Positions 1 through 64,000 of a stretch of 64,000 nt of DNA are shown here, in pieces. A model generated the notes under the pieces. That model did not search any database and had not been told where the DNA came from. It saw only the letters and a program-made list of their open reading frames with translations. Source of the DNA: Pedomonas mirosovicensis (GTDB taxonomy: Bacteria; Pseudomonadota; Alphaproteobacteria; Sphingomonadales; Sphingomonadaceae); NCBI RefSeq assembly GCF_022569295.1, contig NZ_JAKFIA010000001.1, positions 2,371,001-2,435,000 of the forward strand, in the 5' to 3' direction. Numbering within the stretch: position 1 is the first letter of the stretch; every line of letters begins with the position of its first letter. Made by a program: the position numbers and the translations under genes.

Positions 1-27
1 CGTGCCGATCCAGTAGGGAGAACGATG

Positions 28-384
28 ATGGCCGAGAACAAAGACCGTGGCACGTCCAATCGCGGCTTTGCGTCCATGGACGAAAACAAGCAGCGCGAGA
101 TCGCCAGCAAGGGCGGTCAAAGCGTGCCTCCTGAGAAGCGCAGCTTCTCGCAAGATCCGCAGCTCGCAGCCGAAGCCGGCCGCAAGGGTGGCCAGGCCAG
201 CGGCGGCAACTTCGCCAATGATCCGGAACGGGCTTCCGAGGCCGGCCGGAAGGGCGGCCAGGCCAGCGGCGGCAATTTCGCCCATGACCGGCAGCGCGCA
301 GCCGAAGCGGGCCGCAAGGGCGGCGAAGCCAGCCACGGCGGTGGCCAGCAGAGCCAGAAAAGTGGCCGCGAAAAGCAGCGCTGA
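28..384 (+). CDS. KGG-repeat general stress protein
   Basis: A small, very hydrophilic protein of 118 residues built from tandem repeats of the form AAEAGRKGGQASGGNFA (three copies, about residues 45-100), preceded by a single IASKGG unit near residue 27. This is the KGG/con-10 stress-induced repeat seen in proteins such as E. coli YciG, which accumulate in stationary phase or under desiccation; their biochemical role is unknown. Two ATGs are adjacent (25 and 28); AGGGAG at 15-20 spaces best to 28. The tail is Gln/Lys/Arg-rich. Its own promoter would lie left of the window. Placement at the edge of an EcfG-regulated island fits a stress role (inference). Confidence 0.85.
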   Translation: MAENKDRGTSNRGFASMDENKQREIASKGGQSVPPEKRSFSQDPQLAAEAGRKGGQASGGNFANDPERASEAGRKGGQASGGNFAHDRQRAAEAGRKGGEASHGGGQQSQKSGREKQR

Positions 385-729
385 GCCTCTTTTCCAAGAG
401 GATAACTGACGCGCTTCGGCATCTCCCGACGCTCCTTGGCGGAGACGATTCAGGGAAAATGCCGCCCCTTAATACCATCAGGCGTTGGCCGGTTCGCGCC
501 GGCTGCGCGCATCAACAGACAGGGCCGATCCTTACGGAGCGGCCCTGCCTTTTATCGTCCCGCCTTCCCGCGCAGCAGCCGGCCGGAGCAAACCGGGCCG
601 GAACACAACAGCGCCGGCAACCGTTACACCTTGGATCGAAGCCAGAGAGGAACTGCCTGGCCATATCCTGATTTTCGCCCTTGTCGTCATTGCCGGTGCG
701 TGGCGGCCGTTGCTTTGCGGGAACGCTGA
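385..729. other. Intergenic region with mscS promoter
   Basis: No convincing gene is present. The notable content is an EcfG-type promoter at 600-625 on the plus strand and a long leader to the MscS gene. Confidence 0.6.
600..625 (+). promoter_or_regulatory. EcfG-type promoter of mscS-like gene
   Basis: GGAAC (600-604), 17-base spacer, CGTT (622-625): a perfect match to the alphaproteobacterial EcfG consensus GGAAC-N16/17-CGTT. It is oriented toward the MscS gene at 730 and implies a leader of about 100 nt. Confidence 0.75.
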
Positions 730-1827
730 ATGTTCAAGACCGAGTTTTTCGAAGACGCCGAAAGGCTGCTGCGGGATCAGGCCGTCTGGTGGTTCACCAG
801 CCAGCCCATTGAACTGCTCATCACCCTCGCCATTATCACGCTGCTGACGATCCTGCTCTACTCCTTCCTGTGCGCGATCGGCAGGCGCATCAAAGCCCAG
901 AGCAACGGCGACATTCACAGCTGGCACGCGATCATCGGACGGCTTGTGCAGATGACCCGTTGGTGGTTTCTGGCCGCGCTCGGCCTCAGAGCCGCGATCG
1001 AAGTGCTGAGAACGCCGCCGTTCCTGGCGCGCACCATCGATGTCTTCTTCACCATCGCCTTTGTTCTTCAAGTGGCGATCTGGCTGCGCTACTTCATCCT
1101 CGCGGTGCTGACCCGCAAGGCCTATCAACACGACGACGGCGTCGACACCCTGGCCTCGGCCCTGTCGATCCTGCGCTTTCTCATCTCGCTGGTCATCTGG
1201 TTCGCCGCCTTCATTTTCATCCTCGACAACCTGGGCGTCGAGGTGACCACATTGCTGGCGGGCCTCGGCATCGGCGGCCTGGCGGTGGGCCTTGCCGCCC
1301 AGGGCATCGTCTCGGACCTGTTCGCCGCCCTCACGATCATCTTCGACAAGCCGTTCAAGCGCGGCGATTTCATTGTCTCGGGCGACACCATCGGCACGGT
1401 GGAGGACATCGGCCTCAAGAACGTTCGCATTAAGGCGCTGAGCGGCGAGCTGCTGATCGTGCCCAACAGCAAGCTGCTCTCCGAGCTTATCCACAATTAC
1501 AAGGGGCCGTTCGAGCGGCGGATCGAACAGCGGTTCACCGTTGCACCGGATACGGATTTCCAGCGCCTGGAGCAGCTGACCGAGGATGTGCGGGAGATCA
1601 TCCGCACCACCCCCAACTGCCGCCTCGACCGCTGCCACTTGCTCAACATGAGCCTTTATGGCTTCGAATATGAAATGATCTATTTCATCACCACGGACGA
1701 CTACAACCTCTACATGGACGTGCGGCACGCCATCAACACCGCCATCCTCCGCAAGCTGGCGGCGGAGGATATCAAGCTCGCCAATGTCTACATTTTCCAG
1801 CTTCCGGGCGCGGCCCTGCCCGCCTGA
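730..1827 (+). CDS. MscS-family mechanosensitive ion channel
   Basis: A 365-residue membrane protein that should open under membrane tension and release osmolytes during hypo-osmotic shock. Hydrophobic segments lie near residues 17-45, 75-90, 97-125 and 140-165. A Gly/Ala-rich pore helix (LLAGLGIGGLAVGLAAQ, about 175-192) is followed by FDKPFKRGDFI and the cytosolic beta domain with IVPNSKL, all hallmarks of the family. Length is between minimal MscS (286 in E. coli) and large MscK-type members. The shine-dalgarno is weak, but ATG 730 is the first start before the membrane domain. A perfect EcfG promoter upstream predicts induction in the general stress response. Confidence 0.9.
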   Translation: MFKTEFFEDAERLLRDQAVWWFTSQPIELLITLAIITLLTILLYSFLCAIGRRIKAQSNGDIHSWHAIIGRLVQMTRWWFLAALGLRAAIEVLRTPPFLARTIDVFFTIAFVLQVAIWLRYFILAVLTRKAYQHDDGVDTLASALSILRFLISLVIWFAAFIFILDNLGVEVTTLLAGLGIGGLAVGLAAQGIVSDLFAALTIIFDKPFKRGDFIVSGDTIGTVEDIGLKNVRIKALSGELLIVPNSKLLSELIHNYKGPFERRIEQRFTVAPDTDFQRLEQLTEDVREIIRTTPNCRLDRCHLLNMSLYGFEYEMIYFITTDDYNLYMDVRHAINTAILRKLAAEDIKLANVYIFQLPGAALPA

Positions 1828-1968
1828 AACCAACGGCGAACCGCAGCCGTTGGCCGCCTTCAGATTATCTCACCAAAAAGATGATTTTGCTGGGAACCCT
1901 ATGACCCAAAGGGCGTTCTGATGTTTGCAAGGACGACATCCTGCCTTTGAGCCCTTGCAGACCCCCCT

Positions 1969-2020
1969 TCCCGGCCGCGAGCACGACCCGCCCCATTTAG
2001 TCGCGGCCGGGATCTTTTTT
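1969..2020 (+). terminator. Rho-independent terminator
   Basis: A 12-bp perfect stem, TCCCGGCCGCGA (1969-1980) with TCGCGGCCGGGA (2001-2012), followed by TCTTTTTTCT. It lies 140 nt after the MscS stop. A smaller hairpin, CCAACGGC/GCCGTTGG, sits at 1830-1853 right after the stop. The rest of the 1828-2158 gap shows no gene. Confidence 0.8.
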
Positions 2021-2158
2021 CTGCAGCTTTCCTGCGCGTCGTGCCCGCCAGCTGTCGCCGGGAGGCAGGCAGGCTGTCGTTCCGCATAGCGGCACCCTGC
2101 CCGTCCCCACCCGCCTGCTCGGGCGACGTTTTCCCCAACGAATCCGCTTTTTGCCAGC

Positions 2159-2785
2159 CTAGCGCACGGTCTGGAAGTTATCGGGATCGTATTTGGGCAG
2201 TTTCTCCAAATCGCTGCGGCTCTGCGCCTCAATGATAATGGTCTGGCTGCCCTGGCTGACCTGCAGCTTGTCGAGCGAGATCACGACATCCTGCTGGGGG
2301 CTGTCTTGTGCGCGGTCCAGCGTCAGGTGAGCATACTGGCGGCTGTCCCGAGAGACGAATTCCGAAATGGACCCCACCTGCTGCCCATCAAGGGTGGCAA
2401 CGGGCCGCCCGACCAGCTGGCTGCGCTTGACGCCATCCTGCTTCAGGAACTCTTCCATCGGCTGGTAGCCCTGCGGGATACCAGCCGATGGCTCGATCGT
2501 GGCCGGCGACCGCGAAGGCGTCTCAGGCGCGCCGGGCGGCACCTTCGGCGTACCCGGTTCCGGCGTCGGCACGCCGGGCGGGGTTCCGGGCGTCACCGGA
2601 CTGGTTCCTGCCGGCGTTTGATAGTCTCGCGTGCCGTTTGGCCCCGGAGTCTCGGGAACTGGCGGATCCTGCGCGGTGAGGGGGGCCTCGTCCTGCCGCC
2701 GGGATGTGGTGTCCTGAGCGCCCTGCGCCATGACTGGTTCTGAAAGCACGCACACCGCCGACGCAACAAGCAGAAGATGTCGCAT
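2159..2785 (-). CDS. Secreted PRC-barrel domain protein
   Basis: 208 residues from ATG 2785, chosen because AGGGAGAA precedes it by 7 nt and the product then begins with a clean signal peptide (MRHLLLVASAVCVLSEPVMAQ). A Pro/Thr-rich low-complexity linker (about residues 30-100) leads to a C-terminal PRC-barrel-like domain with LVGRPVATLDGQQVGSISEFV and DVVISLDKLQV. PRC-barrels bind RNA or other proteins; exported versions in alphaproteobacteria are common near stress genes but have no firm function. Expression likely comes from an EcfG promoter at 2865-2889, back-to-back with the promoter of the DUF883 gene. Confidence 0.8.
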   Translation of the reverse strand: MRHLLLVASAVCVLSEPVMAQGAQDTTSRRQDEAPLTAQDPPVPETPGPNGTRDYQTPAGTSPVTPGTPPGVPTPEPGTPKVPPGAPETPSRSPATIEPSAGIPQGYQPMEEFLKQDGVKRSQLVGRPVATLDGQQVGSISEFVSRDSRQYAHLTLDRAQDSPQQDVVISLDKLQVSQGSQTIIIEAQSRSDLEKLPKYDPDNFQTVR

Positions 2786-2864
2786 AACGGTTCTCCCTGG
2801 CCCGGGTGTGGAAAAGAAAAGGCACGCTGGAACACACAGGACGCACGGCGGGGAACGCCACACA

Positions 2865-2889
2865 AACGAGCGCCCCGAACCCCAGTTCC
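2865..2889 (-). promoter_or_regulatory. EcfG-type promoter of PRC-barrel gene
   Basis: On the minus strand GGAAC (complement of 2885-2889), 16-base spacer, CGTT (complement of 2865-2868). It points at the PRC-barrel start 80 nt away and is separated from the oppositely directed promoter at 2908 by only 18 nt. Confidence 0.75.
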
Positions 2890-2907
2890 GCAGCGGCAAA
2901 CGCGGCG

Positions 2908-2933
2908 GGAACCGGTCGTTCTTCCGTCGCGTT
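2908..2933 (+). promoter_or_regulatory. EcfG-type promoter of DUF883 gene
   Basis: GGAAC (2908-2912), 17-base spacer, CGTT (2930-2933), 48 nt before the ATG of the DUF883 protein. It is divergent from the promoter at 2865-2889. Confidence 0.75.
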
Positions 2934-2980
2934 GTAGCAACGACAGAACTTAACCACTCACTTCAGTGCAGGAGCTGTCC

Positions 2981-3274
2981 ATGGCAACTCGGGATACCCT
3001 TCAGGACGGTGGCGACATGGCCACCCACGCCTCCCGCCTTCGGGAAGATGCGGCCAACCTGGCCGGCGCAACCGGCGCGGAAGTGCGCCGCAGCATGACT
3101 GCTGCCGCCGAGACGCTGGGCGACGCCGCCCGCCGCATGATGGACACCACGCGCACCTACAGCCGCGAGGGGCTGGAGAGGGTCAGCCATCAGGTTGAGG
3201 AACGCCCCATTTCCAGCATCGCCATTGCGGCGGGCGTGGGCTTCCTCATCGGCATGCTGATGCGCCGTTCATGA
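2981..3274 (+). CDS. DUF883 (ElaB/YqjD-like) protein
   Basis: 97 residues; ATG 2981 is preferred over an upstream in-frame GTG because AGGAG sits 6 nt before it. An amphipathic, Ala-rich helical region (residues about 15-75) is followed by ERPISSIAIAAGVGFLIGMLMRRS, the typical C-terminal membrane anchor ending in Arg. E. coli YqjD and ElaB are stationary-phase inner-membrane proteins, and YqjD associates with ribosomes. The next gene encodes a YqjE-like membrane protein, so the yqjD-yqjE arrangement is conserved here. Driven by a perfect EcfG promoter. Confidence 0.85.
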   Translation: MATRDTLQDGGDMATHASRLREDAANLAGATGAEVRRSMTAAAETLGDAARRMMDTTRTYSREGLERVSHQVEERPISSIAIAAGVGFLIGMLMRRS

Positions 3275-3281
3275 TGCTGCG

Positions 3282-3722
3282 ATGACGCAGATGACCAAGC
3301 GCAATTGGACTTCCCTCAGCATCGCCATTGCCGGTCTCATCATCGCCGTCGTCATCGGACTTGTGGGTATAGGGCTGGTCTTCTCGGCCCTATACCGCAC
3401 AATTGCCGCGGAAACGGGGGTCGTGGCCGCCACATGGATCACAGCCGCTCTGCTGATCGTCCTCTCGATCATTGGCATGCTGGCCCTCATTCAATTCATA
3501 CGAGCCAAACTGATCGAACGACAGATCGCCGAACAGAAAACCGACACCGGTGAATCCCACGGAGGACTCCTTGGCGGCGTCAACGCCATGAGTACCGCCA
3601 GCAACTTCATCCGCCGCTTCCCCGTGCCAGCCCTGGGCGTTGCCGTCGTTGCCGGCATTGTCTTCGCCAAAAGCCCCGCCGTGCGCCGCATGGTGTGGAA
3701 ATCGGTTTTTCGCTTTTTCTAA
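3282..3722 (+). CDS. YqjE-like holin-superfamily membrane protein
   Basis: 146 residues with two long hydrophobic helices (about 13-38 and 47-70), a charged cytosolic linker and a third weak hydrophobic stretch (about 115-128) ending in KSVFRFF. This matches the YqjE/phage-holin superfamily III layout that follows DUF883 genes in many proteobacteria. It starts 8 nt after the DUF883 stop without a clear ribosome-binding site, so it is probably translationally coupled and transcribed from the same EcfG promoter. Function is unknown; family relatives are stress-associated inner-membrane proteins. Confidence 0.7.
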   Translation: MTQMTKRNWTSLSIAIAGLIIAVVIGLVGIGLVFSALYRTIAAETGVVAATWITAALLIVLSIIGMLALIQFIRAKLIERQIAEQKTDTGESHGGLLGGVNAMSTASNFIRRFPVPALGVAVVAGIVFAKSPAVRRMVWKSVFRFF

Positions 3723-3729
3723 AATTCCG

Positions 3730-3749
3730 GGGGACGCCCTGTCCCCTTT
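3730..3749 (+). terminator. Weak hairpin terminator
   Basis: GGGGAC (3730-3735) pairs with GTCCCC (3741-3746) and is followed by TTT, directly after the YqjE-like stop. Confidence 0.4.
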
Positions 3750-3864
3750 CCCGGACGGCCAGGCAAACCTACCCGCCCTTGCCGCGTTAGGCCCTGCGCG
3801 CATCTCATGCGCCGGCCGTTCCCTGCGCGCCCGTGCTGGGAAAATGGCTAAGCTGCCAGAAGAC

Positions 3865-3890
3865 GGAACTCCCATTATTCGCGCAGCGTT
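3865..3890 (+). promoter_or_regulatory. EcfG-type promoter of small membrane protein gene
   Basis: GGAAC (3865-3869), 17-base spacer, CGTT (3887-3890), about 120 nt upstream of the 62-residue protein at 4011. Confidence 0.7.
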
Positions 3891-4010
3891 CCTTCCCTGG
3901 CAGCGCAGCCGCTGGCCGCCTTGCGTTCATCCGCCCTGATCCGCGCCGCTGCGGTGTCCGTGGCAGGGCCGATCGCCCGTTCAATCCGCTCAGTTGCAAG
4001 GAATGCGTCT

Positions 4011-4199
4011 ATGACCCGAGCGCCGGAGTATGACGAGCAGAAACGAACCGGTAATCCGCACAAGGACGCGGAACCTGGCATTCCCTCAACCCAGGCGAGC
4101 CAGGGGCGCATGCTTGGCGTGCAACGCTATGTCCTGTTCACTGGCATCGGCCTCGTCATCATCGGATTTGCCATCGCCTATTTTGCGGTTTTCGCATGA
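4011..4199 (+). CDS. Small C-tail-anchored membrane protein
   Basis: 62 residues. The in-frame reading extends upstream, but ATG 4011 has AAGGAA 7 nt before it and gives a compact protein: a polar N-terminal half rich in Glu, Lys and Pro, then one membrane helix (YVLFTGIGLVIIGFAIAYFAVFA) at the extreme C-terminus. I do not recognise a named family. The EcfG promoter 120 nt upstream and the position among envelope stress genes suggest a GSR envelope protein (inference). Confidence 0.65.
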   Translation: MTRAPEYDEQKRTGNPHKDAEPGIPSTQASQGRMLGVQRYVLFTGIGLVIIGFAIAYFAVFA

Positions 4200-4507
4200 G
4201 CGGTGAAATGCCCGCAACGGGCCGTCCGGCCATTGCTGCAAACATGCCACACCCGTTGTCGAAAAAAGTCTCAGTCCGGTTTTATTGGCCCCGGCTCGGG
4301 GCGCCGCCCCGCCCCCAGGCGCGGCATTTATGAAATGCGGCAACGCTATAGCATTAATTTATTTCATGATTTTTTGAAAAAGGAGAGACAATCAGGGCCG
4401 GCCGCTCCCCGGAACATTCCAAAATATGGATCGTTGAAACCCACGCACTGACCGCTTTTGTTGCACAGGCGTGTCTTCCCCATTCCACATGTCTTGAGGA
4501 AACCAAG
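4200..4507. other. Intergenic region before OmpA gene
   Basis: No gene seen. It holds a GC-rich inverted repeat near 4290-4325 and an EcfG-type promoter at 4411-4435. Confidence 0.5.
4411..4435 (+). promoter_or_regulatory. EcfG-type promoter of OmpA-family gene
   Basis: GGAAC (4411-4415), 16-base spacer, CGTT (4432-4435). It lies 72 nt before the ATG of the OmpA-like protein. Confidence 0.75.
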
Positions 4508-5635
4508 ATGCGGAAATTTGTTCTCGCGACGACCAGTATCGTGGCCCTAAGCGGCTTCTCCATACCTGCGCTCGCGCAGGAAGGAGATCAAAGTCCCACA
4601 TGGTACTATGGCATCAAAGGTGGCCTGACCCGCCCGCTCGATACCGATTTCGACCGGAATGATAATGGCGATTTCGCCTTCCGGGTCGACCCGAAGCTGG
4701 GCTGGGCCGTGTTGGGCAACGTTGGCTATGACATGGGGCGGATCCGCCTGGAAGCGGAGCTTGGCTACCAGCAATCCAAGGTGGATTCAGTCTGGATCGC
4801 CGAGCCGGGCCGCGCCTCCCCGCCGGGCGTCTACGATGATCCGGATGGCAAGACCAAGCTCTACACGGCCATGTTCAACGTGCTGTTCGACATCGTCGAA
4901 TGGAAGGGCTTCGCCTTCTCGGCCGGCGGCGGCGCAGGCTATGGCATGGTGTCGATGAAGAACATCGCCGCCACCGACGGCGCTCCCGCCCTTCTGGACA
5001 AGGCCGACAAGGAATTCATGTGGCAGGCCATCGGCTCCGTCAGCATGCCGCTGAACGAGCGGATCGACCTGACCGCCGACTACCATTATCTCCAGACGAC
5101 CAAGCTCGATTTCATCCCCGAAAATGGGGACGTGAAGGGCAAGTACAAGACCCACATGTTCCTGGTCGGCGCCCGCTTCAAGCTGGGCGGCGCTCAGGAG
5201 CCCGCGCCCGAGCCGGCTCCGCCGCCACCGCCGCCGCCCGCTCCGGAACCGGCTCCGCCGCCGCCTCCGCCGCCCCCGCCGCCTCCGCCGCCCGCTCCGG
5301 TCTCCGAAGCGCCGCTGATGGTATTCTTCGAGTTTGACTCGGCGCGCCTGACGCCTGAGGCCACGAGCGTGCTCCAGCAGGCCGTGGAGAAGTTCCGCCA
5401 GGGCGGCAACCCCTCCATCCAGGTGGAAGGCCACGCAGACCGCTCGGGTACTGACCAGTACAATGAAGGTCTGTCACGCCGTCGCGCCGATGCCGTCCGC
5501 TCTTACCTGCAGCGTCAGGGCATCCCTGCGGGCAGCATCACCGTTCAAGCGTTTGGCGAATCCCGGCCGCTCGTTGAAACGGCGGATGGTGTTCGCGAAC
5601 CGCAGAACCGGCGCGTCGAAATCCGTACGCGTTAA
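4508..5635 (+). CDS. OmpA-family outer membrane protein
   Basis: 375 residues: signal peptide (to about residue 23, ALAQ), an eight-stranded beta-barrel (about 28-220, ending FLVGARFKLG), a Pro/Ala linker of nearly uninterrupted PPPPPAPEPAP (about 225-265), and an OmpA-like peptidoglycan-binding domain (VFFEFDSARLTP to NRRVEIRTR) with the diaminopimelate-binding motif GHADRSGT. It anchors the outer membrane to the cell wall. AGGAA precedes ATG 4508 by 7 nt. The EcfG promoter and the DUF4142 gene 66 nt downstream suggest a two-gene envelope-stress unit. Confidence 0.92.
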   Translation: MRKFVLATTSIVALSGFSIPALAQEGDQSPTWYYGIKGGLTRPLDTDFDRNDNGDFAFRVDPKLGWAVLGNVGYDMGRIRLEAELGYQQSKVDSVWIAEPGRASPPGVYDDPDGKTKLYTAMFNVLFDIVEWKGFAFSAGGGAGYGMVSMKNIAATDGAPALLDKADKEFMWQAIGSVSMPLNERIDLTADYHYLQTTKLDFIPENGDVKGKYKTHMFLVGARFKLGGAQEPAPEPAPPPPPPPAPEPAPPPPPPPPPPPPPAPVSEAPLMVFFEFDSARLTPEATSVLQQAVEKFRQGGNPSIQVEGHADRSGTDQYNEGLSRRRADAVRSYLQRQGIPAGSITVQAFGESRPLVETADGVREPQNRRVEIRTR

Positions 5636-5701
5636 CAGCTGAGAACCTGAAATCGGCAGCCGGCTGCGGCCCATTCGATTTCAACAGAACACAGGGCCAA
5701 C

Positions 5702-6325
5702 ATGATGAAACGGATCACGAGCATTGCAATTGTTGCCGCTTGTTTCTTGCCGTCATGGCAGGCGGCTGCCGAGCAGGACAACCAGCAGATCGCGCTGGCG
5801 CAGTCAGGAGGGCAGGCGCCCGGCACGATAGCCACCCCGACCACTCCCCAGCCGCCGGCATCCGGGGCCACTCCGGCCCCACTGGAGGACAACCAGGCGC
5901 CGATGTCGGCCGCGACCTTCATCGAGAGGGCGCGCGCCGGCAACGCCTTCGAGATCGAGAGCAGCCGCCTGGCCGCGGACAAGGCGACCCAGCCGGCGCT
6001 CAAGACCTTCGCGCGCCTGATGATTGACGATCACAGCCGCGCCGACAAGCGGCTGGCAGGCTTGGCCGCCGACCGTGGGCAAGCTGAAGCTCCGGTGACC
6101 ATGGAGCCGCGCCAGCAGCGCAGCATGGAATCCCTGCAAAATGCCACCGGCGCGGAGTTCGACCGGCTTTATGCCAGCGCACAGCTGGAGGCCCACCAAA
6201 TGGCCGTCCAGCTCTACCAGAGCTACGCCGAGACGGGCACCGACGAGAAGTTGCGCGCCTTTGCCCGGGAAACCTTGCCGGTTCTCCAGGGCCACCTGAA
6301 GCAGATCCAAAATCTAAATCAGTGA
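5702..6325 (+). CDS. Periplasmic DUF4142 (ferritin-like) protein
   Basis: 207 residues with a signal peptide (MMKRITSIAIVAACFLPSWQAAA), a Pro/Ala/Thr linker (about 35-65) and a DUF4142 four-helix domain beginning SAATFIERARAGNAFEIESS, with DDHSRADKRLAGLA and YQSYAETGTDEKLRAFA. DUF4142 proteins are predicted periplasmic ferritin-like bundles of unknown activity, often stress-induced in alphaproteobacteria. It follows the OmpA gene closely with no promoter visible between them and ends in a strong terminator, so co-transcription is likely. A second in-frame ATG at 5705 is equally usable. Confidence 0.85.
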   Translation: MMKRITSIAIVAACFLPSWQAAAEQDNQQIALAQSGGQAPGTIATPTTPQPPASGATPAPLEDNQAPMSAATFIERARAGNAFEIESSRLAADKATQPALKTFARLMIDDHSRADKRLAGLAADRGQAEAPVTMEPRQQRSMESLQNATGAEFDRLYASAQLEAHQMAVQLYQSYAETGTDEKLRAFARETLPVLQGHLKQIQNLNQ

Positions 6326-6346
6326 TATGATTTTTTGCTAGTCACG

Positions 6347-6396
6347 AAGCCGCTGCCTTCATCTGCCGGACCCAGAAGGCAGCGGCTTTCATTTTT
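6347..6396 (+). terminator. Rho-independent terminator
   Basis: Perfect 13-bp stem AAGCCGCTGCCTT (6347-6359) with AAGGCAGCGGCTT (6376-6388), then TCATTTTT. It ends the OmpA-DUF4142 unit. Confidence 0.85.
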
Positions 6397-6398
6397 GA

Positions 6399-6424
6399 TG
6401 AACATTCAGCGGCTCCCCATCGTT
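6399..6424 (+). promoter_or_regulatory. Degenerate EcfG-like promoter
   Basis: TGAAC (6399-6403), 17-base spacer, CGTT (6421-6424): one mismatch in the -35 element, 108 nt before the small gene at 6533. Offered as possible only. Confidence 0.35.
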
Positions 6425-6532
6425 ATCCCTTGAGCTGGATCTGGACAGCGGCAGACTGATTGCATGAGCGCAGGCGGTCTGCGGTGTTTTTTGGTAGTTA
6501 CGACCCAACCATTGACTGCGAGGAGGCCGGCC

Positions 6533-6697
6533 ATGCCCCGCGGGGACAAGTCGGATTACACCGACAAGCAGAAACGCAAGGCTGAACACATCGAGGAAAG
6601 CTACGAGAAGCGTGGCGTATCAGAGGAGGAGGCGGAAAGGAGAGCCTGGGCAACCGTCAACAAACAGGATGGCGGCGGAAAACGCAGTTCTTCCTGA
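6533..6697 (+). CDS. Small basic stress-type protein ('plasmid stabilization' family)
   Basis: 54 residues, highly charged. AGGAGG at 6521-6526 fixes ATG 6533 rather than an upstream start. The signature MPRGDKSDYTDKQKRKAEH followed by RGVSEEEAERRAWATVNK is a widespread small-protein family usually labelled plasmid stabilization protein without experimental basis. Nothing plasmid-like is nearby. A role in the stress regulon is suggested only by its neighbours and by a degenerate EcfG-like site. Confidence 0.75.
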   Translation: MPRGDKSDYTDKQKRKAEHIEESYEKRGVSEEEAERRAWATVNKQDGGGKRSSS

Positions 6698-6903
6698 GAT
6701 TTTTTGAGGAAAAACTTTGAGCGGGCGCGGCCCATGGCCGTAACCAACGCCTTTCCCCTAAGGCGAGGCGATTGTTGGATTATTTGTGCTTTGCCCCGCA
6801 AAACCGCCCCCAGGGCCAGCATGAACGCCAACTGAACAACATAAATATCTGATATAATTATATTTTTTATCAAGACATTAACGTGCCAAACTCCCATTTC
6901 GGG

Positions 6904-6928
6904 GGAACTTTTTCTCCCAGAGAATGTT
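6904..6928 (+). promoter_or_regulatory. EcfG-type promoter of lipoprotein gene
   Basis: GGAAC (6904-6908), 16-base spacer, TGTT (6925-6928), 31 nt before the ATG. Confidence 0.7.
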
Positions 6929-6958
6929 TTAGCTGCGGTTAACCTTCTGGAGGCTGTT

Positions 6959-7264
6959 ATGGGAAAGACTCTTCTCCCTCTGGGTTCGATTGTTGCGCTG
7001 ATGCTTGTTGCCGCTTGCGACCAAGGTGCAAACCAGCAGGCTGGTACTGACACCGGAACGACAACGGACCAGACCACGACCACGGATCAGTCGGAAACGC
7101 AGGCTGAGACGTTGGAGAACCAAGCCGATCAGGTTCGCCAGCAGGCGGAGCAGCAGGCCGATACCCTGGAGGAGCAGGCCGACGTCGAGCGGGCTCAGCC
7201 CGATACTGGTACAACGACCACGCCGCCGTCCGACACCACCACGCAGCCGACCGGTCCGCAATAA
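6959..7264 (+). CDS. Small Gln/Thr-rich lipoprotein
   Basis: 101 residues. The lipobox LVAAC places the lipidated cysteine at about residue 20. The mature part is low-complexity: a TTTDQ-rich stretch, then a helix-forming region of repeated QA/EQAD units (about 50-80) and a Thr/Pro tail. TGGAGG lies 5 nt before ATG 6959. No named family is recognised; the heptad-like Gln/Ala/Glu stretch could form a periplasmic coiled coil. The promoter at 6904 is EcfG-type and a terminator follows, so it is probably a single-gene stress transcript. Confidence 0.75.
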   Translation: MGKTLLPLGSIVALMLVAACDQGANQQAGTDTGTTTDQTTTTDQSETQAETLENQADQVRQQAEQQADTLEEQADVERAQPDTGTTTTPPSDTTTQPTGPQ

Positions 7265-7288
7265 GCGGCCCTGCGTTCCCGACCTTTC

Positions 7289-7328
7289 AAAGTGCTCCGG
7301 CTCTCATGAGGCGGGGCACTTTCATTTT
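7289..7328 (+). terminator. Rho-independent terminator
   Basis: AAAGTGC (7289-7295) pairs with GCACTTT (7316-7322), with CCG/CGG extending the stem and CATTTTC following. Confidence 0.75.
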
Positions 7329-7366
7329 CGGGCAGGGCATCGCCCTTCCCCTTCAAAGCCAAAGGC

Positions 7367-7391
7367 GGAACAGCCACGTTTCCGCGGCGTT
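7367..7391 (+). promoter_or_regulatory. EcfG-type promoter next to start codon
   Basis: GGAAC (7367-7371), 16-base spacer, CGTT (7388-7391). The -10 element ends only 11 nt before ATG 7403, which would leave an almost leaderless mRNA. Confidence 0.7.
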
Positions 7392-7402
7392 TCGCTCTAG
7401 TG

Positions 7403-7909
7403 ATGACAACCGATCCCATCCTTGACGCTCCTCGCGACATCCAAGAGCTGCATCGCTACAAACATATTCAGCAGGCGACGTGGCGGGCGCAGCGGGTTGG
7501 CTGGTGGGTTCTGGTGCTGATTACCTTGGCTGGCCTTGCGGGCCTGTTCGGAAACGGCCCCCTGGCCAAGACAAGCACCCGCCTGGGCCCCATCGAAGCG
7601 CAGTATGAGTTCATTCTCCGCCGCGAGGCCGATACGGTCATCACCTTCGACACGCCGGCGCCCGCCAGCGGCAGGGCCAGCCTGACCCTGCCCGCCAGCT
7701 ATCTTGATGCCGTCAAGATTGCCAGCATCCAGCCGGAACCCCTGGCCGCCTATGCCAGCAAGGATGGACAGACCTTCATATTCGCAGCCCCCGAGGCGCG
7801 GACACGGATCAGACTGACCATTCGTCCGCGCCACATCGGATGGCTTGACTTCGCTCCCCAGATCAACGGGCACCCCCTGCCTCCCCGCTCTCCCCTGGTC
7901 CTGCCATGA
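7403..7909 (+). CDS. Membrane-anchored protein of unknown function
   Basis: 168 residues with a polar N-terminus (about 35), one membrane helix (VGWWVLVLITLAGLAGLFG, about 37-56) and a mostly beta, probably periplasmic domain. It immediately precedes a DUF421 gene (10-nt gap), forming an apparent operon; a functional link is likely but unproven. GTG 7400 and ATG 7403 are adjacent starts with no ribosome-binding site, consistent with leaderless initiation from the EcfG promoter at 7367-7391. No family name is assigned. Confidence 0.7.
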   Translation: MTTDPILDAPRDIQELHRYKHIQQATWRAQRVGWWVLVLITLAGLAGLFGNGPLAKTSTRLGPIEAQYEFILRREADTVITFDTPAPASGRASLTLPASYLDAVKIASIQPEPLAAYASKDGQTFIFAAPEARTRIRLTIRPRHIGWLDFAPQINGHPLPPRSPLVLP

Positions 7910-7919
7910 GGTATCGGCC

Positions 7920-8363
7920 ATGACCGCGGTGCTCAACACCATTGGCGTCTACATCGCCTTACTGATCGTGTTTCGTATCGCCGGCCGGCGCAGCCTCGGC
8001 AATATCACCAACTTCGACGTAGTCGTGCTGCTCATCATCAGCGAGTCCGTCCAGCAGGCGCTGATCCGGGACGACTACTCCTTCACCAATGCGCTGATTG
8101 TCTTCGTGACGCTGGTCACGCTCGATGTCGGCCTGTCGCTCCTGCGTCTCCAGTTCCGGCAGATCGATGCCTACATTCAGGGCGTGCCCACCATTTTGAT
8201 CGAGGAAGGCCAGTGCCGCACGGAGGCGATGCGACGGGCGCGGGTGGATCTGGCAGACATCATGGAATCGGCCCGCCTAAAACATGGCCTGGAACGGCTG
8301 GATCAGATCCGCTTCGCCATTCTGGAAACCAACGGCGAAATCTCCATCATTCCCTCGAAATAA
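7920..8363 (+). CDS. DUF421 (YetF-like) membrane protein
   Basis: 147 residues from ATG 7920. Three hydrophobic segments (about 5-22, 38-52, 62-80) are followed by the conserved cytosolic DUF421 region: RPGRRSLGN-like GRRSLGNITNFD, the LIEEGQ segment, and ILETNGEISIIPSK at the end. Family members such as Bacillus YetF/YrbG-type proteins are membrane proteins of unknown function. Second gene of the EcfG-driven pair. It ends 9 nt before the convergent ligD gene. Confidence 0.85.
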   Translation: MTAVLNTIGVYIALLIVFRIAGRRSLGNITNFDVVVLLIISESVQQALIRDDYSFTNALIVFVTLVTLDVGLSLLRLQFRQIDAYIQGVPTILIEEGQCRTEAMRRARVDLADIMESARLKHGLERLDQIRFAILETNGEISIIPSK

Positions 8364-8372
8364 TGGCAGGGT

Positions 8373-9239
8373 TCACGGCAGCTTGGGCAAGGGGCGGCGC
8401 GCGGCATCAAAGCCGTCCCACGGATCGCGCGCGAGCGATGCGAGCCGTTCGGGCATGTTTTCCACGGTAAAGGCATCCGCCCGCACGCCCGCCTCCACCT
8501 CGGCCCATGTAACCGGTGCCGCCACGGCCGCGCCCGGCCGCGCGCGCGGGCAATAGGCCGCAACGGATGTGGTGCCCCGGCCATTTCGCAGATAATCAAT
8601 AAAAATCCGACCCTGACGGCGGTCCTTGGCCGACTGGGCGGTCAGCCGCTCCGGCTCGTCCTCGGCCAGGCGCTTGGAGAAATCCCGCGCGAAGTCCCGC
8701 ACCTGTTCCCACTCCGCCGTGGCATCGAGCGGCGCAATGACATGCAACCCCTTGCCGCCTGATGTCTTGGCAAAGGCGGCCAGTCCCAGATCCTCCAATT
8801 TCTTGCGAAGCAGCAGCGCCGCTGCGGTCACTTCATCCCAGTCAATAGATGGGTCGGGATCGAGATCAAAAATCAGATGATCCGCATGCTCGATGTCATC
8901 GGCCTTTGCCGACCAGGGGTGGATTTCAAGAACGCTCAATTGCACAAGCCCGGCCAAGCCAGTGAAATCGTCAATCACAGGTGCCAGGTCATTGGCCTCG
9001 TCAAGCGTGACAGTGCGAATTCCCTCCGGCAGACTTTGCGCCGCATGTTTCTGGAAAAAGCAGCTTTCGCCGACGCCATCCGGGCAGCGCAACAGCGCCA
9101 GCGGGCGCCCGACGACATGGGGCTCCATCCAGCGCCACACGGCGACATAGTATTCGAGCAAGCCCTGTTTGGTCAGCCCCGTGTCCGGCCACAGCACACG
9201 CTCCGGACTGGTGAGGGAATGGCGGGAGGCATCGGGCAT
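8373..9239 (-). CDS. ligD: LigD-type NHEJ polymerase (stand-alone)
   Basis: 288 residues that make up only the primase-polymerase (LigD-Pol) domain: WPDTGLTKQGLLEYY, LHPWSAKADDIEHADHLIFDLDP with the catalytic D-x-D, KTSGGKGLHVIAPL, and QSAKDRRQGRIFIDYLRN. In bacterial non-homologous end joining this enzyme fills gaps at broken ends held by Ku. The usual ligase and phosphoesterase domains are absent, so a separate ligase must act elsewhere in the genome. Located 51 nt downstream of ku on the same strand, giving a two-gene NHEJ unit inside the stress island. Confidence 0.92.
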   Translation of the reverse strand: MPDASRHSLTSPERVLWPDTGLTKQGLLEYYVAVWRWMEPHVVGRPLALLRCPDGVGESCFFQKHAAQSLPEGIRTVTLDEANDLAPVIDDFTGLAGLVQLSVLEIHPWSAKADDIEHADHLIFDLDPDPSIDWDEVTAAALLLRKKLEDLGLAAFAKTSGGKGLHVIAPLDATAEWEQVRDFARDFSKRLAEDEPERLTAQSAKDRRQGRIFIDYLRNGRGTTSVAAYCPRARPGAAVAAPVTWAEVEAGVRADAFTVENMPERLASLARDPWDGFDAARRPLPKLP

Positions 9240-9290
9240 GAAAATCTCACAGCAAGAGCAGGGCAGATGAAAAAACAGAGCCGGACACGG

Positions 9291-10199
9291 CTACTTGCGG
9301 CCGGAGGCACGCTGCCGGGGAGGACTTTGTGCGACGCTGGCCCTTCGGCCCGCACCGCTGGAGACGCCGCGAGCGCCGGGAACGCCCGAGCCACGCGGGG
9401 AGCCACCCCCGCGGGGTGATCCGCCCCCGCCCATCGTCGCAAGGCTCTGGCGCAGGGCCTCGTAGAGATCGACCACATTGGCGGGCAAGCTGACCGGCGG
9501 CTGGGGCAACTGGCGCCCCGCCTCCTTGGCCTTGATGAGGTTAATCAGCGCCTCTTCATAACGATCAGCGAAGGTTTCAGGCGCGAACGGCGCAGCGCGG
9601 GTTTGAATGATATGGCTTGCCAATGCCACCATCTCGGGTTCGGCCGAAACCTGCTCGACCGTGCTGGCGATCTCATTCAGGTCCCGCACCTCATAATTAA
9701 AGCGCAGCGCGGTCATCACCAGAATGCCGGCGCGCGGTTGCAGCAGCACGGGACGCTCGCGCCGCTGCAAGACAATGCTGCCGAGCCCGGCCATGCCGCT
9801 CACATCCATGGCATCGCGGATCAGCGCGAAGGCCTCCTCCCCCGCGCCGGGCTCGGGCACCAGGGCATAGGCCATGTCGAAATAAAGCGGATCTACTTCC
9901 TCCGGGCGGCAGAAGCTGTGGATATCGATCACGCGCGTCGCCTCAAGCGCGATGGAGTCCAGCTCCTCGTCCTCGATCACCACGTAATCGCCCTCGGCAA
10001 CCTCGTAGCCCTTTACCTGATCCTCAGGCTCGACGGGCTCGCGCGTCTCAGCGTCGATATACAAGCGGCGCACCCGGTTGCCGGTCTTGCGGTTCAACGT
10101 GTTGAAGGAAATGCGTTCTGATTGCCTGACCAGGCTGTGCAATGCCACAGCGCAGGACACCAGGGAGAGCTTCAAATATCCCTGCCAGAGTGCGCGCAT
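9291..10199 (-). CDS. ku: Ku DNA end-binding protein
   Basis: 302 residues from ATG 10199 (GGAGGGAG 5-12 nt before it); the longer reading upstream is not coding. Begins RALWQGYLKLSLVSCAVALH, typical of bacterial Ku, and has the ring-forming core with PVLLQPRAGILVMTALRFNYEVR. The C-terminus is a Gly/Ser/Arg-rich, basic tail (about 265-302), like the extended tails that aid DNA threading in other bacterial Ku proteins. Ku homodimers encircle broken ends and recruit LigD. I found only poor EcfG-like sequences upstream, so stress regulation is not demonstrated for this pair. Confidence 0.93.
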   Translation of the reverse strand: MRALWQGYLKLSLVSCAVALHSLVRQSERISFNTLNRKTGNRVRRLYIDAETREPVEPEDQVKGYEVAEGDYVVIEDEELDSIALEATRVIDIHSFCRPEEVDPLYFDMAYALVPEPGAGEEAFALIRDAMDVSGMAGLGSIVLQRRERPVLLQPRAGILVMTALRFNYEVRDLNEIASTVEQVSAEPEMVALASHIIQTRAAPFAPETFADRYEEALINLIKAKEAGRQLPQPPVSLPANVVDLYEALRQSLATMGGGGSPRGGGSPRGSGVPGARGVSSGAGRRASVAQSPPRQRASGRK

Positions 10200-10412
10200 C
10201 TGTGCTCCCTCCCGGCGTGTTGCAACGCGGCCCGACCACGGGCGCGGCTTGAAGCGGAACAGCACTTTTCCCGAAAAATTCCGCACGAAAAAACTGTCGT
10301 TCCGCCTTTGTCGCGCGGTGATTTTCCTCAACCTTGAAAAGCGCGGCAGCAGGACTCTTGGTTCCGTGAATAATATAGTCAGCTTAGGTTCGTGACGTAC
10401 CGTTATGGCAAC

Positions 10413-10437
10413 GGAACCTTGGATAAAATCTCGCGTT
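10413..10437 (+). promoter_or_regulatory. EcfG-type promoter of glycosyltransferase gene
   Basis: GGAAC (10413-10417), 16-base spacer, CGTT (10434-10437), 60 nt before ATG 10498 and divergent from ku. Confidence 0.75.
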
Positions 10438-10497
10438 TGGATCACGAAGGATCGGCAGTTTTCTCTGCCTCCGCCGTTGTAAAAGGATGAGTCGTCA

Positions 10498-11757
10498 ATG
10501 CCCCTCCTTGAACTGACGCAAACACCGGAATGGGCGGGTTATCCCAAATATTCCGCGGTCATTGGCGTTCCTGTTCATAACGAAGAACATTACATCGCCC
10601 GCAGCTTGAGACTGCTCGATCATCAGATCGATCCGATGGATGATTTTGCGATTGTCTTGCTGCTCAACAACTGCACCGACAGCACGCTGACGGTCGTGCG
10701 CTCGCTGGCGCAGGACCTCAAGCATGACGTTTATGTGTGCGACATTCCCCTGCCCAAAAATCTTGCCCACGCCGGCATGGCCCGCAAGCTGGCCATGGAT
10801 GCGGCCGCGCGGCTGACCGAGCCCCATGGCATCGTGCTTACGACCGACGCCGACGCGGTGGTGGCGGATGACTGGCTGGCGATGACCCGCAAGCATGTGG
10901 CCAACGGCGCAGAAGGCGTCAGCGGCTTCGTGCAGCACAACCCGGCCGAAAAGAACGAATGGCCGCAGGAGTTGAAGGAGCGGACCGACCTGGAGTGCAC
11001 TTACGAGAACCTGCTCGCCGAGCTGTATTCGCTGCTCGACCCCCGGCCGCATAACCCATGGCCGAACCACATGATTACGCTCGGCGCGAGCCTGGCGGCA
11101 ACGCGCGAGGCCTACCAGAAGTGCGGCGGCGTTCCGCCCATTCCCTGCGGGGAGGACCGCGCGTTCATTGCCGCGCTGGAGCGCATCGACGCTAGGGTGC
11201 AGTTCCCGCGCGATGTGGTGGCCTACACCTCCAGCCGTCTTGCCGGACGCGCCGACGGCGGCATGGCCGCCACCCTCAAGGCGCGGGCGAATGACCCCAG
11301 CCTGCCCTGCGACCCGCTTCTCGAGCCGGTGGCCCTTGCCTGCAAGCGCGCTGAATGGCGGCGCACCCTGCGGGACATCTGGCCGGCGGCGCTACCGGCA
11401 GCCTGGGCCCAGACACTGAAAATCGCTCCGGCCCGATTGCGGGCGGCATGGGCCGCGCCCAGCTTCGGGCAGGCGTGGCAGTGCATTGAAGCCGCCAGCC
11501 CGGAACTGGCGCGCCAATGCCTCACCATGGACACGCTGCGTGAGGAACTTCAGAAGCTGGAAGCCCTGGTGGCACGGCTGCGGTTGCAGCAGATCGCCCA
11601 GCAGAACGAGGTCCGACCCGTTGCCAATGGCCAGCGCGTCTCACCCGGATACATGGACCGGGCCGCCAGCGTCGCCGCCAAGGCCGTCGCGGCCACAGCA
11701 ATTGCCAAGCCTCTTGCCGAACCGCCCGCAGCAACCGCGGCCGGCACAACATCCTGA
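10498..11757 (+). CDS. Family 2 glycosyltransferase
   Basis: 419 residues. The N-terminal half is a GT-A fold: VIGVPVHNEEHYIARSL at the nucleotide-sugar site, LLNNCTDST, and a metal-binding TTDADAVV (about residue 120). The GEDRAF segment near residue 215 fits the acceptor-side acidic motif. The C-terminal 150 residues are Ala-rich and helical with no obvious domain. No membrane segment is seen, so it is cytosolic. Sugar and acceptor cannot be inferred. A perfect EcfG promoter and the nearby NHEJ genes place it in the stress regulon; relatives often occur in stress-island clusters. Confidence 0.85.
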   Translation: MPLLELTQTPEWAGYPKYSAVIGVPVHNEEHYIARSLRLLDHQIDPMDDFAIVLLLNNCTDSTLTVVRSLAQDLKHDVYVCDIPLPKNLAHAGMARKLAMDAAARLTEPHGIVLTTDADAVVADDWLAMTRKHVANGAEGVSGFVQHNPAEKNEWPQELKERTDLECTYENLLAELYSLLDPRPHNPWPNHMITLGASLAATREAYQKCGGVPPIPCGEDRAFIAALERIDARVQFPRDVVAYTSSRLAGRADGGMAATLKARANDPSLPCDPLLEPVALACKRAEWRRTLRDIWPAALPAAWAQTLKIAPARLRAAWAAPSFGQAWQCIEAASPELARQCLTMDTLREELQKLEALVARLRLQQIAQQNEVRPVANGQRVSPGYMDRAASVAAKAVAATAIAKPLAEPPAATAAGTTS

Positions 11758-12026
11758 GGCCTTGCCGTCACAAGCGGCGCAGCACTCAGGATCGGCATTT
11801 CGACCGGCCAGTCGGCAACTCTCCGGCTGGCCGGTTTGTTTGGTCTCCAGCGCGCGTCCGCCTTGCCGGACGGGACGCAATTTGCCGCCTCGCGCTCAAT
11901 GAGTGGAGCGACGGCGAGACTCCGTTCGTTTTCTTCAAAGGCGGGCAGCAAGCGCTGAAACGCGGCTTTTGGCCCGCCGCGTGAGTTTGGCGCTTCCCCC
12001 TTTCCCAAAGTCATCAGGAGATGATC

Positions 12027-14234
12027 ATGAGCCAGCGAGACCAATTCGGCGGACAAAAATCAGAAGAACAACGCACCCCTGGATCCACCTCAACCAATCA
12101 GACGCACGGCCACCAGGGCACCTACGGACAGGGCGAGGTCGGCTCCAGCCAGGAAACCCAGAGCCCATCAGGCCTGGGACACAGCTCCGGTTCGCAGGGC
12201 GGATACAGCCACCGTGAGCGCCAGGATCTTGGCTCTCAAAGCGGATCCGAACAATACCGTCAGAGCGGCCATGACGAAGGCTATTCTTCCGGCCGCAGCA
12301 TGGGCGGCGGCGGCACCTTGGGTGGCGGCATGGGCGGCTATGGCCAGGCTGCCGGCAGCTACGGCCAGACTGGCATGAGCGGCTATGGCCAGTCCACGGG
12401 CGGCATCTATGGCGGCGGCACCTCGGGCGAGCGCAGCTCCAGCCAGTTTGGCCAGGGACAGTCGCCGGGCAGCTCGAGCCAGAGCTACGGCCAGGGATCG
12501 CAGTCGGGCTATGGCGGCCATGGCCAGTCTTACGGCAGCCAAGGCTATGGCGGCTATGGCAGCCAGAGCTATGGCGGCATGGGCCAGGGCAGCCAGAACA
12601 CCGGCAGCGCAGGCTACGGCGGCATTGGCGGAACTGGCGGCTATGGTAGCCAGAGCGGCTACGGCGGCCAGAGCCAGGGCTACGGCGCGCTGGGCCAGAG
12701 CCAGGGTCATGGGGCGATCGGCCAGAGCTATGCCACCCAGGGCATTGATGACGGCAGCCGCGGCTACCAGAGCGGCTACGGCAGCTTCAGCCAGGGTGGC
12801 CAGTTTGGTCAGGGCAGCCAGTTCGGCCAGGGCGGCCAGTTCGGAGGGTACGGGAGCCAGGGCTATGGTGGCCAAGGCTACGGCGGCCAGAGCGGCTACG
12901 GCGGAACGCAAGGGAGCCAGAGCAGCCAGAGCAGCTATGGCAACCAAAGCCATCAGGGCGGAAGCCTGAGCCAGAGCACCTACGGTGGCTCGGGCTATGC
13001 CAGCGGCTATGGCGCAGGTTATGGCAGTCAACAGGGCCAGCAGGGCTACGGCGGCCAGGGCGGCTATGGTGGACAAAGCGGCCAGGGCAGCCACGGCGGC
13101 ACCGGCTACGGCAGCCAGCAGGGTTATGGCGGCCTGAGCCAGGCCAGCGGCATCGGTGGCAGCAGCTATGGCGGCCAGAGCTACGGTGGTCAGGGTTACA
13201 GCGGCCAAGGCTACGGTGGTGGCGGCATGGGTTATAGCGGCACCGGCGGCGGCTACAGCGCCGCGAGCGGCTATGGCGGTTCGGGCAGCCCCGGCTACGG
13301 CGGAGGCATGGGCGGTGGCGGCGGCGCCAGCATGGGCGGCTATGGCCAGGGCAGCTACGGCCAGGGCGGCTATAGCGGCAGCCAGGCCGGCCAGGGTGGC
13401 TATGGCTACGGCGGGCTCGGCACCGGCCAAAATTGGCAGAGCCAGAACTATGGCGGCTACAGCCCAGGCTATATGAGCAGCCATGGTATGGGCGGCCAGG
13501 CCCACGGTTATGGCGGTCAGGGCTACGGCGGCCAGCAAGGCTACGGTGGCCAGGGCAGTGATTACGGCACCCAAAGCTACGGCGGCCATGGCGGCCAGAG
13601 CAGCGCTTATGGCAGCCAGGACTACGGCCAAGGCTACGGCGGACAAGGCTATGGTGGCGGTTACGGAGCCCAGAGCTACGGCCAAGGCTACGGCGGCCAC
13701 AGCGGCTACAGCAGCTCCAGCATGGGCGGCGGCACATCGCAGGGCGCCTATGGTGGCCAGCAGACGCCGCGCGGTCATGTCGATGAAGACTACTACCACT
13801 GGCGCGAGAGCCAGCTGAAGGCCTTCGACCAGGACTATGACGAATGGCGCCGGGAGCGCCAGAAGCGCTTCAGCTCCGAATTCGACGAGTGGCGCCGCAG
13901 CCGCTCGCCGTCCTCCACCTCCCTGGGCGCTACCGGCAGCGGGAGCGACCAAGGCACGCTGGGCAGCTCGTCCGGCATGGGTAGCGCCACCGGCAGCAGC
14001 ACGGCGGGCCTGTCGTCGGGCAGCTCCGCAACGGGCAGCCAGTCCTCCGGCGCTTCTGCGAGCGGCATGTCCTCCGACCCGACCGGCTCGCGCGGCCTGG
14101 GCGACGACACCGACACGGGCACCGAGCACAGCGCCGCATCCGGCACCAGCCGGAGCGCCAGCGGCTCACGCAGCGGGTCGGCCTCCGACAAGTCGACATC
14201 CTCGACCAGCCGGGGATCGAGCGAGCGCAAGTAA
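12027..14234 (+). CDS. Giant Gly/Tyr/Ser/Gln low-complexity (prion-like) protein
   Basis: 735 residues; ATG 12027 is chosen because AGGAG (12016-12020) lies 6 nt before it, while ATG 12021 abuts it. Three parts are visible. Residues 1-90 are polar (Gln, Ser, Gly, Glu). Residues about 95-580 are a low-complexity array of SYGGQ, GYGG, YGQ and SQG units with Tyr spaced every 3-8 residues and almost no charge. Residues about 584-630 are a charged aromatic block (YYHWRESQLKAFDQDYDEWRRERQ, then EFDEWRR), a motif I recall in alphaproteobacterial stress proteins, followed by a Ser/Gly/Thr tail. No signal peptide or membrane helix, so it is cytosolic. Composition resembles FUS-type phase-separating domains. 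No EcfG promoter was found upstream. Confidence 0.8.
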   Translation: MSQRDQFGGQKSEEQRTPGSTSTNQTHGHQGTYGQGEVGSSQETQSPSGLGHSSGSQGGYSHRERQDLGSQSGSEQYRQSGHDEGYSSGRSMGGGGTLGGGMGGYGQAAGSYGQTGMSGYGQSTGGIYGGGTSGERSSSQFGQGQSPGSSSQSYGQGSQSGYGGHGQSYGSQGYGGYGSQSYGGMGQGSQNTGSAGYGGIGGTGGYGSQSGYGGQSQGYGALGQSQGHGAIGQSYATQGIDDGSRGYQSGYGSFSQGGQFGQGSQFGQGGQFGGYGSQGYGGQGYGGQSGYGGTQGSQSSQSSYGNQSHQGGSLSQSTYGGSGYASGYGAGYGSQQGQQGYGGQGGYGGQSGQGSHGGTGYGSQQGYGGLSQASGIGGSSYGGQSYGGQGYSGQGYGGGGMGYSGTGGGYSAASGYGGSGSPGYGGGMGGGGGASMGGYGQGSYGQGGYSGSQAGQGGYGYGGLGTGQNWQSQNYGGYSPGYMSSHGMGGQAHGYGGQGYGGQQGYGGQGSDYGTQSYGGHGGQSSAYGSQDYGQGYGGQGYGGGYGAQSYGQGYGGHSGYSSSSMGGGTSQGAYGGQQTPRGHVDEDYYHWRESQLKAFDQDYDEWRRERQKRFSSEFDEWRRSRSPSSTSLGATGSGSDQGTLGSSSGMGSATGSSTAGLSSGSSATGSQSSGASASGMSSDPTGSRGLGDDTDTGTEHSAASGTSRSASGSRSGSASDKSTSSTSRGSSERK
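12300..13770 (+). repeat. Coding repeat array (SYGGQ/GYGGQ units)
   Basis: Imperfect tandem repeats of short units such as ggctacggcggccag encode the Gly/Tyr/Gln/Ser array. Synonymous positions vary (tat/tac, ggc/ggt, cag/caa), so the repetition is held at protein level. Confidence 0.8.
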
Positions 14235-14248
14235 CGGCAGCCAGGGCG

Positions 14249-14277
14249 CGTCGGGGCAGGGCCGCCCCGCCCCGACG
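14249..14277. other. Intergenic hairpin
   Basis: CGTCGGGGC (14249-14257) pairs perfectly with GCCCCGACG (14269-14277) between the low-complexity gene and the DUF892 gene. There is no T-tract, so it may protect or process the mRNA rather than terminate it. Confidence 0.5.
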
Positions 14278-14298
14278 CCCGCCCAAGGATGAACCCTC

Positions 14299-14931
14299 AT
14301 GGATGATAACACCCTACTGGATGTCTACCTCGACGAACTGAAGGACATGTGGAACGCCAACGAGCAGATGCGCGACTTCGTGATCGAGATGGCCGATGCC
14401 GCGGGCAACCGCCGCCTGTCCGAACTGCTGAAGGGCGTTATCACCCGTCTGGAGGCCCGCAGCCGCAGCATCCGCGAGCTTCTTGCCAAGCATGGCGAGC
14501 AGGACGAACCAACCCTTAGCATGGCCATGCAGGGGTTGGTGCGCCAGGCGCGCGACGAAGCTCTGGAAAAACCGCTCACCGAGGCCTCGCGCGATGTAGT
14601 GATTATCGCCCGGATCCAACGCATGTCCCATTACTGCATCGCCGCCTACGGCACGGCGCGCGCCCTTGCCGAAGCGCTCGGCCTGAGCGCCGATGCCGAA
14701 ACTCTGTCCACCGACCTCGACAAGGTTTATGCCAGCGACGAATTGCTCACCCACCTTGCCGAAACTGCCATCAACCCCGCCTCCGCCAAGGAGAAAGACA
14801 AGGATGAGGAGGAAGACGACGAGGACGACGAGGCAGATGATTTCAGCCTCGTCGAGGAGAAGGATGGCTTCGACGAGGAAGACATAAACGGCGAAGATGA
14901 GGATGATGAAGACGAGGGGCGCCTGAAGTAA
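14299..14931 (+). CDS. YciF-like DUF892 ferritin-like protein
   Basis: 210 residues. Residues 1-155 match the YciE/YciF (DUF892) family: LLDVYLDELKDMWNANEQM at the start, then helices with RLEARSRSIRELL, ARIQRMSHYCIAAYGTARALAEALG and LTHLAETAINP. The family forms a ferritin-like diiron bundle and is induced by stress. The last 50 residues are almost entirely Asp and Glu, an unusual acidic tail that could bind cations or basic partners. It lies 64 nt after the low-complexity gene, probably in the same transcript. Confidence 0.85.
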   Translation: MDDNTLLDVYLDELKDMWNANEQMRDFVIEMADAAGNRRLSELLKGVITRLEARSRSIRELLAKHGEQDEPTLSMAMQGLVRQARDEALEKPLTEASRDVVIIARIQRMSHYCIAAYGTARALAEALGLSADAETLSTDLDKVYASDELLTHLAETAINPASAKEKDKDEEEDDEDDEADDFSLVEEKDGFDEEDINGEDEDDEDEGRLK

Positions 14932-15037
14932 CGCTCCCGCCACGAGGCAATGCCACTGCCTCCGGCCCTCCTGCCCTGGCCTTCAGACCCGGGGCCCGCG
15001 ACGGATACCCCAGGTCTGGGCCCATGCCCGCAATGTC

Positions 15038-15541
15038 TCAGGACAGAAGGGATTTGAGCATCCAAGCATTCTTCTCGTGCGCGCCGATGCGGCCGATGAG
15101 CATGTCCTCGGTGAACTTGTCCTGCGCGTCCTGCGCGGCATTCGAGAATTCGCGGAACCGCTTCGCCAGCGCCTCATTGTCCGCAATGAGGGCCCGCAGC
15201 ATCTCCTCGGAGGACTTGATGGTGCTTTCCACTTCGATGATGCTGAATTGGCGGAACTCGGCAAACCCGGCCGGAACCGGATAGCCCAGCCCGCGGATGC
15301 GCTCCGCCAGAGCATCAATGGCCTCGTCCAAATCCTCGTACTGTTGCTCGGTCAGCTTGTGGATGCCGTAGAAGTTCGGGCCGACAATGTTCCAGTGCGT
15401 TCCCAAGGTCTTCAGGTACAGGCTGAAGGTATCGGCCACGGCGCGGCAAAGGGCATCCGCCAGTCGGCCGATCATGGCCTGATCGATGCCAGTATCAAGG
15501 GTTTGCACGGTGGCAGTGTGGGTCGGTTCATTGCTGATCAC
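15038..15541 (-). CDS. dps: Dps ferritin-like DNA-protection protein
   Basis: 167 residues starting at GTG 15541; AAAAGGAGT ends 6 nt upstream, so the longer TTG reading is rejected. The signature TLGTHWNIVGPNFYGIHKLTEQQYEDLDEAIDALAERIRGLG carries the ferroxidase residues (His and Asp/Glu) of Dps dodecamers, which oxidise and store iron with peroxide and shield DNA in stationary phase. ARIGAHEKNAWMLKS-like GAHEKNAWMLKS closes the protein. A perfect EcfG promoter at 15600-15624 predicts general stress induction. Confidence 0.93.
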   Translation of the reverse strand: MISNEPTHTATVQTLDTGIDQAMIGRLADALCRAVADTFSLYLKTLGTHWNIVGPNFYGIHKLTEQQYEDLDEAIDALAERIRGLGYPVPAGFAEFRQFSIIEVESTIKSSEEMLRALIADNEALAKRFREFSNAAQDAQDKFTEDMLIGRIGAHEKNAWMLKSLLS

Positions 15542-15599
15542 AGGGCGACTCCTTTTCAGCTTTTTTGTCTTGGGCAAAAGCGCCGTCTCTTGACCGGCT

Positions 15600-15624
15600 A
15601 ACGCGACACATCCGCCCCCGTTCC
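15600..15624 (-). promoter_or_regulatory. EcfG-type promoter of dps
   Basis: Minus strand: GGAAC (complement of 15620-15624), 16-base spacer, CGTT (complement of 15600-15603), about 60 nt from the dps start. Confidence 0.78.
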
Positions 15625-16000
15625 CGCCCTACCCCCCCATCGGCATGGCTGCGGTCAGGCGTCGCACATCGAAACTTGGGGGAACAAACCGCGGCGCGGG
15701 GAATTTTGCGAAAATGCGGTCGGTGGGGGTGCCAGCGGCCAACAACAAACCATTTTTATAAACAACGTAATCATGCAGGCAGTCCTTGCCAGCTGGGCAA
15801 TCCGCTTGCGGAGCCGCCCGCGGCCGGGAAGGGGGCAATATGCCAAAGACGAGATGCCGGTGGTCAGCCACGCCAATCCGGCGCGACCACCTTGCCGTGC
15901 GCGTGACGCACGCAGCGATGCCGCCACGCGCGCGCGGGCGGCGGCTCGCCCGGCAAATCGGCCGTAATTCTGATTTTCTTAAGGCTTCCTGTGCCATAAA
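15625..16000. other. Intergenic region between dps and kinase gene
   Basis: About 375 nt with no convincing gene on either strand. A GGAAC at about 15691 has no CGTT at the right spacing, so no EcfG promoter for the kinase operon is evident. Confidence 0.5.
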
Positions 16001-17803
16001 ATGGGTGGACCAAGTCATAGGAGCGGCAAGCTGTTGACAACCGCCCTTCACCTCGCGCGCAAGAAGCAGGCTCGCCAGGTCCGCCGCGGACCGGGGCTTG
16101 GGCGCTTGCGCCTGCGGACGCCCCTGCGATCGATCGGCTTTCGCGAGCAACTCACCTTCCTCCTGGCCCTGTCGCTGGCACCGTTCTTCCTCCTTGCGCT
16201 GCTCAATGCCAATCGCGCTTACGATACCTACCGCGACCAGCTTGAGCACACGGTCTTTCTCGCCGCCGAAGTCATCTCGGCCCGCGAGAAATTGTTGCTG
16301 GAAGAAACCCGCCACATGCTGCAGGGCATCGGCGGCGATGCCAAGCTGAACATCGACACGACCGCCTCGACCGCCACGTGCCAGCCCGACATCAGCGCCA
16401 GCCCCTCCATGGCGCCCTACCTGATCGGCTTCCAGGCGATCGATCCGCTGGGACAGACGGTGTGCCGTTATGGCAACGACCTCTCGGTGGAGATCTCGTC
16501 CGAGCGCTTCGCCTTTCGCCAGTCCTCCAGCCTCGTCAGCCTGATGCCGGCCCTGCCGAACCAGCACAGGCCGATCGGCCTTGTGGCCGTGCCCTGGATG
16601 ACCGGCGCAAACGGCGAGACCAGCGGGCAGCTCATCGCGGCCATCGACGCCCGCGCCTTCACAGATGCGGCGGATGATCTGTCCCTGCCCAGCCAGACGT
16701 CCCTCGCGGTCATCGACCGCGAAGGCCATCATCTGACCTTGGCGGGCGACGACCCGGACAGCGTGCAGTGGCTGCCCTCGCAAGCCCTGCTGCCTCTGGC
16801 CGGCAACGCCGTTGCCTCGACGCTGGTGGCGCGAGACGGCAAGGAGCGGCTCTACATCGTGCGGAAATTGGGCGACTCCCAGATGCTGCTGGTGGCCGCC
16901 GCCCCCATTGCCTCGGTGCGGGACATGGCCCTGTTCGTGCTGCTGAGCGGCATCGCCGGGTCGCTTCTCATGCTGGTGCTGATGCTGGGCGCGGTCTGGT
17001 GGCTGTTCCACCACTTCGTGACGCGGCCGGTCGCCAGCCTGGAGAAGACCTTCCTTGCCTACGCCAACGGCAACCTGTCCGTGCGCGCCCGGCCCCAGGC
17101 CCATGCGGCGCGGGAGATCCGCTCCCTCGCCGTCTCCTTCAACCGCATGGCCGGCTCATTCGCCGAGATCAACCAGAACCTGGTGCATGCGGCGGTGCGG
17201 GAACGGGCGCTGCGGCGCGAGCTGCATCACCGCGTCAACAACAACATGCAGATCATCCTCGGGCTGCTGAACCTGGAGGCCCGCGCCGCCAACCGCGAGG
17301 AAGACGTCTCCCAGCTCAACAATCTGATCCAGAGGGTGCTGGCCATCGCCATCGTCCACCGCCGCTTCTACGAGGGGCTGCGAACGGACATGATCGACTT
17401 TACCAGCAGCCTCTCGGACCTGCTGGACCGGCTGCGCGGGCAGGATAACGCCTCGCCGCTGGTGAAGCGCCTGCAAATGAAAGCGGCCTCATGCGAGCTG
17501 CCCATCGACCAGGCGGTACCGCTGGCGCTGCTGGTGTGCGAATGGGTGCGCGCCCTCAATCACATCCACACGGATGAGGCGGTAACCCCCGTGCTCAGCC
17601 TGACGATGGACCGGATCTCCGGCCTCGTCACCATGAAGCTGATCGGAATTGAGGGAATATCCCCGCATGACTATGACGATGTGGAAGACGTAAGCCAGAA
17701 GCTGGTCAATGTGCTGCGAAAGCAGCTCGATCACCAGAGCAAGGGCAGGACGGATTCGCTCTGGGAAATCAACTTCCAGGCGCGCGGGTCCTCCGGGGTC
17801 TGA
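16001..17803 (+). CDS. Membrane HisKA_2-family sensor kinase of the GSR locus (PhyP/PhyK-like)
   Basis: 600 residues: a basic N-terminus, TM1 (about 47-70), a periplasmic sensor of about 235 residues, TM2 (about 308-338), a HAMP-like linker, then a HisKA_2 dimerisation domain with RRELHHRVNNNMQIILGLL (phospho-acceptor H409 or H410). The ATP-binding part looks degenerate: the N-box reads CEWVRALNH with Ala518 where Asn is expected, and no DxGxG box is visible. Such kinases feed or drain PhyR; Sphingomonas PhyP, encoded at the same locus, is a negative regulator. Adjacent to nepR and ecfG. The start is uncertain because no clear ribosome-binding site precedes 16001. Confidence 0.8.
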   Translation: MGGPSHRSGKLLTTALHLARKKQARQVRRGPGLGRLRLRTPLRSIGFREQLTFLLALSLAPFFLLALLNANRAYDTYRDQLEHTVFLAAEVISAREKLLLEETRHMLQGIGGDAKLNIDTTASTATCQPDISASPSMAPYLIGFQAIDPLGQTVCRYGNDLSVEISSERFAFRQSSSLVSLMPALPNQHRPIGLVAVPWMTGANGETSGQLIAAIDARAFTDAADDLSLPSQTSLAVIDREGHHLTLAGDDPDSVQWLPSQALLPLAGNAVASTLVARDGKERLYIVRKLGDSQMLLVAAAPIASVRDMALFVLLSGIAGSLLMLVLMLGAVWWLFHHFVTRPVASLEKTFLAYANGNLSVRARPQAHAAREIRSLAVSFNRMAGSFAEINQNLVHAAVRERALRRELHHRVNNNMQIILGLLNLEARAANREEDVSQLNNLIQRVLAIAIVHRRFYEGLRTDMIDFTSSLSDLLDRLRGQDNASPLVKRLQMKAASCELPIDQAVPLALLVCEWVRALNHIHTDEAVTPVLSLTMDRISGLVTMKLIGIEGISPHDYDDVEDVSQKLVNVLRKQLDHQSKGRTDSLWEINFQARGSSGV

Positions 17804-17850
17804 CCCTGACCCGCGTCGCGCAGAATATACTGGTAAACAGGTAGGCAACC

Positions 17851-18141
17851 ATGGAACCAAAGGCCAAGAAGCACGTTAAACCAGTGATTGGATCACGGCG
17901 GGTTGGACGGCAAGTGCTCAGTATGGAAGGGCGGGGTCAAAAACTGAAAAAGCTGGAAGGAACGGGCGCTTATTGGGCGTCACGGTCCTCGAAGTATACT
18001 TCCACTTCAGGGCTGGTGAATCGCGTCACGCAGAGCCTCCGGGCTGTCTATGACGATGTCCTCAACGAGCCCATTCCGGAAGAATTTACTGCTTTGCTCG
18101 GCCGCCTCGAGGAGGCCGAGAAGAGTGGTTCGGGCCAATAG
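17851..18141 (+). CDS. nepR: NepR anti-sigma factor
   Basis: 96 residues. The C-terminal half carries the NepR core: VNRVTQSLRAVYDDVLNEPIPEEFTALLGRLE, forming the two helices that clamp EcfG and, under stress, bind phosphorylated PhyR instead. The N-terminal 50 residues are basic and probably disordered, which is longer than the minimal family. It sits 14 nt upstream of ecfG, the canonical order. No EcfG promoter is found directly upstream; transcription may read through from the kinase gene, whose stop is 47 nt away. Confidence 0.9.
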   Translation: MEPKAKKHVKPVIGSRRVGRQVLSMEGRGQKLKKLEGTGAYWASRSSKYTSTSGLVNRVTQSLRAVYDDVLNEPIPEEFTALLGRLEEAEKSGSGQ

Positions 18142-18155
18142 TAGCAGGTGATGAA

Positions 18156-18779
18156 ATGGCATCCAGCTCCGAGCCGGCGCCTAAATTTGATTTTAAATCG
18201 GAGCTTATTTCGGTCCTGCCCCACCTCCGCGCCTTCGCGCGAAGCCTGACAGGCCAGCGAGACGCGGCGGATGACCTGGTGCAGGACGCCCTGACCAAAG
18301 CGTGGGCGTCGCGGGATCGTTTTGAGCCGGGGACCTCCATGAAGGCCTGGACCTTCATGATCCTTCGCAACAGCTACATTTCCCAGATGCGCCGCAGGCG
18401 CTTCACCAGCGATTGGGACGAGGAGCGGGCCGCACGCGTGCTGGTCATTTCCGCCAGCCAGGACGGCAACCTTGAACTCGGCGACCTCCACCGGGCGCTG
18501 CAGATCCTCCCCGAGCAGCAACGCGAGGCCCTCATTCTCGTGGGCGCGGGCGGCCTGTCCTACGAGGAAGTCGCCCAGATCTGCGGCGTGGCCATCGGCA
18601 CCGTGAAGAGCCGCGTGGCGCGCGCTCGCGCAGCGCTCGCCGCCCTTATCGAAAGCGGTAACATCTGCAGCCGCATGGGACAGGACGAAAGCGGTAAGGC
18701 CGAAACGGCGGACGTAATCCTCAACGAGGTAGAGGTGATCGAGAACCGCTACACCGGTACCCGCGCCTCTTCCCGTTAA
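18156..18779 (+). CDS. ecfG: EcfG-family general stress sigma factor
   Basis: 207 residues. Region 2 is present (LRAFARSLTGQRDAADDLVQDALTKAWA, with the DAADDLVQ motif) and region 4 (LPEQQREALILVGAGGLSYEEVAQICGVAIGTVKSRVARARAAL). It lacks sigma regions 1 and 3, as ECF factors do. Bound by NepR in unstressed cells and released by PhyR-P, it directs RNA polymerase to GGAAC-N16/17-CGTT promoters, of which this window holds many. AGGTGA lies about 6 nt before ATG 18156. The C-terminal 40 residues extend past region 4. Confidence 0.93.
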   Translation: MASSSEPAPKFDFKSELISVLPHLRAFARSLTGQRDAADDLVQDALTKAWASRDRFEPGTSMKAWTFMILRNSYISQMRRRRFTSDWDEERAARVLVISASQDGNLELGDLHRALQILPEQQREALILVGAGGLSYEEVAQICGVAIGTVKSRVARARAALAALIESGNICSRMGQDESGKAETADVILNEVEVIENRYTGTRASSR

Positions 18780-19061
18780 AGGTTCGGCAGGCCTGACCGC
18801 CCTTGGGCCCCAGGCCAGGGCTTCTTGGCCGAAACGCAGACGACAGGTCCCGCAAGGCACCCGACATCTCCCTGGCAGAGTGTTTCACGCCGAGCGGGCC
18901 TGTTGTCTCGCGGCCCGCATAATCCAGCCTGGCCTGCCGCACTCCAGCCTTTCACTCGGCCGTCTCACGCAGAGCAGCAATGGCAAACACGACCGACTTT
19001 CCCGCCAACGCAGGATGCTTCCGGCCTCACAGACAAAGGCGCTGCCTGCCGCGGCGCGCCT

Positions 19062-19238
19062 TCAGACCGCCGGTGGCTTGCGGTTGAACAGGGCCAGCAC
19101 CAGACTGATGAGGAACAGGATCAGGAAGACGAAGAAGATGATCTTCGCGATCCCGACAGATGCGACTGCGATACCTGAGAATCCGAACAATGCCGCGATC
19201 AGCGCAATGATGAAAAAAGCGGCTGCCCAATATAGCAT
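19062..19238 (-). CDS. DUF1328 small membrane protein
   Basis: 58 residues: [19 protein letters not shown], then [19 protein letters not shown] and [16 protein letters not shown]. This is the DUF1328 (YtjA-like) signature, two membrane helices and a short basic tail. AGGAG lies 7 nt before ATG 19238. The family is small, membrane-bound and of unknown function, and is often found in stress regulons of alphaproteobacteria. It has its own EcfG-type promoter at 19270-19294. Confidence 0.9.
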
Positions 19239-19269
19239 GTCCGGTCTCCTGGCCTAATGCATATAGCAC

Positions 19270-19294
19270 AACATTTCAGCGGCACGTTGGTTCC
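19270..19294 (-). promoter_or_regulatory. EcfG-type promoter of DUF1328 gene
   Basis: Minus strand: GGAAC (complement of 19290-19294), 16-base spacer, TGTT (complement of 19270-19273), 31 nt from the start codon. Confidence 0.72.
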
Positions 19295-19324
19295 GCCGCC
19301 GACATTTGTTTCCAACGAAAATCA

Positions 19325-20380
19325 TTAGGTTTTTTCAATCGGGTTCGGCTTGTCGAGGGCATCGAAGAAGGTGCTCATGATCGCCGCGAACGGCAGGGCG
19401 CACACGGCCCCCACCAGCCCGAAAATAGCATGGCCACAGATCAGCACCGCAATGATGAACAAGGGGTGGACATTGATGCGGGTGCCGACCAGCTTGGGCG
19501 CAAGGACAACCGTTTCCAGCATCTCGCTGAAACCATAGATGGCCACAACGCCCAAGGGTAGCAGCACCCCCTCGCCCTGGAAGAACGCGACGCTCAGCGA
19601 TGTGATGAACAGAGTGAAATTCCCCAGCACCGGAATGATGGACGCAATGCCTGTCGCAATGCCGAGGATAAAGCCGAACTCTAGGCCGATGGCGGACAGG
19701 AGCACGGCATGCAGCAGGGATTGAACCAGGCACAGCAGAATTTGGCCCTTCAGGAAATCCACTAGCCGGCGCTTTGCCCGCATCCAGAACAGTTTCAGCT
19801 CCAGCGCGTGATGGCTGCTGATCCATGATCCGGCCCGCTGCAGCAGGAATTCCCCGTCCTTGAGCAGATAGAAGGCGACAAACGGCGTGAGCAGGCAGAC
19901 GAAGATGAAATTCCATACCGAGCCCGTCAGCCCGAAAACATAAGGGGCAATGCGGGTCACGTCCTCTCCGATCAGCGACCCGGCCTCGACCCTTCCTTCA
20001 GCGGCAGAGGCTACGGAAGGCACCCACGCGCGCAGCGCTCCCCGGCCAACAACATCCTGAAGGGCAGAAGCGATGCGACTAATCAGCTCCGGCAGGTAGA
20101 CGATGAAATCCCGCAGCTGCTCCGCGCCGGCCAGAATCAGGATCAAGAGAATAGCCGCAACCGTGATGCTTCCAACGGCCGTGGCCAGCGCCGCCGCCCA
20201 GACATTGGACAGCCCAGCCTGCCGCAGCGCATCCCGGGCAGGCTGCAGCACGAGGCAAAGAACCCAACCAAGAATGAAAGGAACGGCACTGCCGCCAAGG
20301 AGCACCAGGACAGCAATGATACCCGCGATCATCAGGCCCGGCGCCAGGCCGGGGGTTGACCGCACAGGAGGCGTTGTCAC
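19325..20380 (-). CDS. AI-2E family (PerM-like) transporter
   Basis: 351 residues with paired hydrophobic helices near the N-terminus (about 13-30, 34-50), a helix at about 60-90, a soluble insertion (about 95-150) and a dense C-terminal membrane bundle with GIATGIASIIPVLGNF and VPLLVGTRINVHPL-like KLVGTRINVHPLFI. These are hallmarks of the AI-2E/PerM exporter family, whose substrates range from autoinducer-2 to sodium/proton exchange. GTG 20380 is the start. A degenerate EcfG-like site lies upstream. The substrate cannot be predicted. Confidence 0.85.
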   Translation of the reverse strand: MTTPPVRSTPGLAPGLMIAGIIAVLVLLGGSAVPFILGWVLCLVLQPARDALRQAGLSNVWAAALATAVGSITVAAILLILILAGAEQLRDFIVYLPELISRIASALQDVVGRGALRAWVPSVASAAEGRVEAGSLIGEDVTRIAPYVFGLTGSVWNFIFVCLLTPFVAFYLLKDGEFLLQRAGSWISSHHALELKLFWMRAKRRLVDFLKGQILLCLVQSLLHAVLLSAIGLEFGFILGIATGIASIIPVLGNFTLFITSLSVAFFQGEGVLLPLGVVAIYGFSEMLETVVLAPKLVGTRINVHPLFIIAVLICGHAIFGLVGAVCALPFAAIMSTFFDALDKPNPIEKT

Positions 20381-20444
20381 GAACCGCTAACGTCCTTTGT
20401 ACCAGGCCGACCCGAACCATTTCAGGCCGGGCCATGAAAAAGGA

Positions 20445-20469
20445 TACGCACCGTAGCCGTTCACGTTCC
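20445..20469 (-). promoter_or_regulatory. Degenerate EcfG-like promoter
   Basis: Minus strand GGAAC (complement of 20465-20469), 16-base spacer, CGTA (complement of 20445-20448): one mismatch at the end of the -10 element. It points at the AI-2E gene 65 nt away. Confidence 0.4.
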
Positions 20470-20570
20470 GCGCCGAACCGCAGGGGAAAGCTGCAACCGC
20501 CGAATATCGCGTCAGGGTGCCGCCAGCCGGCGCTTGCGATGGGCGGACGCAGGGGCCGCCCCTCCCGCGA

Positions 20571-20595
20571 GGAACTCCCCTTCCGACCCTTCGTT
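20571..20595 (+). promoter_or_regulatory. EcfG-type promoter of entericidin gene
   Basis: GGAAC (20571-20575), 16-base spacer, CGTT (20592-20595), 76 nt before ATG 20672. Confidence 0.75.
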
Positions 20596-20671
20596 TCCGC
20601 CGCAGGATCGTAGCCCGGCCGGTCCCAGCGGTTGGGCGCCCTCCTGCCCTGGCCAGAAAGGAGATCGCTGC

Positions 20672-20845
20672 ATGAGTGATAAGCATAGGATGCAGGTACA
20701 GCGCGCGGCTGCCCACCTTGGCGTTCTTGGCGCCCTGCTGACCCTGGGCCTGCTGGCCGCCTGCAACACGACCGAGGGACTGGGGCAGGACATGCAATCG
20801 GCGGGCGAGGCCGTCAGCGATACCGCCCGCGACGCAAAGGACTGA
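20672..20845 (+). CDS. Entericidin-like small lipoprotein
   Basis: 57 residues; AAGGAG lies before ATG 20672, so the longer upstream reading is discarded. A signal sequence ends in the lipobox LLAAC, followed by NTTEGLGQDMQSAGEAVSDTARDAK, the EcnA/EcnB pattern. In E. coli the entericidin pair acts as antidote and toxin lipoproteins under stationary-phase control. Here a single copy is preceded by a perfect EcfG promoter, matching the E. coli logic of stress-sigma control although the sigma factor differs. Confidence 0.88.
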   Translation: MSDKHRMQVQRAAAHLGVLGALLTLGLLAACNTTEGLGQDMQSAGEAVSDTARDAKD

Positions 20846-21030
20846 TCGGAAAGATTGACTGGAGCCCTTTCCTCCCCGCCGTTTACGCCGCACTTATACC
20901 GAGGGAGCCTTTCTCATGCGCCGTTAGGTGTTGTCCGTGCGCTCTTCTCCCTCAAGGGCACGGTCCGCAAGCACCGTGGGCGCACTGCCTTGATATATGA
21001 TTTGAATTTTCATTGTGCGATAAACGGGGA

Positions 21031-21067
21031 AAGGGAGGCCGGACCAATTCCAGCCTCCCTTTTTTTG
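21031..21067 (+). terminator. Rho-independent terminator
   Basis: AAGGGAGGC (21031-21039) pairs with GCCTCCCTT (21053-21061), followed by a run of T to 21066. It lies 185 nt after the entericidin stop and before the convergent phyR end. The 20846-21030 interval shows no gene. Confidence 0.8.
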
Positions 21068-21136
21068 CCCCCGTTGCCGCGTCTTGCTTCCCTGCCCGGC
21101 CAGTCCGTAGCCCCCCTGGCCGCCGGCGGGTAAGGC

Positions 21137-21913
21137 TTAGGACACGTCGATAGCCTGACCGATGGTCGCCTTGACGACGCGCCGATCGAACGGCTTGGTG
21201 ATGAGGAACGCCGGCTCCGGCCGGTCGCCCGTCAGCAGCCGTTCGGGAAAGGCGGTCAGGAAGATCACCGGAACGTTGAATTGCTTCAGAATATCCGTGG
21301 CCGCTTCCAGGCCGGAGCTGCCGTCCGCCAGCTGGATGTCGGCCAGGATCAGCTCCGGATAACCGGTTTGCGCCAGTTCAATCGCCTCTGTGTGGGTAGA
21401 GGCAACGCCGACCACGCTGTGCCCCAGCTCCTCGATGAGATTCTCAAGGTCCATCGAAATGATCGGCTCATCCTCGATAATGAGGACGCGAAGGGCCGAA
21501 CGCTGATCGATTTCAGCTAACGCAGCGTTGACCAGTTCCTCGATCTCGCTCTCGTCGCGGTCCATGATCTGAGCCGCTTCCTCATAGGTGAAACCCTCGA
21601 GCGTCGTCAGCAGCAGAGCCTGACGGGAATCGAGCGACATTTCCGTCGACCGATAAAGCTGGGGCAAGGAATCGCTGCCATTGACGACCGACCTGTCGCC
21701 AATCTGCATGAAGGTTGACGACAGGATGGTCTGGAACAGACGATAAAGGGTAATCCGCATCTCGTTAGGGCGGCGGAACATGCTGGAGTCCTCGAGTATG
21801 ACTTCCAAGCAGGCCCGCACGAAAGCGTCACCAGCCGCCTGAGTGCCAAGCAGGGCGCGCGCATAGCGCCGCAGATGTGGCAGATGTACTTGAATTTCCC
21901 TGGCTATTGACAT
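21137..21913 (-). CDS. phyR: PhyR general stress response regulator
   Basis: 258 residues from ATG 21913 (MSIAREIQVHLPHLRRYARALLG, the usual PhyR beginning); the longer upstream frame is not supported. Residues 1-135 mimic an ECF sigma factor (sigma2- and sigma4-like parts) and residues 140-258 are a receiver domain with acidic pocket EDEP, phospho-acceptor D192 (LADIQ), T220 and K240. Phosphorylation exposes the sigma-like domain, which binds NepR and frees EcfG. Length and architecture are standard. A near-match EcfG site (21989-22013) suggests autoregulation. Confidence 0.95.
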   Translation of the reverse strand: MSIAREIQVHLPHLRRYARALLGTQAAGDAFVRACLEVILEDSSMFRRPNEMRITLYRLFQTILSSTFMQIGDRSVVNGSDSLPQLYRSTEMSLDSRQALLLTTLEGFTYEEAAQIMDRDESEIEELVNAALAEIDQRSALRVLIIEDEPIISMDLENLIEELGHSVVGVASTHTEAIELAQTGYPELILADIQLADGSSGLEAATDILKQFNVPVIFLTAFPERLLTGDRPEPAFLITKPFDRRVVKATIGQAIDVS

Positions 21914-21988
21914 GTCCCTCTTCGCTTCTTTTTGGCCTGGTTGCTCTCGGCCTTGTCCTGGAAGGACGAAAAGACCCCGCTCGCGTGT

Positions 21989-22013
21989 AACGCTCATCAT
22001 GCCCAAAGGTTGC
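21989..22013 (-). promoter_or_regulatory. Near-match EcfG promoter of phyR
   Basis: Minus strand GCAAC (complement of 22009-22013), 16-base spacer, CGTT (complement of 21989-21992): one mismatch in the -35 element, 76 nt from the phyR start. The surrounding gap (21914-22355, 442 nt) holds no gene. Confidence 0.5.
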
Positions 22014-22355
22014 AAAAAATCGAGATAAGACCTTACGCGCAAAGCAGTTTCGGATACGTAGCTATAAGACTTCTGGAACAACCGAAACTCGGGGCTGCGG
22101 CTTTGTTGCGAAATTCAAACAGGCAAGCCGACACCGCTCAGAATTATACCTTCGAAGCCGGAAAGGCCAGAAGGTAATATGACCTGACTCGCCAGCCCGA
22201 GAACAAAAAACCACGAAATCGCTCGCAGGGATTTTTACGTAGCTTTGCGGTTGCATTAGGGTCGGCTCGACAGCACTATCCCGAAACCTTACGCGAAGGC
22301 GCGCATGATCGCCTTCCTGTGATGTCTTGAAAGAAGGCGAGGGGGAGGAACGATC

Positions 22356-23768
22356 ATGGGCGAAGCGGGCAGCGTTCTGATGGCTGCAGTGGGCGACCTC
22401 AGCATGCACAGCCTGCCCGCGGCGGCGTTGCCCGCGCCCGACGCATGGAGCCTTGCCTCCGATGTCTGGGTCGTTGCCGATCTGCTCATCCTGATCGGTT
22501 TTCTGCTGGCCCTGTTGGCAACGTTCGCGCTCGCGGTCGTGCACGGCCGGGACCATTGGAAATACGTCAGCATCTTTTTTGCAGGCGCCGCACTGTCCTG
22601 CGGATGCGGCCTCATCATCGTTCAGCTTGGCCTTATTCGCGCCAGTGGCCTGCCCCTGTTTCTGCTGCAATGCGCGGCGGGCCTCTTCGCCATGATTTCC
22701 GTGCTGACGCTGTGGCCGGCCCTGGCAGGAGCTGCCGCCACGCCCAACCGGTCATCGGCCCGCCACAATGCCCCCCTCGAACCCGGCCTTCCGTTGCGGA
22801 CAGGCCCGGGCGGGCCACTCAGCCTCGAGGATGCGCTGAGCGGCATCGGCGCCACCATGTTCGCGCGGGGCGAGGATCTCTCGGAGCGCTGGTCCACCGC
22901 CCTGCCCGGGGAGATGGTTGGAGATGCCGCCCTGCCCTCGACCTCCTTCGCCGCGACGCTGAAGGAGAGGATTTCCGCTTCCTTCAGCTCCGCCTTCTCG
23001 AGGAAGGAAGCCGTCGCCACCAATTTCCAGATAGAGGACGCTCGCGGCAACCCGCGCTGGTATGAACTGACCGTTCAGCCCGGCGTCTTTACCGACGGGC
23101 AGCGCGGCGCTGTCGGCTGCCTGTTCGATGTAACCCGCTTCCGCCAGCCGGAGGCCGAATGCCGTTCGCTGCTGCAGGAGGCCACCCACCGGGCCAAGAA
23201 CCTGCTGACCGTCATTCAGAGCGTCGTTCGCATGAGCGCCAAAACGCTCAATCTGCCGCCGGCCACCATCGAGCCCTTCAATGCGCGGCTGCAATCGGTG
23301 GCGCTGGCCTATGATCTTCTGGTGCGGGAGGAATGGGAAGGCGTCGCCCTGCCTGATCTGCTCAGGTCGCAGCTCGGGCACGCCCTGGGCGGCGCGGTTT
23401 CGCGCGCGTCCTGGTCGGGCCCGCCGTTACGGCTGCGCCCCAGCGCGGTTCAAACCCTGGCGCTGGCCTTCCACGAACTAGCTGTCAAGGCCGAGGCCCA
23501 GGGCGCCCTATCCCTTCCCGAGGGAAGCCTGCGGGTCTGGTGGGAAACCGTGTCGCTAAAGGACGGAAGCGAGGGCTACCGCCTCGTCTGGCAGGAAACC
23601 GGCGGCCCGGCACCCGACCAGACCGCCGAGCGCAAGACCTTTTCGCGTGATATTCTGGAGCGGCTGACCCCACGCGGCCTGCGCGGCGAAGTTTCGTCCG
23701 CCTACACGGAAGAGGGCTTCCGCTGGGAAGTCCGGTTTCCCGCCACCAATATCCTGCCCACAAATTGA
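22356..23768 (+). CDS. HWE-type membrane histidine kinase next to phyR
   Basis: 470 residues. Three membrane helices (about 37-60, 69-92, 95-120) are followed by a PAS-like segment (about 165-265), an H-box EATHRAKNLLTVIQSVVR with H278, and a C-terminal ATPase-like domain with the WxE motif at 412-414 (VWQET). The canonical HELATNAxKYGAL N-box reads HELAVKAEAQGAL, so the Mg-ATP Asn is Lys378 and the following Lys and Tyr are also lost. This may make it a phosphatase, a phosphotransfer partner or an inactive scaffold. GGGAGGA precedes ATG 22356. Divergent from phyR, so a PhyR input is likely. Confidence 0.82.
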   Translation: MGEAGSVLMAAVGDLSMHSLPAAALPAPDAWSLASDVWVVADLLILIGFLLALLATFALAVVHGRDHWKYVSIFFAGAALSCGCGLIIVQLGLIRASGLPLFLLQCAAGLFAMISVLTLWPALAGAAATPNRSSARHNAPLEPGLPLRTGPGGPLSLEDALSGIGATMFARGEDLSERWSTALPGEMVGDAALPSTSFAATLKERISASFSSAFSRKEAVATNFQIEDARGNPRWYELTVQPGVFTDGQRGAVGCLFDVTRFRQPEAECRSLLQEATHRAKNLLTVIQSVVRMSAKTLNLPPATIEPFNARLQSVALAYDLLVREEWEGVALPDLLRSQLGHALGGAVSRASWSGPPLRLRPSAVQTLALAFHELAVKAEAQGALSLPEGSLRVWWETVSLKDGSEGYRLVWQETGGPAPDQTAERKTFSRDILERLTPRGLRGEVSSAYTEEGFRWEVRFPATNILPTN

Positions 23769-23794
23769 GCAACCTAGGTTTGCCTGCAAACAGC

Positions 23795-23828
23795 AAAAGG
23801 GGCGCTTTCCAGCGCCCCTTTGTTTTGC
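23795..23828 (+). terminator. Rho-independent terminator (bidirectional)
   Basis: AAAAGGGGCGCT (23795-23806), loop TTCC, AGCGCCCCTTT (23811-23821), then GTTTT. It separates the convergent kinase and aminotransferase genes and can work in both directions. Confidence 0.85.
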
Positions 23829-23845
23829 CCATATCGGGCAGCGGC

Positions 23846-25024
23846 CTAGAGCGAGCGCAACGCCTCGACAAACGCATCGATGTCGCCAAGCCGCAGCCCC
23901 GCCACATTGATGCGGCCCGAATCCGCCATGTAAACCGCCCGCTCGGCCCGCAGCGTTTGCACCTGCTCCCGGCTCAGCGGCAGGGTGGAAAACATGCCCT
24001 TCTGCTGCCCGACTGCCGTCAGGTCGACCGGCCCTGCCTGCCCATGCGCCGCGAGTCCGGCCCGAATAGCGCCGATGCGCGCCTGCACCTCATCCAGCTC
24101 CGTGCGCCACTGGCGCGCCAGTTTCGCATCGCTGAGGATAAGGCGCACCACCGCCGCGCCGTGATCGGGCGGCATGGAATAGGCGGTGCGGGCATGGCAG
24201 GCCAGGTGCGAGGCGGTAATGGCCGCCGTATCGCTGTTCCCGGTCATGACATAGAGCGCGCCGATCCGGTCGCGGTACAGGCCGAAGTTCTTGGAGCAGG
24301 ACACCGCCGTCAGCAGCCCGCCGAGACGCCCGGCCAGCAGGCGCACGCCATGCAAGTCCGCCTCAAGGCCATCGCCAAGCCCGTGATAGGCCAGATCGAC
24401 AAACGGCAGCAGGCCGCGCGCTTCCAGCACGTCCGCAACCGCCTGCCATTGCTCGGGTGAAAGGTCGGCTCCGGTCGGATTGTGGCAACAGCCGTGCAGC
24501 AGCACCGCATCGCCCTTCTCCGCCGTTTGAAGCGCTGCCATCATGGCATCGAACTGCACCGCCTGGCTGGCCACATCGAAGAAGGGGTGGGTTCTAACCT
24601 CCAGCCCCGCCGCGCTGAAGATGGGGACATGGTTCGGCCAGGTGGGCAGGCCAACCCAGATGCGCCGGTTCGGCACCACTTCACGCAGCAGCTCCGCCCC
24701 GATGCGAAGCGCGCCCGAGCCGCCCGGCGTCTGGATGGAGGCGAACCGGCCGGCCTGCGCCTTCCAGACATCGCCGAAGACCATGTCGCCCAGCAGCTCC
24801 AGAAAGCGTACATCGCCCGAAGGCCCCAGGTAGGACTTGGACTCCTGCTCCTCCAAGAGACGGCGCTCGGCTTCCTTGACGGCAGCAAAGATCGGCGTGC
24901 GGCCTGCCTCGTCCTTGTAAACCCCGACGCCCAGGTCGAGCTTTGAAGGGCGCGGATCTTCGGCAAAGAGCTTAATCAGACCCAGCAACGCATCGGCTGG
25001 TTGGGCCTCTAACGTCTCGAACAT
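23846..25024 (-). CDS. Class I aspartate/aromatic amino acid aminotransferase
   Basis: 392 residues; fold-type I PLP enzyme of the AspC/TyrB subgroup. Visible motifs: LDLGVGVYKDEAGRTPIF near the N-terminus, YLGPSGD, HGCCHNPTG, VDLAYHGLGDGLE (PLP-ring Asp and Tyr), and SCSKNFGLYRDRIGAL with the Schiff-base lysine. Near the C-terminus GRINVAGL carries the substrate-carboxylate Arg. It transfers amino groups between aspartate or aromatic amino acids and 2-oxoglutarate; which is preferred cannot be told. GGGAGG lies before ATG 25024. A housekeeping gene with no EcfG site. Confidence 0.93.
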   Translation of the reverse strand: MFETLEAQPADALLGLIKLFAEDPRPSKLDLGVGVYKDEAGRTPIFAAVKEAERRLLEEQESKSYLGPSGDVRFLELLGDMVFGDVWKAQAGRFASIQTPGGSGALRIGAELLREVVPNRRIWVGLPTWPNHVPIFSAAGLEVRTHPFFDVASQAVQFDAMMAALQTAEKGDAVLLHGCCHNPTGADLSPEQWQAVADVLEARGLLPFVDLAYHGLGDGLEADLHGVRLLAGRLGGLLTAVSCSKNFGLYRDRIGALYVMTGNSDTAAITASHLACHARTAYSMPPDHGAAVVRLILSDAKLARQWRTELDEVQARIGAIRAGLAAHGQAGPVDLTAVGQQKGMFSTLPLSREQVQTLRAERAVYMADSGRINVAGLRLGDIDAFVEALRSL

Positions 25025-25254
25025 GTCTGGCCTCCCACGGTGGCGGTTCGTTTTACGTCGTGCCTTCGTCTGCTACACCCAGGCCGCCAAATCAATGCCA
25101 ACCGGCACAGACTCGGCATGGGCCAGAAATCCGCGCCCCCTGCATTCCAGGCTAATCTTTTTTCGCGCCTTACGCCACCAAGAGCCGGCCTATTCGTTCC
25201 GAGCCTGAGACTGTCCGGACCGGCCCCCACCATGGCGGGCTGCAAAGCTATGGG

Positions 25255-26373
25255 TTGATTAATATCATGCTAAGCGCAATTGCCGCTGCCATATCGCTCT
25301 GTCTTGTCAGCCTGACGGCCCTGCCCCTGATCAAAAGCGGGCGCTGGTGGATCCGGGTTTGGGACTTTCCCCGCCAGCAACTGGGCGTGTTGCTTGCGGG
25401 TGCTCTCGTGGTCCAGCTGGCGCTGTGGCCGGATAACGCGATCGAGCAGATCATCTGCGTGGCCACCATGTTCGCCCTGGCGTGGCATCTCTGGTGGATT
25501 TTCCCCTATACGCGGCTTCGCAAAACCCAGGTCAAACCGGCCAGCCGGGGCGCAGACCCCAACCAGCGCATCCGCCTGCTCGTCGCCAACGTCTACCAAT
25601 TCAATCGCAACATCCATGGCCTGTTTCGCAACATCAGCATCTTCAGCCCGGACCTGGTGCTGGTGCTCGAAGCGGACGACTGGTGGGACCGCCATCTGGC
25701 GGCTCTCAGGCACCGTTATCCGCAGGTGGTGGCCCGACCCCAGCAGAACACCTATGGCATGCTGCTGTTCTCGCGACTGGAACTGATGAGCGTCGAGGTG
25801 CGGGAACTGGTGACAAAGGGCGTGCCTTCCATCAAGGCGTTGGTCAAGCTGCGCTCCGGCAAGATCGTCGAGCTGCACTGCCTGCACCCCGAGCCGCCCT
25901 TCATCGGCTCTGACGCCTACGAACGAGATGCCGAGCTGCTGCTCGTCGCCAAGGAGACGACACGCAGCCCGCATCCGGCGATCGTCTGCGGCGATATGAA
26001 TGATGTTGCCTGGTCGCGCACGTCCCGGCTGTTCCAGCGGATGAGCGGCCTGCTCGACCCCCGGATCGGGCGCGGTCTCTATTCCACCTTCGATGCCAAG
26101 CGCTGGTACGCGCGCTGGCCGCTCGACCACATATTCCACGACCGGCGCTTCCTGTTGAACCAGATCCAGGTGGGCGGAAGGATCGGGTCGGACCATTTCC
26201 CCATCTTCGTAGAGCTCATATACCAGCCGGACGCGACCGAGGCCGAGGAAACGCCCGAGACTGCAGACTCCGAGGATTACCGCGAAGCCGCCCAGAAAAT
26301 CCAATCCGGCAAGGAAGCAGCGCGGGAAGCCGAGCAGGAACCGGCAACGGCAAACGTCGCCCGCCTCGGTTGA
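25255..26373 (+). CDS. Membrane-anchored endonuclease/exonuclease/phosphatase-family protein
   Basis: 372 residues. Three hydrophobic segments (about 5-25, 42-60, 63-85) precede an EEP domain: LLVANVYQFNRN, VLVLEADDWWDRHL with the catalytic Glu, ELHCLHPEPP, VCGDMNDVAWSRTS and GRIGSDHFPIFVEL with the final His. The domain should hydrolyse a phosphodiester or phosphate ester and probably faces the periplasm; similar proteins are annotated as membrane-bound phosphatases or nucleases. The start is TTG 25255 or ATG 25267; neither has a good ribosome-binding site. The C-terminal 45 residues are charged and Glu/Ala-rich. Confidence 0.85.
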   Translation: MINIMLSAIAAAISLCLVSLTALPLIKSGRWWIRVWDFPRQQLGVLLAGALVVQLALWPDNAIEQIICVATMFALAWHLWWIFPYTRLRKTQVKPASRGADPNQRIRLLVANVYQFNRNIHGLFRNISIFSPDLVLVLEADDWWDRHLAALRHRYPQVVARPQQNTYGMLLFSRLELMSVEVRELVTKGVPSIKALVKLRSGKIVELHCLHPEPPFIGSDAYERDAELLLVAKETTRSPHPAIVCGDMNDVAWSRTSRLFQRMSGLLDPRIGRGLYSTFDAKRWYARWPLDHIFHDRRFLLNQIQVGGRIGSDHFPIFVELIYQPDATEAEETPETADSEDYREAAQKIQSGKEAAREAEQEPATANVARLG

Positions 26374-26543
26374 TTATCCACGCCCGTGCAGCATCACACC
26401 TGCAGCGCCCTGACGAAGGGGGGGCGCAGCATTCGCTGTTGCGCTTCCTCGCCGCGCTGCAATACTCCGCCCGCAGTTGACGGGTTGCTTTGCGCGTTGT
26501 GATGCAGGCCAGTGGGGCCAGAGCGAGCTGGGAGCAAGCAGCC

Positions 26544-27311
26544 ATGAATCTCTTCGACCTGACGGGCAAAACCGCCATTGTCACCGGCTCCTCGCGGGGA
26601 ATCGGACGGGCGATTGCCGAGCAGCTGGCCGAGCATGGTGCTCAGGTGGTGATCTCATCCCGCAAGGCAGAGGCCTGCGAGAAGGTGGTAACGCACATCA
26701 ACCAGACCTATGGCGAAGGCCGCGCCATCGCCGTACCGGCCAACATTTCCTCCAAGGCCGACCTGCAAAATCTCGCCGACACGGCGAGCCGAGCTTTCGG
26801 CAAGGTTGATATTCTGGTCTGCAACGCCGCCTCCAACCCCTATTACGGCCCGATGTCCGGTATTTCGGACGACCAATTCCGTAAAATTCTGGAAAATAAC
26901 GTCATCGCCAACCACTGGATGATTTCCATGGTGGCCCCGCAGATGATGGAACGGCGGGATGGCTCGGTCATCCTCATTTCCTCCATCGGCGGTCTCAAGG
27001 GCTCGCCCATTATCGGAGCCTACAACATTTCCAAGGCTGCGGACTTCCAGCTGGCCCGCAACCTGGCGGTCGAGTTCGGCCCTTACAATGTGCGGGTCAA
27101 TTGCATCGCCCCAGGCCTCGTGCAGACCGACTTCGCCCGCGCCCTCTGGGAAAATCCGGATACGCTGCGCGCCGCTACCGCCGACAAGCCGCTGCGGCGG
27201 ATCGGCCAGCCGGACGAGATCGCGGGCGCGGCCGTATTCCTGGCCGCGCAGGCCTCCTCCTTCATGACCGGACAGACCATCGTGGTGGACGGCGGCGCCA
27301 CCATCATCTGA
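26544..27311 (+). CDS. SDR-family NAD(P)-dependent oxidoreductase
   Basis: 255 residues from ATG 26544. Classical short-chain dehydrogenase: TGSSRGIG cofactor motif (about 12-19), NAASNPYYGPM in place of the usual NNAG, catalytic Ser in ILISSIGGL, YNISKAAD (Tyr-x3-Lys), and NCIAPGLVQTDFAR. The C-terminal GQTIVVDGGATI is also typical. The NAAxNPxxGP pattern resembles the DHRS4/SDR25C-like group, but the substrate cannot be inferred. GGGAG is 9 nt before the start. The 170-nt gap before it holds no gene. Confidence 0.9.
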   Translation: MNLFDLTGKTAIVTGSSRGIGRAIAEQLAEHGAQVVISSRKAEACEKVVTHINQTYGEGRAIAVPANISSKADLQNLADTASRAFGKVDILVCNAASNPYYGPMSGISDDQFRKILENNVIANHWMISMVAPQMMERRDGSVILISSIGGLKGSPIIGAYNISKAADFQLARNLAVEFGPYNVRVNCIAPGLVQTDFARALWENPDTLRAATADKPLRRIGQPDEIAGAAVFLAAQASSFMTGQTIVVDGGATII

Positions 27312-27345
27312 TCGTCTCGGCCCATCCTGCGCTGGCGGTCCGCCC

Positions 27346-27370
27346 GGAACCGCGGCTGCGCCCCATCGTT
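27346..27370 (+). promoter_or_regulatory. EcfG-type promoter of ferritin-like gene
   Basis: GGAAC (27346-27350), 16-base spacer, CGTT (27367-27370), 62 nt before ATG 27433. Confidence 0.75.
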
Positions 27371-27432
27371 GCTCTTCTGTCCGATTTTTTTGCCCACGCC
27401 GTTGGACTATCAACGAGACATGGAGGCGGTTT

Positions 27433-27660
27433 ATGGCTGGCGGCCCGCAGGAGTCCGGCACAAGCGATAGCACCTATGACCTCGTCAGCGTCCTCTACCA
27501 CGCTCTTCAGGGGGCGGAGATGTACGAGGTGTACGCTGCCGACGCAGACGAATCCGGCGATGAAGAACTCGCCCGTTTCTTCGATCAGATCACGCAGGAA
27601 GAACGCCAGCGGGCCGAGCGGGCCAAAAAGCTGCTGGCCGGCCGGTTGAACCGCAGTTAG
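27433..27660 (+). CDS. Small ferritin-like helical protein
   Basis: 75 residues; GGAGG lies 6 nt before ATG 27433. STYDLVSVLYHALQGAEMYEVYAADADESGDEELARFFDQITQEE has the spaced Glu and hydrophobic pattern of half a ferritin-like bundle, and ERAKKLL ends the second helix. Two such chains could dimerise into a four-helix bundle. Similar short proteins occur beside stress genes in alphaproteobacteria and cyanobacteria without a proven role. A perfect EcfG promoter is directly upstream. Confidence 0.75.
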   Translation: MAGGPQESGTSDSTYDLVSVLYHALQGAEMYEVYAADADESGDEELARFFDQITQEERQRAERAKKLLAGRLNRS

Positions 27661-27882
27661 ACGCTCACTCAAGCGCATTGGCGGACCACCCTTTTGGGTA
27701 GCTCGCAAGCGTAACGGACTACATCAATCGCGAGTCGAAATCCTATGTCGGGCGATTGTCCGCACAAATACACCACTTAAACGATTGACGCTTTAATCAT
27801 TCTGATTGAAATTAACCTGTCCGTGCGTTGGCTGGGAACGGTTTGGCGCGCGAACATCTCAATACGTGAGATGGGATGAGGC

Positions 27883-28263
27883 ATGGACAGATTGCAGGGA
27901 AAGACCGTTCTCCTGGTTGAGGATGAACCGATCGTCGCCATGCTGGTCGAGGATATGCTGGCTGGATTGGGGGTCGGCATCATTGGCCCAGCTGCCCGGC
28001 TGGAAGAAGCTATCTCCATGGCTCAAAACGAGAATTTTGATGCAGCCGTTCTGGACGTCAAGCTGGGCGGTCAGAACAGCGTTGCCGTTGCGACCGTTCT
28101 GCAGCAGCGCGCCATTCCGTACATTCTTGCGACCGGTTTTGATTCTCCCACCTCCCCGGACTATGGCCGCGACGTGCCGGTGTTGAACAAGCCCTACCTG
28201 CAGGACGATCTCGAGCGGGCGCTGGAACAGGCGCTGAGCGGTATCAACCAGCTCACCAAATAG
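27883..28263 (+). CDS. Single-domain response regulator, FAT GUY type
   Basis: 126 residues, receiver domain only, no output domain. Acidic pocket VEDEP, phospho-acceptor D58 (AVLDVKL), T/G in PYILATGFD (residues 79-87) and conserved K103 (LNKPY). The ATGF segment corresponds to the PFxFATG(G/U/Y) motif of FAT GUY receivers such as Sphingomonas SdrG, which relay phosphate between HWE/HisKA_2 kinases and PhyR. Its presence 6 kb from phyR fits a phosphorelay component. No EcfG promoter at correct spacing was found. Confidence 0.82.
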   Translation: MDRLQGKTVLLVEDEPIVAMLVEDMLAGLGVGIIGPAARLEEAISMAQNENFDAAVLDVKLGGQNSVAVATVLQQRAIPYILATGFDSPTSPDYGRDVPVLNKPYLQDDLERALEQALSGINQLTK

Positions 28264-28272
28264 GCGAATAAA

Positions 28273-29247
28273 CTAGAGGGTCATGCCTTCCTGCTCTCGC
28301 AGGCTGTTGTGAATGGCGGTGGCCGCAACGGCCGCCTGTCCCATGGCAACGCTGATCTGCGCCAGGCCCTCCACCACATCCCCAGCCGCATAGACACCAG
28401 GAACATTCGTCTGCTGGCGGGAATCCACCGGCAGGCAGTTTCCCTCTCCCACCGCTGCCCCCACCATGACGGCCAGGTCGATGCGCGGCGTGCTGCCCAG
28501 CGCGGAATAGACCGTATCGAACGCCCGGGCCGCGCCGCCAGCCACAATGGCCTTGATGCGCCCCTCATCCAGCTGGATCTCATCGATGGGCGTATCGATG
28601 CATTGGATGCCGGCTTCCGCAAGCCGGGCGCGCAGACCTGAATCGGTCAAAGGCTCGCCCATCGTGACCAGGGTTATATCAGGCGTGTAGGTTCGCACGA
28701 ACAGGGCCTCGGACACGCCCTTCTCGCCCCGGCCGAGAATGGCGACCTTCTGGCCGATGACCTCATAACCGTCGCAAATGGGACAATGCCGCACCAGCCC
28801 CCGGCGCACCGCCTGCTTGATATTGGGCAGGTCCGGCTCCTTGTCGATGACCCCGGTTGCCAGAAGCACGGTACGGGCGCGTAAAACTCGCCGCTCCGCC
28901 GCGCCCTCACTCGCTCCAAAGGTAATCTCCGCGCGGAAGCCCTGCCCTTCCTGCTCAAGGCGGGTCACCACACCGCGTTCCACCTGCGCGCCGTAGCGCT
29001 CCGCCTGGTTACGCATCCGCCCAAGCAGGGCTGGACCGGCGATGCCATCCGGAAAACCTGAGTGGTTGTGCGAAAGCGGAATGACCACGGCCCGGCCCTC
29101 GCATGCATCAACGACGAGGCAGCGACGGCGGAACCGGGCAAGATAGATGGCGGCAGTCAGCCCCGCCGGGCCGCCGCCCACAATCAGGCAATCAAGGGTA
29201 TCAGGAGGCGAGCCTTCGCCCCCTCCATTTTGCGCCGCGCCTGCCAT
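28273..29247 (-). CDS. Thioredoxin-reductase-like FAD oxidoreductase
   Basis: 324 residues from ATG 29247 (AGGAGCAAGG upstream); the longer reading is discarded. FAD site [23 protein letters not shown](P)-domain [14 protein letters not shown], and the C-terminal FAD motif [16 protein letters not shown] are clear. The central HCPICDGYE supplies a C-x-x-C redox pair (CPIC) in the place where thioredoxin reductase has CATC. Related bacterial enzymes oxidise dithiols or work without a thioredoxin partner. It shares a palindromic promoter region with the divergent DUF4383 gene. Confidence 0.88.
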
Positions 29248-29280
29248 GGAAGCCTTGCTCCTGAACTCCAGACCTTGGCT

Positions 29281-29307
29281 GGAACCATTGCGAAGCCGGG
29301 CGGTTCC
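29281..29307. promoter_or_regulatory. Palindromic, bidirectional EcfG-like promoter
   Basis: GGAACC (29281-29286) and GGTTCC (29302-29307) form an inverted repeat. On each strand it reads GGAAC-N16-GGTT, one mismatch from consensus. The two predicted start sites lie about 30 nt from the divergent starts at 29247 and 29342. Confidence 0.5.
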
Positions 29308-29341
29308 CCCTCCCCAGAGGGTTTGCAGGAAGGCAAAACCA

Positions 29342-29779
29342 ATGAACACCCGCAGCTTCGCCCTGATTTTTGGCATCCTGTTCCTGGCGGCCGGCATCGC
29401 CGGTTTCATACCCGCCCTGATGGGTGATCCTGACCCGGATCACCCCGCCATGATCGTGGACCAGAATTACGGCCGGCTGTTCAACATCCTGCCCGTCAAC
29501 ATCCTCCACAACCTGGTGCATATCGTCTTCGGCCTGTGGGGGCTGCTCGCCTATCGCACCTTTTCGGCAGCGCGGCTTTATGCGCGGGTCGTGGCCGTGT
29601 CCTACGCAATACTCGCGCTCTTCGGCCTGATCCCAGGCCTGAACACCCTGTTCGGGCTGGTGCCGTTGTTCAGCAACGATGTCTGGTTCCACGCGCTGCT
29701 GGCGGTCATCGCGGCTTACTTCGGCTTCATTCACAACCCGCGGGAAGACCGCCAGACCGCCTACCCAGACGCGCGCTGA
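29342..29779 (+). CDS. DUF4383 membrane protein
   Basis: 145 residues from ATG 29342 (AGGAAGG 8 nt upstream). Four membrane helices: [19 protein letters not shown] (4-25), [15 protein letters not shown] (about 60-78), [17 protein letters not shown] (about 86-103) and [15 protein letters not shown] (about 117-133). [20 protein letters not shown] is the DUF4383 signature. The family is of unknown function and frequently sits in stress or membrane clusters. Shares the palindromic EcfG-like site with the reductase gene. Confidence 0.85.
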
Positions 29780-29791
29780 GGAGAAATGCCC

Positions 29792-30298
29792 TTAGGGCTG
29801 CTCGATCTTCTCGTATGCCTGGGCATCAACAATGAGGGGGTGGCCATCCTCTACCAGCGGCAGGGATGTCCGGCTCACGCCCCCGTGCAGGCGACGCGGC
29901 TTGGCTTCCTCGAGATACCCCTCGGCCACCAGCTCATCCATGGCCAGGCGATCGTCGTCGCCCGCCAGCTCGGCATGGGAGAAGGCCGTGGCGGCATCCC
30001 GAGCGCGCGGCTCCGCCAGGCGCACCGGGAACCAGCTGCCGTCTCCGCTCACCAGGATGGGGCCGCCCACCCGGTCTTGAAGCTGATCGCCTGGCTGGGC
30101 CTCAATACGCACATAAACCGGCTCGGCCAGCCGGTGAGCGGCCCTGTCCGGCGCGGCAGGCTGAAGGGCTGCATCCACATAGACGCTGCTCCAGCGGCGT
30201 CCAACGGCGCGGTAAAGCGGCATCGGCTTCGTGATGACAAAAGCTTTTCGGGCTGGGGGCAGGGATCGCACGCGGCCGTTCTCCGTTAATTGGGGCAC
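29792..30298 (-). CDS. Hypothetical protein
   Basis: 168 residues from GTG 30298, with ATG 30223 as an alternative. No signal peptide, membrane helix or family signature is recognised. The central part (PVYVRIEAQPGDQL to FPVRLAEPR) alternates hydrophobic residues like a small beta-barrel; the C-terminal half has DDDRLAMDELVAEGYLEEAKP and DGHPLIVDAQAYEKIE. An equally long opposite-strand frame exists; this strand is favoured by its start context and third-codon-position GC. Convergent with DUF4383. Confidence 0.5.
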   Translation of the reverse strand: MPQLTENGRVRSLPPARKAFVITKPMPLYRAVGRRWSSVYVDAALQPAAPDRAAHRLAEPVYVRIEAQPGDQLQDRVGGPILVSGDGSWFPVRLAEPRARDAATAFSHAELAGDDDRLAMDELVAEGYLEEAKPRRLHGGVSRTSLPLVEDGHPLIVDAQAYEKIEQP

Positions 30299-30532
30299 CG
30301 ATCAGAAAAAACCAAGCGATGCGCTGATTTAAAAAGCATCTTCCAGGCACGAGCCGCTGCCGGCTCGCGGGAGATGACTGGCAAAAAATGCACTGGCTGC
30401 TTGTCCGCCACTGAAGAGAACGCTTGGGCAAAGGGTCAGGGGGCGGAAAAAATTCGACAAAAGAGCGGGAACCCCGCCGCGGCAGGGCCCCGATCTTCCT
30501 CAAAACAGGTAGGCGCCAAGCCTGATGGCGGA

Positions 30533-31816
30533 TTATTCGCCGCCGGCCGCAGGAGCTTCGTTGCTGCGCGAGGCCACGGCCGAGCGGGAGGGAGACTTCT
30601 CGGGGAAGCCGTTCAGCACGAGGCCGCGCGTCTTGATGCCGTCGATGAAGGTCTCGAGATAGGCAGGGAGCAAGGTGGAGAAGGCCTGCGAATAACCGTT
30701 GGCCAAAAACACCACGCCCGACTTCTGCCCCGGCACAAGGGCGATTTGCGTGATATAGCCCTGCACGCTGCCGGCGTGCCACACCACCTCAACATCGTTG
30801 ATGTCATAGATGCGCCAGCCGTAGCCATAGCGTGCCGATTTCAGCCGCTCATAACGAGGCCGTCCCCGGTAAAGCTCCTTGGGCGTGTTGACGCGGGGCT
30901 TGTGCACGGTCTCCAGCACATCCTTGGGCAGAACGTTTGGCGCCATCCCCAGCTGGGCCATCAGCCACTTGGCCATGTCGCGGACCGACGCATTGACGCC
31001 CGCCGCCGCCGGCACGCCGTAATAGGGCTCCTTCACCGTGACTTCACGCCAGCGCCCCGGACCGATCCGCACATGGGGGTGCGCCCAGTTGTCGTCCCGC
31101 TTGAGACCGCTCATGCCGATCGAGGCGCGATTCATGTGCAGCGGCGTGAAGATCCGGCGCTGGACCAGTTCGGGATAGGGCACGCCGGTGCGCGCCTCCA
31201 GAATGGGCGCGACCAGGCTGAAGGCAACGTTCTGATAGCCATAGCAGCTGCCCGGCGGGCAGGAGAGCGGAAGCTTGGACAGGCGCGACACGATCTCGGC
31301 CGGGGGCACCCCCGCCTCCAGCAAGTCATCATAGGCATTGGGCGGCAAGCCCACCCGGTGACTGAGCAGGTCGCCAACCGTCACGTTGTTCCGCGCCGGG
31401 CCCAGGGACACCTTGGGCAGCACCTGCCGAACGGGCGTGGACCAGTCGACATACTGCTCCTTGACCATCAGGCCAGTCAGACTGGAGGCAAAGGCCTTGG
31501 ACAGAGATGCAAGGCGAAAGATGGTCTGGTCGTCAACCTTGCCGCCGTTCAGGCTGCGCCGGCCATAGCCCTTCACCAGCGAGAGGCGGCCATTGTCCAC
31601 AATCGCCACGGCAATGCCTGGAAAATCCCCTTCGGCCACCTTCTCGCGCAGGAAACGATCGAATGCGGCAACGCGGGCATCCGTTGCAGGATCGGGCTGG
31701 CCGGAATCAAGCGCGACCAGACGCGGGGGCTGCTCGGCGGGGCCCGCGTGTGCCGGCGCGCCCGCAGCCACGCCAATGGCCAGCAAGGACGCGCACGCCA
31801 GCGACCGGGCGATCAT
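30533..31816 (-). CDS. Exported serine beta-lactamase-like hydrolase (class C type)
   Basis: About 427 residues from ATG 31816, chosen so the product begins with the signal peptide (IARSLACASLLAIGVAAGAPAHA); starts at 31825 and 31885 are alternatives, the latter with a better ribosome-binding site. Active-site SLSK (RLASLSKAF), the YxN motif in CYGYQN, and HAG (VVWHAGSVQG) in place of KTG are present. This set marks class C beta-lactamase-fold enzymes, which include esterases and D-peptidases; HxG variants are more often esterases or peptidases than true lactamases. Substrate unknown. Periplasmic. Confidence 0.87.
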   Translation of the reverse strand: MIARSLACASLLAIGVAAGAPAHAGPAEQPPRLVALDSGQPDPATDARVAAFDRFLREKVAEGDFPGIAVAIVDNGRLSLVKGYGRRSLNGGKVDDQTIFRLASLSKAFASSLTGLMVKEQYVDWSTPVRQVLPKVSLGPARNNVTVGDLLSHRVGLPPNAYDDLLEAGVPPAEIVSRLSKLPLSCPPGSCYGYQNVAFSLVAPILEARTGVPYPELVQRRIFTPLHMNRASIGMSGLKRDDNWAHPHVRIGPGRWREVTVKEPYYGVPAAAGVNASVRDMAKWLMAQLGMAPNVLPKDVLETVHKPRVNTPKELYRGRPRYERLKSARYGYGWRIYDINDVEVVWHAGSVQGYITQIALVPGQKSGVVFLANGYSQAFSTLLPAYLETFIDGIKTRGLVLNGFPEKSPSRSAVASRSNEAPAAGGE

Positions 31817-32074
31817 CCGGCCCATTCCCCCTCGTATATCCCCACTGTTGTGGCCCGCCGACAGCCGCAGCCTGCTGCGTCGCATCACATCCCTGCCCTT
31901 GCCTTGGAACTGCAACAGGGTACAGGAACTTTTCGGCAAATGCCAAGTCCCGTTCAACGCTTTAAAGCACAGCTGAACGCAAACCACGCAGCAGAACAAC
32001 CCGGCTCTGCAACAAAATCCAGAATAAAAGGACTAGTAACCGAAACGATCAAAGCTCCGGGGGAACAGTCTTGA

Positions 32075-32941
32075 TTGTTACGGCTTCTGGAGAACGTGAG
32101 CGGAGAAGCGCAACAGTGGGCCGCATCGGCCTTTGAAGAACTTGCCGCTGCCACGCGGGCACGCCGGGTCATCCTGTTCGCAGGAGCCGGCGTCTCGATG
32201 AGCGTCGGCCTGCCCTCATGGGCAGAGCTGATAACCTACATGCGTGAGGAACTAGACCTGCCGGAGGATGACGGCAAGAGCGAAGTGACCTACCAGACCC
32301 TTGCTGAGTTCTACCGGCTGCGCCAGGGCAGCATCGGCCCCCTGCGAAGCTGGATGGACCGCACCTGGAGCGTCTCGGAAGCGAAGGTGCGGAAGTCCAG
32401 AATCCATGACCTCATCGTCGCGCTGGACTTTCCCATCGTCTACACCACCAACTACGACAACAATCTGGAAGTGGCCTACAAGCTGCACAGGCGGGAGTTC
32501 ATCAAGATCACCAACGTGCGCGACGTGGCCCGCGCCGCCGATGGCGTGCCGCAGATCGTCAAGTTTCACGGGGACTTCTCGGACGACCAGTCCCTGGTGC
32601 TGGCGGAGACCGACTACTTCGACCGGCTGGAGTTCAACTCGCCGCTCGATATCAAATTCCGCTCCGATACGCTGGGCCGCACGCTGCTGTTCATCGGCTA
32701 CAGCATGTCCGATCTCAACATCCGCCTGCTGCTGCACCGGCTATGGAAGACCTGGCAGGCCTCTGGCCGGGAGAAGGACCGCCCCCGCTCGTTCCTCTTT
32801 GTCCACAGGCCGCACCCGGTGCAGACCGCCGTGCTGGGGCAATGGGGCATCACGGTGCTAACCGAAGAGGCGGACAACCCTGAAGATGCCCTCCATTCCT
32901 TCCTTACCAGGCTGAAGAAGGCAACGGAGGAGGCATCCTGA
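32075..32941 (+). CDS. Stand-alone SIR2-family NAD-binding protein
   Basis: 288 residues. The SIR2 Rossmann signature FAGAGVSMSVGLPSW (about 34-48), TTNYDNNLE, VKFHGDFSD with the catalytic His, and LLFIGYSMSDLNIRLLL are all present. This arrangement belongs to the SIR2_2 group rather than deacetylating sirtuins. Such domains act as NADases in anti-phage systems (Thoeris ThsA, DSR, SIR2-associated Argonautes), but here there is no second domain and no defence partner in the adjacent LPS genes. Start TTG 32075 or GTG 32096 is uncertain. Confidence 0.82.
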   Translation: MLRLLENVSGEAQQWAASAFEELAAATRARRVILFAGAGVSMSVGLPSWAELITYMREELDLPEDDGKSEVTYQTLAEFYRLRQGSIGPLRSWMDRTWSVSEAKVRKSRIHDLIVALDFPIVYTTNYDNNLEVAYKLHRREFIKITNVRDVARAADGVPQIVKFHGDFSDDQSLVLAETDYFDRLEFNSPLDIKFRSDTLGRTLLFIGYSMSDLNIRLLLHRLWKTWQASGREKDRPRSFLFVHRPHPVQTAVLGQWGITVLTEEADNPEDALHSFLTRLKKATEEAS

Positions 32942-32956
32942 ACCTGGGGCTGCGCC

Positions 32957-34489
32957 TCAGGCCTTGGCGAGCCCCAGCCGTTTCGCAGCATGGCCCAGCA
33001 GGACGCGCTCGATGCCATCCGGCCGGCCAGAGAGCCACCAGAGCAGCAGCGCCGCCGCCCCGTAAATGCCCGCGCCAACCAGCACCTTGAGAATTAGGAG
33101 GAGAATGGGCGCAAGCGTCGCCGTCGCCTCGGCAACGCCGGTAACGGCCAGGATCATCATCCCGCAGGCCGCCAGCGGCCGCCAGATCGCCCCCAGGAGC
33201 GGCAGGACGCGCACCGCGCTCAGCCGCACCAGCCAGAACATGGTGGAAAGCGCAGCCAGAATGCCCACGCCCGCCTGCACCCAGGCAACGCCGACCACGC
33301 CTGCCTTCTGCACCGCCAGGACCGCGCCGACGACGAACAGCACCGCCTGACACCATGCGGTGATCGACACGAAGCGATAGAAACCGAGCACGGTCAGCAT
33401 GCTGCCCGAGATGGAAGTGATGGACCGGCTGGTGGCGAAGATGGCCAGGATCTGCATGAGCGGAACCACCCCAATCCATTGGGTTCCAAGCCACAGCTGC
33501 ACCACCTCCGGCGCGACGAGCGCCAGCCCGACGCTAACCGGCGCCGCCACCATCATGGTGGCGGTGAGGGCCTTGAGGAAAGCGCTGGCGGCGCGCTCCG
33601 CATCGTCGGCCAGCTGGGCGAAGCTGGGCACCAGCACGCGATTGAGCGGCATGATGAGATCGGTCGTCGCCAGATCGGCGATCTCGGTCGCCTGCACATA
33701 GAAGCCGATTTGGGCCGGCGGGGCGAAGCGGCCAAGGATGAGGGTGCCGGAGCGGGACTGCAGGAAGCCAGCAATGCCGTTGATGAGGCTCCACTGGGAG
33801 AAGCCCCAGATGCTGCGCGCCCGCGACAGCGAGAAGCGGGGCCGGTAAGCAGACATCACATAGCTCAGCCCCACGGTGAAGCCGGCGCGGAACAGCTGGG
33901 CCAGCACCAGCGAGTAGTAGTTGCGGAATGCAAAGGCGAGCCCGATGGAAACAGCCACCGTCGCCAGTTGAATGACGAGGTTGTAGCGAAAGTCCTTATC
34001 GAACTGGAGCTGCTTGCGGAAATCGATGGTGCCGATGTTCTCAAAGCCCTGCACGAAGACCGCTGCCGCCGTGAAATACACCAGCGTACCGACACGGGCA
34101 TCATTGTAGTAATCCGCCGCAAGCGGCCCGGCAGCGGCAACGATGACGCCAATGGCCATGCTCTGCAAAATCCGGATGGTCCAGCAGGTGTCGTAGTCTT
34201 CCCGATCCGCATGCTTGTTTCGCAGCAGCGCCCACGCCACGCCGAAATCCAGCAGCACCGTGGTCAGCGCGACGACCGCCATCGCCATCGCAACGAGGCC
34301 GAAGTCGGCGGGCGTCAGGATGCGGGCAATGATGGCGATATTAACGAGACCGAGGAGCCGCACGCTCCAGCGCATCCCCACCGACCACAGGGTGCCGCGC
34401 AGCACCGACGACGTGAGCGGGGGCGCCTCCTTTGCCGCGTCAGGCGCGCTGGCCTCGCCGGCGCCATGCGGCCCTTGCCTGTCCGTCAT
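32957..34489 (-). CDS. Polysaccharide flippase (MOP superfamily, Wzx-like)
   Basis: 510 residues with about 12-14 membrane helices spread through the chain, starting at about residue 28 (VLRGTLWSVGMRWSVRLLGLVNIAIIARILTP-type entry). FGLVAMAMAVVALTTVLLDFGVAWALLRNK is characteristic of the Polysacc_synt_3/Wzx branch of lipid-linked oligosaccharide flippases. It moves undecaprenyl-linked glycans across the inner membrane for O-antigen, capsule or exopolysaccharide. The cytosolic N-terminus is charged. Next to a GT2 gene on the same strand (84 nt), forming a small glycan-assembly unit. Confidence 0.88.
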   Translation of the reverse strand: MTDRQGPHGAGEASAPDAAKEAPPLTSSVLRGTLWSVGMRWSVRLLGLVNIAIIARILTPADFGLVAMAMAVVALTTVLLDFGVAWALLRNKHADREDYDTCWTIRILQSMAIGVIVAAAGPLAADYYNDARVGTLVYFTAAAVFVQGFENIGTIDFRKQLQFDKDFRYNLVIQLATVAVSIGLAFAFRNYYSLVLAQLFRAGFTVGLSYVMSAYRPRFSLSRARSIWGFSQWSLINGIAGFLQSRSGTLILGRFAPPAQIGFYVQATEIADLATTDLIMPLNRVLVPSFAQLADDAERAASAFLKALTATMMVAAPVSVGLALVAPEVVQLWLGTQWIGVVPLMQILAIFATSRSITSISGSMLTVLGFYRFVSITAWCQAVLFVVGAVLAVQKAGVVGVAWVQAGVGILAALSTMFWLVRLSAVRVLPLLGAIWRPLAACGMMILAVTGVAEATATLAPILLLILKVLVGAGIYGAAALLLWWLSGRPDGIERVLLGHAAKRLGLAKA

Positions 34490-34573
34490 GCGAAGATTCC
34501 GATCCTGCCGATTACGCCCCGCCGTTGCGGCCTAACGCAACCCGGCTTGCCGCGCAATGCGCCACGCGCCCTT

Positions 34574-35587
34574 TCAGGCCTCCGGACCGTGCGAGACCGG
34601 CTGGGCCGCCGCCTCGGGCAGGGGCTCGGCGCGCATGCCGCGCAGCCACGAGGCCATGGTCTCGCGCAGGAGATGGCGGGTATAGGACAGGTAGCGGTGC
34701 CCGCCCCCGCCCATCATCGAGGCGAGGTGGTCCCGCCATGCCTGCGCCAGGTTGCCCTGGGAGAACTCATACTCGGCGCAGTCGTGCAAGGCGGCGGAGC
34801 GCTTGCGCCGCAGCCCGGACCGGATATCCGCCCGGGAGACCTCGCGCATGATCTGCCGCATCACCACCGGCTCGGCCCGCAAGTAAGCCGGGCTGCGCGT
34901 CGCCTGATCGGCCGCGCCCAGATGGTAGACGAAGGTCCGGCAGTCCACCCGGCGGACCTGGCAACGGGTGGCCATCCGCATGGCGAGCTGGGTCAGCTCC
35001 ATATAGTTGGGCAGGTTCTCGAACAGTGCGGAGGGAACAGCATCGGTGCGGCAGAAAATACCGCCGGAATTCAGCCAGTTCTCCTGCAGCAACGCACGGG
35101 CGTGGTCGTCACCAAAGTCCAGCAGATGCTGATGGCGCACTTCCCGCGTGCCGGCACAATCGGTCAACCCATTGGTCGCCACCACGTCGGCCCCTGCCTC
35201 GAAGGCATCCATGACCGGGACAAGACTGTCCGGCAGCAGTTCGTCGTCGTCATCCAGCAGGCAGAAGAACGGAGTCTCAACCGCCCGCACGCCCTCCAGA
35301 CGGGCATTGGCCACGCCCGGCCGGGGCGTCACGAGAAGATGGACAAACGGATTGGCTTCCAGCGTCTCAACGATCGCCGGGTCATAGCGGTTGCCGTTCA
35401 CCACCACCAGGGCAATGCAGGGCACGCTTGTCTGTGCCCGCACGCTCTCAACAGCGCGCAGCAATTCCGGACGCACGCCCAGGGTTGGAATAACGACCGA
35501 GATCAAAGGGCGGCTGCGGGGCGCACGACCCTGCTGGGCGCCCTCCAGACGCGTGGAATGAGGAAGCTCTACCAGTAGACCGGACAT
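34574..35587 (-). CDS. Family 2 glycosyltransferase
   Basis: 337 residues. GT-A motifs: PLISVVIPTLGVRPELLRAVESV, LLVTPRPGVANARLEGV, and the metal-binding FFCLLDDDDELLPDS. NSGGIFCRTDAV follows the acceptor region. No membrane segments, so it acts on the cytosolic face, probably on the lipid-linked glycan exported by the adjacent flippase. The sugar donor is not predictable. AGGA precedes ATG 35587. Confidence 0.88.
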   Translation of the reverse strand: MSGLLVELPHSTRLEGAQQGRAPRSRPLISVVIPTLGVRPELLRAVESVRAQTSVPCIALVVVNGNRYDPAIVETLEANPFVHLLVTPRPGVANARLEGVRAVETPFFCLLDDDDELLPDSLVPVMDAFEAGADVVATNGLTDCAGTREVRHQHLLDFGDDHARALLQENWLNSGGIFCRTDAVPSALFENLPNYMELTQLAMRMATRCQVRRVDCRTFVYHLGAADQATRSPAYLRAEPVVMRQIMREVSRADIRSGLRRKRSAALHDCAEYEFSQGNLAQAWRDHLASMMGGGGHRYLSYTRHLLRETMASWLRGMRAEPLPEAAAQPVSHGPEA

Positions 35588-35932
35588 TTTCCTGCCTGCA
35601 GACCGATGCGCTGCGCGGGCAACTCTTGCGGTCGCCTCGATTCACGCATTCAGAACCCTTATGGTATCGTAACAGAACCCGCCGCTTCGCCGCAATCGGA
35701 GATTAATACTAAATTATTAACAATCTCTCGCCGGGCGCAACCAGACTTGAGGCTTGCAATCCGCGCGATATTGCCTCAAAGGCAGCAGCCTCCGTCGGAC
35801 CCGGCAGTGCCGGGTGGCTTGGCCGGGCGCCTATCCCCCGGATAACCCCTCTTCGAGCCGCCCCTGACAGACCGCCGCGATGCGCGCGCCCAGGGCTGGC
35901 CCGAACTTCGGTTCCAGGTTCAAGTTAACAAT
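35588..35932. other. Intergenic region
   Basis: About 345 nt between divergent glycosyltransferase and SulP genes; no gene seen. An AT-rich stretch at 35695-35725 contains TTAA-N7-TTAT, a near CtrA-like arrangement, but not a clean match. Confidence 0.4.
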
Positions 35933-37417
35933 ATGATTTCAATGTCTTCGCTTCGCCGCGAATGGCTTTCCAATCCCCGTGCAGATATTCTTGCCGGTAT
36001 CGTCGTCGCGCTGGCCCTCATTCCGGAAGCCATCGGCTTCTCGATCATCGCGGGCGTCGACCCCAAGGTGGGGCTTTACGCCTCCTTCTCCATTGCCGTC
36101 ATCATCGCGCTGGTGGGCGGCCGGCCGGCCATGGTTTCCGCCGCCACCGCCGCCGTTGCCGTGGTGGTGGTGCCCTTGGTACGCGACCACGGCCTGCCGT
36201 ACCTGTTCGCCGCCACCATCCTGATGGGCATTATCCAGATCATCGCGGGCTTCCTGCGGCTCGACCTGCTGATGCAGTACGTCTCCCGCTCGGTGATGAC
36301 CGGCTTCGTCAACGCGCTGGCTATTCTCATCTTCATGGCCCAGCTGCCCCAGCTCATTGACGTGACCTGGATCACCTACGTCATGGTGGCGGCAGGCCTT
36401 GCCATCATCTACCTGTTTCCGCGCGTAACTCGCGCCGTGCCATCGCCGCTGGTGGCAATCATCATCCTCACCACCGTTTCCATCTACGGCGGGCTGGACG
36501 TGAACACGGTGGGCGACATGGGCCAGCTGCCCTCTGCCCTGCCCAGTTTCCTCATTCCCGACGTGCCGCTGACGCTGGAGACGCTGCGGATCATCCTGCC
36601 CTACTCGCTGACCATGGCGGCGGTGGGCTTGCTCGAATCCCTGCTCACTGCCCAGATCGTCAACGACCTCACCGACACCCCCAGCAACAAGCGCCGGGAG
36701 TGCAAGGGCCAGGGCATCGCCAACTTCGTCACCGGCTTCCTCGGCGGCATGGGCGGCTGCGCCATGATCGGCCAGTCGGTCATCAACGTGAAGTCGGGCG
36801 GGCGCACGCGCCTCTCCACCCTGACGGCCGGCGTCGTGCTGCTCATCCTTATCGTTGTGCTCGGCCCGCTCGTGAGCCAGATCCCCATGCCGGCGCTGGT
36901 GGCCGTGATGGTGATGGTCTCCATCGGCACCTTCAGCTGGCGCTCGATCCGCGACCTCAAGCGCCTGCCCTGGCAGTCTTCCGTAGTGATGCTGGTCACG
37001 GTGGTGGTCGTGGTATGGACGCATGACCTGGCGCGCGGCGTGCTGGCGGGCGTCATCCTCAGTGGCCTGTTCTTCGCCGGCAAGGTGCGCCGCCTGTTCA
37101 CGGTGGAGAGCAGCCTGTCGGAAGACGGCCGCACCCGCACCTACCGCATCTCCGGCCAGGTGTTCTTCGCCTCCAGCGAGCGGTTTCTGGAAGCCTTCGA
37201 TTTCCGCGAAGTGCTGGATCGCGTGGTAATCGATGTCTCCGGCGCTCACTTCTGGGACATCACCGCTGTTGGCAGCCTGGATGCGGCAATCCTAAAGTTC
37301 CGGCGTGAAGGCGCATCGGTGGAAGTGACGGGCCTCAACGAGGCCAGCGCCGCCATGGTGAGCCGGTTCGCCACCCACGACAAGTCCGGCGCGAGCGGGC
37401 AGACGGCCGCGCACTGA
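35933..37417 (+). CDS. SulP-family anion transporter with STAS domain
   Basis: 494 residues. The SulP core begins [41 protein letters not shown] and continues with about 11-14 helices, including the [20 protein letters not shown] loop. The C-terminal STAS domain (about 400-480) has [22 protein letters not shown]. Substrates in this family are sulfate, bicarbonate or other anions; the group with this short form includes bicarbonate and uncharacterised transporters. Start ATG 35933 or 35942 without a clear ribosome-binding site. A universal stress protein follows 18 nt after the stop. Confidence 0.92.
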
Positions 37418-37435
37418 GTGGAAGGGAGAATGAAC

Positions 37436-38290
37436 ATGAAGCGGATTCTCGCCTGCATCGACGCCTCCGGCTATGCCGCCAGCGTCTGCGATCTCGCCGC
37501 CTGGGCAGCGGCACGCCTGCCCGCCGCTATCGATGTGCTGCATGTCGTTCAGCGCAAGGACCCGGCCGCTTCCCAGCACGATCTCTCTGGCGCGATTGGC
37601 CTTGGCGTCAAGACCGACCTCTTGGAGGAACTGACCCGCCTCGACGAGGCCCAGAGCCGCCTGGAGATCGAACGCGGCCGCCTGTTGCTGGAGATGGCAA
37701 CGCAGCGCCTGAGTGCCGCCAGCGCGGCTGAGGCGCACCCGCTGCACCGGCACGGCGGCATTATTGAGGCCATCCTCGAGTTGGAGGAAGCCGCCGATCT
37801 GGTCGTCATCGGCAAGCGCGGCGCCTCCAGCGAATTCGCGCAGGATCACATCGGCTCTAAGATCGAGCGTATCGTGCGCGCCAGCGCCAAACCGGTGCTG
37901 GTGGCCTCGCGGCAGATCCCGGAGATCGGCTCGGTCGTCGTCGCCTACGACGGCAGCCCCGCCGCCCGCAAGGCGGTGCGGATCGTGGCGACATCGCCGC
38001 TGTTCGCCGGGCTGGACGTTCATGTGGTGATGGCCGGCAGCGAGGACGCCGCCAGCCGCCAGCGGCTGGAGCAGGCCACCACGGCTTTCGAGGGCAGCGA
38101 CACCCAGCCTTCGCTACACCTGATCAGCGGCCGCGCCGAAGCGGTGATCGCCGAGCAGGTGGCCGCCCGCCCCAACGCCATGCTGGTGATGGGAGCCTAC
38201 GGCCACTCGCCGCTCCGCACGCTCATCATCGGCAGCACGACAACCGCCATGGTTCGCACCGTCCGCGCTCCGGTTCTGCTAATTCGCTGA
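37436..38290 (+). CDS. Tandem-domain universal stress protein
   Basis: 284 residues from ATG 37436, with AAGGGAGA 7 nt upstream; GTG 37418 is rejected. Two UspA domains: the first ends VVIGKRGASSEFAQDHIGSK, the second LVMGAYGHSPLRTLIIGST, both with the ATP-binding G-x2-G-x9/10-G-S motif. Double-domain Usps often pair with membrane transporters and may sense nucleotide state. The SulP-Usp operon suggests Usp-controlled anion transport (inference). Confidence 0.92.
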   Translation: MKRILACIDASGYAASVCDLAAWAAARLPAAIDVLHVVQRKDPAASQHDLSGAIGLGVKTDLLEELTRLDEAQSRLEIERGRLLLEMATQRLSAASAAEAHPLHRHGGIIEAILELEEAADLVVIGKRGASSEFAQDHIGSKIERIVRASAKPVLVASRQIPEIGSVVVAYDGSPAARKAVRIVATSPLFAGLDVHVVMAGSEDAASRQRLEQATTAFEGSDTQPSLHLISGRAEAVIAEQVAARPNAMLVMGAYGHSPLRTLIIGSTTTAMVRTVRAPVLLIR

Positions 38291-38310
38291 CAACATCCAA
38301 CAAGACGGCA

Positions 38311-38361
38311 AGCGGTCCTTGCGGGGCAGTATCATCGCCTCGCAAGGGCCGCTTTTTTTTA
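38311..38361 (+). terminator. Rho-independent terminator
   Basis: AGCGGTCCTTGCG (38311-38323) pairs with CGCAAGGGCCGCT (38341-38353) with one G-T pair, followed by eight T. It ends the SulP-Usp operon. The remaining 38362-38616 shows no gene. Confidence 0.85.
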
Positions 38362-38616
38362 TGCTAGAGAATTCAAGTTTCTCTGCCTGTTGAGGAGAGA
38401 TGCGGCCGCCTGAACGGGCCCGTTCGCCAGGCGGGTTCCATCAGGCATAACCGGAATACTCGGGAAAAAGCAAGTTTCGTCGCAACCCGCCGGAAAAGCA
38501 CTGGGCCGCCATCACCTTCCCCTTACTTATGGACACGGAAAAGCGCCAGGCACGCCTGCCAGCGCGCCACAACAGTTGCCTCTTACGCTGATACGTAGGA
38601 ACGAGAAGGCAGAGTT

Positions 38617-40290
38617 ATGTACCGTTTGTCCGGGCTCGAGGATTTCGAAGCCATCGTCGATGTCATCCCTAGCCCCATCTTCATCAAGGATGAAGAGCAC
38701 CGCTTCGTCCTGGTCAACAGCGCAGCGAGCGACTTCTTCAACCTGCCTCGTGAAGCGGTGAAGGGAAAAACCGATATCGACCTGTGGCCAGAGCAAGCGC
38801 CAGTTTACCTGGAGGGCGATGCGCGGGCGCTTGCCAATGGTGAGGATGAAAGCGAGGAGCAGTTTGTCGATCGCTTCGGGACAACGCGCACCATCGTAAC
38901 GCGCAAACGGATCGTACGCCTGACGGAAGGCGCCCGCCTTATCGTTTGCGTTATCTCGGACGTTACGGCCTATCGGGAAGCAGAGGCGCACAGCCGCCAT
39001 CTGGCATTCCACGATCCCCTCACCGGCCTTGCCAATCGCGCCCTGCTCAACGAGCGTATCGAACAGGCCGTGATGCACCCGCAGCGCGAGTCCGACCAAT
39101 ATGCGCTGCTTTACATCGATCTCGACCGCTTCAAGGAAGTGAATGACACTCATGGCCATCTGGCCGGCGATGAACTGGTTCGTGATTTTGCGGGCCGGCT
39201 CACCGCGCTTGTTCGCAGCACGGATACGGTTGCCCGTCTGGGCGGAGACGAATTTGCCATTCTGCTGACCAACGTGCGTAATGCCGCTCAGGTCGACTCC
39301 GTCTGCCAACGCATTCTGGAGGCCGCAAGCGAGCCCTTTGACGTGGCTGGAGCCCAGGCCTTCGTCAGCGCCTCGATTGGCGTCGTCATGTTTCCCAGCG
39401 GTGAGCTGGGCCGCATCGAGCTGCAACGCCGGGCGGACGTGGCCCTTTACCGGGCCAAGAACGCCGGCCGGGGGCGCTTCCGCATTTTCGACGACGCCAT
39501 GGACGAGACCCTGCGCGCGCGGCGAAAAATCGAGGTCGATCTGCGCCATGCCCTGGCGCAGAACCAAGGCCTCAAGGTTTACTATCAGCCAATCGTATCG
39601 CTGGATAACAAAACGGTCGTAGCGTTCGAGGCATTGGTCCGCTGGGACCATCCGGAGCTGGGATGCCTCTTGCCCGCGCGGTTTATTCCTGTAGCGGAAG
39701 ATTCAAACCTGATTGGCGCACTGGGCGCGTGGGTGCTCGCCCGGGCCTGCAAAACCATGGCGCCATGGACGGGTTTGACCGTTGCCGTCAATGTCTCACC
39801 CGTTCAATTGCGAAATTCGGACTTTGCGAACCAGGTGCTCGCCATTACCGCAGAGGCTGGCCTTGATCCTCACCGGCTGCAGCTCGAAATTACGGAAAAT
39901 GCCGTTCTGAGCGCGGAGGGCGAGGTTGCGGATACGCTGCATAGGCTGCGCGAACATGGCGTCCGCATTGCGCTGGATGATTTCGGCACCGGCTATTCCA
40001 GCCTGAACCACCTGCGGCAGCTTGAAGTCGACAAGGTGAAAATCGACCGCTCCTTCATTCAGCATATCGGCCAAACGACGGACTCCGAGGCTATCGTGCA
40101 GGCGGTTACCACCATCGGCAAGGCGCTGGGTGTCAGCGTGACGGCCGAAGGCGTGGAGACGGCCGAGCAGCGGGATTTTCTGCTGAACAATGGCTGCGAC
40201 GAACTGCAAGGCTATCTGGTGGCGCGTCCCCTGCCCGCCGACGGCATTGCCGCCTTCATGGAAAACTTCCGGCAGCGGGCAGGCAACTAA
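38617..40290 (+). CDS. PAS-GGDEF-EAL c-di-GMP signalling protein
   Basis: 557 residues: PAS domain (about 8-115), GGDEF (about 125-295) and EAL (about 310-550). The diguanylate-cyclase loop reads LGGDEF and is preceded at the proper distance by RSTD, the RxxD inhibitory site, so feedback-regulated c-di-GMP synthesis is possible. The EAL motif FEALVRW plus DDFGTGYSSL and KIDRSFI retain the phosphodiesterase residues. Both activities may therefore be intact. No membrane helix, so it is a cytosolic sensor. AAGG lies before ATG 38617. Confidence 0.93.
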   Translation: MYRLSGLEDFEAIVDVIPSPIFIKDEEHRFVLVNSAASDFFNLPREAVKGKTDIDLWPEQAPVYLEGDARALANGEDESEEQFVDRFGTTRTIVTRKRIVRLTEGARLIVCVISDVTAYREAEAHSRHLAFHDPLTGLANRALLNERIEQAVMHPQRESDQYALLYIDLDRFKEVNDTHGHLAGDELVRDFAGRLTALVRSTDTVARLGGDEFAILLTNVRNAAQVDSVCQRILEAASEPFDVAGAQAFVSASIGVVMFPSGELGRIELQRRADVALYRAKNAGRGRFRIFDDAMDETLRARRKIEVDLRHALAQNQGLKVYYQPIVSLDNKTVVAFEALVRWDHPELGCLLPARFIPVAEDSNLIGALGAWVLARACKTMAPWTGLTVAVNVSPVQLRNSDFANQVLAITAEAGLDPHRLQLEITENAVLSAEGEVADTLHRLREHGVRIALDDFGTGYSSLNHLRQLEVDKVKIDRSFIQHIGQTTDSEAIVQAVTTIGKALGVSVTAEGVETAEQRDFLLNNGCDELQGYLVARPLPADGIAAFMENFRQRAGN

Positions 40291-40335
40291 CGGGCAAAGC
40301 AGAACGGGGCCGCGCCGGGCAGCCCCCACGCGGCT

Positions 40336-41208
40336 CTAGCCGGCTTTGTGAAGCGGTGACACCGCGCCGCGCGCGGCGTTCTGCTCAAACTCAACCGCAT
40401 CGTGCGCGCAAAAGATCCGCACGCTGTCAACCTGCTTCAGCGAGAGCTGGCGCAGCCGCGCCTGGTTGGCGAGACGCTGCTGGCGGTCCACCTCCATGAT
40501 CGCCTGGTAGGCGCGCAAGGCCGGCGTGCACTCGCGCGTCTCCTGCCGCACCTCACCGCGGTAGAAATAGGCGTCGCCCGCGTGCAGCAGCCAGCCGTTG
40601 CCGGTGTCGATGGCGATGCCCGCGTGGCCCCATGTGTGCCCGGCCAAGGGCACCATCAGAATTTCAGGCGGCAATCCATCCAGCGCGCGCACCGCCCCGA
40701 AGCCGAACCACGGCTCGCCGTTCGGGCCGGCATAACGCCGCCATGCCTTCACCTCATCGAACTGGCGCGGGCGGTAGCGGTTGCGCGCTACAAATCCCCG
40801 GCGCGGGCCGGTGGCGGCAGAAAATTCCGCCTCCATCACGTGCACCGTGGCATTTGGAAAATCCTCCAGCCCGCCCGCGTGGTCGAAGTCGAGGTGGGTG
40901 AGCAGGATGTGCCGCACGTCGCTGGCCTGGAAGCCCAGAGCCTCGACCTGCCGCACCGCCGTATCCTGCGCCCGCAGCTGGATGTTGAGCAGGCCGCGCA
41001 TGAAGCGGGTGATACGCGGGTTCGGCCCGTCGTGCGGGCGCAGCACATCCTTGAGGCCATAGCCGGTATCCACCAGCACAAGCCCCTCGTTGGTTTCGAT
41101 CAGCAGGCAATGGCAGACGATATTGGCGTGCAACCCGTGGCTGCGGCCATCATACAACGCGCCGCCCAGGGGGCAGTCCGTCCCGCAATTGAGGTGGTGG
41201 ATCCGCAT
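40336..41208 (-). CDS. MBL-fold (AHL-lactonase-like) hydrolase
   Basis: 290 residues. Zinc motif ILLTHLDFDHAGGL (H-x-D-x-D-H-A-G-G, with Asp at the place of the second His), then AGHTWGHAGI, LLHAGDAYFY and CAHDAVEF at the C-terminus. NIVCHCLLIETNEGLVLVDTGYG near residue 30 is typical for the lactonase-like subgroup. It may open lactone rings or hydrolyse another ester; quorum quenching is not proven. GGAGGAG precedes ATG 41208. A perfect EcfG promoter (41234-41258) suggests stress control outside the main island. Confidence 0.85.
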   Translation of the reverse strand: MRIHHLNCGTDCPLGGALYDGRSHGLHANIVCHCLLIETNEGLVLVDTGYGLKDVLRPHDGPNPRITRFMRGLLNIQLRAQDTAVRQVEALGFQASDVRHILLTHLDFDHAGGLEDFPNATVHVMEAEFSAATGPRRGFVARNRYRPRQFDEVKAWRRYAGPNGEPWFGFGAVRALDGLPPEILMVPLAGHTWGHAGIAIDTGNGWLLHAGDAYFYRGEVRQETRECTPALRAYQAIMEVDRQQRLANQARLRQLSLKQVDSVRIFCAHDAVEFEQNAARGAVSPLHKAG

Positions 41209-41233
41209 GGCTCCTCCGCTCGCCTGCCCGGCG

Positions 41234-41258
41234 AACGGACGGCAACTGCAAGGGTTCC
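41234..41258 (-). promoter_or_regulatory. EcfG-type promoter of MBL-fold hydrolase gene
   Basis: Minus strand: GGAAC (complement of 41254-41258), 16-base spacer, CGTT (complement of 41234-41237), 26 nt from the start codon and in the short gap after the DUF3597 gene. Confidence 0.75.
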
Positions 41259-41264
41259 AGCAGC

Positions 41265-41753
41265 TCAGTCCATCAGGGCTGGCGGCACCTTGCCGCCATT
41301 GGCCGCCAGCTCGCGCATCACCCGCTTGTGCAGCCAGACGTTCATCTCGGCGCTGCCATCAAGCGCACCAGTGTAGCCCAACTCCTGCGCCAATTCCTTG
41401 CGGGCCGAAAGGCTGGAATCGAGGCCGAGCAGCTTCATCAGATCAACGATCGAGGTCTGCCAGTTCAGCTTCTCGCCAGACTTCGCCGCCATGCCGTTGA
41501 GAATTGCCTCCACGTCAACCTGCTGCTGCGCCGGTTGCTGGAACTGGGCCTGCTGCTGCGCCGGTTTCTGAGGCTGGCCCTGTTGCTGGGCGGGCGCGGC
41601 GGCACGGGCTGTCTGCTGCGCCGCCGGGGCCGGCTGGGCGGCACGCGCGGTCGGCCTCGTTTGGGCGGCGCTGTGCTGAACTGGCTTCGCCTGCGCGGTT
41701 GCCGCCTCCTTCCTGCCGAAGATCGCATCCCTGATCTTGCCGAAAATGCTCAT
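41265..41753 (-). CDS. DUF3597 protein
   Basis: 162 residues from ATG 41753 (GGGAG 7 nt before it). MSIFGKIRDAIFG at the start, an Ala/Gln/Pro-rich linker (about 18-85), and the DUF3597 domain VDVEAILNGMAAKSGEKLNWQTSIVDLMKLLGLDSSLSARKELAQELGY with LHKRVMRELAANGG at the end. The fold is small and helical, function unknown. The Gln/Ala linker is long for the family. Upstream of the lactonase-like gene in the same direction. Confidence 0.9.
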   Translation of the reverse strand: MSIFGKIRDAIFGRKEAATAQAKPVQHSAAQTRPTARAAQPAPAAQQTARAAAPAQQQGQPQKPAQQQAQFQQPAQQQVDVEAILNGMAAKSGEKLNWQTSIVDLMKLLGLDSSLSARKELAQELGYTGALDGSAEMNVWLHKRVMRELAANGGKVPPALMD

Positions 41754-41981
41754 CGCGCGTCTCCCGTCTTTGGGGTCTTTTAATCCCTTGAACCGACGCG
41801 CGCGTGTGGAGTTCATCCTTTCGACGCAAGCCATGAGCGAAATAATATCACACCGCCTGCCGGAGACGCCGCCCGTCGACCGCAGGCGGGCGGCAGCGAG
41901 GAGGAAGCCGTTACTCCTTCAGATCCGTTGCCTTTCCGTCATTCTGCGATAGGGTGGCCGCCGGTTGCACGGAGTGTTGTC

Positions 41982-42938
41982 ATGAGTGGATTGCTCGCCC
42001 TGCTGGATGATGTGGCGGCCATCGCCAAGATCGCCGCCGCATCGGTGGACGATATCGCCGCGCACACAGGCAAGGCGAGCAACAAGGCGCTGGGCGTCGT
42101 TATCGATGACGCAGCGGTAACGCCGAAATATGTCTCCGGCCTGAAGGCGGCGCGCGAGCTTCCCATGATCTGGCGCATCGCCGTGGGCAGTATCAGGAAC
42201 AAGGCCCTACTGCTGCCCGCTCTCATCGGGCTCAGCCTGTTTCTGCCGCAGGCGATCACCGTTCTTCTATTGCTGGGCGGCGCTTATCTCTGCTTCGAGG
42301 GAGCGGAGAAGGTGTGGCACGTGCTGTCGCCCCACGGGGACCATGCCGCCGAGGCCCATGCGCCGAAGGACCCGACCGAACTGGAGGAGGAGCGCGTTGT
42401 CGGCGCGATCAAAACCGACTTCATCCTCTCCGCGGAAATCATGACCCTCTCGCTTGCCTCTATCGAGAGCCCGTCCATCTGGATGCAGCTTGTCACCCTG
42501 GCCCTTGTCGGCATCCTGATTACTGTCGGCGTATACGGTACGGTCGCCCTGATCGTGAAGCTGGACGATATCGGCGTGCTCCTGGCTCGCAAGGGTCGGC
42601 TGCAGGCAACGCGCTGGCTCGGCAAGGCCATGGTGAAGGGCGTGCCCACGCTGTTGTGGCTGCTGTCCCTCGTCGGCACGGCGGCCATGCTGTGGGTGGG
42701 CGGCAGCATCTTCGCCCATTCGCTGCATGGCCTTGGCCTGCACGAGCCTTACGCCACCATCCACCACCTGGCGGAGCAGACCGCAGCTGCCGTTACGCCG
42801 GCCTTATCGGGCATCACCGGCTGGACGGTCGCGGCGCTGTGCGATGGCCTCTTCGGCCTTGTCCTCGGCTTCATTCTCATCCCGGTCAGCGCCAAGGTCA
42901 TCACGCCGCTGTGGGAGAAGCTGCGCCCGGCGGGCTGA
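41982..42938 (+). CDS. DUF808 inner-membrane protein
   Basis: 318 residues from ATG 41982 with GGAG upstream. MSGLLALLDDVAAIAKIAAASVDD and GKASNKALGVVIDDAAVTPKYVSGL are the DUF808 (YedI-like) signature. About six hydrophobic helices follow, with a charged loop (SPHGDHAAEAHAPKDP). No function is known for the family. Divergent from DUF3597; no EcfG site was found for it. Confidence 0.9.
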   Translation: MSGLLALLDDVAAIAKIAAASVDDIAAHTGKASNKALGVVIDDAAVTPKYVSGLKAARELPMIWRIAVGSIRNKALLLPALIGLSLFLPQAITVLLLLGGAYLCFEGAEKVWHVLSPHGDHAAEAHAPKDPTELEEERVVGAIKTDFILSAEIMTLSLASIESPSIWMQLVTLALVGILITVGVYGTVALIVKLDDIGVLLARKGRLQATRWLGKAMVKGVPTLLWLLSLVGTAAMLWVGGSIFAHSLHGLGLHEPYATIHHLAEQTAAAVTPALSGITGWTVAALCDGLFGLVLGFILIPVSAKVITPLWEKLRPAG

Positions 42939-42977
42939 GGGGTTACGGACGCCCTCAGCCTCTTTCCGCCGAGCCCG

Positions 42978-43370
42978 TTATTCGCAGTGAATATCGCCCC
43001 GGTCGATGGCGCGGCCCGCCAGCGCGCCCGCGCCTGCGCCCAAAATGGTGCCGAGCGTCTTGGACCCTCCCGGCGCGATCAGGTTGCCGAGCACACCGCC
43101 GCCGATAGCACCGACAATCGTACCGGTGGTGCCATCATCCTTCTTGCAGTAGTAGCGGCCGTCCCTGCCCCGATAGATTACGTCGTTGTCGCGCAGCTGG
43201 CGACGTTCGGCCCGGTGGCGGCGGTCCCGGCGATCGTGATTCCGATAGCGGTCATCATAGCGCTTACCGTAACCCGGCCGATCGCCGCGATGACCGTAGT
43301 CGTTGCTCGCGCAGGCCGTCAGGCTCATCGAGCAGATCACCGCTGCAATCAGGAAGGAGGCTCGCTTCAT
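42978..43370 (-). CDS. Glycine-zipper 2TM lipoprotein
   Basis: 130 residues from ATG 43370. Lipobox LTAC (SMSLTACASND), then a very basic Arg/Tyr/His/Asp-rich stretch (about 25-75), and a glycine-zipper 2TM region GTIVGAIGGGVLGNLIAPGGSKTLGTILGAGAGALAGRAID near the C-terminus. Similar proteins (17-kDa antigen/SlyB-like) sit in the outer membrane. GGAGAG precedes the start. It is the last chromosomal gene before the integrated element. Confidence 0.85.
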   Translation of the reverse strand: MKRASFLIAAVICSMSLTACASNDYGHRGDRPGYGKRYDDRYRNHDRRDRRHRAERRQLRDNDVIYRGRDGRYYCKKDDGTTGTIVGAIGGGVLGNLIAPGGSKTLGTILGAGAGALAGRAIDRGDIHCE

Positions 43371-43554
43371 TACACTCTCCACTTAAAGCCAAGCTTGCGT
43401 TTCCAAACGCACGAACACGCGCCGGAAACCGTTCCGTGAAGAAAATATTAGAGTGGCTTTAATGTCTGGGAGATGAACTGCGCGACTTGGGAGAAGGGCG
43501 AAAATCCGAAACGCCGATCTCAGGATAAGATGCTGATGATAAAGCCCAAACGCA

Positions 43555-43580
43555 AAAAGGCCGCCCGAAGGCGGCCTTTT
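43555..43580 (-). terminator. UUCG-loop terminator, probable original tRNA-Met terminator
   Basis: Minus strand reads AAAAGGCCGCC, loop TTCG, GGCGGCCTTTTT: an 11-bp stem with a stable tetraloop and T-run. It lies 10 nt beyond the 15-bp tRNA 3'-end copy, in the position expected for the terminator of the tRNA-Met gene before the element inserted. Confidence 0.75.
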
Positions 43581-43590
43581 GAAAAGCGGT

Positions 43591-43605
43591 GTTGGTAGCG
43601 GAGGA
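43591..43605. repeat. attL: copy of tRNA-Met 3' end
   Basis: GTTGGTAGCGGAGGA, identical to 56077-56091 and corresponding to the tRNA acceptor stem 3' strand plus CCA on the minus strand. This direct repeat marks one edge of the integrated element. Confidence 0.85.
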
Positions 43606-43765
43606 CCGTGTTGGACGATGTAACCCCACATGGTCCTATGTCGCTCGTGCAACCAAATAACCTGGTCCTTCTCTTAACTCAGCTAGGTTCCGAAATCTTC
43701 TGCATTTATTAATTTCGACCGAGCATTCTCGCACTATCCCTAGCGGTCGCTGACCAGCCCGTTAC

Positions 43766-44791
43766 ATGAAGGCGCACATGCCCATCATCCTGAAGAAGGC
43801 GAAAAAGCAGGTTGCGTCTAACAAGACCCAAACCCTCAAGGAAAATAACCCTGCCATAAGCCTGACTAGCCCCTCCCCTAGGCAGAACATTGCTCAGGCA
43901 CCTATCCCCTTTATCGATCGAATCAGTGTGGTCCTAAAGGTTCCTACGACTGAAGACGCGGAAGCGATCCACAGCTCAATCTGGACTACGTTTCAGGATA
44001 CCTCAGTCTTTAAGCCTGCAATGGCATCAGGAGGATTCAACCGTGCCATGAGGGTGGCATTGAATTCTGTCTTAGATGCCAAGAGGTGGCCTCACCTTCA
44101 GTATGCCTACATAGACAAACTAGCCACCAAGTTTCGAATTGAGTTTGTCCCGGTTGATCTTGGGCCTGAAGGGCTGGCCGAACTGCACGCTGTTTTGACA
44201 ACCATCATGCCGGATGGCTGGGGCTACTTCGTTGATCACGGTCATATCACCCGGCTTGATGTTGCCGTAGATTTACCAACGGTGCGGATGGACGAATTCC
44301 ACTTTCTTCCTAAACAGGGCGCGACAGTAACCGCTTGGAAGCAGGACGGGGCGCTTCAAACCTACCAACACGGCAAGCCCAAGGGGGACCACACCTCTAT
44401 CTACAACCGAAAAGCCAAGCGCATTGCCCATGGCAAGCCTTGGAAGGGAAAGGAGGGAGTACGGATTGAGCGCCGCCTCAAGGGCAAGCACTGGCCGCTC
44501 AAGCAGCTGTGCAATCTGCCGAATCCGTTTGCGAGCTTGAATATGATCGCGCGGCATGTTGGACCCCCTGAGGGCGAACATAAGCCTTACATTTGGGAAC
44601 TATTCCTGCGCGCCGCCGAGCATACAGGGCTGCCTGCGGCCTTAGCTTTGCTGCCTGCCGAGAAGCGCACGCTGTATCGGAAGCATCTGAACGGACAAGC
44701 ACTGGGTTGGTGGGATGTCGAGGCAATCTGGGCTAATTGGCCCCCGATGTTAGATGAACTGAAGATTGCCTCACCAAAGGCGTGGATTTGA
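43766..44791 (+). CDS. Replication-initiator-like protein (Rep_trans/RstA type)
   Basis: 341 residues. The middle holds GHITRLDVAVDLPTVRMDEF and, later, TSIYNRKAKR and GVRIERRLKGKHWPL, a pattern seen in phage and plasmid replication-initiation factors (gene II/RstA-like, Rep_trans family), where the conserved Arg-x-Asp and Tyr nick DNA. The first 50 residues are basic and polar. It is the first gene inside the left end of the element. GC is lower than the host and codon use differs. The assignment is by motif pattern only; another DNA-binding or relaxase-like role is possible. Confidence 0.6.
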   Translation: MKAHMPIILKKAKKQVASNKTQTLKENNPAISLTSPSPRQNIAQAPIPFIDRISVVLKVPTTEDAEAIHSSIWTTFQDTSVFKPAMASGGFNRAMRVALNSVLDAKRWPHLQYAYIDKLATKFRIEFVPVDLGPEGLAELHAVLTTIMPDGWGYFVDHGHITRLDVAVDLPTVRMDEFHFLPKQGATVTAWKQDGALQTYQHGKPKGDHTSIYNRKAKRIAHGKPWKGKEGVRIERRLKGKHWPLKQLCNLPNPFASLNMIARHVGPPEGEHKPYIWELFLRAAEHTGLPAALALLPAEKRTLYRKHLNGQALGWWDVEAIWANWPPMLDELKIASPKAWI

Positions 44792-45239
44792 CGGCAGGTG
44801 TGTGCCCAGCGTGGTCGTGCAATTAATTGCACAGGCTTTAACCTGCACTCAGGGCAGCGACATGCCTGTGAAGTACAGAATGAACAGGCCCCGATAGGAC
44901 CGACTAGCACCCATTGTCGTCGTTTGGAACAAGTCTGGTGGCTTCTGAAACCTGCCTATTGTTCATGTGACCCACTGCACACGTGCGAACGACTCGCTTG
45001 GGGCACTTGCCATTCGTAACGTCTGCGGCATAAGCTGCTGAAATGGATAAGCTCCGACCGTCAAAGTGCATGCACAAGGAGGTCCGACCGCTTTCCACCT
45101 GTTTGATTTAAGTCTAAGTGACAGTTTGACGTTCGAGTATACCGGTGGTGGCGTCGAGAGGCCGAACATTTTGAGAATAGACAGCCCTCAAATGAACTAA
45201 GCGAAGACCGCTCGTTACGATATTTGCGAAGGGGACCTG
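44792..45239. other. Intergenic region in element
   Basis: About 450 nt without a convincing gene. It contains one copy of the 16-bp palindrome GTGCAATTAATTGCAC at 44817. Confidence 0.5.
44817..44832. repeat. Palindrome copy 1
   Basis: GTGCAATTAATTGCAC, a perfect 16-bp palindrome just after the Rep-like gene; identical at 52888 and shorter at 50904. Confidence 0.7.
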
Positions 45240-47192
45240 ATGACCGAGGCAGCCGGGCTGTTTTTCGACAATCGATTTATGGAGCGCCACGCGGGGTCGA
45301 TCATTGTCGATCCGGCAGTCGCCATAGTGGAACTTGTCGCCAATGCCTGGGATGCCTGGTCGACTAAGGTGGATATCGTCTGGCCCGAGCGCGGCACCGA
45401 TGCGGCGTTTACCATCAAGGACAATGGCAAGGGCATGACCGAGGCCCAGTTCCTGACGCGCTGGAAGACACTCGATTATAATCGCCTGCGCGACGAAGGG
45501 GCAGAATCGCCTCCGCCGCCGGAGATGTCGGACCTCAGGCCCCGCGTCGCCTATGGCCGCAACGGCAAGGGGCGCCACGCAGCGTTCCGGTTCGGCGAGG
45601 CCTACCGCGTACGGACTTGGCGCGACGGCACGGCGGTCACTTTTGAGGTGAGACGCGGCACCGCGCAACCATTCACGGTCGACCGGATCGCGATCGAGGC
45701 CGAGGTTGATGGCCACGGCACTGAGATCATGGCGATCAGTCCACAGCCGATGCATATGACACCAGACGAGGCGCGTGAGGTGATCGGCACGCGCTTCCTC
45801 GCCGATCCCAATTTCACGGTGACGGTCAACGGCACCAAGGTGACGTTCGACGATATCCCCGAGGCGCAGCGCCGCGAGATCGAGATTGAGGTGCCGGGCT
45901 ATGGCACCGCGCACCTGATCGCAATCGACACACAGAAGGCGGACAAGACGACACGCCAGCACGGCATCGCCTGGCGCGTCAACAATCGCATTGTCGGCAC
46001 GCCGGGCTGGGTTGGGTTCGACCAGGAGCGCCTCGTCGACGGGCGGAGCAGCGAGGCCAAGCGCTTCATTTTCATTGTACTCGCCGATTTCCTAGTCGAT
46101 GAGGTGCTGCCCGACTGGTCGGGCTTTTGGCCGGGCCGCGACGCCTGGCCGGCGACGCGGGCGGCAGTGCATGCCAGGATTCGCGAATATTTGGGTGCAT
46201 TTAGCGCCGATCGGCGGCGCGAGACCAAGCAGACAGTGCGCGAGAATCTCGGCCGCACCATCGCGCAACTCACGCCTGTCAGCCGCGACCGCTGGAATGA
46301 GTTCGTCGACCGGATTGTTGACACCTGCCCGTCGATGACTCCCGACACTGTCGAGCAGGTCGCGGGCATCCTCGCCAATCTCGAGCTCTCCACAAGCAAA
46401 TACGAGCTGATCGCCAAGCTACATGACATGCAGCCGGGCGACCTCGACGAGCTCAACGCACTGCTCGTGGATTGGACCGTTCGCACGGCCAAGCTCGCGC
46501 TTGACGAGATCGCACAGCGGTTGAAGCTGATCAGAGAGCTCGACCAGAAACTTCGTGACGAAACGATGGACGAAGTGGGCGACCTTCAGCCGCTGTTCGA
46601 ACGCAGCCTCTGGGTGTTCGGCCCCGAGTTCGAGAGCCTCGAGTTCACCAGCAACCGCGGCATGACCGAGGTGATCCGCAAATTCTACGGCCGTAAAGAT
46701 CAAGGCAGTCGATTGCGCCCCGATTTCGTGATGCTCCCCGACGGCAGCGTCGGCTTCTACAGTCGCGATTCGCATGATCTCGGCCATGAAGTGGACGGCG
46801 TGTCCCGGCTCGTCATTGCCGAGATCAAGAAGCCAGGCGTGCTGATCGGCTCCGAGGAAAAACAGCAGCCTTGGAAATATGTCCGCAAGCTAATGGACAA
46901 GGGCTATGTCACCGACGCCACCACCGTCACCTGCTATGTGCTCGGCTCGCACATCGATCCGGCGGAGACGGGCGACGAGACCAAGAATAACAACCGGGTA
47001 TTCATCCGCGCGATGACCTATTCAACCTTCGTCAAGCGTGCCGAGAAGCGCATGCTAGGCCTGCGCGACAAGCTGCGCGATGCGCCCTTCCTCAAGGAGC
47101 AGGGGATCGACCCCGAAACCTACATGCGGCCACAACTACCGCAACAGGGCGATCTTCTTGATGCAGTCGAGCCCGCGGCTACACGTTCATAG
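45240..47192 (+). CDS. GHKL ATPase fused to Shedu-like nuclease (candidate defence protein)
   Basis: 650 residues. The N-terminus is a GHKL (Hsp90/MutL/MORC-like) ATPase: N-box VELVANAWDA (Glu31, Asn35), DNGKGM (61-66) and GRNGKGRHAAF (about 105-115). A linked S5-like segment follows, including WRVNNRIVGTPG. A helical middle (about 330-445) leads to a C-terminal nuclease-like domain: LFERSLWVFGPEF, RPDFVMLPDG with D495, and VIAEIKKPG with E528 and K530, giving a D-x(n)-E-x-K pattern resembling Shedu (DUF4263). ATP-gated DNA or RNA cleavage is inferred. AAGGGG precedes ATG 45240. It stands alone in the element. Confidence 0.75.
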   Translation: MTEAAGLFFDNRFMERHAGSIIVDPAVAIVELVANAWDAWSTKVDIVWPERGTDAAFTIKDNGKGMTEAQFLTRWKTLDYNRLRDEGAESPPPPEMSDLRPRVAYGRNGKGRHAAFRFGEAYRVRTWRDGTAVTFEVRRGTAQPFTVDRIAIEAEVDGHGTEIMAISPQPMHMTPDEAREVIGTRFLADPNFTVTVNGTKVTFDDIPEAQRREIEIEVPGYGTAHLIAIDTQKADKTTRQHGIAWRVNNRIVGTPGWVGFDQERLVDGRSSEAKRFIFIVLADFLVDEVLPDWSGFWPGRDAWPATRAAVHARIREYLGAFSADRRRETKQTVRENLGRTIAQLTPVSRDRWNEFVDRIVDTCPSMTPDTVEQVAGILANLELSTSKYELIAKLHDMQPGDLDELNALLVDWTVRTAKLALDEIAQRLKLIRELDQKLRDETMDEVGDLQPLFERSLWVFGPEFESLEFTSNRGMTEVIRKFYGRKDQGSRLRPDFVMLPDGSVGFYSRDSHDLGHEVDGVSRLVIAEIKKPGVLIGSEEKQQPWKYVRKLMDKGYVTDATTVTCYVLGSHIDPAETGDETKNNNRVFIRAMTYSTFVKRAEKRMLGLRDKLRDAPFLKEQGIDPETYMRPQLPQQGDLLDAVEPAATRS

Positions 47193-47603
47193 GGGAAGCT
47201 CATGGCTTGCGCGCAAGTTGCAAGCTGCTTCATATCGTAAGCGGCCAGAGTGCTATGGCAGTTATATTCCCTAAGGCAACCTAAACCTGCCAGTTCCCTC
47301 ACGGCCAGCAGGCGACCTTGACGCGGTCACCGAAGCGACCGATGAGCGCGGTCGTCACCAACGACCCGACATCCTAGCAGGTCTGCCGCCCGACTACGGC
47401 GCGGGACTAGTCTGGATGACGGTGTCTCCACTTAGAAAGGCCGCTGAGCTCGCTGGAGACTGACGTTCTCCAGAATAGTGCTTCGTGAGCCACCCGCAAA
47501 ATGGCTAACAGGCTGGACGGTCAATACATCATGACTATTCTAGGTTGAAGAGGACATGCAGCACAAGGCAGCATGACTGTAAGTTCCCGTTTACGGAGTA
47601 GGC
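47193..47603. other. Intergenic region in element
   Basis: About 410 nt between the ATPase-nuclease and HEPN genes. No convincing gene, terminator or repeat seen. Confidence 0.45.
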
Positions 47604-48944
47604 ATGACTTTCGACGAGATGATTGAAGCTTTCTGTAGCGGTACGCTCGAGAACGACATGCCCCGCATCGCGCTGCTCCGACAAGGAAGCCAAGAAGGCG
47701 AGGAGATAATGGGCCCTGGCACTCTCCGGCAGAATATCGAGGGTGAAATCGAGCTCAAATGCCATGTAGGCTTCGATGACCCTCAACGTATGATAGACTT
47801 GATAAATCGCTCTCAGATGTCCGAGGCGGGCGCGCTCTTCGCCGAAACTGATTATTACCATGTGACCGCCACCGACGCGCATGATGCCGTCTGGGACGCC
47901 GGCAGCGTGCTCATCAATTCTTCGATTTCACTGCCCATGGCAGCAGGGGTTATCAGGGCAAAGCCCAAACTGCTCCGGCGTCACACCACCGTGCGCACGC
48001 TTACATCTAGCCTTAAATTGCATTTCTTCGATCAGGCTCAGAGAAACTGGAGAGGGCTGATCGGAGGGCCGTACACCGTCGAACTTGATAGTCTCCGCGT
48101 CCTGCTTACGGTTGAGCAAGCGCGAGAGGGGCAAATCAAGGTTCTTGCCACCTGCGATGATGCATTTCCTGAGGCGTTCGAACGTCGTTTGGTCGAAGCG
48201 CTTCAGTTCGTGGTCGGACAGTCGCTCCACTGCGCGGTCGTGGACGTGATCGCAGCGTCATCCCGGACCCTTTCTCTCTATGGAGCTACCTCACATATCA
48301 GGCGCGTGCCCTCCTTTCCGCCACTGGCGACGCATACTACTCAGTACACCAGTCAGCTTATCGGGCTGCTTCGCTGTTATCTGCGATACCTTATGGCCCT
48401 CCCGGACGAAGGCATTTGGAGCCCACCTTCGAGCTTTCTGTCGCTGCTGCGTAGGTCCAGCGAGAGTTCCATCGACGGATGGTTGATTGGTATTTGTGTT
48501 GCCGTCGAAGGGCTTGCCGGGCTGATTGAGTTCGAGCCTTCGAAGCTAGCGGATGAGCTTGCCAGCTTCCAAGAGAACGCCGCTGCATGGATAAGTGCCC
48601 AGGGCATCTCTGACGGTAACCGAAAGCGCATTGAGGGGCTAATCGGGCAGCTAAACACCGTTAGACCTCGCGATCGCATGATGAGCTTGGTGCCGGGCGG
48701 ATATCTCCTTGAGGATGACATCAAGACTTGGACCAAAGCGCGCAATAGTGCTGTGCATACGCGGCGAGCAGGACTTGCCGACCTGAAGCCGCGCAATCTT
48801 CAGAAGAGCATCGACCAGCTTCATCGCATCTACCGTTTACTCTATTCCATCATTTTCTACGTTATCGGCTATCGAGGCGTATATACCGACTATGCCGAGC
48901 GCGGCTTTCCGGAGAAGGATGATTCCGGGGCACCGACTAGCTAA
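47604..48944 (+). CDS. ApeA-like HEPN-domain protein (candidate defence RNase)
   Basis: 446 residues. The C-terminal half is helical and contains TKARNSAVHTRR, with R380-N-x3-H385, the Rx4H motif of HEPN ribonucleases. The N-terminal half is mainly beta (GTLRQNIEGEIELKCHVGF to YTVELDSLRVLLTVEQ), in line with the ApeA layout of a beta-rich sensing domain before HEPN. ApeA is a single-gene abortive-infection protein in which HEPN cleaves RNA on phage infection. Overall similarity is by architecture only. GGAG precedes ATG 47604. Confidence 0.65.
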   Translation: MTFDEMIEAFCSGTLENDMPRIALLRQGSQEGEEIMGPGTLRQNIEGEIELKCHVGFDDPQRMIDLINRSQMSEAGALFAETDYYHVTATDAHDAVWDAGSVLINSSISLPMAAGVIRAKPKLLRRHTTVRTLTSSLKLHFFDQAQRNWRGLIGGPYTVELDSLRVLLTVEQAREGQIKVLATCDDAFPEAFERRLVEALQFVVGQSLHCAVVDVIAASSRTLSLYGATSHIRRVPSFPPLATHTTQYTSQLIGLLRCYLRYLMALPDEGIWSPPSSFLSLLRRSSESSIDGWLIGICVAVEGLAGLIEFEPSKLADELASFQENAAAWISAQGISDGNRKRIEGLIGQLNTVRPRDRMMSLVPGGYLLEDDIKTWTKARNSAVHTRRAGLADLKPRNLQKSIDQLHRIYRLLYSIIFYVIGYRGVYTDYAERGFPEKDDSGAPTS

Positions 48945-49264
48945 GGATGCGGGCCAACGATCAACGTGTGGAGTCCGACCATAAAACACTGCTGTAGATG
49001 TCAAGTTAAAGAGGCGGGCGTGTTTCGGCTTCCAGCGATCACCATCTGGCGTTAAACGGAGAGAATGTAGGTGTGTGACGTGTAATTTGCAGATAGCCAC
49101 ATGTTTATCGCACAGTGGCTTTTGGCAGGAGCAGTCGCTCACGTGTTCTTCGATAAATGATCTGAATTGGTCGACACCTACCTGAGGCATTGTGCGCCAA
49201 CGAGGGCCGCTATCCTCGCCCTCGGCTCTCGAAACCCGCCCTGCTGCTTTCGGCCAAGAGTTAC
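48945..49264. other. Intergenic region in element
   Basis: About 320 nt; no convincing gene. A TGTAATTTGCA near 49088 resembles the operator-like sequence at 49677. Confidence 0.4.
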
Positions 49265-49600
49265 TTAAGCCTTCGGACGAAGGGCTGCCTCAATCAGGTT
49301 GCTTAACCAGCGTAGTTCGTTTTCGTTGAGGCTTGCGAGACGGGTCGTGATATCCATCAGCGCGCCGCGCTTGAGCTGACCGGATGGCAGATCGGGAGTA
49401 AACAGCTCAGCAGGATCAACACCCAGAGCCTCCGCAAGCTGGGTAATCACACCAAAGCGCGCACCGCTCGTGCCGCCCTCGATCTTCGAGACCATATCCA
49501 CGCTGATGTTCGCCCGTTCGGCAAGTGCTTCCTGTGTCAAGCCAAGCCGCAAACGGTGAGCTTTCACCAATCGCCCAAATCTCGTGCGTAAATCGACCAT
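49265..49600 (-). CDS. XRE-family HTH transcriptional regulator
   Basis: 111 residues. The HTH is at about 15-60: LGLTQEALAERANISVDMVSKIEGGTSGARFGVITQLAEALGVDP. A helical C-terminal part (about 75-108) could dimerise. GGAGA precedes ATG 49600. It is divergent from a small membrane-protein gene, with a near-palindromic TGTAATTTACA between them; a role as element repressor is plausible (inference). Confidence 0.88.
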   Translation of the reverse strand: MVDLRTRFGRLVKAHRLRLGLTQEALAERANISVDMVSKIEGGTSGARFGVITQLAEALGVDPAELFTPDLPSGQLKRGALMDITTRLASLNENELRWLSNLIEAALRPKA

Positions 49601-49676
49601 GCCTTGTCTCCATCGGCATGGTTACGCGGTCCGCTGAACCGGGGTGACCGACGTAAATTAGAATAACGCTATAACT

Positions 49677-49687
49677 TGTAATTTACA
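49677..49687. promoter_or_regulatory. Possible XRE operator
   Basis: TGTAATTTACA, an odd-length palindrome between the divergent XRE and small membrane-protein genes, in an AT-rich promoter region. Confidence 0.35.
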
Positions 49688-49776
49688 GGCAACTTTGGCA
49701 GAGAAATGTAAGCTCATTCTGGTAGCGCCCTCCGCCGCTGCCAGTAGCGATGACTGTTAAGCATGGAGGTACGGTC

Positions 49777-49974
49777 ATGTCGGATGCCATCCGAGCGTTG
49801 CGTGAGAAGTCCAGGGTCCGGGCGGAAGCCCACAAGACAAGGCGAAAACTGCTGAGGTGGTGTCTCGCAGCCTTAACTGTGGCTGGGCTATGGGCGGCTT
49901 GGACCGCCGCAAGAACGTTTGAACCTCAGGCTGCCGAGTGCATTCTGGAACTCCCATCTCCTGCTAGCCCCTGA
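49777..49974 (+). CDS. Small single-pass membrane protein
   Basis: 65 residues. GGAGGT lies 6 nt before ATG 49777, which selects this start over an upstream ATG. A basic N-terminus (LREKSRVRAEAHKTRRKLL) precedes one membrane helix (WCLAALTVAGLWAAWTAA). No family recognised. Divergent from the XRE regulator, which probably controls it. The following 49975-50224 interval is AT-rich and seems to hold the DUF488 promoter. Confidence 0.6.
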   Translation: MSDAIRALREKSRVRAEAHKTRRKLLRWCLAALTVAGLWAAWTAARTFEPQAAECILELPSPASP

Positions 49975-50224
49975 AGCGCCGCCGAACCGGAGGCGTCACA
50001 GCCCCTCCTAAGAGACCGGACGCGCCACCCAGAGAGATTAAAAAGCAATCGGAGAGGTTGAAATAGAAAGAGTAAATCGGCATACTTAGTAATTCCCACT
50101 AATACCCCCATAAATATCAAATTATGCCACCATAAACAGACTCAACTTAACGAATTAGGTGCTATTTTTCTGCCAATTGATCTAATTTTTACTTAGAATG
50201 AGCCTTATATTTGAAAGGTTCATC

Positions 50225-50770
50225 ATGGATAATGTCTTCACTATCGGGCATTCAAATATCAGTTGGGGCGAGTTTCACTATGCCCTCGAACTGTTTGATG
50301 TCGGTTGCATCCTAGACGTCCGATCATCGCCAACTTCCCGCTGGCCCCAGTTTAGGCAGCATGGCTTGCGGGACCGACTGAACCGTGTTGGTATCTCCTA
50401 TATCCATCTTGGCGAGCATCTGGGCGGTCACCCCAAGTGGGGACCGACGGAATATGACGCACGACGCCATACCACATCCTTCGCCATCGGGATCGAAAGC
50501 ATACTCAGCGTTGCCGCCCGATGCAGACCTGCCCTGATGTGTTCAGAAGCTGATCCGCTGCGATGTCACCGTTTCCTATTGATCTCCCGCCACCTCAACG
50601 CCCTGCCCAACGTAGACGTCCGGCATATCCGACATAACGGCACGCTGGAAGGTCACATCCAGGCAGAAGATCGCCTGCTAGCCCTACACCGGATGTCGCA
50701 GGACTTACTAACCAATCGAGAGGAACTATTGGCTGAAGCCTACGCCCGACAGGAGCGAAAGCTAGCCTGA
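50225..50770 (+). CDS. DUF488 family protein
   Basis: 181 residues from ATG 50225 (AAAGG 6 nt before); an upstream start is possible. The DUF488 signature is complete: VFTIGHSNISWGEFHYAL, ILDVRSSPTSRWPQFRQ, ISYIHLGEHLGGHPKWG and ALMCSEADPLRCHRFLL with the CSExDPxxCHR motif. The family is widespread, often in mobile or defence contexts, with no settled function. Lower GC in its upstream region is in line with recent transfer. Confidence 0.9.
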   Translation: MDNVFTIGHSNISWGEFHYALELFDVGCILDVRSSPTSRWPQFRQHGLRDRLNRVGISYIHLGEHLGGHPKWGPTEYDARRHTTSFAIGIESILSVAARCRPALMCSEADPLRCHRFLLISRHLNALPNVDVRHIRHNGTLEGHIQAEDRLLALHRMSQDLLTNREELLAEAYARQERKLA

Positions 50771-50874
50771 CAAAGCGAAGACCTTGCAGTTCCAGACCCC
50801 CGCCTTTGAGCACAGCGACTTCGGCGCACAGGCTCACAATTGCTCGACAAACACAAGAAGGGCAATGACAGGAA

Positions 50875-51864
50875 ATGCATGAAACCAAGGCCATCGAGAG
50901 CGATGCAATTAATTGCAATGCTGCTTCCATCATCGTCCCGGCGGAAATGGCGGCGTCGGCTCTCACAGTGGCGATCCCAGAGCCGGTTCGGCGTCTTCTA
51001 TCCTCTTCCCTTTCCAGCAACAGCCAGCGCGCTTACACGGCTGATCTGGCCCATTTCCGGGCATCTGGTAGGATCATACCCTGCCCACCACACAGCATCG
51101 CGGAGTATCTGGCCACTCTAGCCGATACCCATGCGGTCGCCACGATCCAGCGGAGGCTTGCAGCTATCGGGAAGGCACACCGCGCCCTTGGCCACGACGA
51201 TCCTTGCCGGACTGAAATCGTGAAGGCGACGCTGCGCGGGATCAAACGGATCAGGGGCGTAGCGCAGCGTGAAGCACAAGCCCTTCTACGCGACGACCTT
51301 TTTGCCGTTCTAGAACGAATAGGCGATCGCCCGATTGACCTGCGGGACAAGGCATTGCTGCTGATCGGGTTCGCCGGGGCGTTCCGCCGCTCCGAGCTGG
51401 TCGGTCTGAACTGTAACGATGTCGAGCATGCACGTCAGGGCGTCATCTTGCACCTACGCCGATCCAAGACCGATCAGACCGGCCAAGGTCGCAAAATCGC
51501 CATTCCCTTTGGGCGGACGCGGTGGTGCCCGGTGCGCCACCTCACCGATTGGCTCGCCCATGCAGGCATCGAACAGGGGCCGCTGTTCCGCAGTATTGAC
51601 CGGCATGGTCGTATTGCCTCCAGTCGGCTGTCCGGGGGCGCAGTCTCCACAATTATTAAGAAGCGGCTGTCCGCAGCAGGCTTCGATCCCAATGTCTATT
51701 CTGGGCACAGCCTGCGGGCTGGCTTGGCCACCAGTGCCGCTATGGCCGGGGCATCAACTTGGAAGATTCGGCAGCAGACTGGCCACGCCTCAGAGGTAAT
51801 GCTGAACCGCTACATTCGGAATGGCGACATGTTCAGCGAGAATGCGGCAGGTACAGTGCTGTGA
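50875..51864 (+). CDS. Tyrosine site-specific recombinase
   Basis: 329 residues. A SAM-like N-terminal arm-binding domain (about 35-130) precedes the catalytic domain with R172 (GAFRRSEL), K198 (RRSKTDQT), H278-S-L-R281, H304 (TGHAS) and nucleophile Y313 (LNRYIR): a complete set. The palindrome TGCAATTAATTGCA lies within its first codons, which might be an autoregulatory or recombination site; a later start (Met24) is possible. It could be an integrase, resolvase or remnant, since a large serine integrase sits at the element border. Confidence 0.9.
   Translation: MHETKAIESDAINCNAASIIVPAEMAASALTVAIPEPVRRLLSSSLSSNSQRAYTADLAHFRASGRIIPCPPHSIAEYLATLADTHAVATIQRRLAAIGKAHRALGHDDPCRTEIVKATLRGIKRIRGVAQREAQALLRDDLFAVLERIGDRPIDLRDKALLLIGFAGAFRRSELVGLNCNDVEHARQGVILHLRRSKTDQTGQGRKIAIPFGRTRWCPVRHLTDWLAHAGIEQGPLFRSIDRHGRIASSRLSGGAVSTIIKKRLSAAGFDPNVYSGHSLRAGLATSAAMAGASTWKIRQQTGHASEVMLNRYIRNGDMFSENAAGTVL
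50904..50917. repeat. Palindrome copy 2 (14-bp core)
   Basis: TGCAATTAATTGCA, the core shared with 44817 and 52888, located at the 5' end of the tyrosine recombinase reading frame. Confidence 0.65.
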
Positions 51865-52029
51865 ATGGTCAAACCCACATAATAACAACAATTTTCAGTA
51901 CTGTTACAAAAGACGTCATCCAAATGAATGGCGCAGTTAACGCTAATCTGGGCGAATGGTGGCGATAGCCTTAAGCTATAGGCGGCTGTGATAGTCAGCA
52001 TACCCCAGCTATTAGGAGGAGGCAGGAGC

Positions 52030-52719
52030 TTGGATGCGGAACTGAAGAGTGCAGCCTTTGAAATTGCGCGCAGAGTGGCAGCCTGCCCCCATTCCAACGG
52101 ATGTAGAGCGGAGTTCTACGGCAAGGCCCGATCGGGCGAACAGAGGCATATTGCTCCTGTACCATCGCCAGACTTCATTGGCTCCCGCTACTCCGGTCTG
52201 GTAATCATTGGTGGCAATCCGGGCCTTGCTCACCATGACATCCACCACGCCAACGATCGGCACATGTTCGACCTCCAGCGTAAAATTGCAGCGGGCGATC
52301 AAGCCGCCTTTGATGAACTACTAGAGTTCATGCCGCGAAGCATGGCGCACTGGCCACAGGTAGTCGATAGCGACGGCCGGCAACGTCTGCAGTATGACAT
52401 TGAAGAGATTGCGTATGTCAACCTCGTGAAGTGCGGCACCATTCCTGGCAAAGGCAACACGCATTCGCTCTTTAATGGGACCGGCATCCTGAACCGCTGC
52501 TGGGAGCAACACACGCGCCAGTTACTCGAGTTGCTACGGCCAACGCACGTCCTTGCGCTTTGGAAGCCGATCGTCACCCTCCTCGAGGGGCTCGACTACC
52601 CAATCCAAGAAATTGAGGTTGGTTACCATAATGGTGCGAGGCAGCTAACAAAGGACGAACGTTACGCCACGGCTCGCCATGTGATTGACAGCTTCTACGG
52701 TCGAGCAACGAGTTCCTGA
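52030..52719 (+). CDS. Uracil-DNA-glycosylase-like protein
   Basis: 229 residues from TTG 52030, selected because AGGAGGAGG (52014-52022) lies 7 nt before it. LVIIGGNPGLAHHD resembles the UDG superfamily motif 1 (GxxPG), YVNLVKCGT the central strand, and THVLALWKPIV a later core strand. Cys residues near the N-terminus (ACPHSNGC) could bind a metal or Fe-S cluster. Distant UDG-like proteins occur in phage-defence and mobile contexts. The assignment is by pattern; the catalytic residues are not certain. Confidence 0.6.
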   Translation: MDAELKSAAFEIARRVAACPHSNGCRAEFYGKARSGEQRHIAPVPSPDFIGSRYSGLVIIGGNPGLAHHDIHHANDRHMFDLQRKIAAGDQAAFDELLEFMPRSMAHWPQVVDSDGRQRLQYDIEEIAYVNLVKCGTIPGKGNTHSLFNGTGILNRCWEQHTRQLLELLRPTHVLALWKPIVTLLEGLDYPIQEIEVGYHNGARQLTKDERYATARHVIDSFYGRATSS

Positions 52720-52887
52720 TTGCAGACTCATCCGCCGAACCAGCCCACAGGCAATGCATCATTAAGCACCACTTGCCACCGCGAATGGGACCACCCCGCA
52801 GCCACCAAGATGGAAAGGATAGCCCCCTAACCCTTGATAACACTCATTTATCAGAGCCTAAACGAGCCCCGGGGGCGTTACAGTGAC

Positions 52888-52903
52888 GTGCAATTAATTG
52901 CAC
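52888..52903. repeat. Palindrome copy 3
   Basis: GTGCAATTAATTGCAC, identical over 16 bp to 44817-44832, just after the UDG-like gene; both are followed by A(A/G)GCT. Confidence 0.7.
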
Positions 52904-52938
52904 AAGCTGTGCCTGGGCATCCCGCATTACTCGGGCGC

Positions 52939-53559
52939 CTAATCGAAGAGTGCCAACATCTCATCAGAGAGATCGCGTCGACAAATAGCGATCGTTTCAC
53001 GTGTCATCATGTCCACTGGATACCACACGACTGCGCCAACTTCTCCGCAAAGGCCGCGGGGCAATATGTAAGAGCCGTCATCTTGGTAAGCTTCCGGCGT
53101 ATCGTCGCCCGCTTTCACCAGCATGGGCGGATTTTCCCTGTTGGCCTTTTGGTTCATCCCTTGGATTTCACCCTTGGCAATTGGCATCCGAACAATTGCA
53201 AGGCGATGTTCAAGGACCAACAGATTGGGCCTTTCCTCGCCGCGACGTTTAAGCTGTTCCTTCGCCGCTCGCACAACTTCATAGGCGGACAGAAGCCAGC
53301 TTTCCGACAAAGCGGACTGTACGTCCAAAGAAAAGTCCGGCTCTTTTGGAGGACCACCCTCCATCCGCTTAAGTCGCTCACCCTCAAGCAAGCGAAGCAG
53401 CATGTCGAGGCGGCCTATACGCTGCGCTGCTATAATATGAACATTCCCAGCACGTGCACCGAGCGCAAAAGACACGGAAATCCATTTCTTATGTAGCTCT
53501 TCGTCGCTGGCCATGGCCATGCCGTAGGCCGCCAAGAGCAATTCGGTCGCGGTCGTCAT
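52939..53559 (-). CDS. Hypothetical protein downstream of RHH regulator
   Basis: 206 residues, mainly helical. The N-terminal half (about 1-120) has TELLLAAYGMAMASDEELHKKWISVSFALGARAGNVHIIAAQ and looks like a helical bundle; the C-terminal part is mixed. No family recognised and no membrane helix. Its start overlaps the stop of the upstream ribbon-helix-helix gene by 4 nt (ATGA), so the two are translationally coupled. This could be a toxin-antitoxin or regulator-effector pair, but no toxin motif is seen. Confidence 0.65.
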   Translation of the reverse strand: MTTATELLLAAYGMAMASDEELHKKWISVSFALGARAGNVHIIAAQRIGRLDMLLRLLEGERLKRMEGGPPKEPDFSLDVQSALSESWLLSAYEVVRAAKEQLKRRGEERPNLLVLEHRLAIVRMPIAKGEIQGMNQKANRENPPMLVKAGDDTPEAYQDDGSYILPRGLCGEVGAVVWYPVDMMTRETIAICRRDLSDEMLALFD

Positions 53560-53861
53560 TGCCCTTTCGCGTTCGCCCGAATCTCCAGCGCCCGAACCTG
53601 CGCCCTTAGTGTTTCCATTTCCTGACCTAGCACTTTCACCCGCTCGAAAAGTTCGGGTGTAACAAAATCAGGCACGCACGCGTCAGTCTGCACACTCGCC
53701 TCTAGCCGGGCGACGATCTCGCTGTTCAGTGAGCGCCCGTTTTGACGGGCCGCCGCTTCGAGCGCATCCTTGAGTTCGCGCGGCATCCTCAAGCCATAAG
53801 GCGTGATGCTCGCCATCGGAGCGTCGGCGGACGGGGCTCTACGAGGTGGTGCTTTACTCAT
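53556..53861 (-). CDS. Arc-type ribbon-helix-helix regulator
   Basis: 101 residues from ATG 53861, with ATG 53879 as an alternative; starting at 53861 keeps one operator copy outside the gene. The RHH core is ITPYGLRMPRELKDALEAAARQNGRSLNSEIVARLE (about residues 20-55), followed by a coiled-coil-like tail (LFERVKVLGQEMETLRAQVRALE). It should dimerise and bind the repeated site between it and the divergent RHH gene. It overlaps the next gene downstream by 4 nt. Confidence 0.85.
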   Translation of the reverse strand: MSKAPPRRAPSADAPMASITPYGLRMPRELKDALEAAARQNGRSLNSEIVARLEASVQTDACVPDFVTPELFERVKVLGQEMETLRAQVRALEIRANAKGQ

Positions 53862-53923
53862 GGCTACACTGAAGCTCATTTTCGCTCTTGCAGCAATCCA
53901 TACATTATAGCTACACTGTAGCT
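53862..53923. promoter_or_regulatory. Paired RHH operator
   Basis: Two related sites, GGCTACACTGAAGCT (53862-53876) and AGCTACACTGTAGCT (53909-53923), lie between divergent RHH genes. The second is a palindrome with a 3-base centre. The spacing is 47 nt start to start. Confidence 0.6.
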
Positions 53924-53943
53924 CTTTTGAAGGAGTCGGTGCT

Positions 53944-54102
53944 ATGCATACCCATGATGTTCAACCAACGAGTCTGCGGTTGCCCACTAATCTGAAGTCG
54001 CAACTAAAAGACCGGGCGAAAGCCAATCGTCGTTCGCTGACCGGAGAAATCATCGCGATCTTGGAGCGCGCGATGACCACCGATGCGAATGAGGCTGCGT
54101 GA
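53944..54102 (+). CDS. Small Arc-type ribbon-helix-helix protein
   Basis: 52 residues. AGGAG (53931-53935) lies 8 nt before ATG 53944. LRLPTNLKSQLKDRAKANRRSLTGEIIAILERAM is an Arc/MetJ-like RHH core with the beta strand first and the NRRSLTGEII turn. It is the first gene of a run with 54102 and the serine integrase, each joined by 1-nt stop/start overlaps. It likely regulates the integrase operon together with the divergent RHH protein. Confidence 0.85.
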   Translation: MHTHDVQPTSLRLPTNLKSQLKDRAKANRRSLTGEIIAILERAMTTDANEAA

Positions 54103-54470
54103 TGGCCCGCATCATCAAACCCCAGGAATATCGCCGGGAAGACAGCCTCACCAAGATCTCCACTTTGGCAGCCAAGATAGAGGCATCCAACATTGCGGAA
54201 GCCGCAACGATGGGGCTGGAAATCATCAAGTTGAATGATGGCGGCTACCGCGTAACCGACACCACCACCGGGCAGGTCCGGCGCAAAAGATTACGTGATC
54301 TGGATCGGTTCGTGGACATGGAGCGTGACCGTCTCGCGAACGCCCTGGGCTTCCCCAGCGCATACTACCTGCGGACAATGCAAGGGGTCGCGCATGGCGA
54401 GAAAACCACTCACGCCTATGCAAGGGCGCTCCGCTATTTGATGACCACGATCATCGGGGAGGCAGCGTGA
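54102..54470 (+). CDS. Hypothetical protein in serine-integrase operon
   Basis: 122 residues. Its ATG overlaps the stop of the RHH gene (TGATG), and its stop overlaps the next start in the same way. LDRFVDMERDRLANALGFPSAYYLRTMQGVAHGEKTTHAYARALRYLM in the C-terminal half is helical; GLEIIKLNDGGYRVTDTTTGQVRRKR looks like a small beta-hairpin domain. No family recognised. Tight coupling to the integrase suggests a role in recombination, such as a directionality factor (inference). Confidence 0.65.
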   Translation: MARIIKPQEYRREDSLTKISTLAAKIEASNIAEAATMGLEIIKLNDGGYRVTDTTTGQVRRKRLRDLDRFVDMERDRLANALGFPSAYYLRTMQGVAHGEKTTHAYARALRYLMTTIIGEAA

Positions 54471-56122
54471 TGCCTGAACTGCTCCGCGCTGCCATCTACG
54501 CCCGATACTCCACAGACCTCCAGAACGAAAAGTCCACCGAAGACCAGATTGACCTCTGTCGCGCCTACGCTGCCCGCGAACGCTACGAGGTCGTCGCCAC
54601 CTACGCCGACAAGGCCCGGTCCGGGGCATCCCTCATTGGCCGCGACGAGGTCATGCGGATGCTCGCCGACGCGAACGAGCGCAAGTTCGACGTCATCATC
54701 GTCGAGGCACTCGACCGCCTCTCCCGCGACATGGAAGACCTCGCAGGCATCCACAAGCGGCTGTCCTTCCTTGGCATCCGGCTCGTCGCCGTACATGAGG
54801 GCCAAGCCAACACCTTGATGGTCGGTCTGCGCGGGCTGGTGGGCCAGCTCATGCGCGAGGACAACGTCCACAAGATCAGGCGCGGCATGACCGGCCTCGT
54901 CAAATCCGGCCTGTCAGCAGGAGGCAAGGCATACGGCTACCGGCCCGACCCGATGAACAAGGGCAAGCTCATGATTGTGGAGGAAGAGGCCGATGTTGTC
55001 CGGCATATCTTTCGCTCCTACGCAAAAGGCGTGTCTCCACAAGCCATCTGTCACGGCTTGAACGCCAGACACATTGCGCCACCCAGAGGGAAACACTGGC
55101 AACCCTCCGCTCTGCTTGGAATGGAGGCTCGGGGCACCGGGATCTTACGCAACGAGCTTTATGCCGGTCGAAGAGCTTGGAACAAGGTGCAGATGATTAA
55201 GGATCCAGATACAGGCAAGCGGATTAGCCGCCCCAACCCGCCAGAGGAATGGCACCGCGCTGAAGCTCCTGAACTGCGGATTGTGTCGGACGACCTGTTT
55301 GATATGGTGCAAGCGCAACTGGCTGCTCGCTCCCGCACCCAGAGGAAAGGCAAAATTGGAGCACACAAGCGCCCACAATACCTGCTTTCCGGCCTGCTGA
55401 AATGCGATGCTTGCGGTTCAGGCATGGTTCGTTGCGGCAAGGATAAGTCGGGAAAGAACCGCCTGAGATGTTCTGCCCATCACGGCAGCAGGAGCTGCCC
55501 GGCCCCCAAAACCTACTATGCCGAAGATGTAGAAGCCTTGGTTATCAACAGCCTCACCAAGGAACTGGCTAGCCCGGCGCAAATCCATGCCTATGCCCGA
55601 GCTTACATGAGGGAGCGCCACACCAAGACAGCCCAAGAAAACCAGCGCCGCATCTGGATCGAAAGTCGTTTGAAGGCAATCGACAAGGAAAACGCTAGAT
55701 TGGTTGACCTTATGGTCCGTGGCGTTGCTGACACTGAAACGCTGGGGGCCAAATCCAAGGAACTGGGCCGGGAACGGGATAATCTGCGGACCGAACTGGC
55801 TAGCCTCCCCGAGGGCACCAACATCGTTGTGCATCCAGCCGCAGTTGAGCATTTCGCCCGCAAGCTGGCCAGCTCCCGCATCAAGCTGGAATATGCTTTG
55901 CACATGCTGGATGACATGGGCGAACTGCAACAGCTCGTTCGGGAAGTAATTTCCTCGATCACCCTGTCAAAAGACGAGAGCGGGGTGATGGGCATTTACG
56001 TTGAGAGCTATTTGGAGCCGTTCCTAAAGGAACCGGGCAAGCCCCAGAAGGCACAAGGCCTTCTTGGGGTTACACCGTTGGTAGCGGAGGAGGGACTTGA
56101 ACCCCCGACACGCGGATTATGA
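54470..56122 (+). CDS. Large serine integrase
   Basis: 550 residues from ATG 54470 (GGAGG 7 nt before). The resolvase domain begins LRAAIYARYSTDLQNEKSTEDQIDLCRAY with catalytic Ser14, followed by DRLSRD and the helix E region; the recombinase domain has GKAYGYRPD; a zinc ribbon (CDACGSGM to CSAHHGSRSC) and a coiled-coil segment (about 400-450) complete the layout. The last codons (GLEPPTRGL) are encoded by the antisense of the tRNA-Met gene, so the reading frame crosses the attR edge. It is the best candidate for the element's integrase. Confidence 0.93.
   Translation: MPELLRAAIYARYSTDLQNEKSTEDQIDLCRAYAARERYEVVATYADKARSGASLIGRDEVMRMLADANERKFDVIIVEALDRLSRDMEDLAGIHKRLSFLGIRLVAVHEGQANTLMVGLRGLVGQLMREDNVHKIRRGMTGLVKSGLSAGGKAYGYRPDPMNKGKLMIVEEEADVVRHIFRSYAKGVSPQAICHGLNARHIAPPRGKHWQPSALLGMEARGTGILRNELYAGRRAWNKVQMIKDPDTGKRISRPNPPEEWHRAEAPELRIVSDDLFDMVQAQLAARSRTQRKGKIGAHKRPQYLLSGLLKCDACGSGMVRCGKDKSGKNRLRCSAHHGSRSCPAPKTYYAEDVEALVINSLTKELASPAQIHAYARAYMRERHTKTAQENQRRIWIESRLKAIDKENARLVDLMVRGVADTETLGAKSKELGRERDNLRTELASLPEGTNIVVHPAAVEHFARKLASSRIKLEYALHMLDDMGELQQLVREVISSITLSKDESGVMGIYVESYLEPFLKEPGKPQKAQGLLGVTPLVAEEGLEPPTRGL
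56077..56091. repeat. attR: tRNA-Met 3' end
   Basis: GTTGGTAGCGGAGGA, identical to 43591-43605, covering the CCA end and acceptor stem of the intact tRNA gene. Confidence 0.85.
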
Positions 56123-56155
56123 TTCCGCTGCTCTAACCAGCTGAGCTACTCCGCC
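56079..56155 (-). tRNA. tRNA-Met (CAT)
   Basis: 77 nt with encoded CCA. The minus strand folds into a full cloverleaf: acceptor GGCGGAG with CTCCGCT-side pairing, D-arm GCTC/GAGC, anticodon stem GCGGA/TCCGC around loop TTCATAATC with CAT, and T-arm with GTTCAAGTC. The anticodon and loop fit elongator tRNA-Met rather than initiator, judged by the ordinary anticodon stem without three G-C pairs. The gene is intact although the element is inserted at its 3' edge. Confidence 0.93.
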
Positions 56156-56268
56156 ACTCACCGGTGAGGCCGTCGCTATAAGGCCATCGACGTATGGCGT
56201 CAAGCGCTTCGTTTAGCCTTTCGTGCGGACTTTGCCGCAACGACGGCCTCGCCTTTCCACACGGCCGA

Positions 56269-57435
56269 TCATGCGGCCGGAGCCGCAGTCTGCCCGCCCT
56301 CCGCCATCAACGCCAGCATCAACGGATGAGCAGGCGTCGTGCCGCTGATCCAGCCGCCGCCCAATACGCGCTCCCCGCTGTAGAACACGCATGCCTGACC
56401 GGGGGAAACGCCGGCCTCTGGCTCCTCGAACACCACATGCGGCTGGGGCAGCGGCAGGTAGCGCGCCGCAACCGGACGGCTGGTGGAGCGCACCCGCACC
56501 ATGACCGGCGCGCCATCCGCAGGGATATCCTCGCCTAGCCAGTTCACATCCCTCAGCGCAAGCGATGCCGTCAGCAGCGCCTCGCGCGGGCCGACGATGA
56601 CGCGCTTGCGCGCGGGGTCGAGCCTGACCACATAGATCGGCTCCGCAAGGCCGCCGATCTCCAGCCCCTTCCGCTGACCGACCGTGTAATGAATAATGCC
56701 CTTGTGCGTGCCCAGCACCCGCCCGTCGATATGGACGATCTCGCCGGGCTCAATCGCGCCGGGGCGCAGCTTCTCCACCACGTCCACATATTTGCCGGAG
56801 GGGACGAAGCAGATGTCCTGGCTGTCCGGCTTGTTGGCAACCGCCAGCCCAAAGCGTTCGGCAAGCGCCCGCACGTCCGGCTTGTGCATGCCGCCCAGCG
56901 GGAAGCGCAGATAGCCAAGCGCCTCGCGAGGCGTCGAGAACAGGAAATAGCTCTGGTCCCGCGCCGGATCGACCGCCATGTGCAGCTCGGGCGCGCCCAG
57001 TGGCCCAAGGCGGCGCACATAGTGGCCGGTGGCGAGGCAATCTGCGCCGAGGTCGCGGGCGGTCTCCAAGAGGTCCTTGAACTTGACCTCCTGGTTGCAC
57101 TGCACGCAGGGGATCGGCGTCTCGCCGCGCAGGTAACTGTCGGCGAAGTCATCCATCACCGATTGGCGGAAGCGGCTCTCGTAATCCAGCACATAGTGGG
57201 GAATGCCGATGCGGTCCGCCACGCGGCGGGCGTCGTGAATGTCCGTGCCCGCGCAGCAGGCCCCGGTGCGACCCACCGCCTTGCCGTGGTCGTAAAGCTG
57301 AAGCGTGATGCCCACCACATCGTAGCCTTGGTCTTTCAGCAGCGCGGCCACGACAGACGAGTCCACCCCGCCCGACATCGCCACCACGACACGGGTTTCG
57401 GCTTCCGGCTTCTCAAATCCGAGCGAATTGGTCAT
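56269..57435 (-). CDS. mnmA: tRNA 2-thiouridylase MnmA
   Basis: 388 residues from ATG 57435; the longer upstream frame is not coding. PP-loop [18 protein letters not shown] for [13 protein letters not shown] with the first catalytic Cys, [10 protein letters not shown], and [16 protein letters not shown] with the second catalytic Cys. It transfers sulfur to the wobble uridine of tRNA-Lys, -Glu and -Gln. The lower [22 protein letters not shown] segment is present. Length is normal. A housekeeping gene next to the flagellar cluster. Confidence 0.95.
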
Positions 57436-57591
57436 CGGCGTCACGTAGCGCGCGCGAGACTTATCCACAAGGGCGGGCCCGGCAATTTTCGCCCAGCCGT
57501 GCCAAGCTTGCCGGGCGACAAGCCGCCAACACCCTCGGCAAGAATCGCCACGAACCCCCATAACCTATTGTTATTTAAGGATTTCAAAAGT

Positions 57592-57607
57592 TGGCCCGGC
57601 ATTTGCT
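57592..57607 (+). promoter_or_regulatory. Sigma-54 promoter of fliK
   Basis: TGGCCC (57592-57597), 5-base spacer, TTGCT (57603-57607); the invariant GG and GC are exactly 10 nt apart. The predicted start is about 25 nt before ATG 57642. Middle and late flagellar genes in many alphaproteobacteria use RpoN. Confidence 0.75.
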
Positions 57608-57641
57608 TATCTGTTTGGCGAATGCACGAAACGGAGCAAGC

Positions 57642-59666
57642 ATGACCGGGTTCCTGCCCATCCTGACCGCCAGCCATGGCGCAACGCCCCAGACGGCCCC
57701 AGACGCCGTCGCCGCCCCTGCAATGGGCGCGGAGGATGCGTTTGCCGCCGTGCTGGCCGGGCTGTCCGGCACCGAAGGTGGCGCCGCACCCGCCGATACG
57801 CGGGTGCCCGGCGAAACCCAAACCGCTCTGACAGGCAAGACCAAGCGCGGCTTTGTCGTATCGACCGATCAGGTGGCCGGCTCGGCGCTGCAACGCCTAA
57901 AGCTGGCCTTCTCTGACGCTGGAACGGCAAGCAGCATCCTGTCTCTCATGCCCGCGAGCGCTCAGGCCGTTCCCGGTGCGGCGGCTGAGGCGGCCCTGCC
58001 GGACGGCATCGTGCCCGCCGGCAACGCCTCTGCCGAGATGCTGGCAGGCATTGCCCCCGGCGGCGCGCCCGATATCAAACATGCCGCCGAACACGCCGAT
58101 GCGAAGCCTGATGCCACGCCGGCCGACCAGCAGGTGGCACCTGAGCTGCAACCGCAGACGCCGGCAACAACGGACACACCCGCAGCGGCAGATGCGAGCC
58201 CCCAGGCGGGTATCACAGCGCCCGTTCCTGCGGAGACGCCGCCTCTGACCGGCAAAGCCGATACGGATACGGACAGTGCACCGGAGACGGTCGAGACCGC
58301 TGATGCCGACCAAGCGGCCATGCCGGTCAATCCTGCCTACCCTGCTGTCGCCGTGGTTCAACAGGTAGTGCAGCAGCCCACCGAACCGGCTCCGCACACG
58401 CTGGTCAGCAATGCCCCGGCAATGCCGGCCGGCATTGCTGATAACGGCGCAATTCCGGCAGCGGCAGCGATGGCCCAGGCGGGTGCTCCGATGCACGGCG
58501 CCCCTGCTGCCGCTCCCGCCAAGACCGAAACGCAGCCTGAACTGAAAGGCGGCAAGAAAGACCAGGCTCAGCCGGAGCACACGCTGACCAGCAATGCCGC
58601 GCAGACCGCTGCTCCCGCCCCGGCGAGCGATACGGCTGCGCTTGCAGCCATCGCGCCCGCCGCAAGGCGCACTGCCCAAACGCCCCCGCCCGCCGCGACC
58701 GCGCCGGTAACGGGAGAGGCGCCGGCAGAAACCGCTGACGGCGCAAAAGCTGCCCATGCTGATGCGGCCGCCATCGACGCCCCGGCCCAGGGCAAAGCCA
58801 ACGGTGAAAAACCTGCCAAGGTCGGCGCCTTTGATTCCCTGATGGCTCAGCTGCCCCAGCAGCCTGGCGCCGCTCCGACGGCTGAGGCGCGCGTGGCTAC
58901 CGGCAAGCCTGTCGTTGCGGAGACCGGCCTGGCCGACAAGCCGATTGCGGAGATTGTCGCCGGAGCAAAAAAGCACCCAGCGGCTGAACGCGCGCGCGCC
59001 GACGAGCCCCGCGCCGATAACGCTGATACGGCCAAGCCCAAGGCTGATGTGGCCCAGGGCGCACAAACCGTCCGCCCCGCCGCCGTGACGGCGGAAGCGC
59101 CCGCCCAGCCGGCCGCGCCGCAAGCAACAACGCCGGATGGCCTGCAACCGGTCTCCGCCCATCCGGCCGCCACCCATGGCACGGCCCCGCACGCCACTGC
59201 CCAGCCGCACGCGGCCGACGTGGTAAAGGTAGCAACGCCCCACCACCTGCCCGAGGCGGTGAGCATGGCCATCAGCCGTCACGTGGGCAACAACGCGACG
59301 GAATTCGCGCTGCGGCTTGACCCGGCGGAACTTGGCCGCATCGAGGTGAAGCTGGAACTGGGCAAGGACGGCCAGGCGGTCGTGCATATCCAGGCAGACA
59401 ATGCCTCCACCATGGACCTGCTGCGCCGCGATGCCCACGTTCTTGAGCGGGCCCTTGCCGATACCGGCCTGCGGCTCGACAGCGGCGGCCTCAACTTCAG
59501 CCTGCGCCAGCAGGACGGCCAGGCCCAGCAGCAGTTCGCGGGCGAGTCCGGCAGCCGATCCTCCTTGGGTCAGGCTCAGGAAACCGCTCTTGCCGGCCCC
59601 GAGGCCGATACCCTTCAACGCCCCAGCCGCCGCAGCGCCACCGGGCTGCTCGATCTTTCGATTTGA
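57642..59666 (+). CDS. fliK: Flagellar hook-length control protein FliK
   Basis: 674 residues from ATG 57642 (GGAG 6 nt before). The first 520 residues are Ala/Pro/Thr-rich and low complexity, as in the ruler part of FliK. The C-terminal Flg_hook domain (about 535-640) begins VSMAISRHVGNNATEFALRLDPAELGRIEVKLELGKDGQAVVHIQAD and triggers the export switch by contacting FlhB. The long, poorly conserved N-terminal ruler sets hook length. The upstream promoter is sigma-54-type. flgD follows 8 nt after the stop. Confidence 0.9.
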   Translation: MTGFLPILTASHGATPQTAPDAVAAPAMGAEDAFAAVLAGLSGTEGGAAPADTRVPGETQTALTGKTKRGFVVSTDQVAGSALQRLKLAFSDAGTASSILSLMPASAQAVPGAAAEAALPDGIVPAGNASAEMLAGIAPGGAPDIKHAAEHADAKPDATPADQQVAPELQPQTPATTDTPAAADASPQAGITAPVPAETPPLTGKADTDTDSAPETVETADADQAAMPVNPAYPAVAVVQQVVQQPTEPAPHTLVSNAPAMPAGIADNGAIPAAAAMAQAGAPMHGAPAAAPAKTETQPELKGGKKDQAQPEHTLTSNAAQTAAPAPASDTAALAAIAPAARRTAQTPPPAATAPVTGEAPAETADGAKAAHADAAAIDAPAQGKANGEKPAKVGAFDSLMAQLPQQPGAAPTAEARVATGKPVVAETGLADKPIAEIVAGAKKHPAAERARADEPRADNADTAKPKADVAQGAQTVRPAAVTAEAPAQPAAPQATTPDGLQPVSAHPAATHGTAPHATAQPHAADVVKVATPHHLPEAVSMAISRHVGNNATEFALRLDPAELGRIEVKLELGKDGQAVVHIQADNASTMDLLRRDAHVLERALADTGLRLDSGGLNFSLRQQDGQAQQQFAGESGSRSSLGQAQETALAGPEADTLQRPSRRSATGLLDLSI

Positions 59667-59674
59667 GGTGACAC

Positions 59675-60769
59675 ATGTCCACCCTTAGCTCTCTCAGCTC
59701 GGTTGCCAACGCGGCCACGACCTCGCAGAAGACGGCCTCTTCCGCCGCCACCCTCTCGAGCAACTTCGACACCTTCCTGACGCTGCTGACGACCCAGCTG
59801 CAGAACCAGGACCCGATGGAGCCGATGGACAGCTCGGAGTTCACCAACCAGCTGGTGCAGTATTCCACCGTAGAGCAGTCAATCCAGCAGAACGCCAATC
59901 TGGAAAAGCTTATCGGCATGTTCCAGACGCAGGGGCTGAACACGGCGACCAGCTACATCGGCAAGGAAGTCACCGCCCTCACCGACATGGCCTACCATTC
60001 CGGCAAGGGTGCGAACTGGATCTACAGTCTCGAGTCCAATGCCGACTCGGTGAACATCATTGTCAAGGATGCCGAGGGCAAGACGGTCTACTCCGGCGCG
60101 GGCAAGACCGGCGCGGGCGAGCACAACTTCGCCTGGGGCGGCCTCGACAAGGATGGCAACCCGCTGCCCGAAGGCTTCTACACGATGGAAGTGACGGCCA
60201 AGATGGTCGATGGCACCGAAGTCGCCAGCGACATCTATCTGCGCGACAAGGTAACGAGCGTCGAGGTCAACGACGGCGAGCCTGTGCTGGTGGTGGGCGG
60301 CATGCCGGTGACGATCGACAAGATCGCCATCGTCAAGACCCAGAGCAGCGCCGAGAGCCTGACGGCGGCCGCCGGCTACCTCGGCAAGACCATCAGCGCC
60401 GAAACGCCGCTCGCCACGTTCGACGCAGACGGGGCGGCCTGGATCTACGATGTGGGCGACGATGCCACCCAGGTTACCCTGACCATCAAGAACAGCGCGG
60501 GCGCGACGGTTCACGAGACCACGGGCATCCCGCTGCCGGGAGACCACAAATTCACGTGGGATGGCTCGGGCACCTATGCCGACGGCGTGAACGGCGAAAC
60601 CTACACGCTGGAGGTCAAGGCAAAGGACATCAACGGCGTCGAAGTCACCTCCACCGTCCGGCTGAACGGCACGGTGGAACGCATCGAGATGCAGAACGGC
60701 TCGCCCGTCCTCATCGTCGATGGAACTCCGGTCCGCATGGACCAGGTCACCAAGGTCAACAACGCATAG
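59675..60769 (+). CDS. flgD: Flagellar hook capping protein FlgD, duplicated C-terminal module
   Basis: 364 residues against about 225-240 for typical FlgD. The N-terminal cap domain is normal (NFDTFLTLLTTQLQNQDPMEPMDSSEFTNQLVQYSTVEQ). Two copies of the FlgD Ig/tudor-like module follow: residues about 94-220 (SYIGKEV to DKIAIVK) and about 235-361 (GYLGKTI to DQVTKV), each with ANWIY/AAWIY, GEHNFAW/GDHKFTW and PVLVVGG/PVLIVDG. FlgD caps the growing hook. The second module could thicken the cap or give an extra contact. Between fliK and flgE in order. Confidence 0.92.
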   Translation: MSTLSSLSSVANAATTSQKTASSAATLSSNFDTFLTLLTTQLQNQDPMEPMDSSEFTNQLVQYSTVEQSIQQNANLEKLIGMFQTQGLNTATSYIGKEVTALTDMAYHSGKGANWIYSLESNADSVNIIVKDAEGKTVYSGAGKTGAGEHNFAWGGLDKDGNPLPEGFYTMEVTAKMVDGTEVASDIYLRDKVTSVEVNDGEPVLVVGGMPVTIDKIAIVKTQSSAESLTAAAGYLGKTISAETPLATFDADGAAWIYDVGDDATQVTLTIKNSAGATVHETTGIPLPGDHKFTWDGSGTYADGVNGETYTLEVKAKDINGVEVTSTVRLNGTVERIEMQNGSPVLIVDGTPVRMDQVTKVNNA

Positions 60770-60827
60770 TCGCTTCCCTCGACAGGAAGCCTGAAACGCA
60801 CCGAATTTCATACGCAGGAGAAACACG

Positions 60828-62147
60828 ATGAGCTTGTACGCTGCGCTTTATTCCGGAACTTCGGGCCTTGCCGCCAATTCCAGCGCGCTGGGCATCATCT
60901 CCGACAACATCACCAACGTGAACACCATCGGCTACAAGGCTGCCGATGCGGAATTCATGACGCTGGTGACCGAGAGCTCCAACTACGGCAGCTATTCCCC
61001 CGGCGGCGTGGCCGCCCGCGCCCGTTCGCTGATCGGCGCGCAGGGGTTGCTCCAGACCTCCACCTCCGCGACCGACCTTGCCATCGACGGCAACGGCTTC
61101 TTCGTGGTGCGCCCGGACCTCGGCCTCTCGGACGACGTCTACTTCACTCGCGCCGGCTCCTTCCGCCCGGATCCGCAGGGGTATCTGCAGAACACCGCCG
61201 GCATGTACCTGATGGGCTGGCCGCTTGATGCCAGCGGCGACTATGTCGACAACGGCGACGTAAACGTGCTCTCGCCAATCAACATCGCCAGCCTGACCGG
61301 CACCGCCGAGGCGACCACCTCCGCCAAGATCCGCGCCAACCTGCAGTCGAGCCAGGAGCCGTACCCGGCCACCGCCACCCCGGCCTATACCACCGGCAGC
61401 CTGGCGGATGGCACGATCAAGGCCCATTTCTCCAAAACCGTGAAGGTCTATGACTCGCAAGGCTCGTCGCACAACATCACCATGAGCTTCCTCAAGACCG
61501 AGAACCCCAACGAATGGGCCGTGGAACTGCATGGCGACACCGCCGAGGTGTTGAACGGCACCCCGCCGGGCGTCGTGGCCTCCGGCACCATCACTTTCAA
61601 CGAGGACGGCAGCCTCAACCTCGGCGCCTCAACGGCGGCGCTGTTCCAACCGGTGGATTTCGACTGGGCCAATGGCGCATCGGACTCGCAAATTACCTTC
61701 AATTTCGGCACTGACGGGCAGGCGGATGGCCTCACCCAGTTCGACAGCACCTCGACCATGATCTCGTCCAACATCGACGGTGCGGTGTTCGGCAACGTGA
61801 CCGGCGTTTCGGTGGGCAAGGACGGCGTGGTGACGGCGCTGTTCGACAACGGCCTCACCCGCGCGGTCTACAAGCTGCCGATCGCCACCTTCCAGAACCC
61901 GGAAGGGCTGCAGTCGGTGCAGGGCAACGCCTTCGCCCGGACCGATTATTCGGGCGACTTCGAACTGGTGGGCTCGGGCACGGGCGGCGCGGGCCAGGTT
62001 TCGCCCAAGACTCTCGAAGCATCGACCGTCGATCTGGCCAAGGAGTTCACCAAGCTCATCACTACCCAGCGCGCCTATTCGGCTTCGGCCCGCATCATCA
62101 CCACGGCCGATGAAATGCTGACCGAACTCAATCAGCTCAAGCGATAA
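60828..62147 (+). CDS. flgE: Flagellar hook protein FlgE
   Basis: 439 residues. N-terminal rod/hook motif SLYAALYSGTSGLAANSSALGIISDNITNVNTIGYKA, a variable central D1-D2 region, and C-terminal EFTKLITTQRAYSASARIITTADEMLTELNQLKR that forms the D0 coil. It polymerises into the hook under the FlgD cap and is exported by the type III flagellar apparatus. AGGAG precedes ATG 60828. Length is ordinary. Confidence 0.94.
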   Translation: MSLYAALYSGTSGLAANSSALGIISDNITNVNTIGYKAADAEFMTLVTESSNYGSYSPGGVAARARSLIGAQGLLQTSTSATDLAIDGNGFFVVRPDLGLSDDVYFTRAGSFRPDPQGYLQNTAGMYLMGWPLDASGDYVDNGDVNVLSPINIASLTGTAEATTSAKIRANLQSSQEPYPATATPAYTTGSLADGTIKAHFSKTVKVYDSQGSSHNITMSFLKTENPNEWAVELHGDTAEVLNGTPPGVVASGTITFNEDGSLNLGASTAALFQPVDFDWANGASDSQITFNFGTDGQADGLTQFDSTSTMISSNIDGAVFGNVTGVSVGKDGVVTALFDNGLTRAVYKLPIATFQNPEGLQSVQGNAFARTDYSGDFELVGSGTGGAGQVSPKTLEASTVDLAKEFTKLITTQRAYSASARIITTADEMLTELNQLKR

Positions 62148-62178
62148 AGGATGAAAGGGAGACGGAGGCGGCCAATCA

Positions 62179-62193
62179 TTAAACTGTCGTTAA
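62179..62193 (+). promoter_or_regulatory. CtrA box upstream of sciP
   Basis: TTAA (62179-62182), 7-base spacer, TTAA (62190-62193) followed by C: a perfect TTAA-N7-TTAAC CtrA-binding site, between flgE and sciP. Confidence 0.7.
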
Positions 62194-62319
62194 CCGTCTC
62201 CCTTAGTCCTCCTTTCACCCGGATCGGCGATCCATTTACCGCGTCGCTTAGCTGTTCGTTAGGGGCGGCATCGTAAGCTGGCAGAATTCGAAGCTGGTGC
62301 GGAGTGGAGTTTGAGAACG

Positions 62320-62610
62320 ATGATCGAGAATCAGAAGTTCCGCCCCCAAGCGGTGATTGGCCCGCTTGGCGAACCACTAACGCTTGATAATCTTCCGCCG
62401 CCGGATACGACTCGCTGGGTTGTCCGACGGAAAGCGGAAGTGGTCGCCGCGGTCAAAGGCGGGTTGTTGACGATGGAAGAGGCTTGCGCCCGGTACAGCC
62501 TGTCGGTTGAGGAATATCTCTCCTGGCAGCGCTCGGTGGAACGCAACGGCATGCCGGGCCTGCGTGTTACCCGGGTTCAGCAGTACCGCTCCGTAGAGGC
62601 ACGGAGCTAA
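62320..62610 (+). CDS. sciP: CtrA inhibitor SciP (DUF1153)
   Basis: 96 residues from ATG 62320 (an in-frame TTG at 62311 is possible). The DUF1153/SciP core is LTLDNLPPPDTTRWVVRRKAEVVAAVKGGLLTMEEACARYSLSVEEYLSWQRSVERNGMPGLRVTRVQQYR. In Caulobacter it binds CtrA at promoters and stops its activation during the swarmer phase. A perfect CtrA box lies 126 nt upstream, suggesting CtrA-SciP feedback here. Position among flagellar genes agrees with CtrA-linked motility control. Confidence 0.95.
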   Translation: MIENQKFRPQAVIGPLGEPLTLDNLPPPDTTRWVVRRKAEVVAAVKGGLLTMEEACARYSLSVEEYLSWQRSVERNGMPGLRVTRVQQYRSVEARS

Positions 62611-62619
62611 GACCTGAAA

Positions 62620-62665
62620 AGCCGGCCCTGAGGTGCCCGAGGGCATTTCGGGGCCGCTCTTTTTT
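62620..62665 (+). terminator. Rho-independent terminator
   Basis: GCCGGCCCTGAGGTGCCC (62621-62638) and GGGCATTTCGGGGCCGC (62641-62657) form an imperfect long stem followed by TCTTTTTT. It ends the sciP transcript. Confidence 0.65.
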
Positions 62666-62818
62666 CAAAAGGGCCGCCAACTGTGGCCCCGCTGCCCACC
62701 CGGCAATTTTTTCCTGGTTGTTTACCTCTTGTTCACTATCCAATCCCTAGCCTTGCAATCGTAATGACCCGCGCGCCTTGTTCCGGCCGCAGGTCAGCAC
62801 GGGGCAGAGGATGGGGCA

Positions 62819-64000
62819 TTGGAAAGTCTTAAAAATTTAATCGCCACGCTGGGCGTCAAACGGCTCGCCATCATGGGCGGCACCGCCCTTGCGCTGATTG
62901 CCGGTTTGGCTTTCCTGTCCTTCCGAGCTTCCGAGCCGGATATGGGCTTGCTCTTCACCGATCTGGAGCCTGCCCAGGCCCAGGCAATCACCGAGAAGCT
63001 GCGCGGCCTCAACGTGCCGTTCCAGCTGACGCCCGATGGCACCGGGGTCATGGCGCCGGTCGATCAGCTGCCCGAACTTCGCATGAGCCTGGCTGCCGAG
63101 CAGATCTCCGGCCCCATCGGCTACGAGCTGCTGGACCATCAGGACCCGCTCGGCACCACGGCCTTCATGCAGAACGTCAATCACATTCGCGCCATCGAGG
63201 GCGAGCTGGCCCGCTCCATCGCCAGCCTCAGCGCCGTGCAGAAGGCGCGCGTTCACCTTTCCATCCCCGAACGCGCCCTGTTCGAACGGGAGCAGCGCAA
63301 ACCCTCCGCCGCCATCACGCTGAAAACCCGCACCCGCCTGTCGCCGAGCCAGGTGACGGCCATCCGCGATCTCGTCTCCGCCGCCGTGCCGGACCTGGAG
63401 CCGGGCCGCATTTCCATCGTCGACCAGAACGGCACGCTGCTGGCCCGCTCCGGCACCGATGACGCCAGCGGCCTTGCAACGACCCTGGAGGAGCGCCGCA
63501 CCACCATCGAGAACCGGCTGCGGCAGGACGTGGAAACCATGCTGGAGCGCATCGTCGGCCCCGGCAAGGTGCGCGCCGAAGTGGCCGCCGAGCTCAACCT
63601 GGAGACGGTGCGCGAGGAATCGGAAATCTTTGATCCGGACCGCCAGGTGGTGGCGCGCTCCACCACCGTCGAGAACGGCCAGCAGAGCACGGATACGCAG
63701 ACCAACAATACGGTGACGGTTGCCAATAACCTGCCGGAAAACAACGCGCAGAACCAGCAGCCGGGCGCCAGCTCCAAGCAGCACCTCGAACGAGGTATCG
63801 GAGCAGATCGAATACCAAAACTCGCGTACGCACACGACGACGATGCGGAACGCCGGTTCGATCAAACGCCTGTCGGTCGCGGTGATGGTGGACGGCGTCT
63901 ACGCCGGCGAAGGCGACAAGGCCACCTATAAGCCCCGCCCCCCTCAGGAACTGGAACAGTTCCGCCGCTTGGTGCAGAACGCCATCGGCTATGATGAAGG
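62819..64000 (+). pseudogene. fliF: FliF flagellar MS-ring protein, frameshifted and cut by window end
   Basis: The reading from TTG 62819 (AGAGGA 7 nt upstream) gives normal FliF to about residue 322: MGGTALALIAGLAFLSF TM1, YVPFQLTPDGTGVMAP, ALFEREQRKPSAAITLKTR, and NVTVANNLPENNAQNQQPGASS. Near 63780 the frame is lost; a stop follows at 63931. The +1 frame from 63783 reads SNEVSEQIEYQNSRTHTTT and KRLSVAVMVDGVYAGEGDK to the window end, which is the expected continuation. A single extra base near 63781-63783 explains this. It is either a real inactivating mutation or a sequence error. Confidence 0.85.

Follow-up and report, generated by a model that had tools for sequence, protein, structure and literature searches.

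Pedomonas mirosovicensis encodes a 735-residue protein in which a long, nearly uncharged tract of Gly, Ser, Gln, and Tyr precedes a short, highly charged aromatic block. Judged by its conservation in other genomes, this C-terminal block, rather than the tract, is the anchor of the protein, and we have named it the WR helix. The gene adjoins a complete PhyR-NepR-EcfG general stress locus together with genes for LigD, Ku, and Dps, and on balance we favor, with modest confidence, the view that its product is a cytoplasmic, general-stress-induced scaffold that self-assembles. The 64,000-nucleotide stretch of DNA analyzed here is termed the window, and its features are given in Table 1.

Table 1. 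Features of the window, and of related loci where indicated, with positions in nucleotides.
Feature	Position	Strand	Remarks
LigD primase-polymerase domain	8373..9239	-	Stand-alone
Ku	9291..10445	-	Listed ORF probably overextended at 5' end
GT2 glycosyltransferase	10498..11757	+	Upstream of the 735-aa gene; perfect EcfG motif at 10413-10437
Terminator-like hairpin	11802..11836	+	Between the GT2 gene and the 735-aa gene
Candidate EcfG promoter	11905..11930	+	One mismatch (GGAGC-N17-CGTT); 96 nt upstream of ATG
Ribosome binding site	12016..12020	+	AGGAG, from sequence
CDS of FUS-like protein	12027..14234	+	735 aa; ORF plus AGGAG with 6-nt spacer
Lead, residues 1-95	12027..12311	+	Polar, 18% charged, no signal peptide
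G/S/Q/Y tract, residues 96-581	12312..13769	+	486 aa, 1.4% charged, 60 evenly spaced Tyr
WR helix block, residues 582-626	13770..13904	+	45 aa, 51% charged, three 15-residue repeats; single helix predicted for residues 587-626
Ser/Gly/Thr-rich tail, residues 627-735	13905..14231	+	109 aa, 35.8% Ser, last 25 residues net +3
DUF892 ferritin-like gene	14299..14931	+	Directly downstream of the 735-aa gene
Dps	15038..15577	-	Perfect EcfG motif starting at 15624 (-)
PhyK-like HisKA_2 histidine kinase	16001..17803	+	
NepR anti-sigma factor	17851..18141	+	
EcfG-type sigma factor	18156..18779	+	
PhyR response regulator	21137..22081	-	
HWE kinase	22356-23768		
PRC-barrel gene, L128	9586-10080		Directly after WR gene
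PRC-barrel gene, L130	9378-9881		Directly after WR gene
PRC-barrel gene, L138	9281-9811		Directly after WR gene
PRC-barrel gene, L139	8631-9224		Directly after WR gene

Support for the coding frame comes from the conserved C-terminal block, which is read in that frame. A second in-frame ATG occurs at 12021, but position 12027 is the better start because it is separated from the AGGAG by a 6-nt spacer, whereas 12021 touches it. An antisense ORF of 653 aa (12168-14129) mirrors the GGC, AGC, and CAG codons of the gene. An earlier, sequence-only reading of this DNA had described a protein of this length with a low-charge tract followed by a block of charged and aromatic residues and a tail rich in Ser, and this three-part architecture was borne out. 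Scans of the full protein against Pfam and NCBIfam returned no matching model.

The tract is 40.3% Gly, 16.0% Ser, 14.8% Gln, and 12.3% Tyr, with charged residues making up only 1.4%. Its 60 Tyr in 486 residues amount to one per 8.1, and its aromatic residues are evenly spaced, with a spacing CV of 0.506 as compared to 0.908 +/- 0.107 in shuffled sequences (0 of 2000 shuffles were as low). YG dipeptides numbered 50 versus an expected 24.2 +/- 3.6 from shuffles, and adjacent aromatics, expected 8.6 times, were absent. The regular Tyr spacing and FUS-like composition claimed in the sequence-only reading are therefore real. A PAPA-type score, which is not an assay, exceeded 0.05 in 80% of scoring windows over residues ~1-576. 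No second protein of this kind was found when the genome was searched with a piece of the tract.

The low-complexity domain of the human condensate-forming protein FUS offers a close comparison, having 27 Tyr in 214 residues and an effect on phase separation that depends on the number of Tyr and not on their position (PMC5704491). The window tract is of the same type, i.e., uncharged, with Tyr distributed through Gly, Ser, and Gln; it carries 49 [GS]Y[GS] motifs at a similar Tyr density, and an Arg-bearing region likewise lies C-terminal to it. The RRM, zinc finger, and RGG regions of FUS are absent from the bacterial protein, which matched no Pfam model and whose sequence shows no RGG; its tract is more than twice as long and richer in Gly, and it has a conserved aromatic helix instead. 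A phmmer search of PDB sequences gave no match to the FET family, a test limited by the correction for composition bias, and no Pfam domain pointed to such homology. The best reading of this analogy is that the window protein may work like the FUS low-complexity domain without being homologous to it.

The history of the tract was approached through its codons. A tandem repeat search detected short, imperfect arrays only. Identical tetrapeptides had 58.7% of codons in common versus 62.0% after codon permutation, and for nearby copies the values were 54.1 and 62.1%, respectively. Since codon sharing did not exceed that of the permutations, recent DNA duplication was ruled out as the way in which the units, and with them the tract, arose. 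AGC accounts for 82% of Ser codons as compared to 36% in neighboring genes, which suggests that the tract originated by expansion of GC-rich DNA repeats. The sequence-only reading had taken codon variation among the units as a sign of selection on the protein sequence. The scatter of codons does support a peptide pattern that is old and has been retained; however, given the AGC skew, codons by themselves do not prove selection.

The WR helix is built of three 15-residue repeats with the pattern D.DY..WR..R...F, which in the window protein read DEDYYHWRESQLKAF, DQDYDEWRRERQKRF, and SSEFDEWRRSR, and none of 20000 shuffles matched this internal repeat. In the alignment of the block, D, Y, R, D, Y, F, and R did not vary, and W, D, F, W, and R hardly did. 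Nine positions were hydrophobic in 32 of 32 sequences, with a hydrophobic period of 3.7, and AlphaFold predicted a single helix (residues 12-51) in a 71-residue segment, with high pLDDT over the core. The block had no match in Pfam, NCBIfam, or PDB, and a Foldseek search of PDB with the helix gave no fold match, as one might expect for a lone helix. We infer from its amphipathic, aromatic pattern that the helix most likely self-associates; the AlphaFold model, a single helix on its own, is not direct evidence on oligomers.

Searches with this block did recover relatives. It occurred in 9 of 61 nearby genomes, that of the window included, and a profile search identified it in 94 of 401 Sphingomonadaceae genomes (29 of 96 genera), i.e., about three quarters of those sampled do not have the gene. 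A single-sequence scan of genome contigs found no relatives, but an alignment-based scan did, among them many Sphingomonas loci. The helix was also present in 6 of 385 genomes sampled across the Alphaproteobacteria and in 8 of 399 sampled across the phylum; the latter extend its range to one family beyond the Alphaproteobacteria. A locus from a Xylophilus MAG, presumably betaproteobacterial, has the same architecture (L034). No phage relatives were found, and repeated plasmid searches returned the same two records only.

Across 138 WR-helix proteins, the N-terminal tract averaged 9.8% Tyr, 18.5% Gly, and 1.9% Ile, Leu, and Val combined; nearly all owners of the helix have such a Tyr/Gly-rich tract, mostly charged and disordered as judged by composition. 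The window protein shares both traits, i.e., the 15-residue repeat block and a Tyr/Gly-rich, Ile/Leu/Val-poor tract, and its tract is the longest and least charged of the family. Most Sphingomonas members have charged Tyr/Gly/Arg/Asp tracts, and one scanned member has SWFGD and DUF2171; other members are without DUF2171 and end in a Ser-rich tail. The closest architectural matches are G494 (L168), a ~423-aa protein from another alphaproteobacterial family that joins a tract of GYGQSGYGQGG type to the WR helix and a tail of Ser and Arg, and the plasmid-borne Gemmobacter aquarius WP_159082556.1; both have the same three parts as the window protein. Four loci from one Sphingomonadaceae genus (L011, L124, L126, and L127) have Gln/Gly-rich versions. 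By the PAPA-type score, the tracts of the window protein and G494 were positive, and most of the family scored negative. Since most WR-helix proteins are highly charged in the tract, the family has no conserved requirement for a tract that is uncharged and FUS-like. What the sequence-only reading missed is that conservation centers on the Trp/Tyr/Arg helix, and that the tracts of most members are of a charged Tyr/Gly kind.

The tree of the short helix was poorly resolved. Low-charge tracts fell in more than one branch, requiring at least two changes, and the window protein grouped weakly with members outside the Sphingomonadaceae. The annotated SWFGD/DUF2171 proteins of that family (NF033157, PF09939) resemble it in having the WR helix and a Tyr/Gly-rich N-terminal tract, many with an EcfG promoter. 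They differ in that the window protein has neither SWFGD nor DUF2171, has a longer, uncharged tract, and carries a helix that clusters, weakly, outside the Sphingomonadaceae. Repeat number varies as well, with longer WR arrays in another alphaproteobacterial family (L169, L170, L171, and L172). At one locus (L125, 8601-8831, - strand frame), only the WR block and tail are open and the expected Gln/Gly tract is missing upstream, due to either truncation or assembly collapse. Our literature search on SWFGD and DUF2171 found no functional study of the family, nor an experiment on any member.

This diversity bears on whether the tract has a role of its own. Conceivably, the WR helix, with the tail or a PRC-barrel partner, is the working part and the tract a passive disordered spacer, enlarged by slippage of DNA repeats in a few lineages. 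The range of tract charge (4 to 51%), the wide range of length, the AGC and GGC codon skew pointing to repeat expansion, and the PRC-barrel genes adjoining WR genes in several genomes are all in keeping with it. However, Tyr and Gly stay high and Ile, Leu, and Val low throughout the family, Tyr is evenly spaced, the peptide pattern was kept while synonymous codons were scrambled, and low-charge tracts occur in more than one branch, so we regard a passive tract as unlikely.

Regulation of the family was assessed from its promoters. Ku and Dps-like genes of Sphingomonas melonis are EcfG-dependent, and the EcfG promoter of that bacterium is GGAAC-N17-20-GTT, mostly within 100 bp of genes (PMC6599016). 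A strict form of this motif lay upstream of 35 of 119 WR family genes versus 0.6 in shuffles. The perfect motif lay within 200 bp upstream of 55 of 138 genes, many of them from related Sphingomonas and so not independent, versus ~2 on average for permuted motifs, the few high counts among which came mainly from permutations overlapping the true site. Perfect sites were situated at -69 and -74 for the Gemmobacter and G494 genes, respectively. The motif was absent upstream of three members outside the Alphaproteobacteria, which fits the confinement of EcfG to that class (PMC3892343). For the window gene itself, the candidate site has one mismatch, and an equally good site occurs in 11.5% of random 300-nt stretches. 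A scan for sigma-70 promoters found no site, and comparison of a family promoter with the S. melonis EcfG table yielded no match.

Gene context points in the same direction in other genomes, also of other families, where the WR gene lies beside LigD, Ku, and an EcfG-like sigma factor (L171), an EcfG-like sigma factor (L172), PhyR (L168), or Ku and LigD (L131 and L132). The stress island proposed in the sequence-only reading is real, and with the enrichment of EcfG motifs across the family and the complete PhyR-NepR-EcfG locus near the window gene, the link to stress is stronger than that reading could have known. At five loci (L128, L130, L138, L139, and L129; Pfam-confirmed in three), the WR gene is directly followed by or next to a PRC-barrel gene, and one is found near it in Gemmobacter; this suggests that WR and PRC-barrel proteins form a pair, perhaps comparable to the DUF2171 fusion of other members. 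An SDR-like neighbor (w26490, ~30% identity) was matched at many loci but was set aside as a generic paralogue match and not synteny. Within the window, two HisKA_2/HWE kinases, one of them PhyK-like, flank the NepR, EcfG, and PhyR genes. No ligase-domain gene was seen beside LigD, while in L171 both pieces adjoin Ku. The DUF892 protein has a strongly acidic C-terminal tail of ~45 Asp/Glu-rich residues, which might partner with proteins that are basic or rich in Arg, and a 594-aa open reading frame (30290-32074, +) has no Pfam match.

The general stress regulation of the family and the stress-island neighbors, taken with extreme hydrophilicity and an absence of hydrophobic segments, would also suit a desiccation or osmotic protectant, i.e., an abundant hydrophilic gel or glass former in the drying cytoplasm that needs neither specific clients nor liquid condensates. 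LEA-type protectants, however, as a rule carry much charge and little Tyr, and both the even spacing of Tyr and the strong conservation of the aromatic helix point to specific cohesion and oligomerization; we therefore consider a simple protectant rather unlikely.

An exported adhesive or surface protein, akin to silk or a glycine-rich wall protein, is very improbable. Such a composition of Gly, Tyr, Ser, and Gln resembles that of extracellular structural proteins, a glycosyltransferase is encoded upstream, and a distant protein with two WR-type units (L173, 8485-9093, - strand frame) has a clear signal peptide, from which the WR module may also occur outside the cytoplasm. Yet hydropathy is low throughout the window protein, with no signal peptide or hydrophobic stretch, L173 is the only one of the family proteins examined by hydropathy to have a signal peptide, and no secretion system was present among the nearby window genes scanned. 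With relatives at hand and no export signal seen, two findings that would have spoken against the sequence-only reading did not materialize; its observation is confirmed and its interpretation partly supported.

For the self-assembling scaffold that we favor, release of EcfG from NepR by PhyR would lead to transcription of the WR-helix family by EcfG. The WR helix, with its three aromatic repeats and hydrophobic period of ~3.7, would then serve as an oligomerization handle, and the ~65 evenly spaced aromatic stickers of the 486-residue tract, set in a Gly/Ser/Gln spacer, could cause the oligomers to cohere into condensates or a gel. Arg residues of the helix are likely partners for Tyr of the tract, and the Ser-rich, mildly basic tail might provide hydration or client contact. 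Together with Dps and Ku, the assembly would protect or organize the cytoplasm or nucleoid of the stressed cell. Since the low-complexity domain of FUS can age into gels and fibrils too, the window protein need not form liquid droplets. A bolder proposal, which we hold to be quite unlikely, is an alphaproteobacterial compartment resembling stress granules, in which the EcfG-induced scaffold condenses around the nucleoid with Dps and Ku and lineage-tuned tract charge sets the material state.

The prion-like domain of Clostridium botulinum Rho is of the Asn/Gln type and resides inside an enzyme, whereas the window tract is of the Gly/Tyr type in a stand-alone stress protein. Bacterial prion-like low-complexity regions are on record (PMC4703818, PMC6400439), as are stress condensates of Dps and HU, with DNA-linked condensation at times of stress an established strategy (PMC10906006). 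The window protein resembles the latter in its stress setting and in having Dps as a neighbor; however, Dps is a folded DNA-binding dodecamer and the window protein has no known DNA-binding domain. What is new is the pairing, under general stress control, of a Tyr/Gly tract with a conserved aromatic helix. If the proposed role is true, bacteria have dedicated low-complexity scaffolds of their own, regulated by stress, that correspond to the FUS-type ones of eukaryotes, and a widespread group of proteins now annotated merely as SWFGD, DUF2171, or hypothetical would gain a function. The family also offers, on one and the same helix, a natural range of tracts that runs from no charge to one-half charged residues, by which the rules for stickers, spacers, and charge are testable in a tractable organism.
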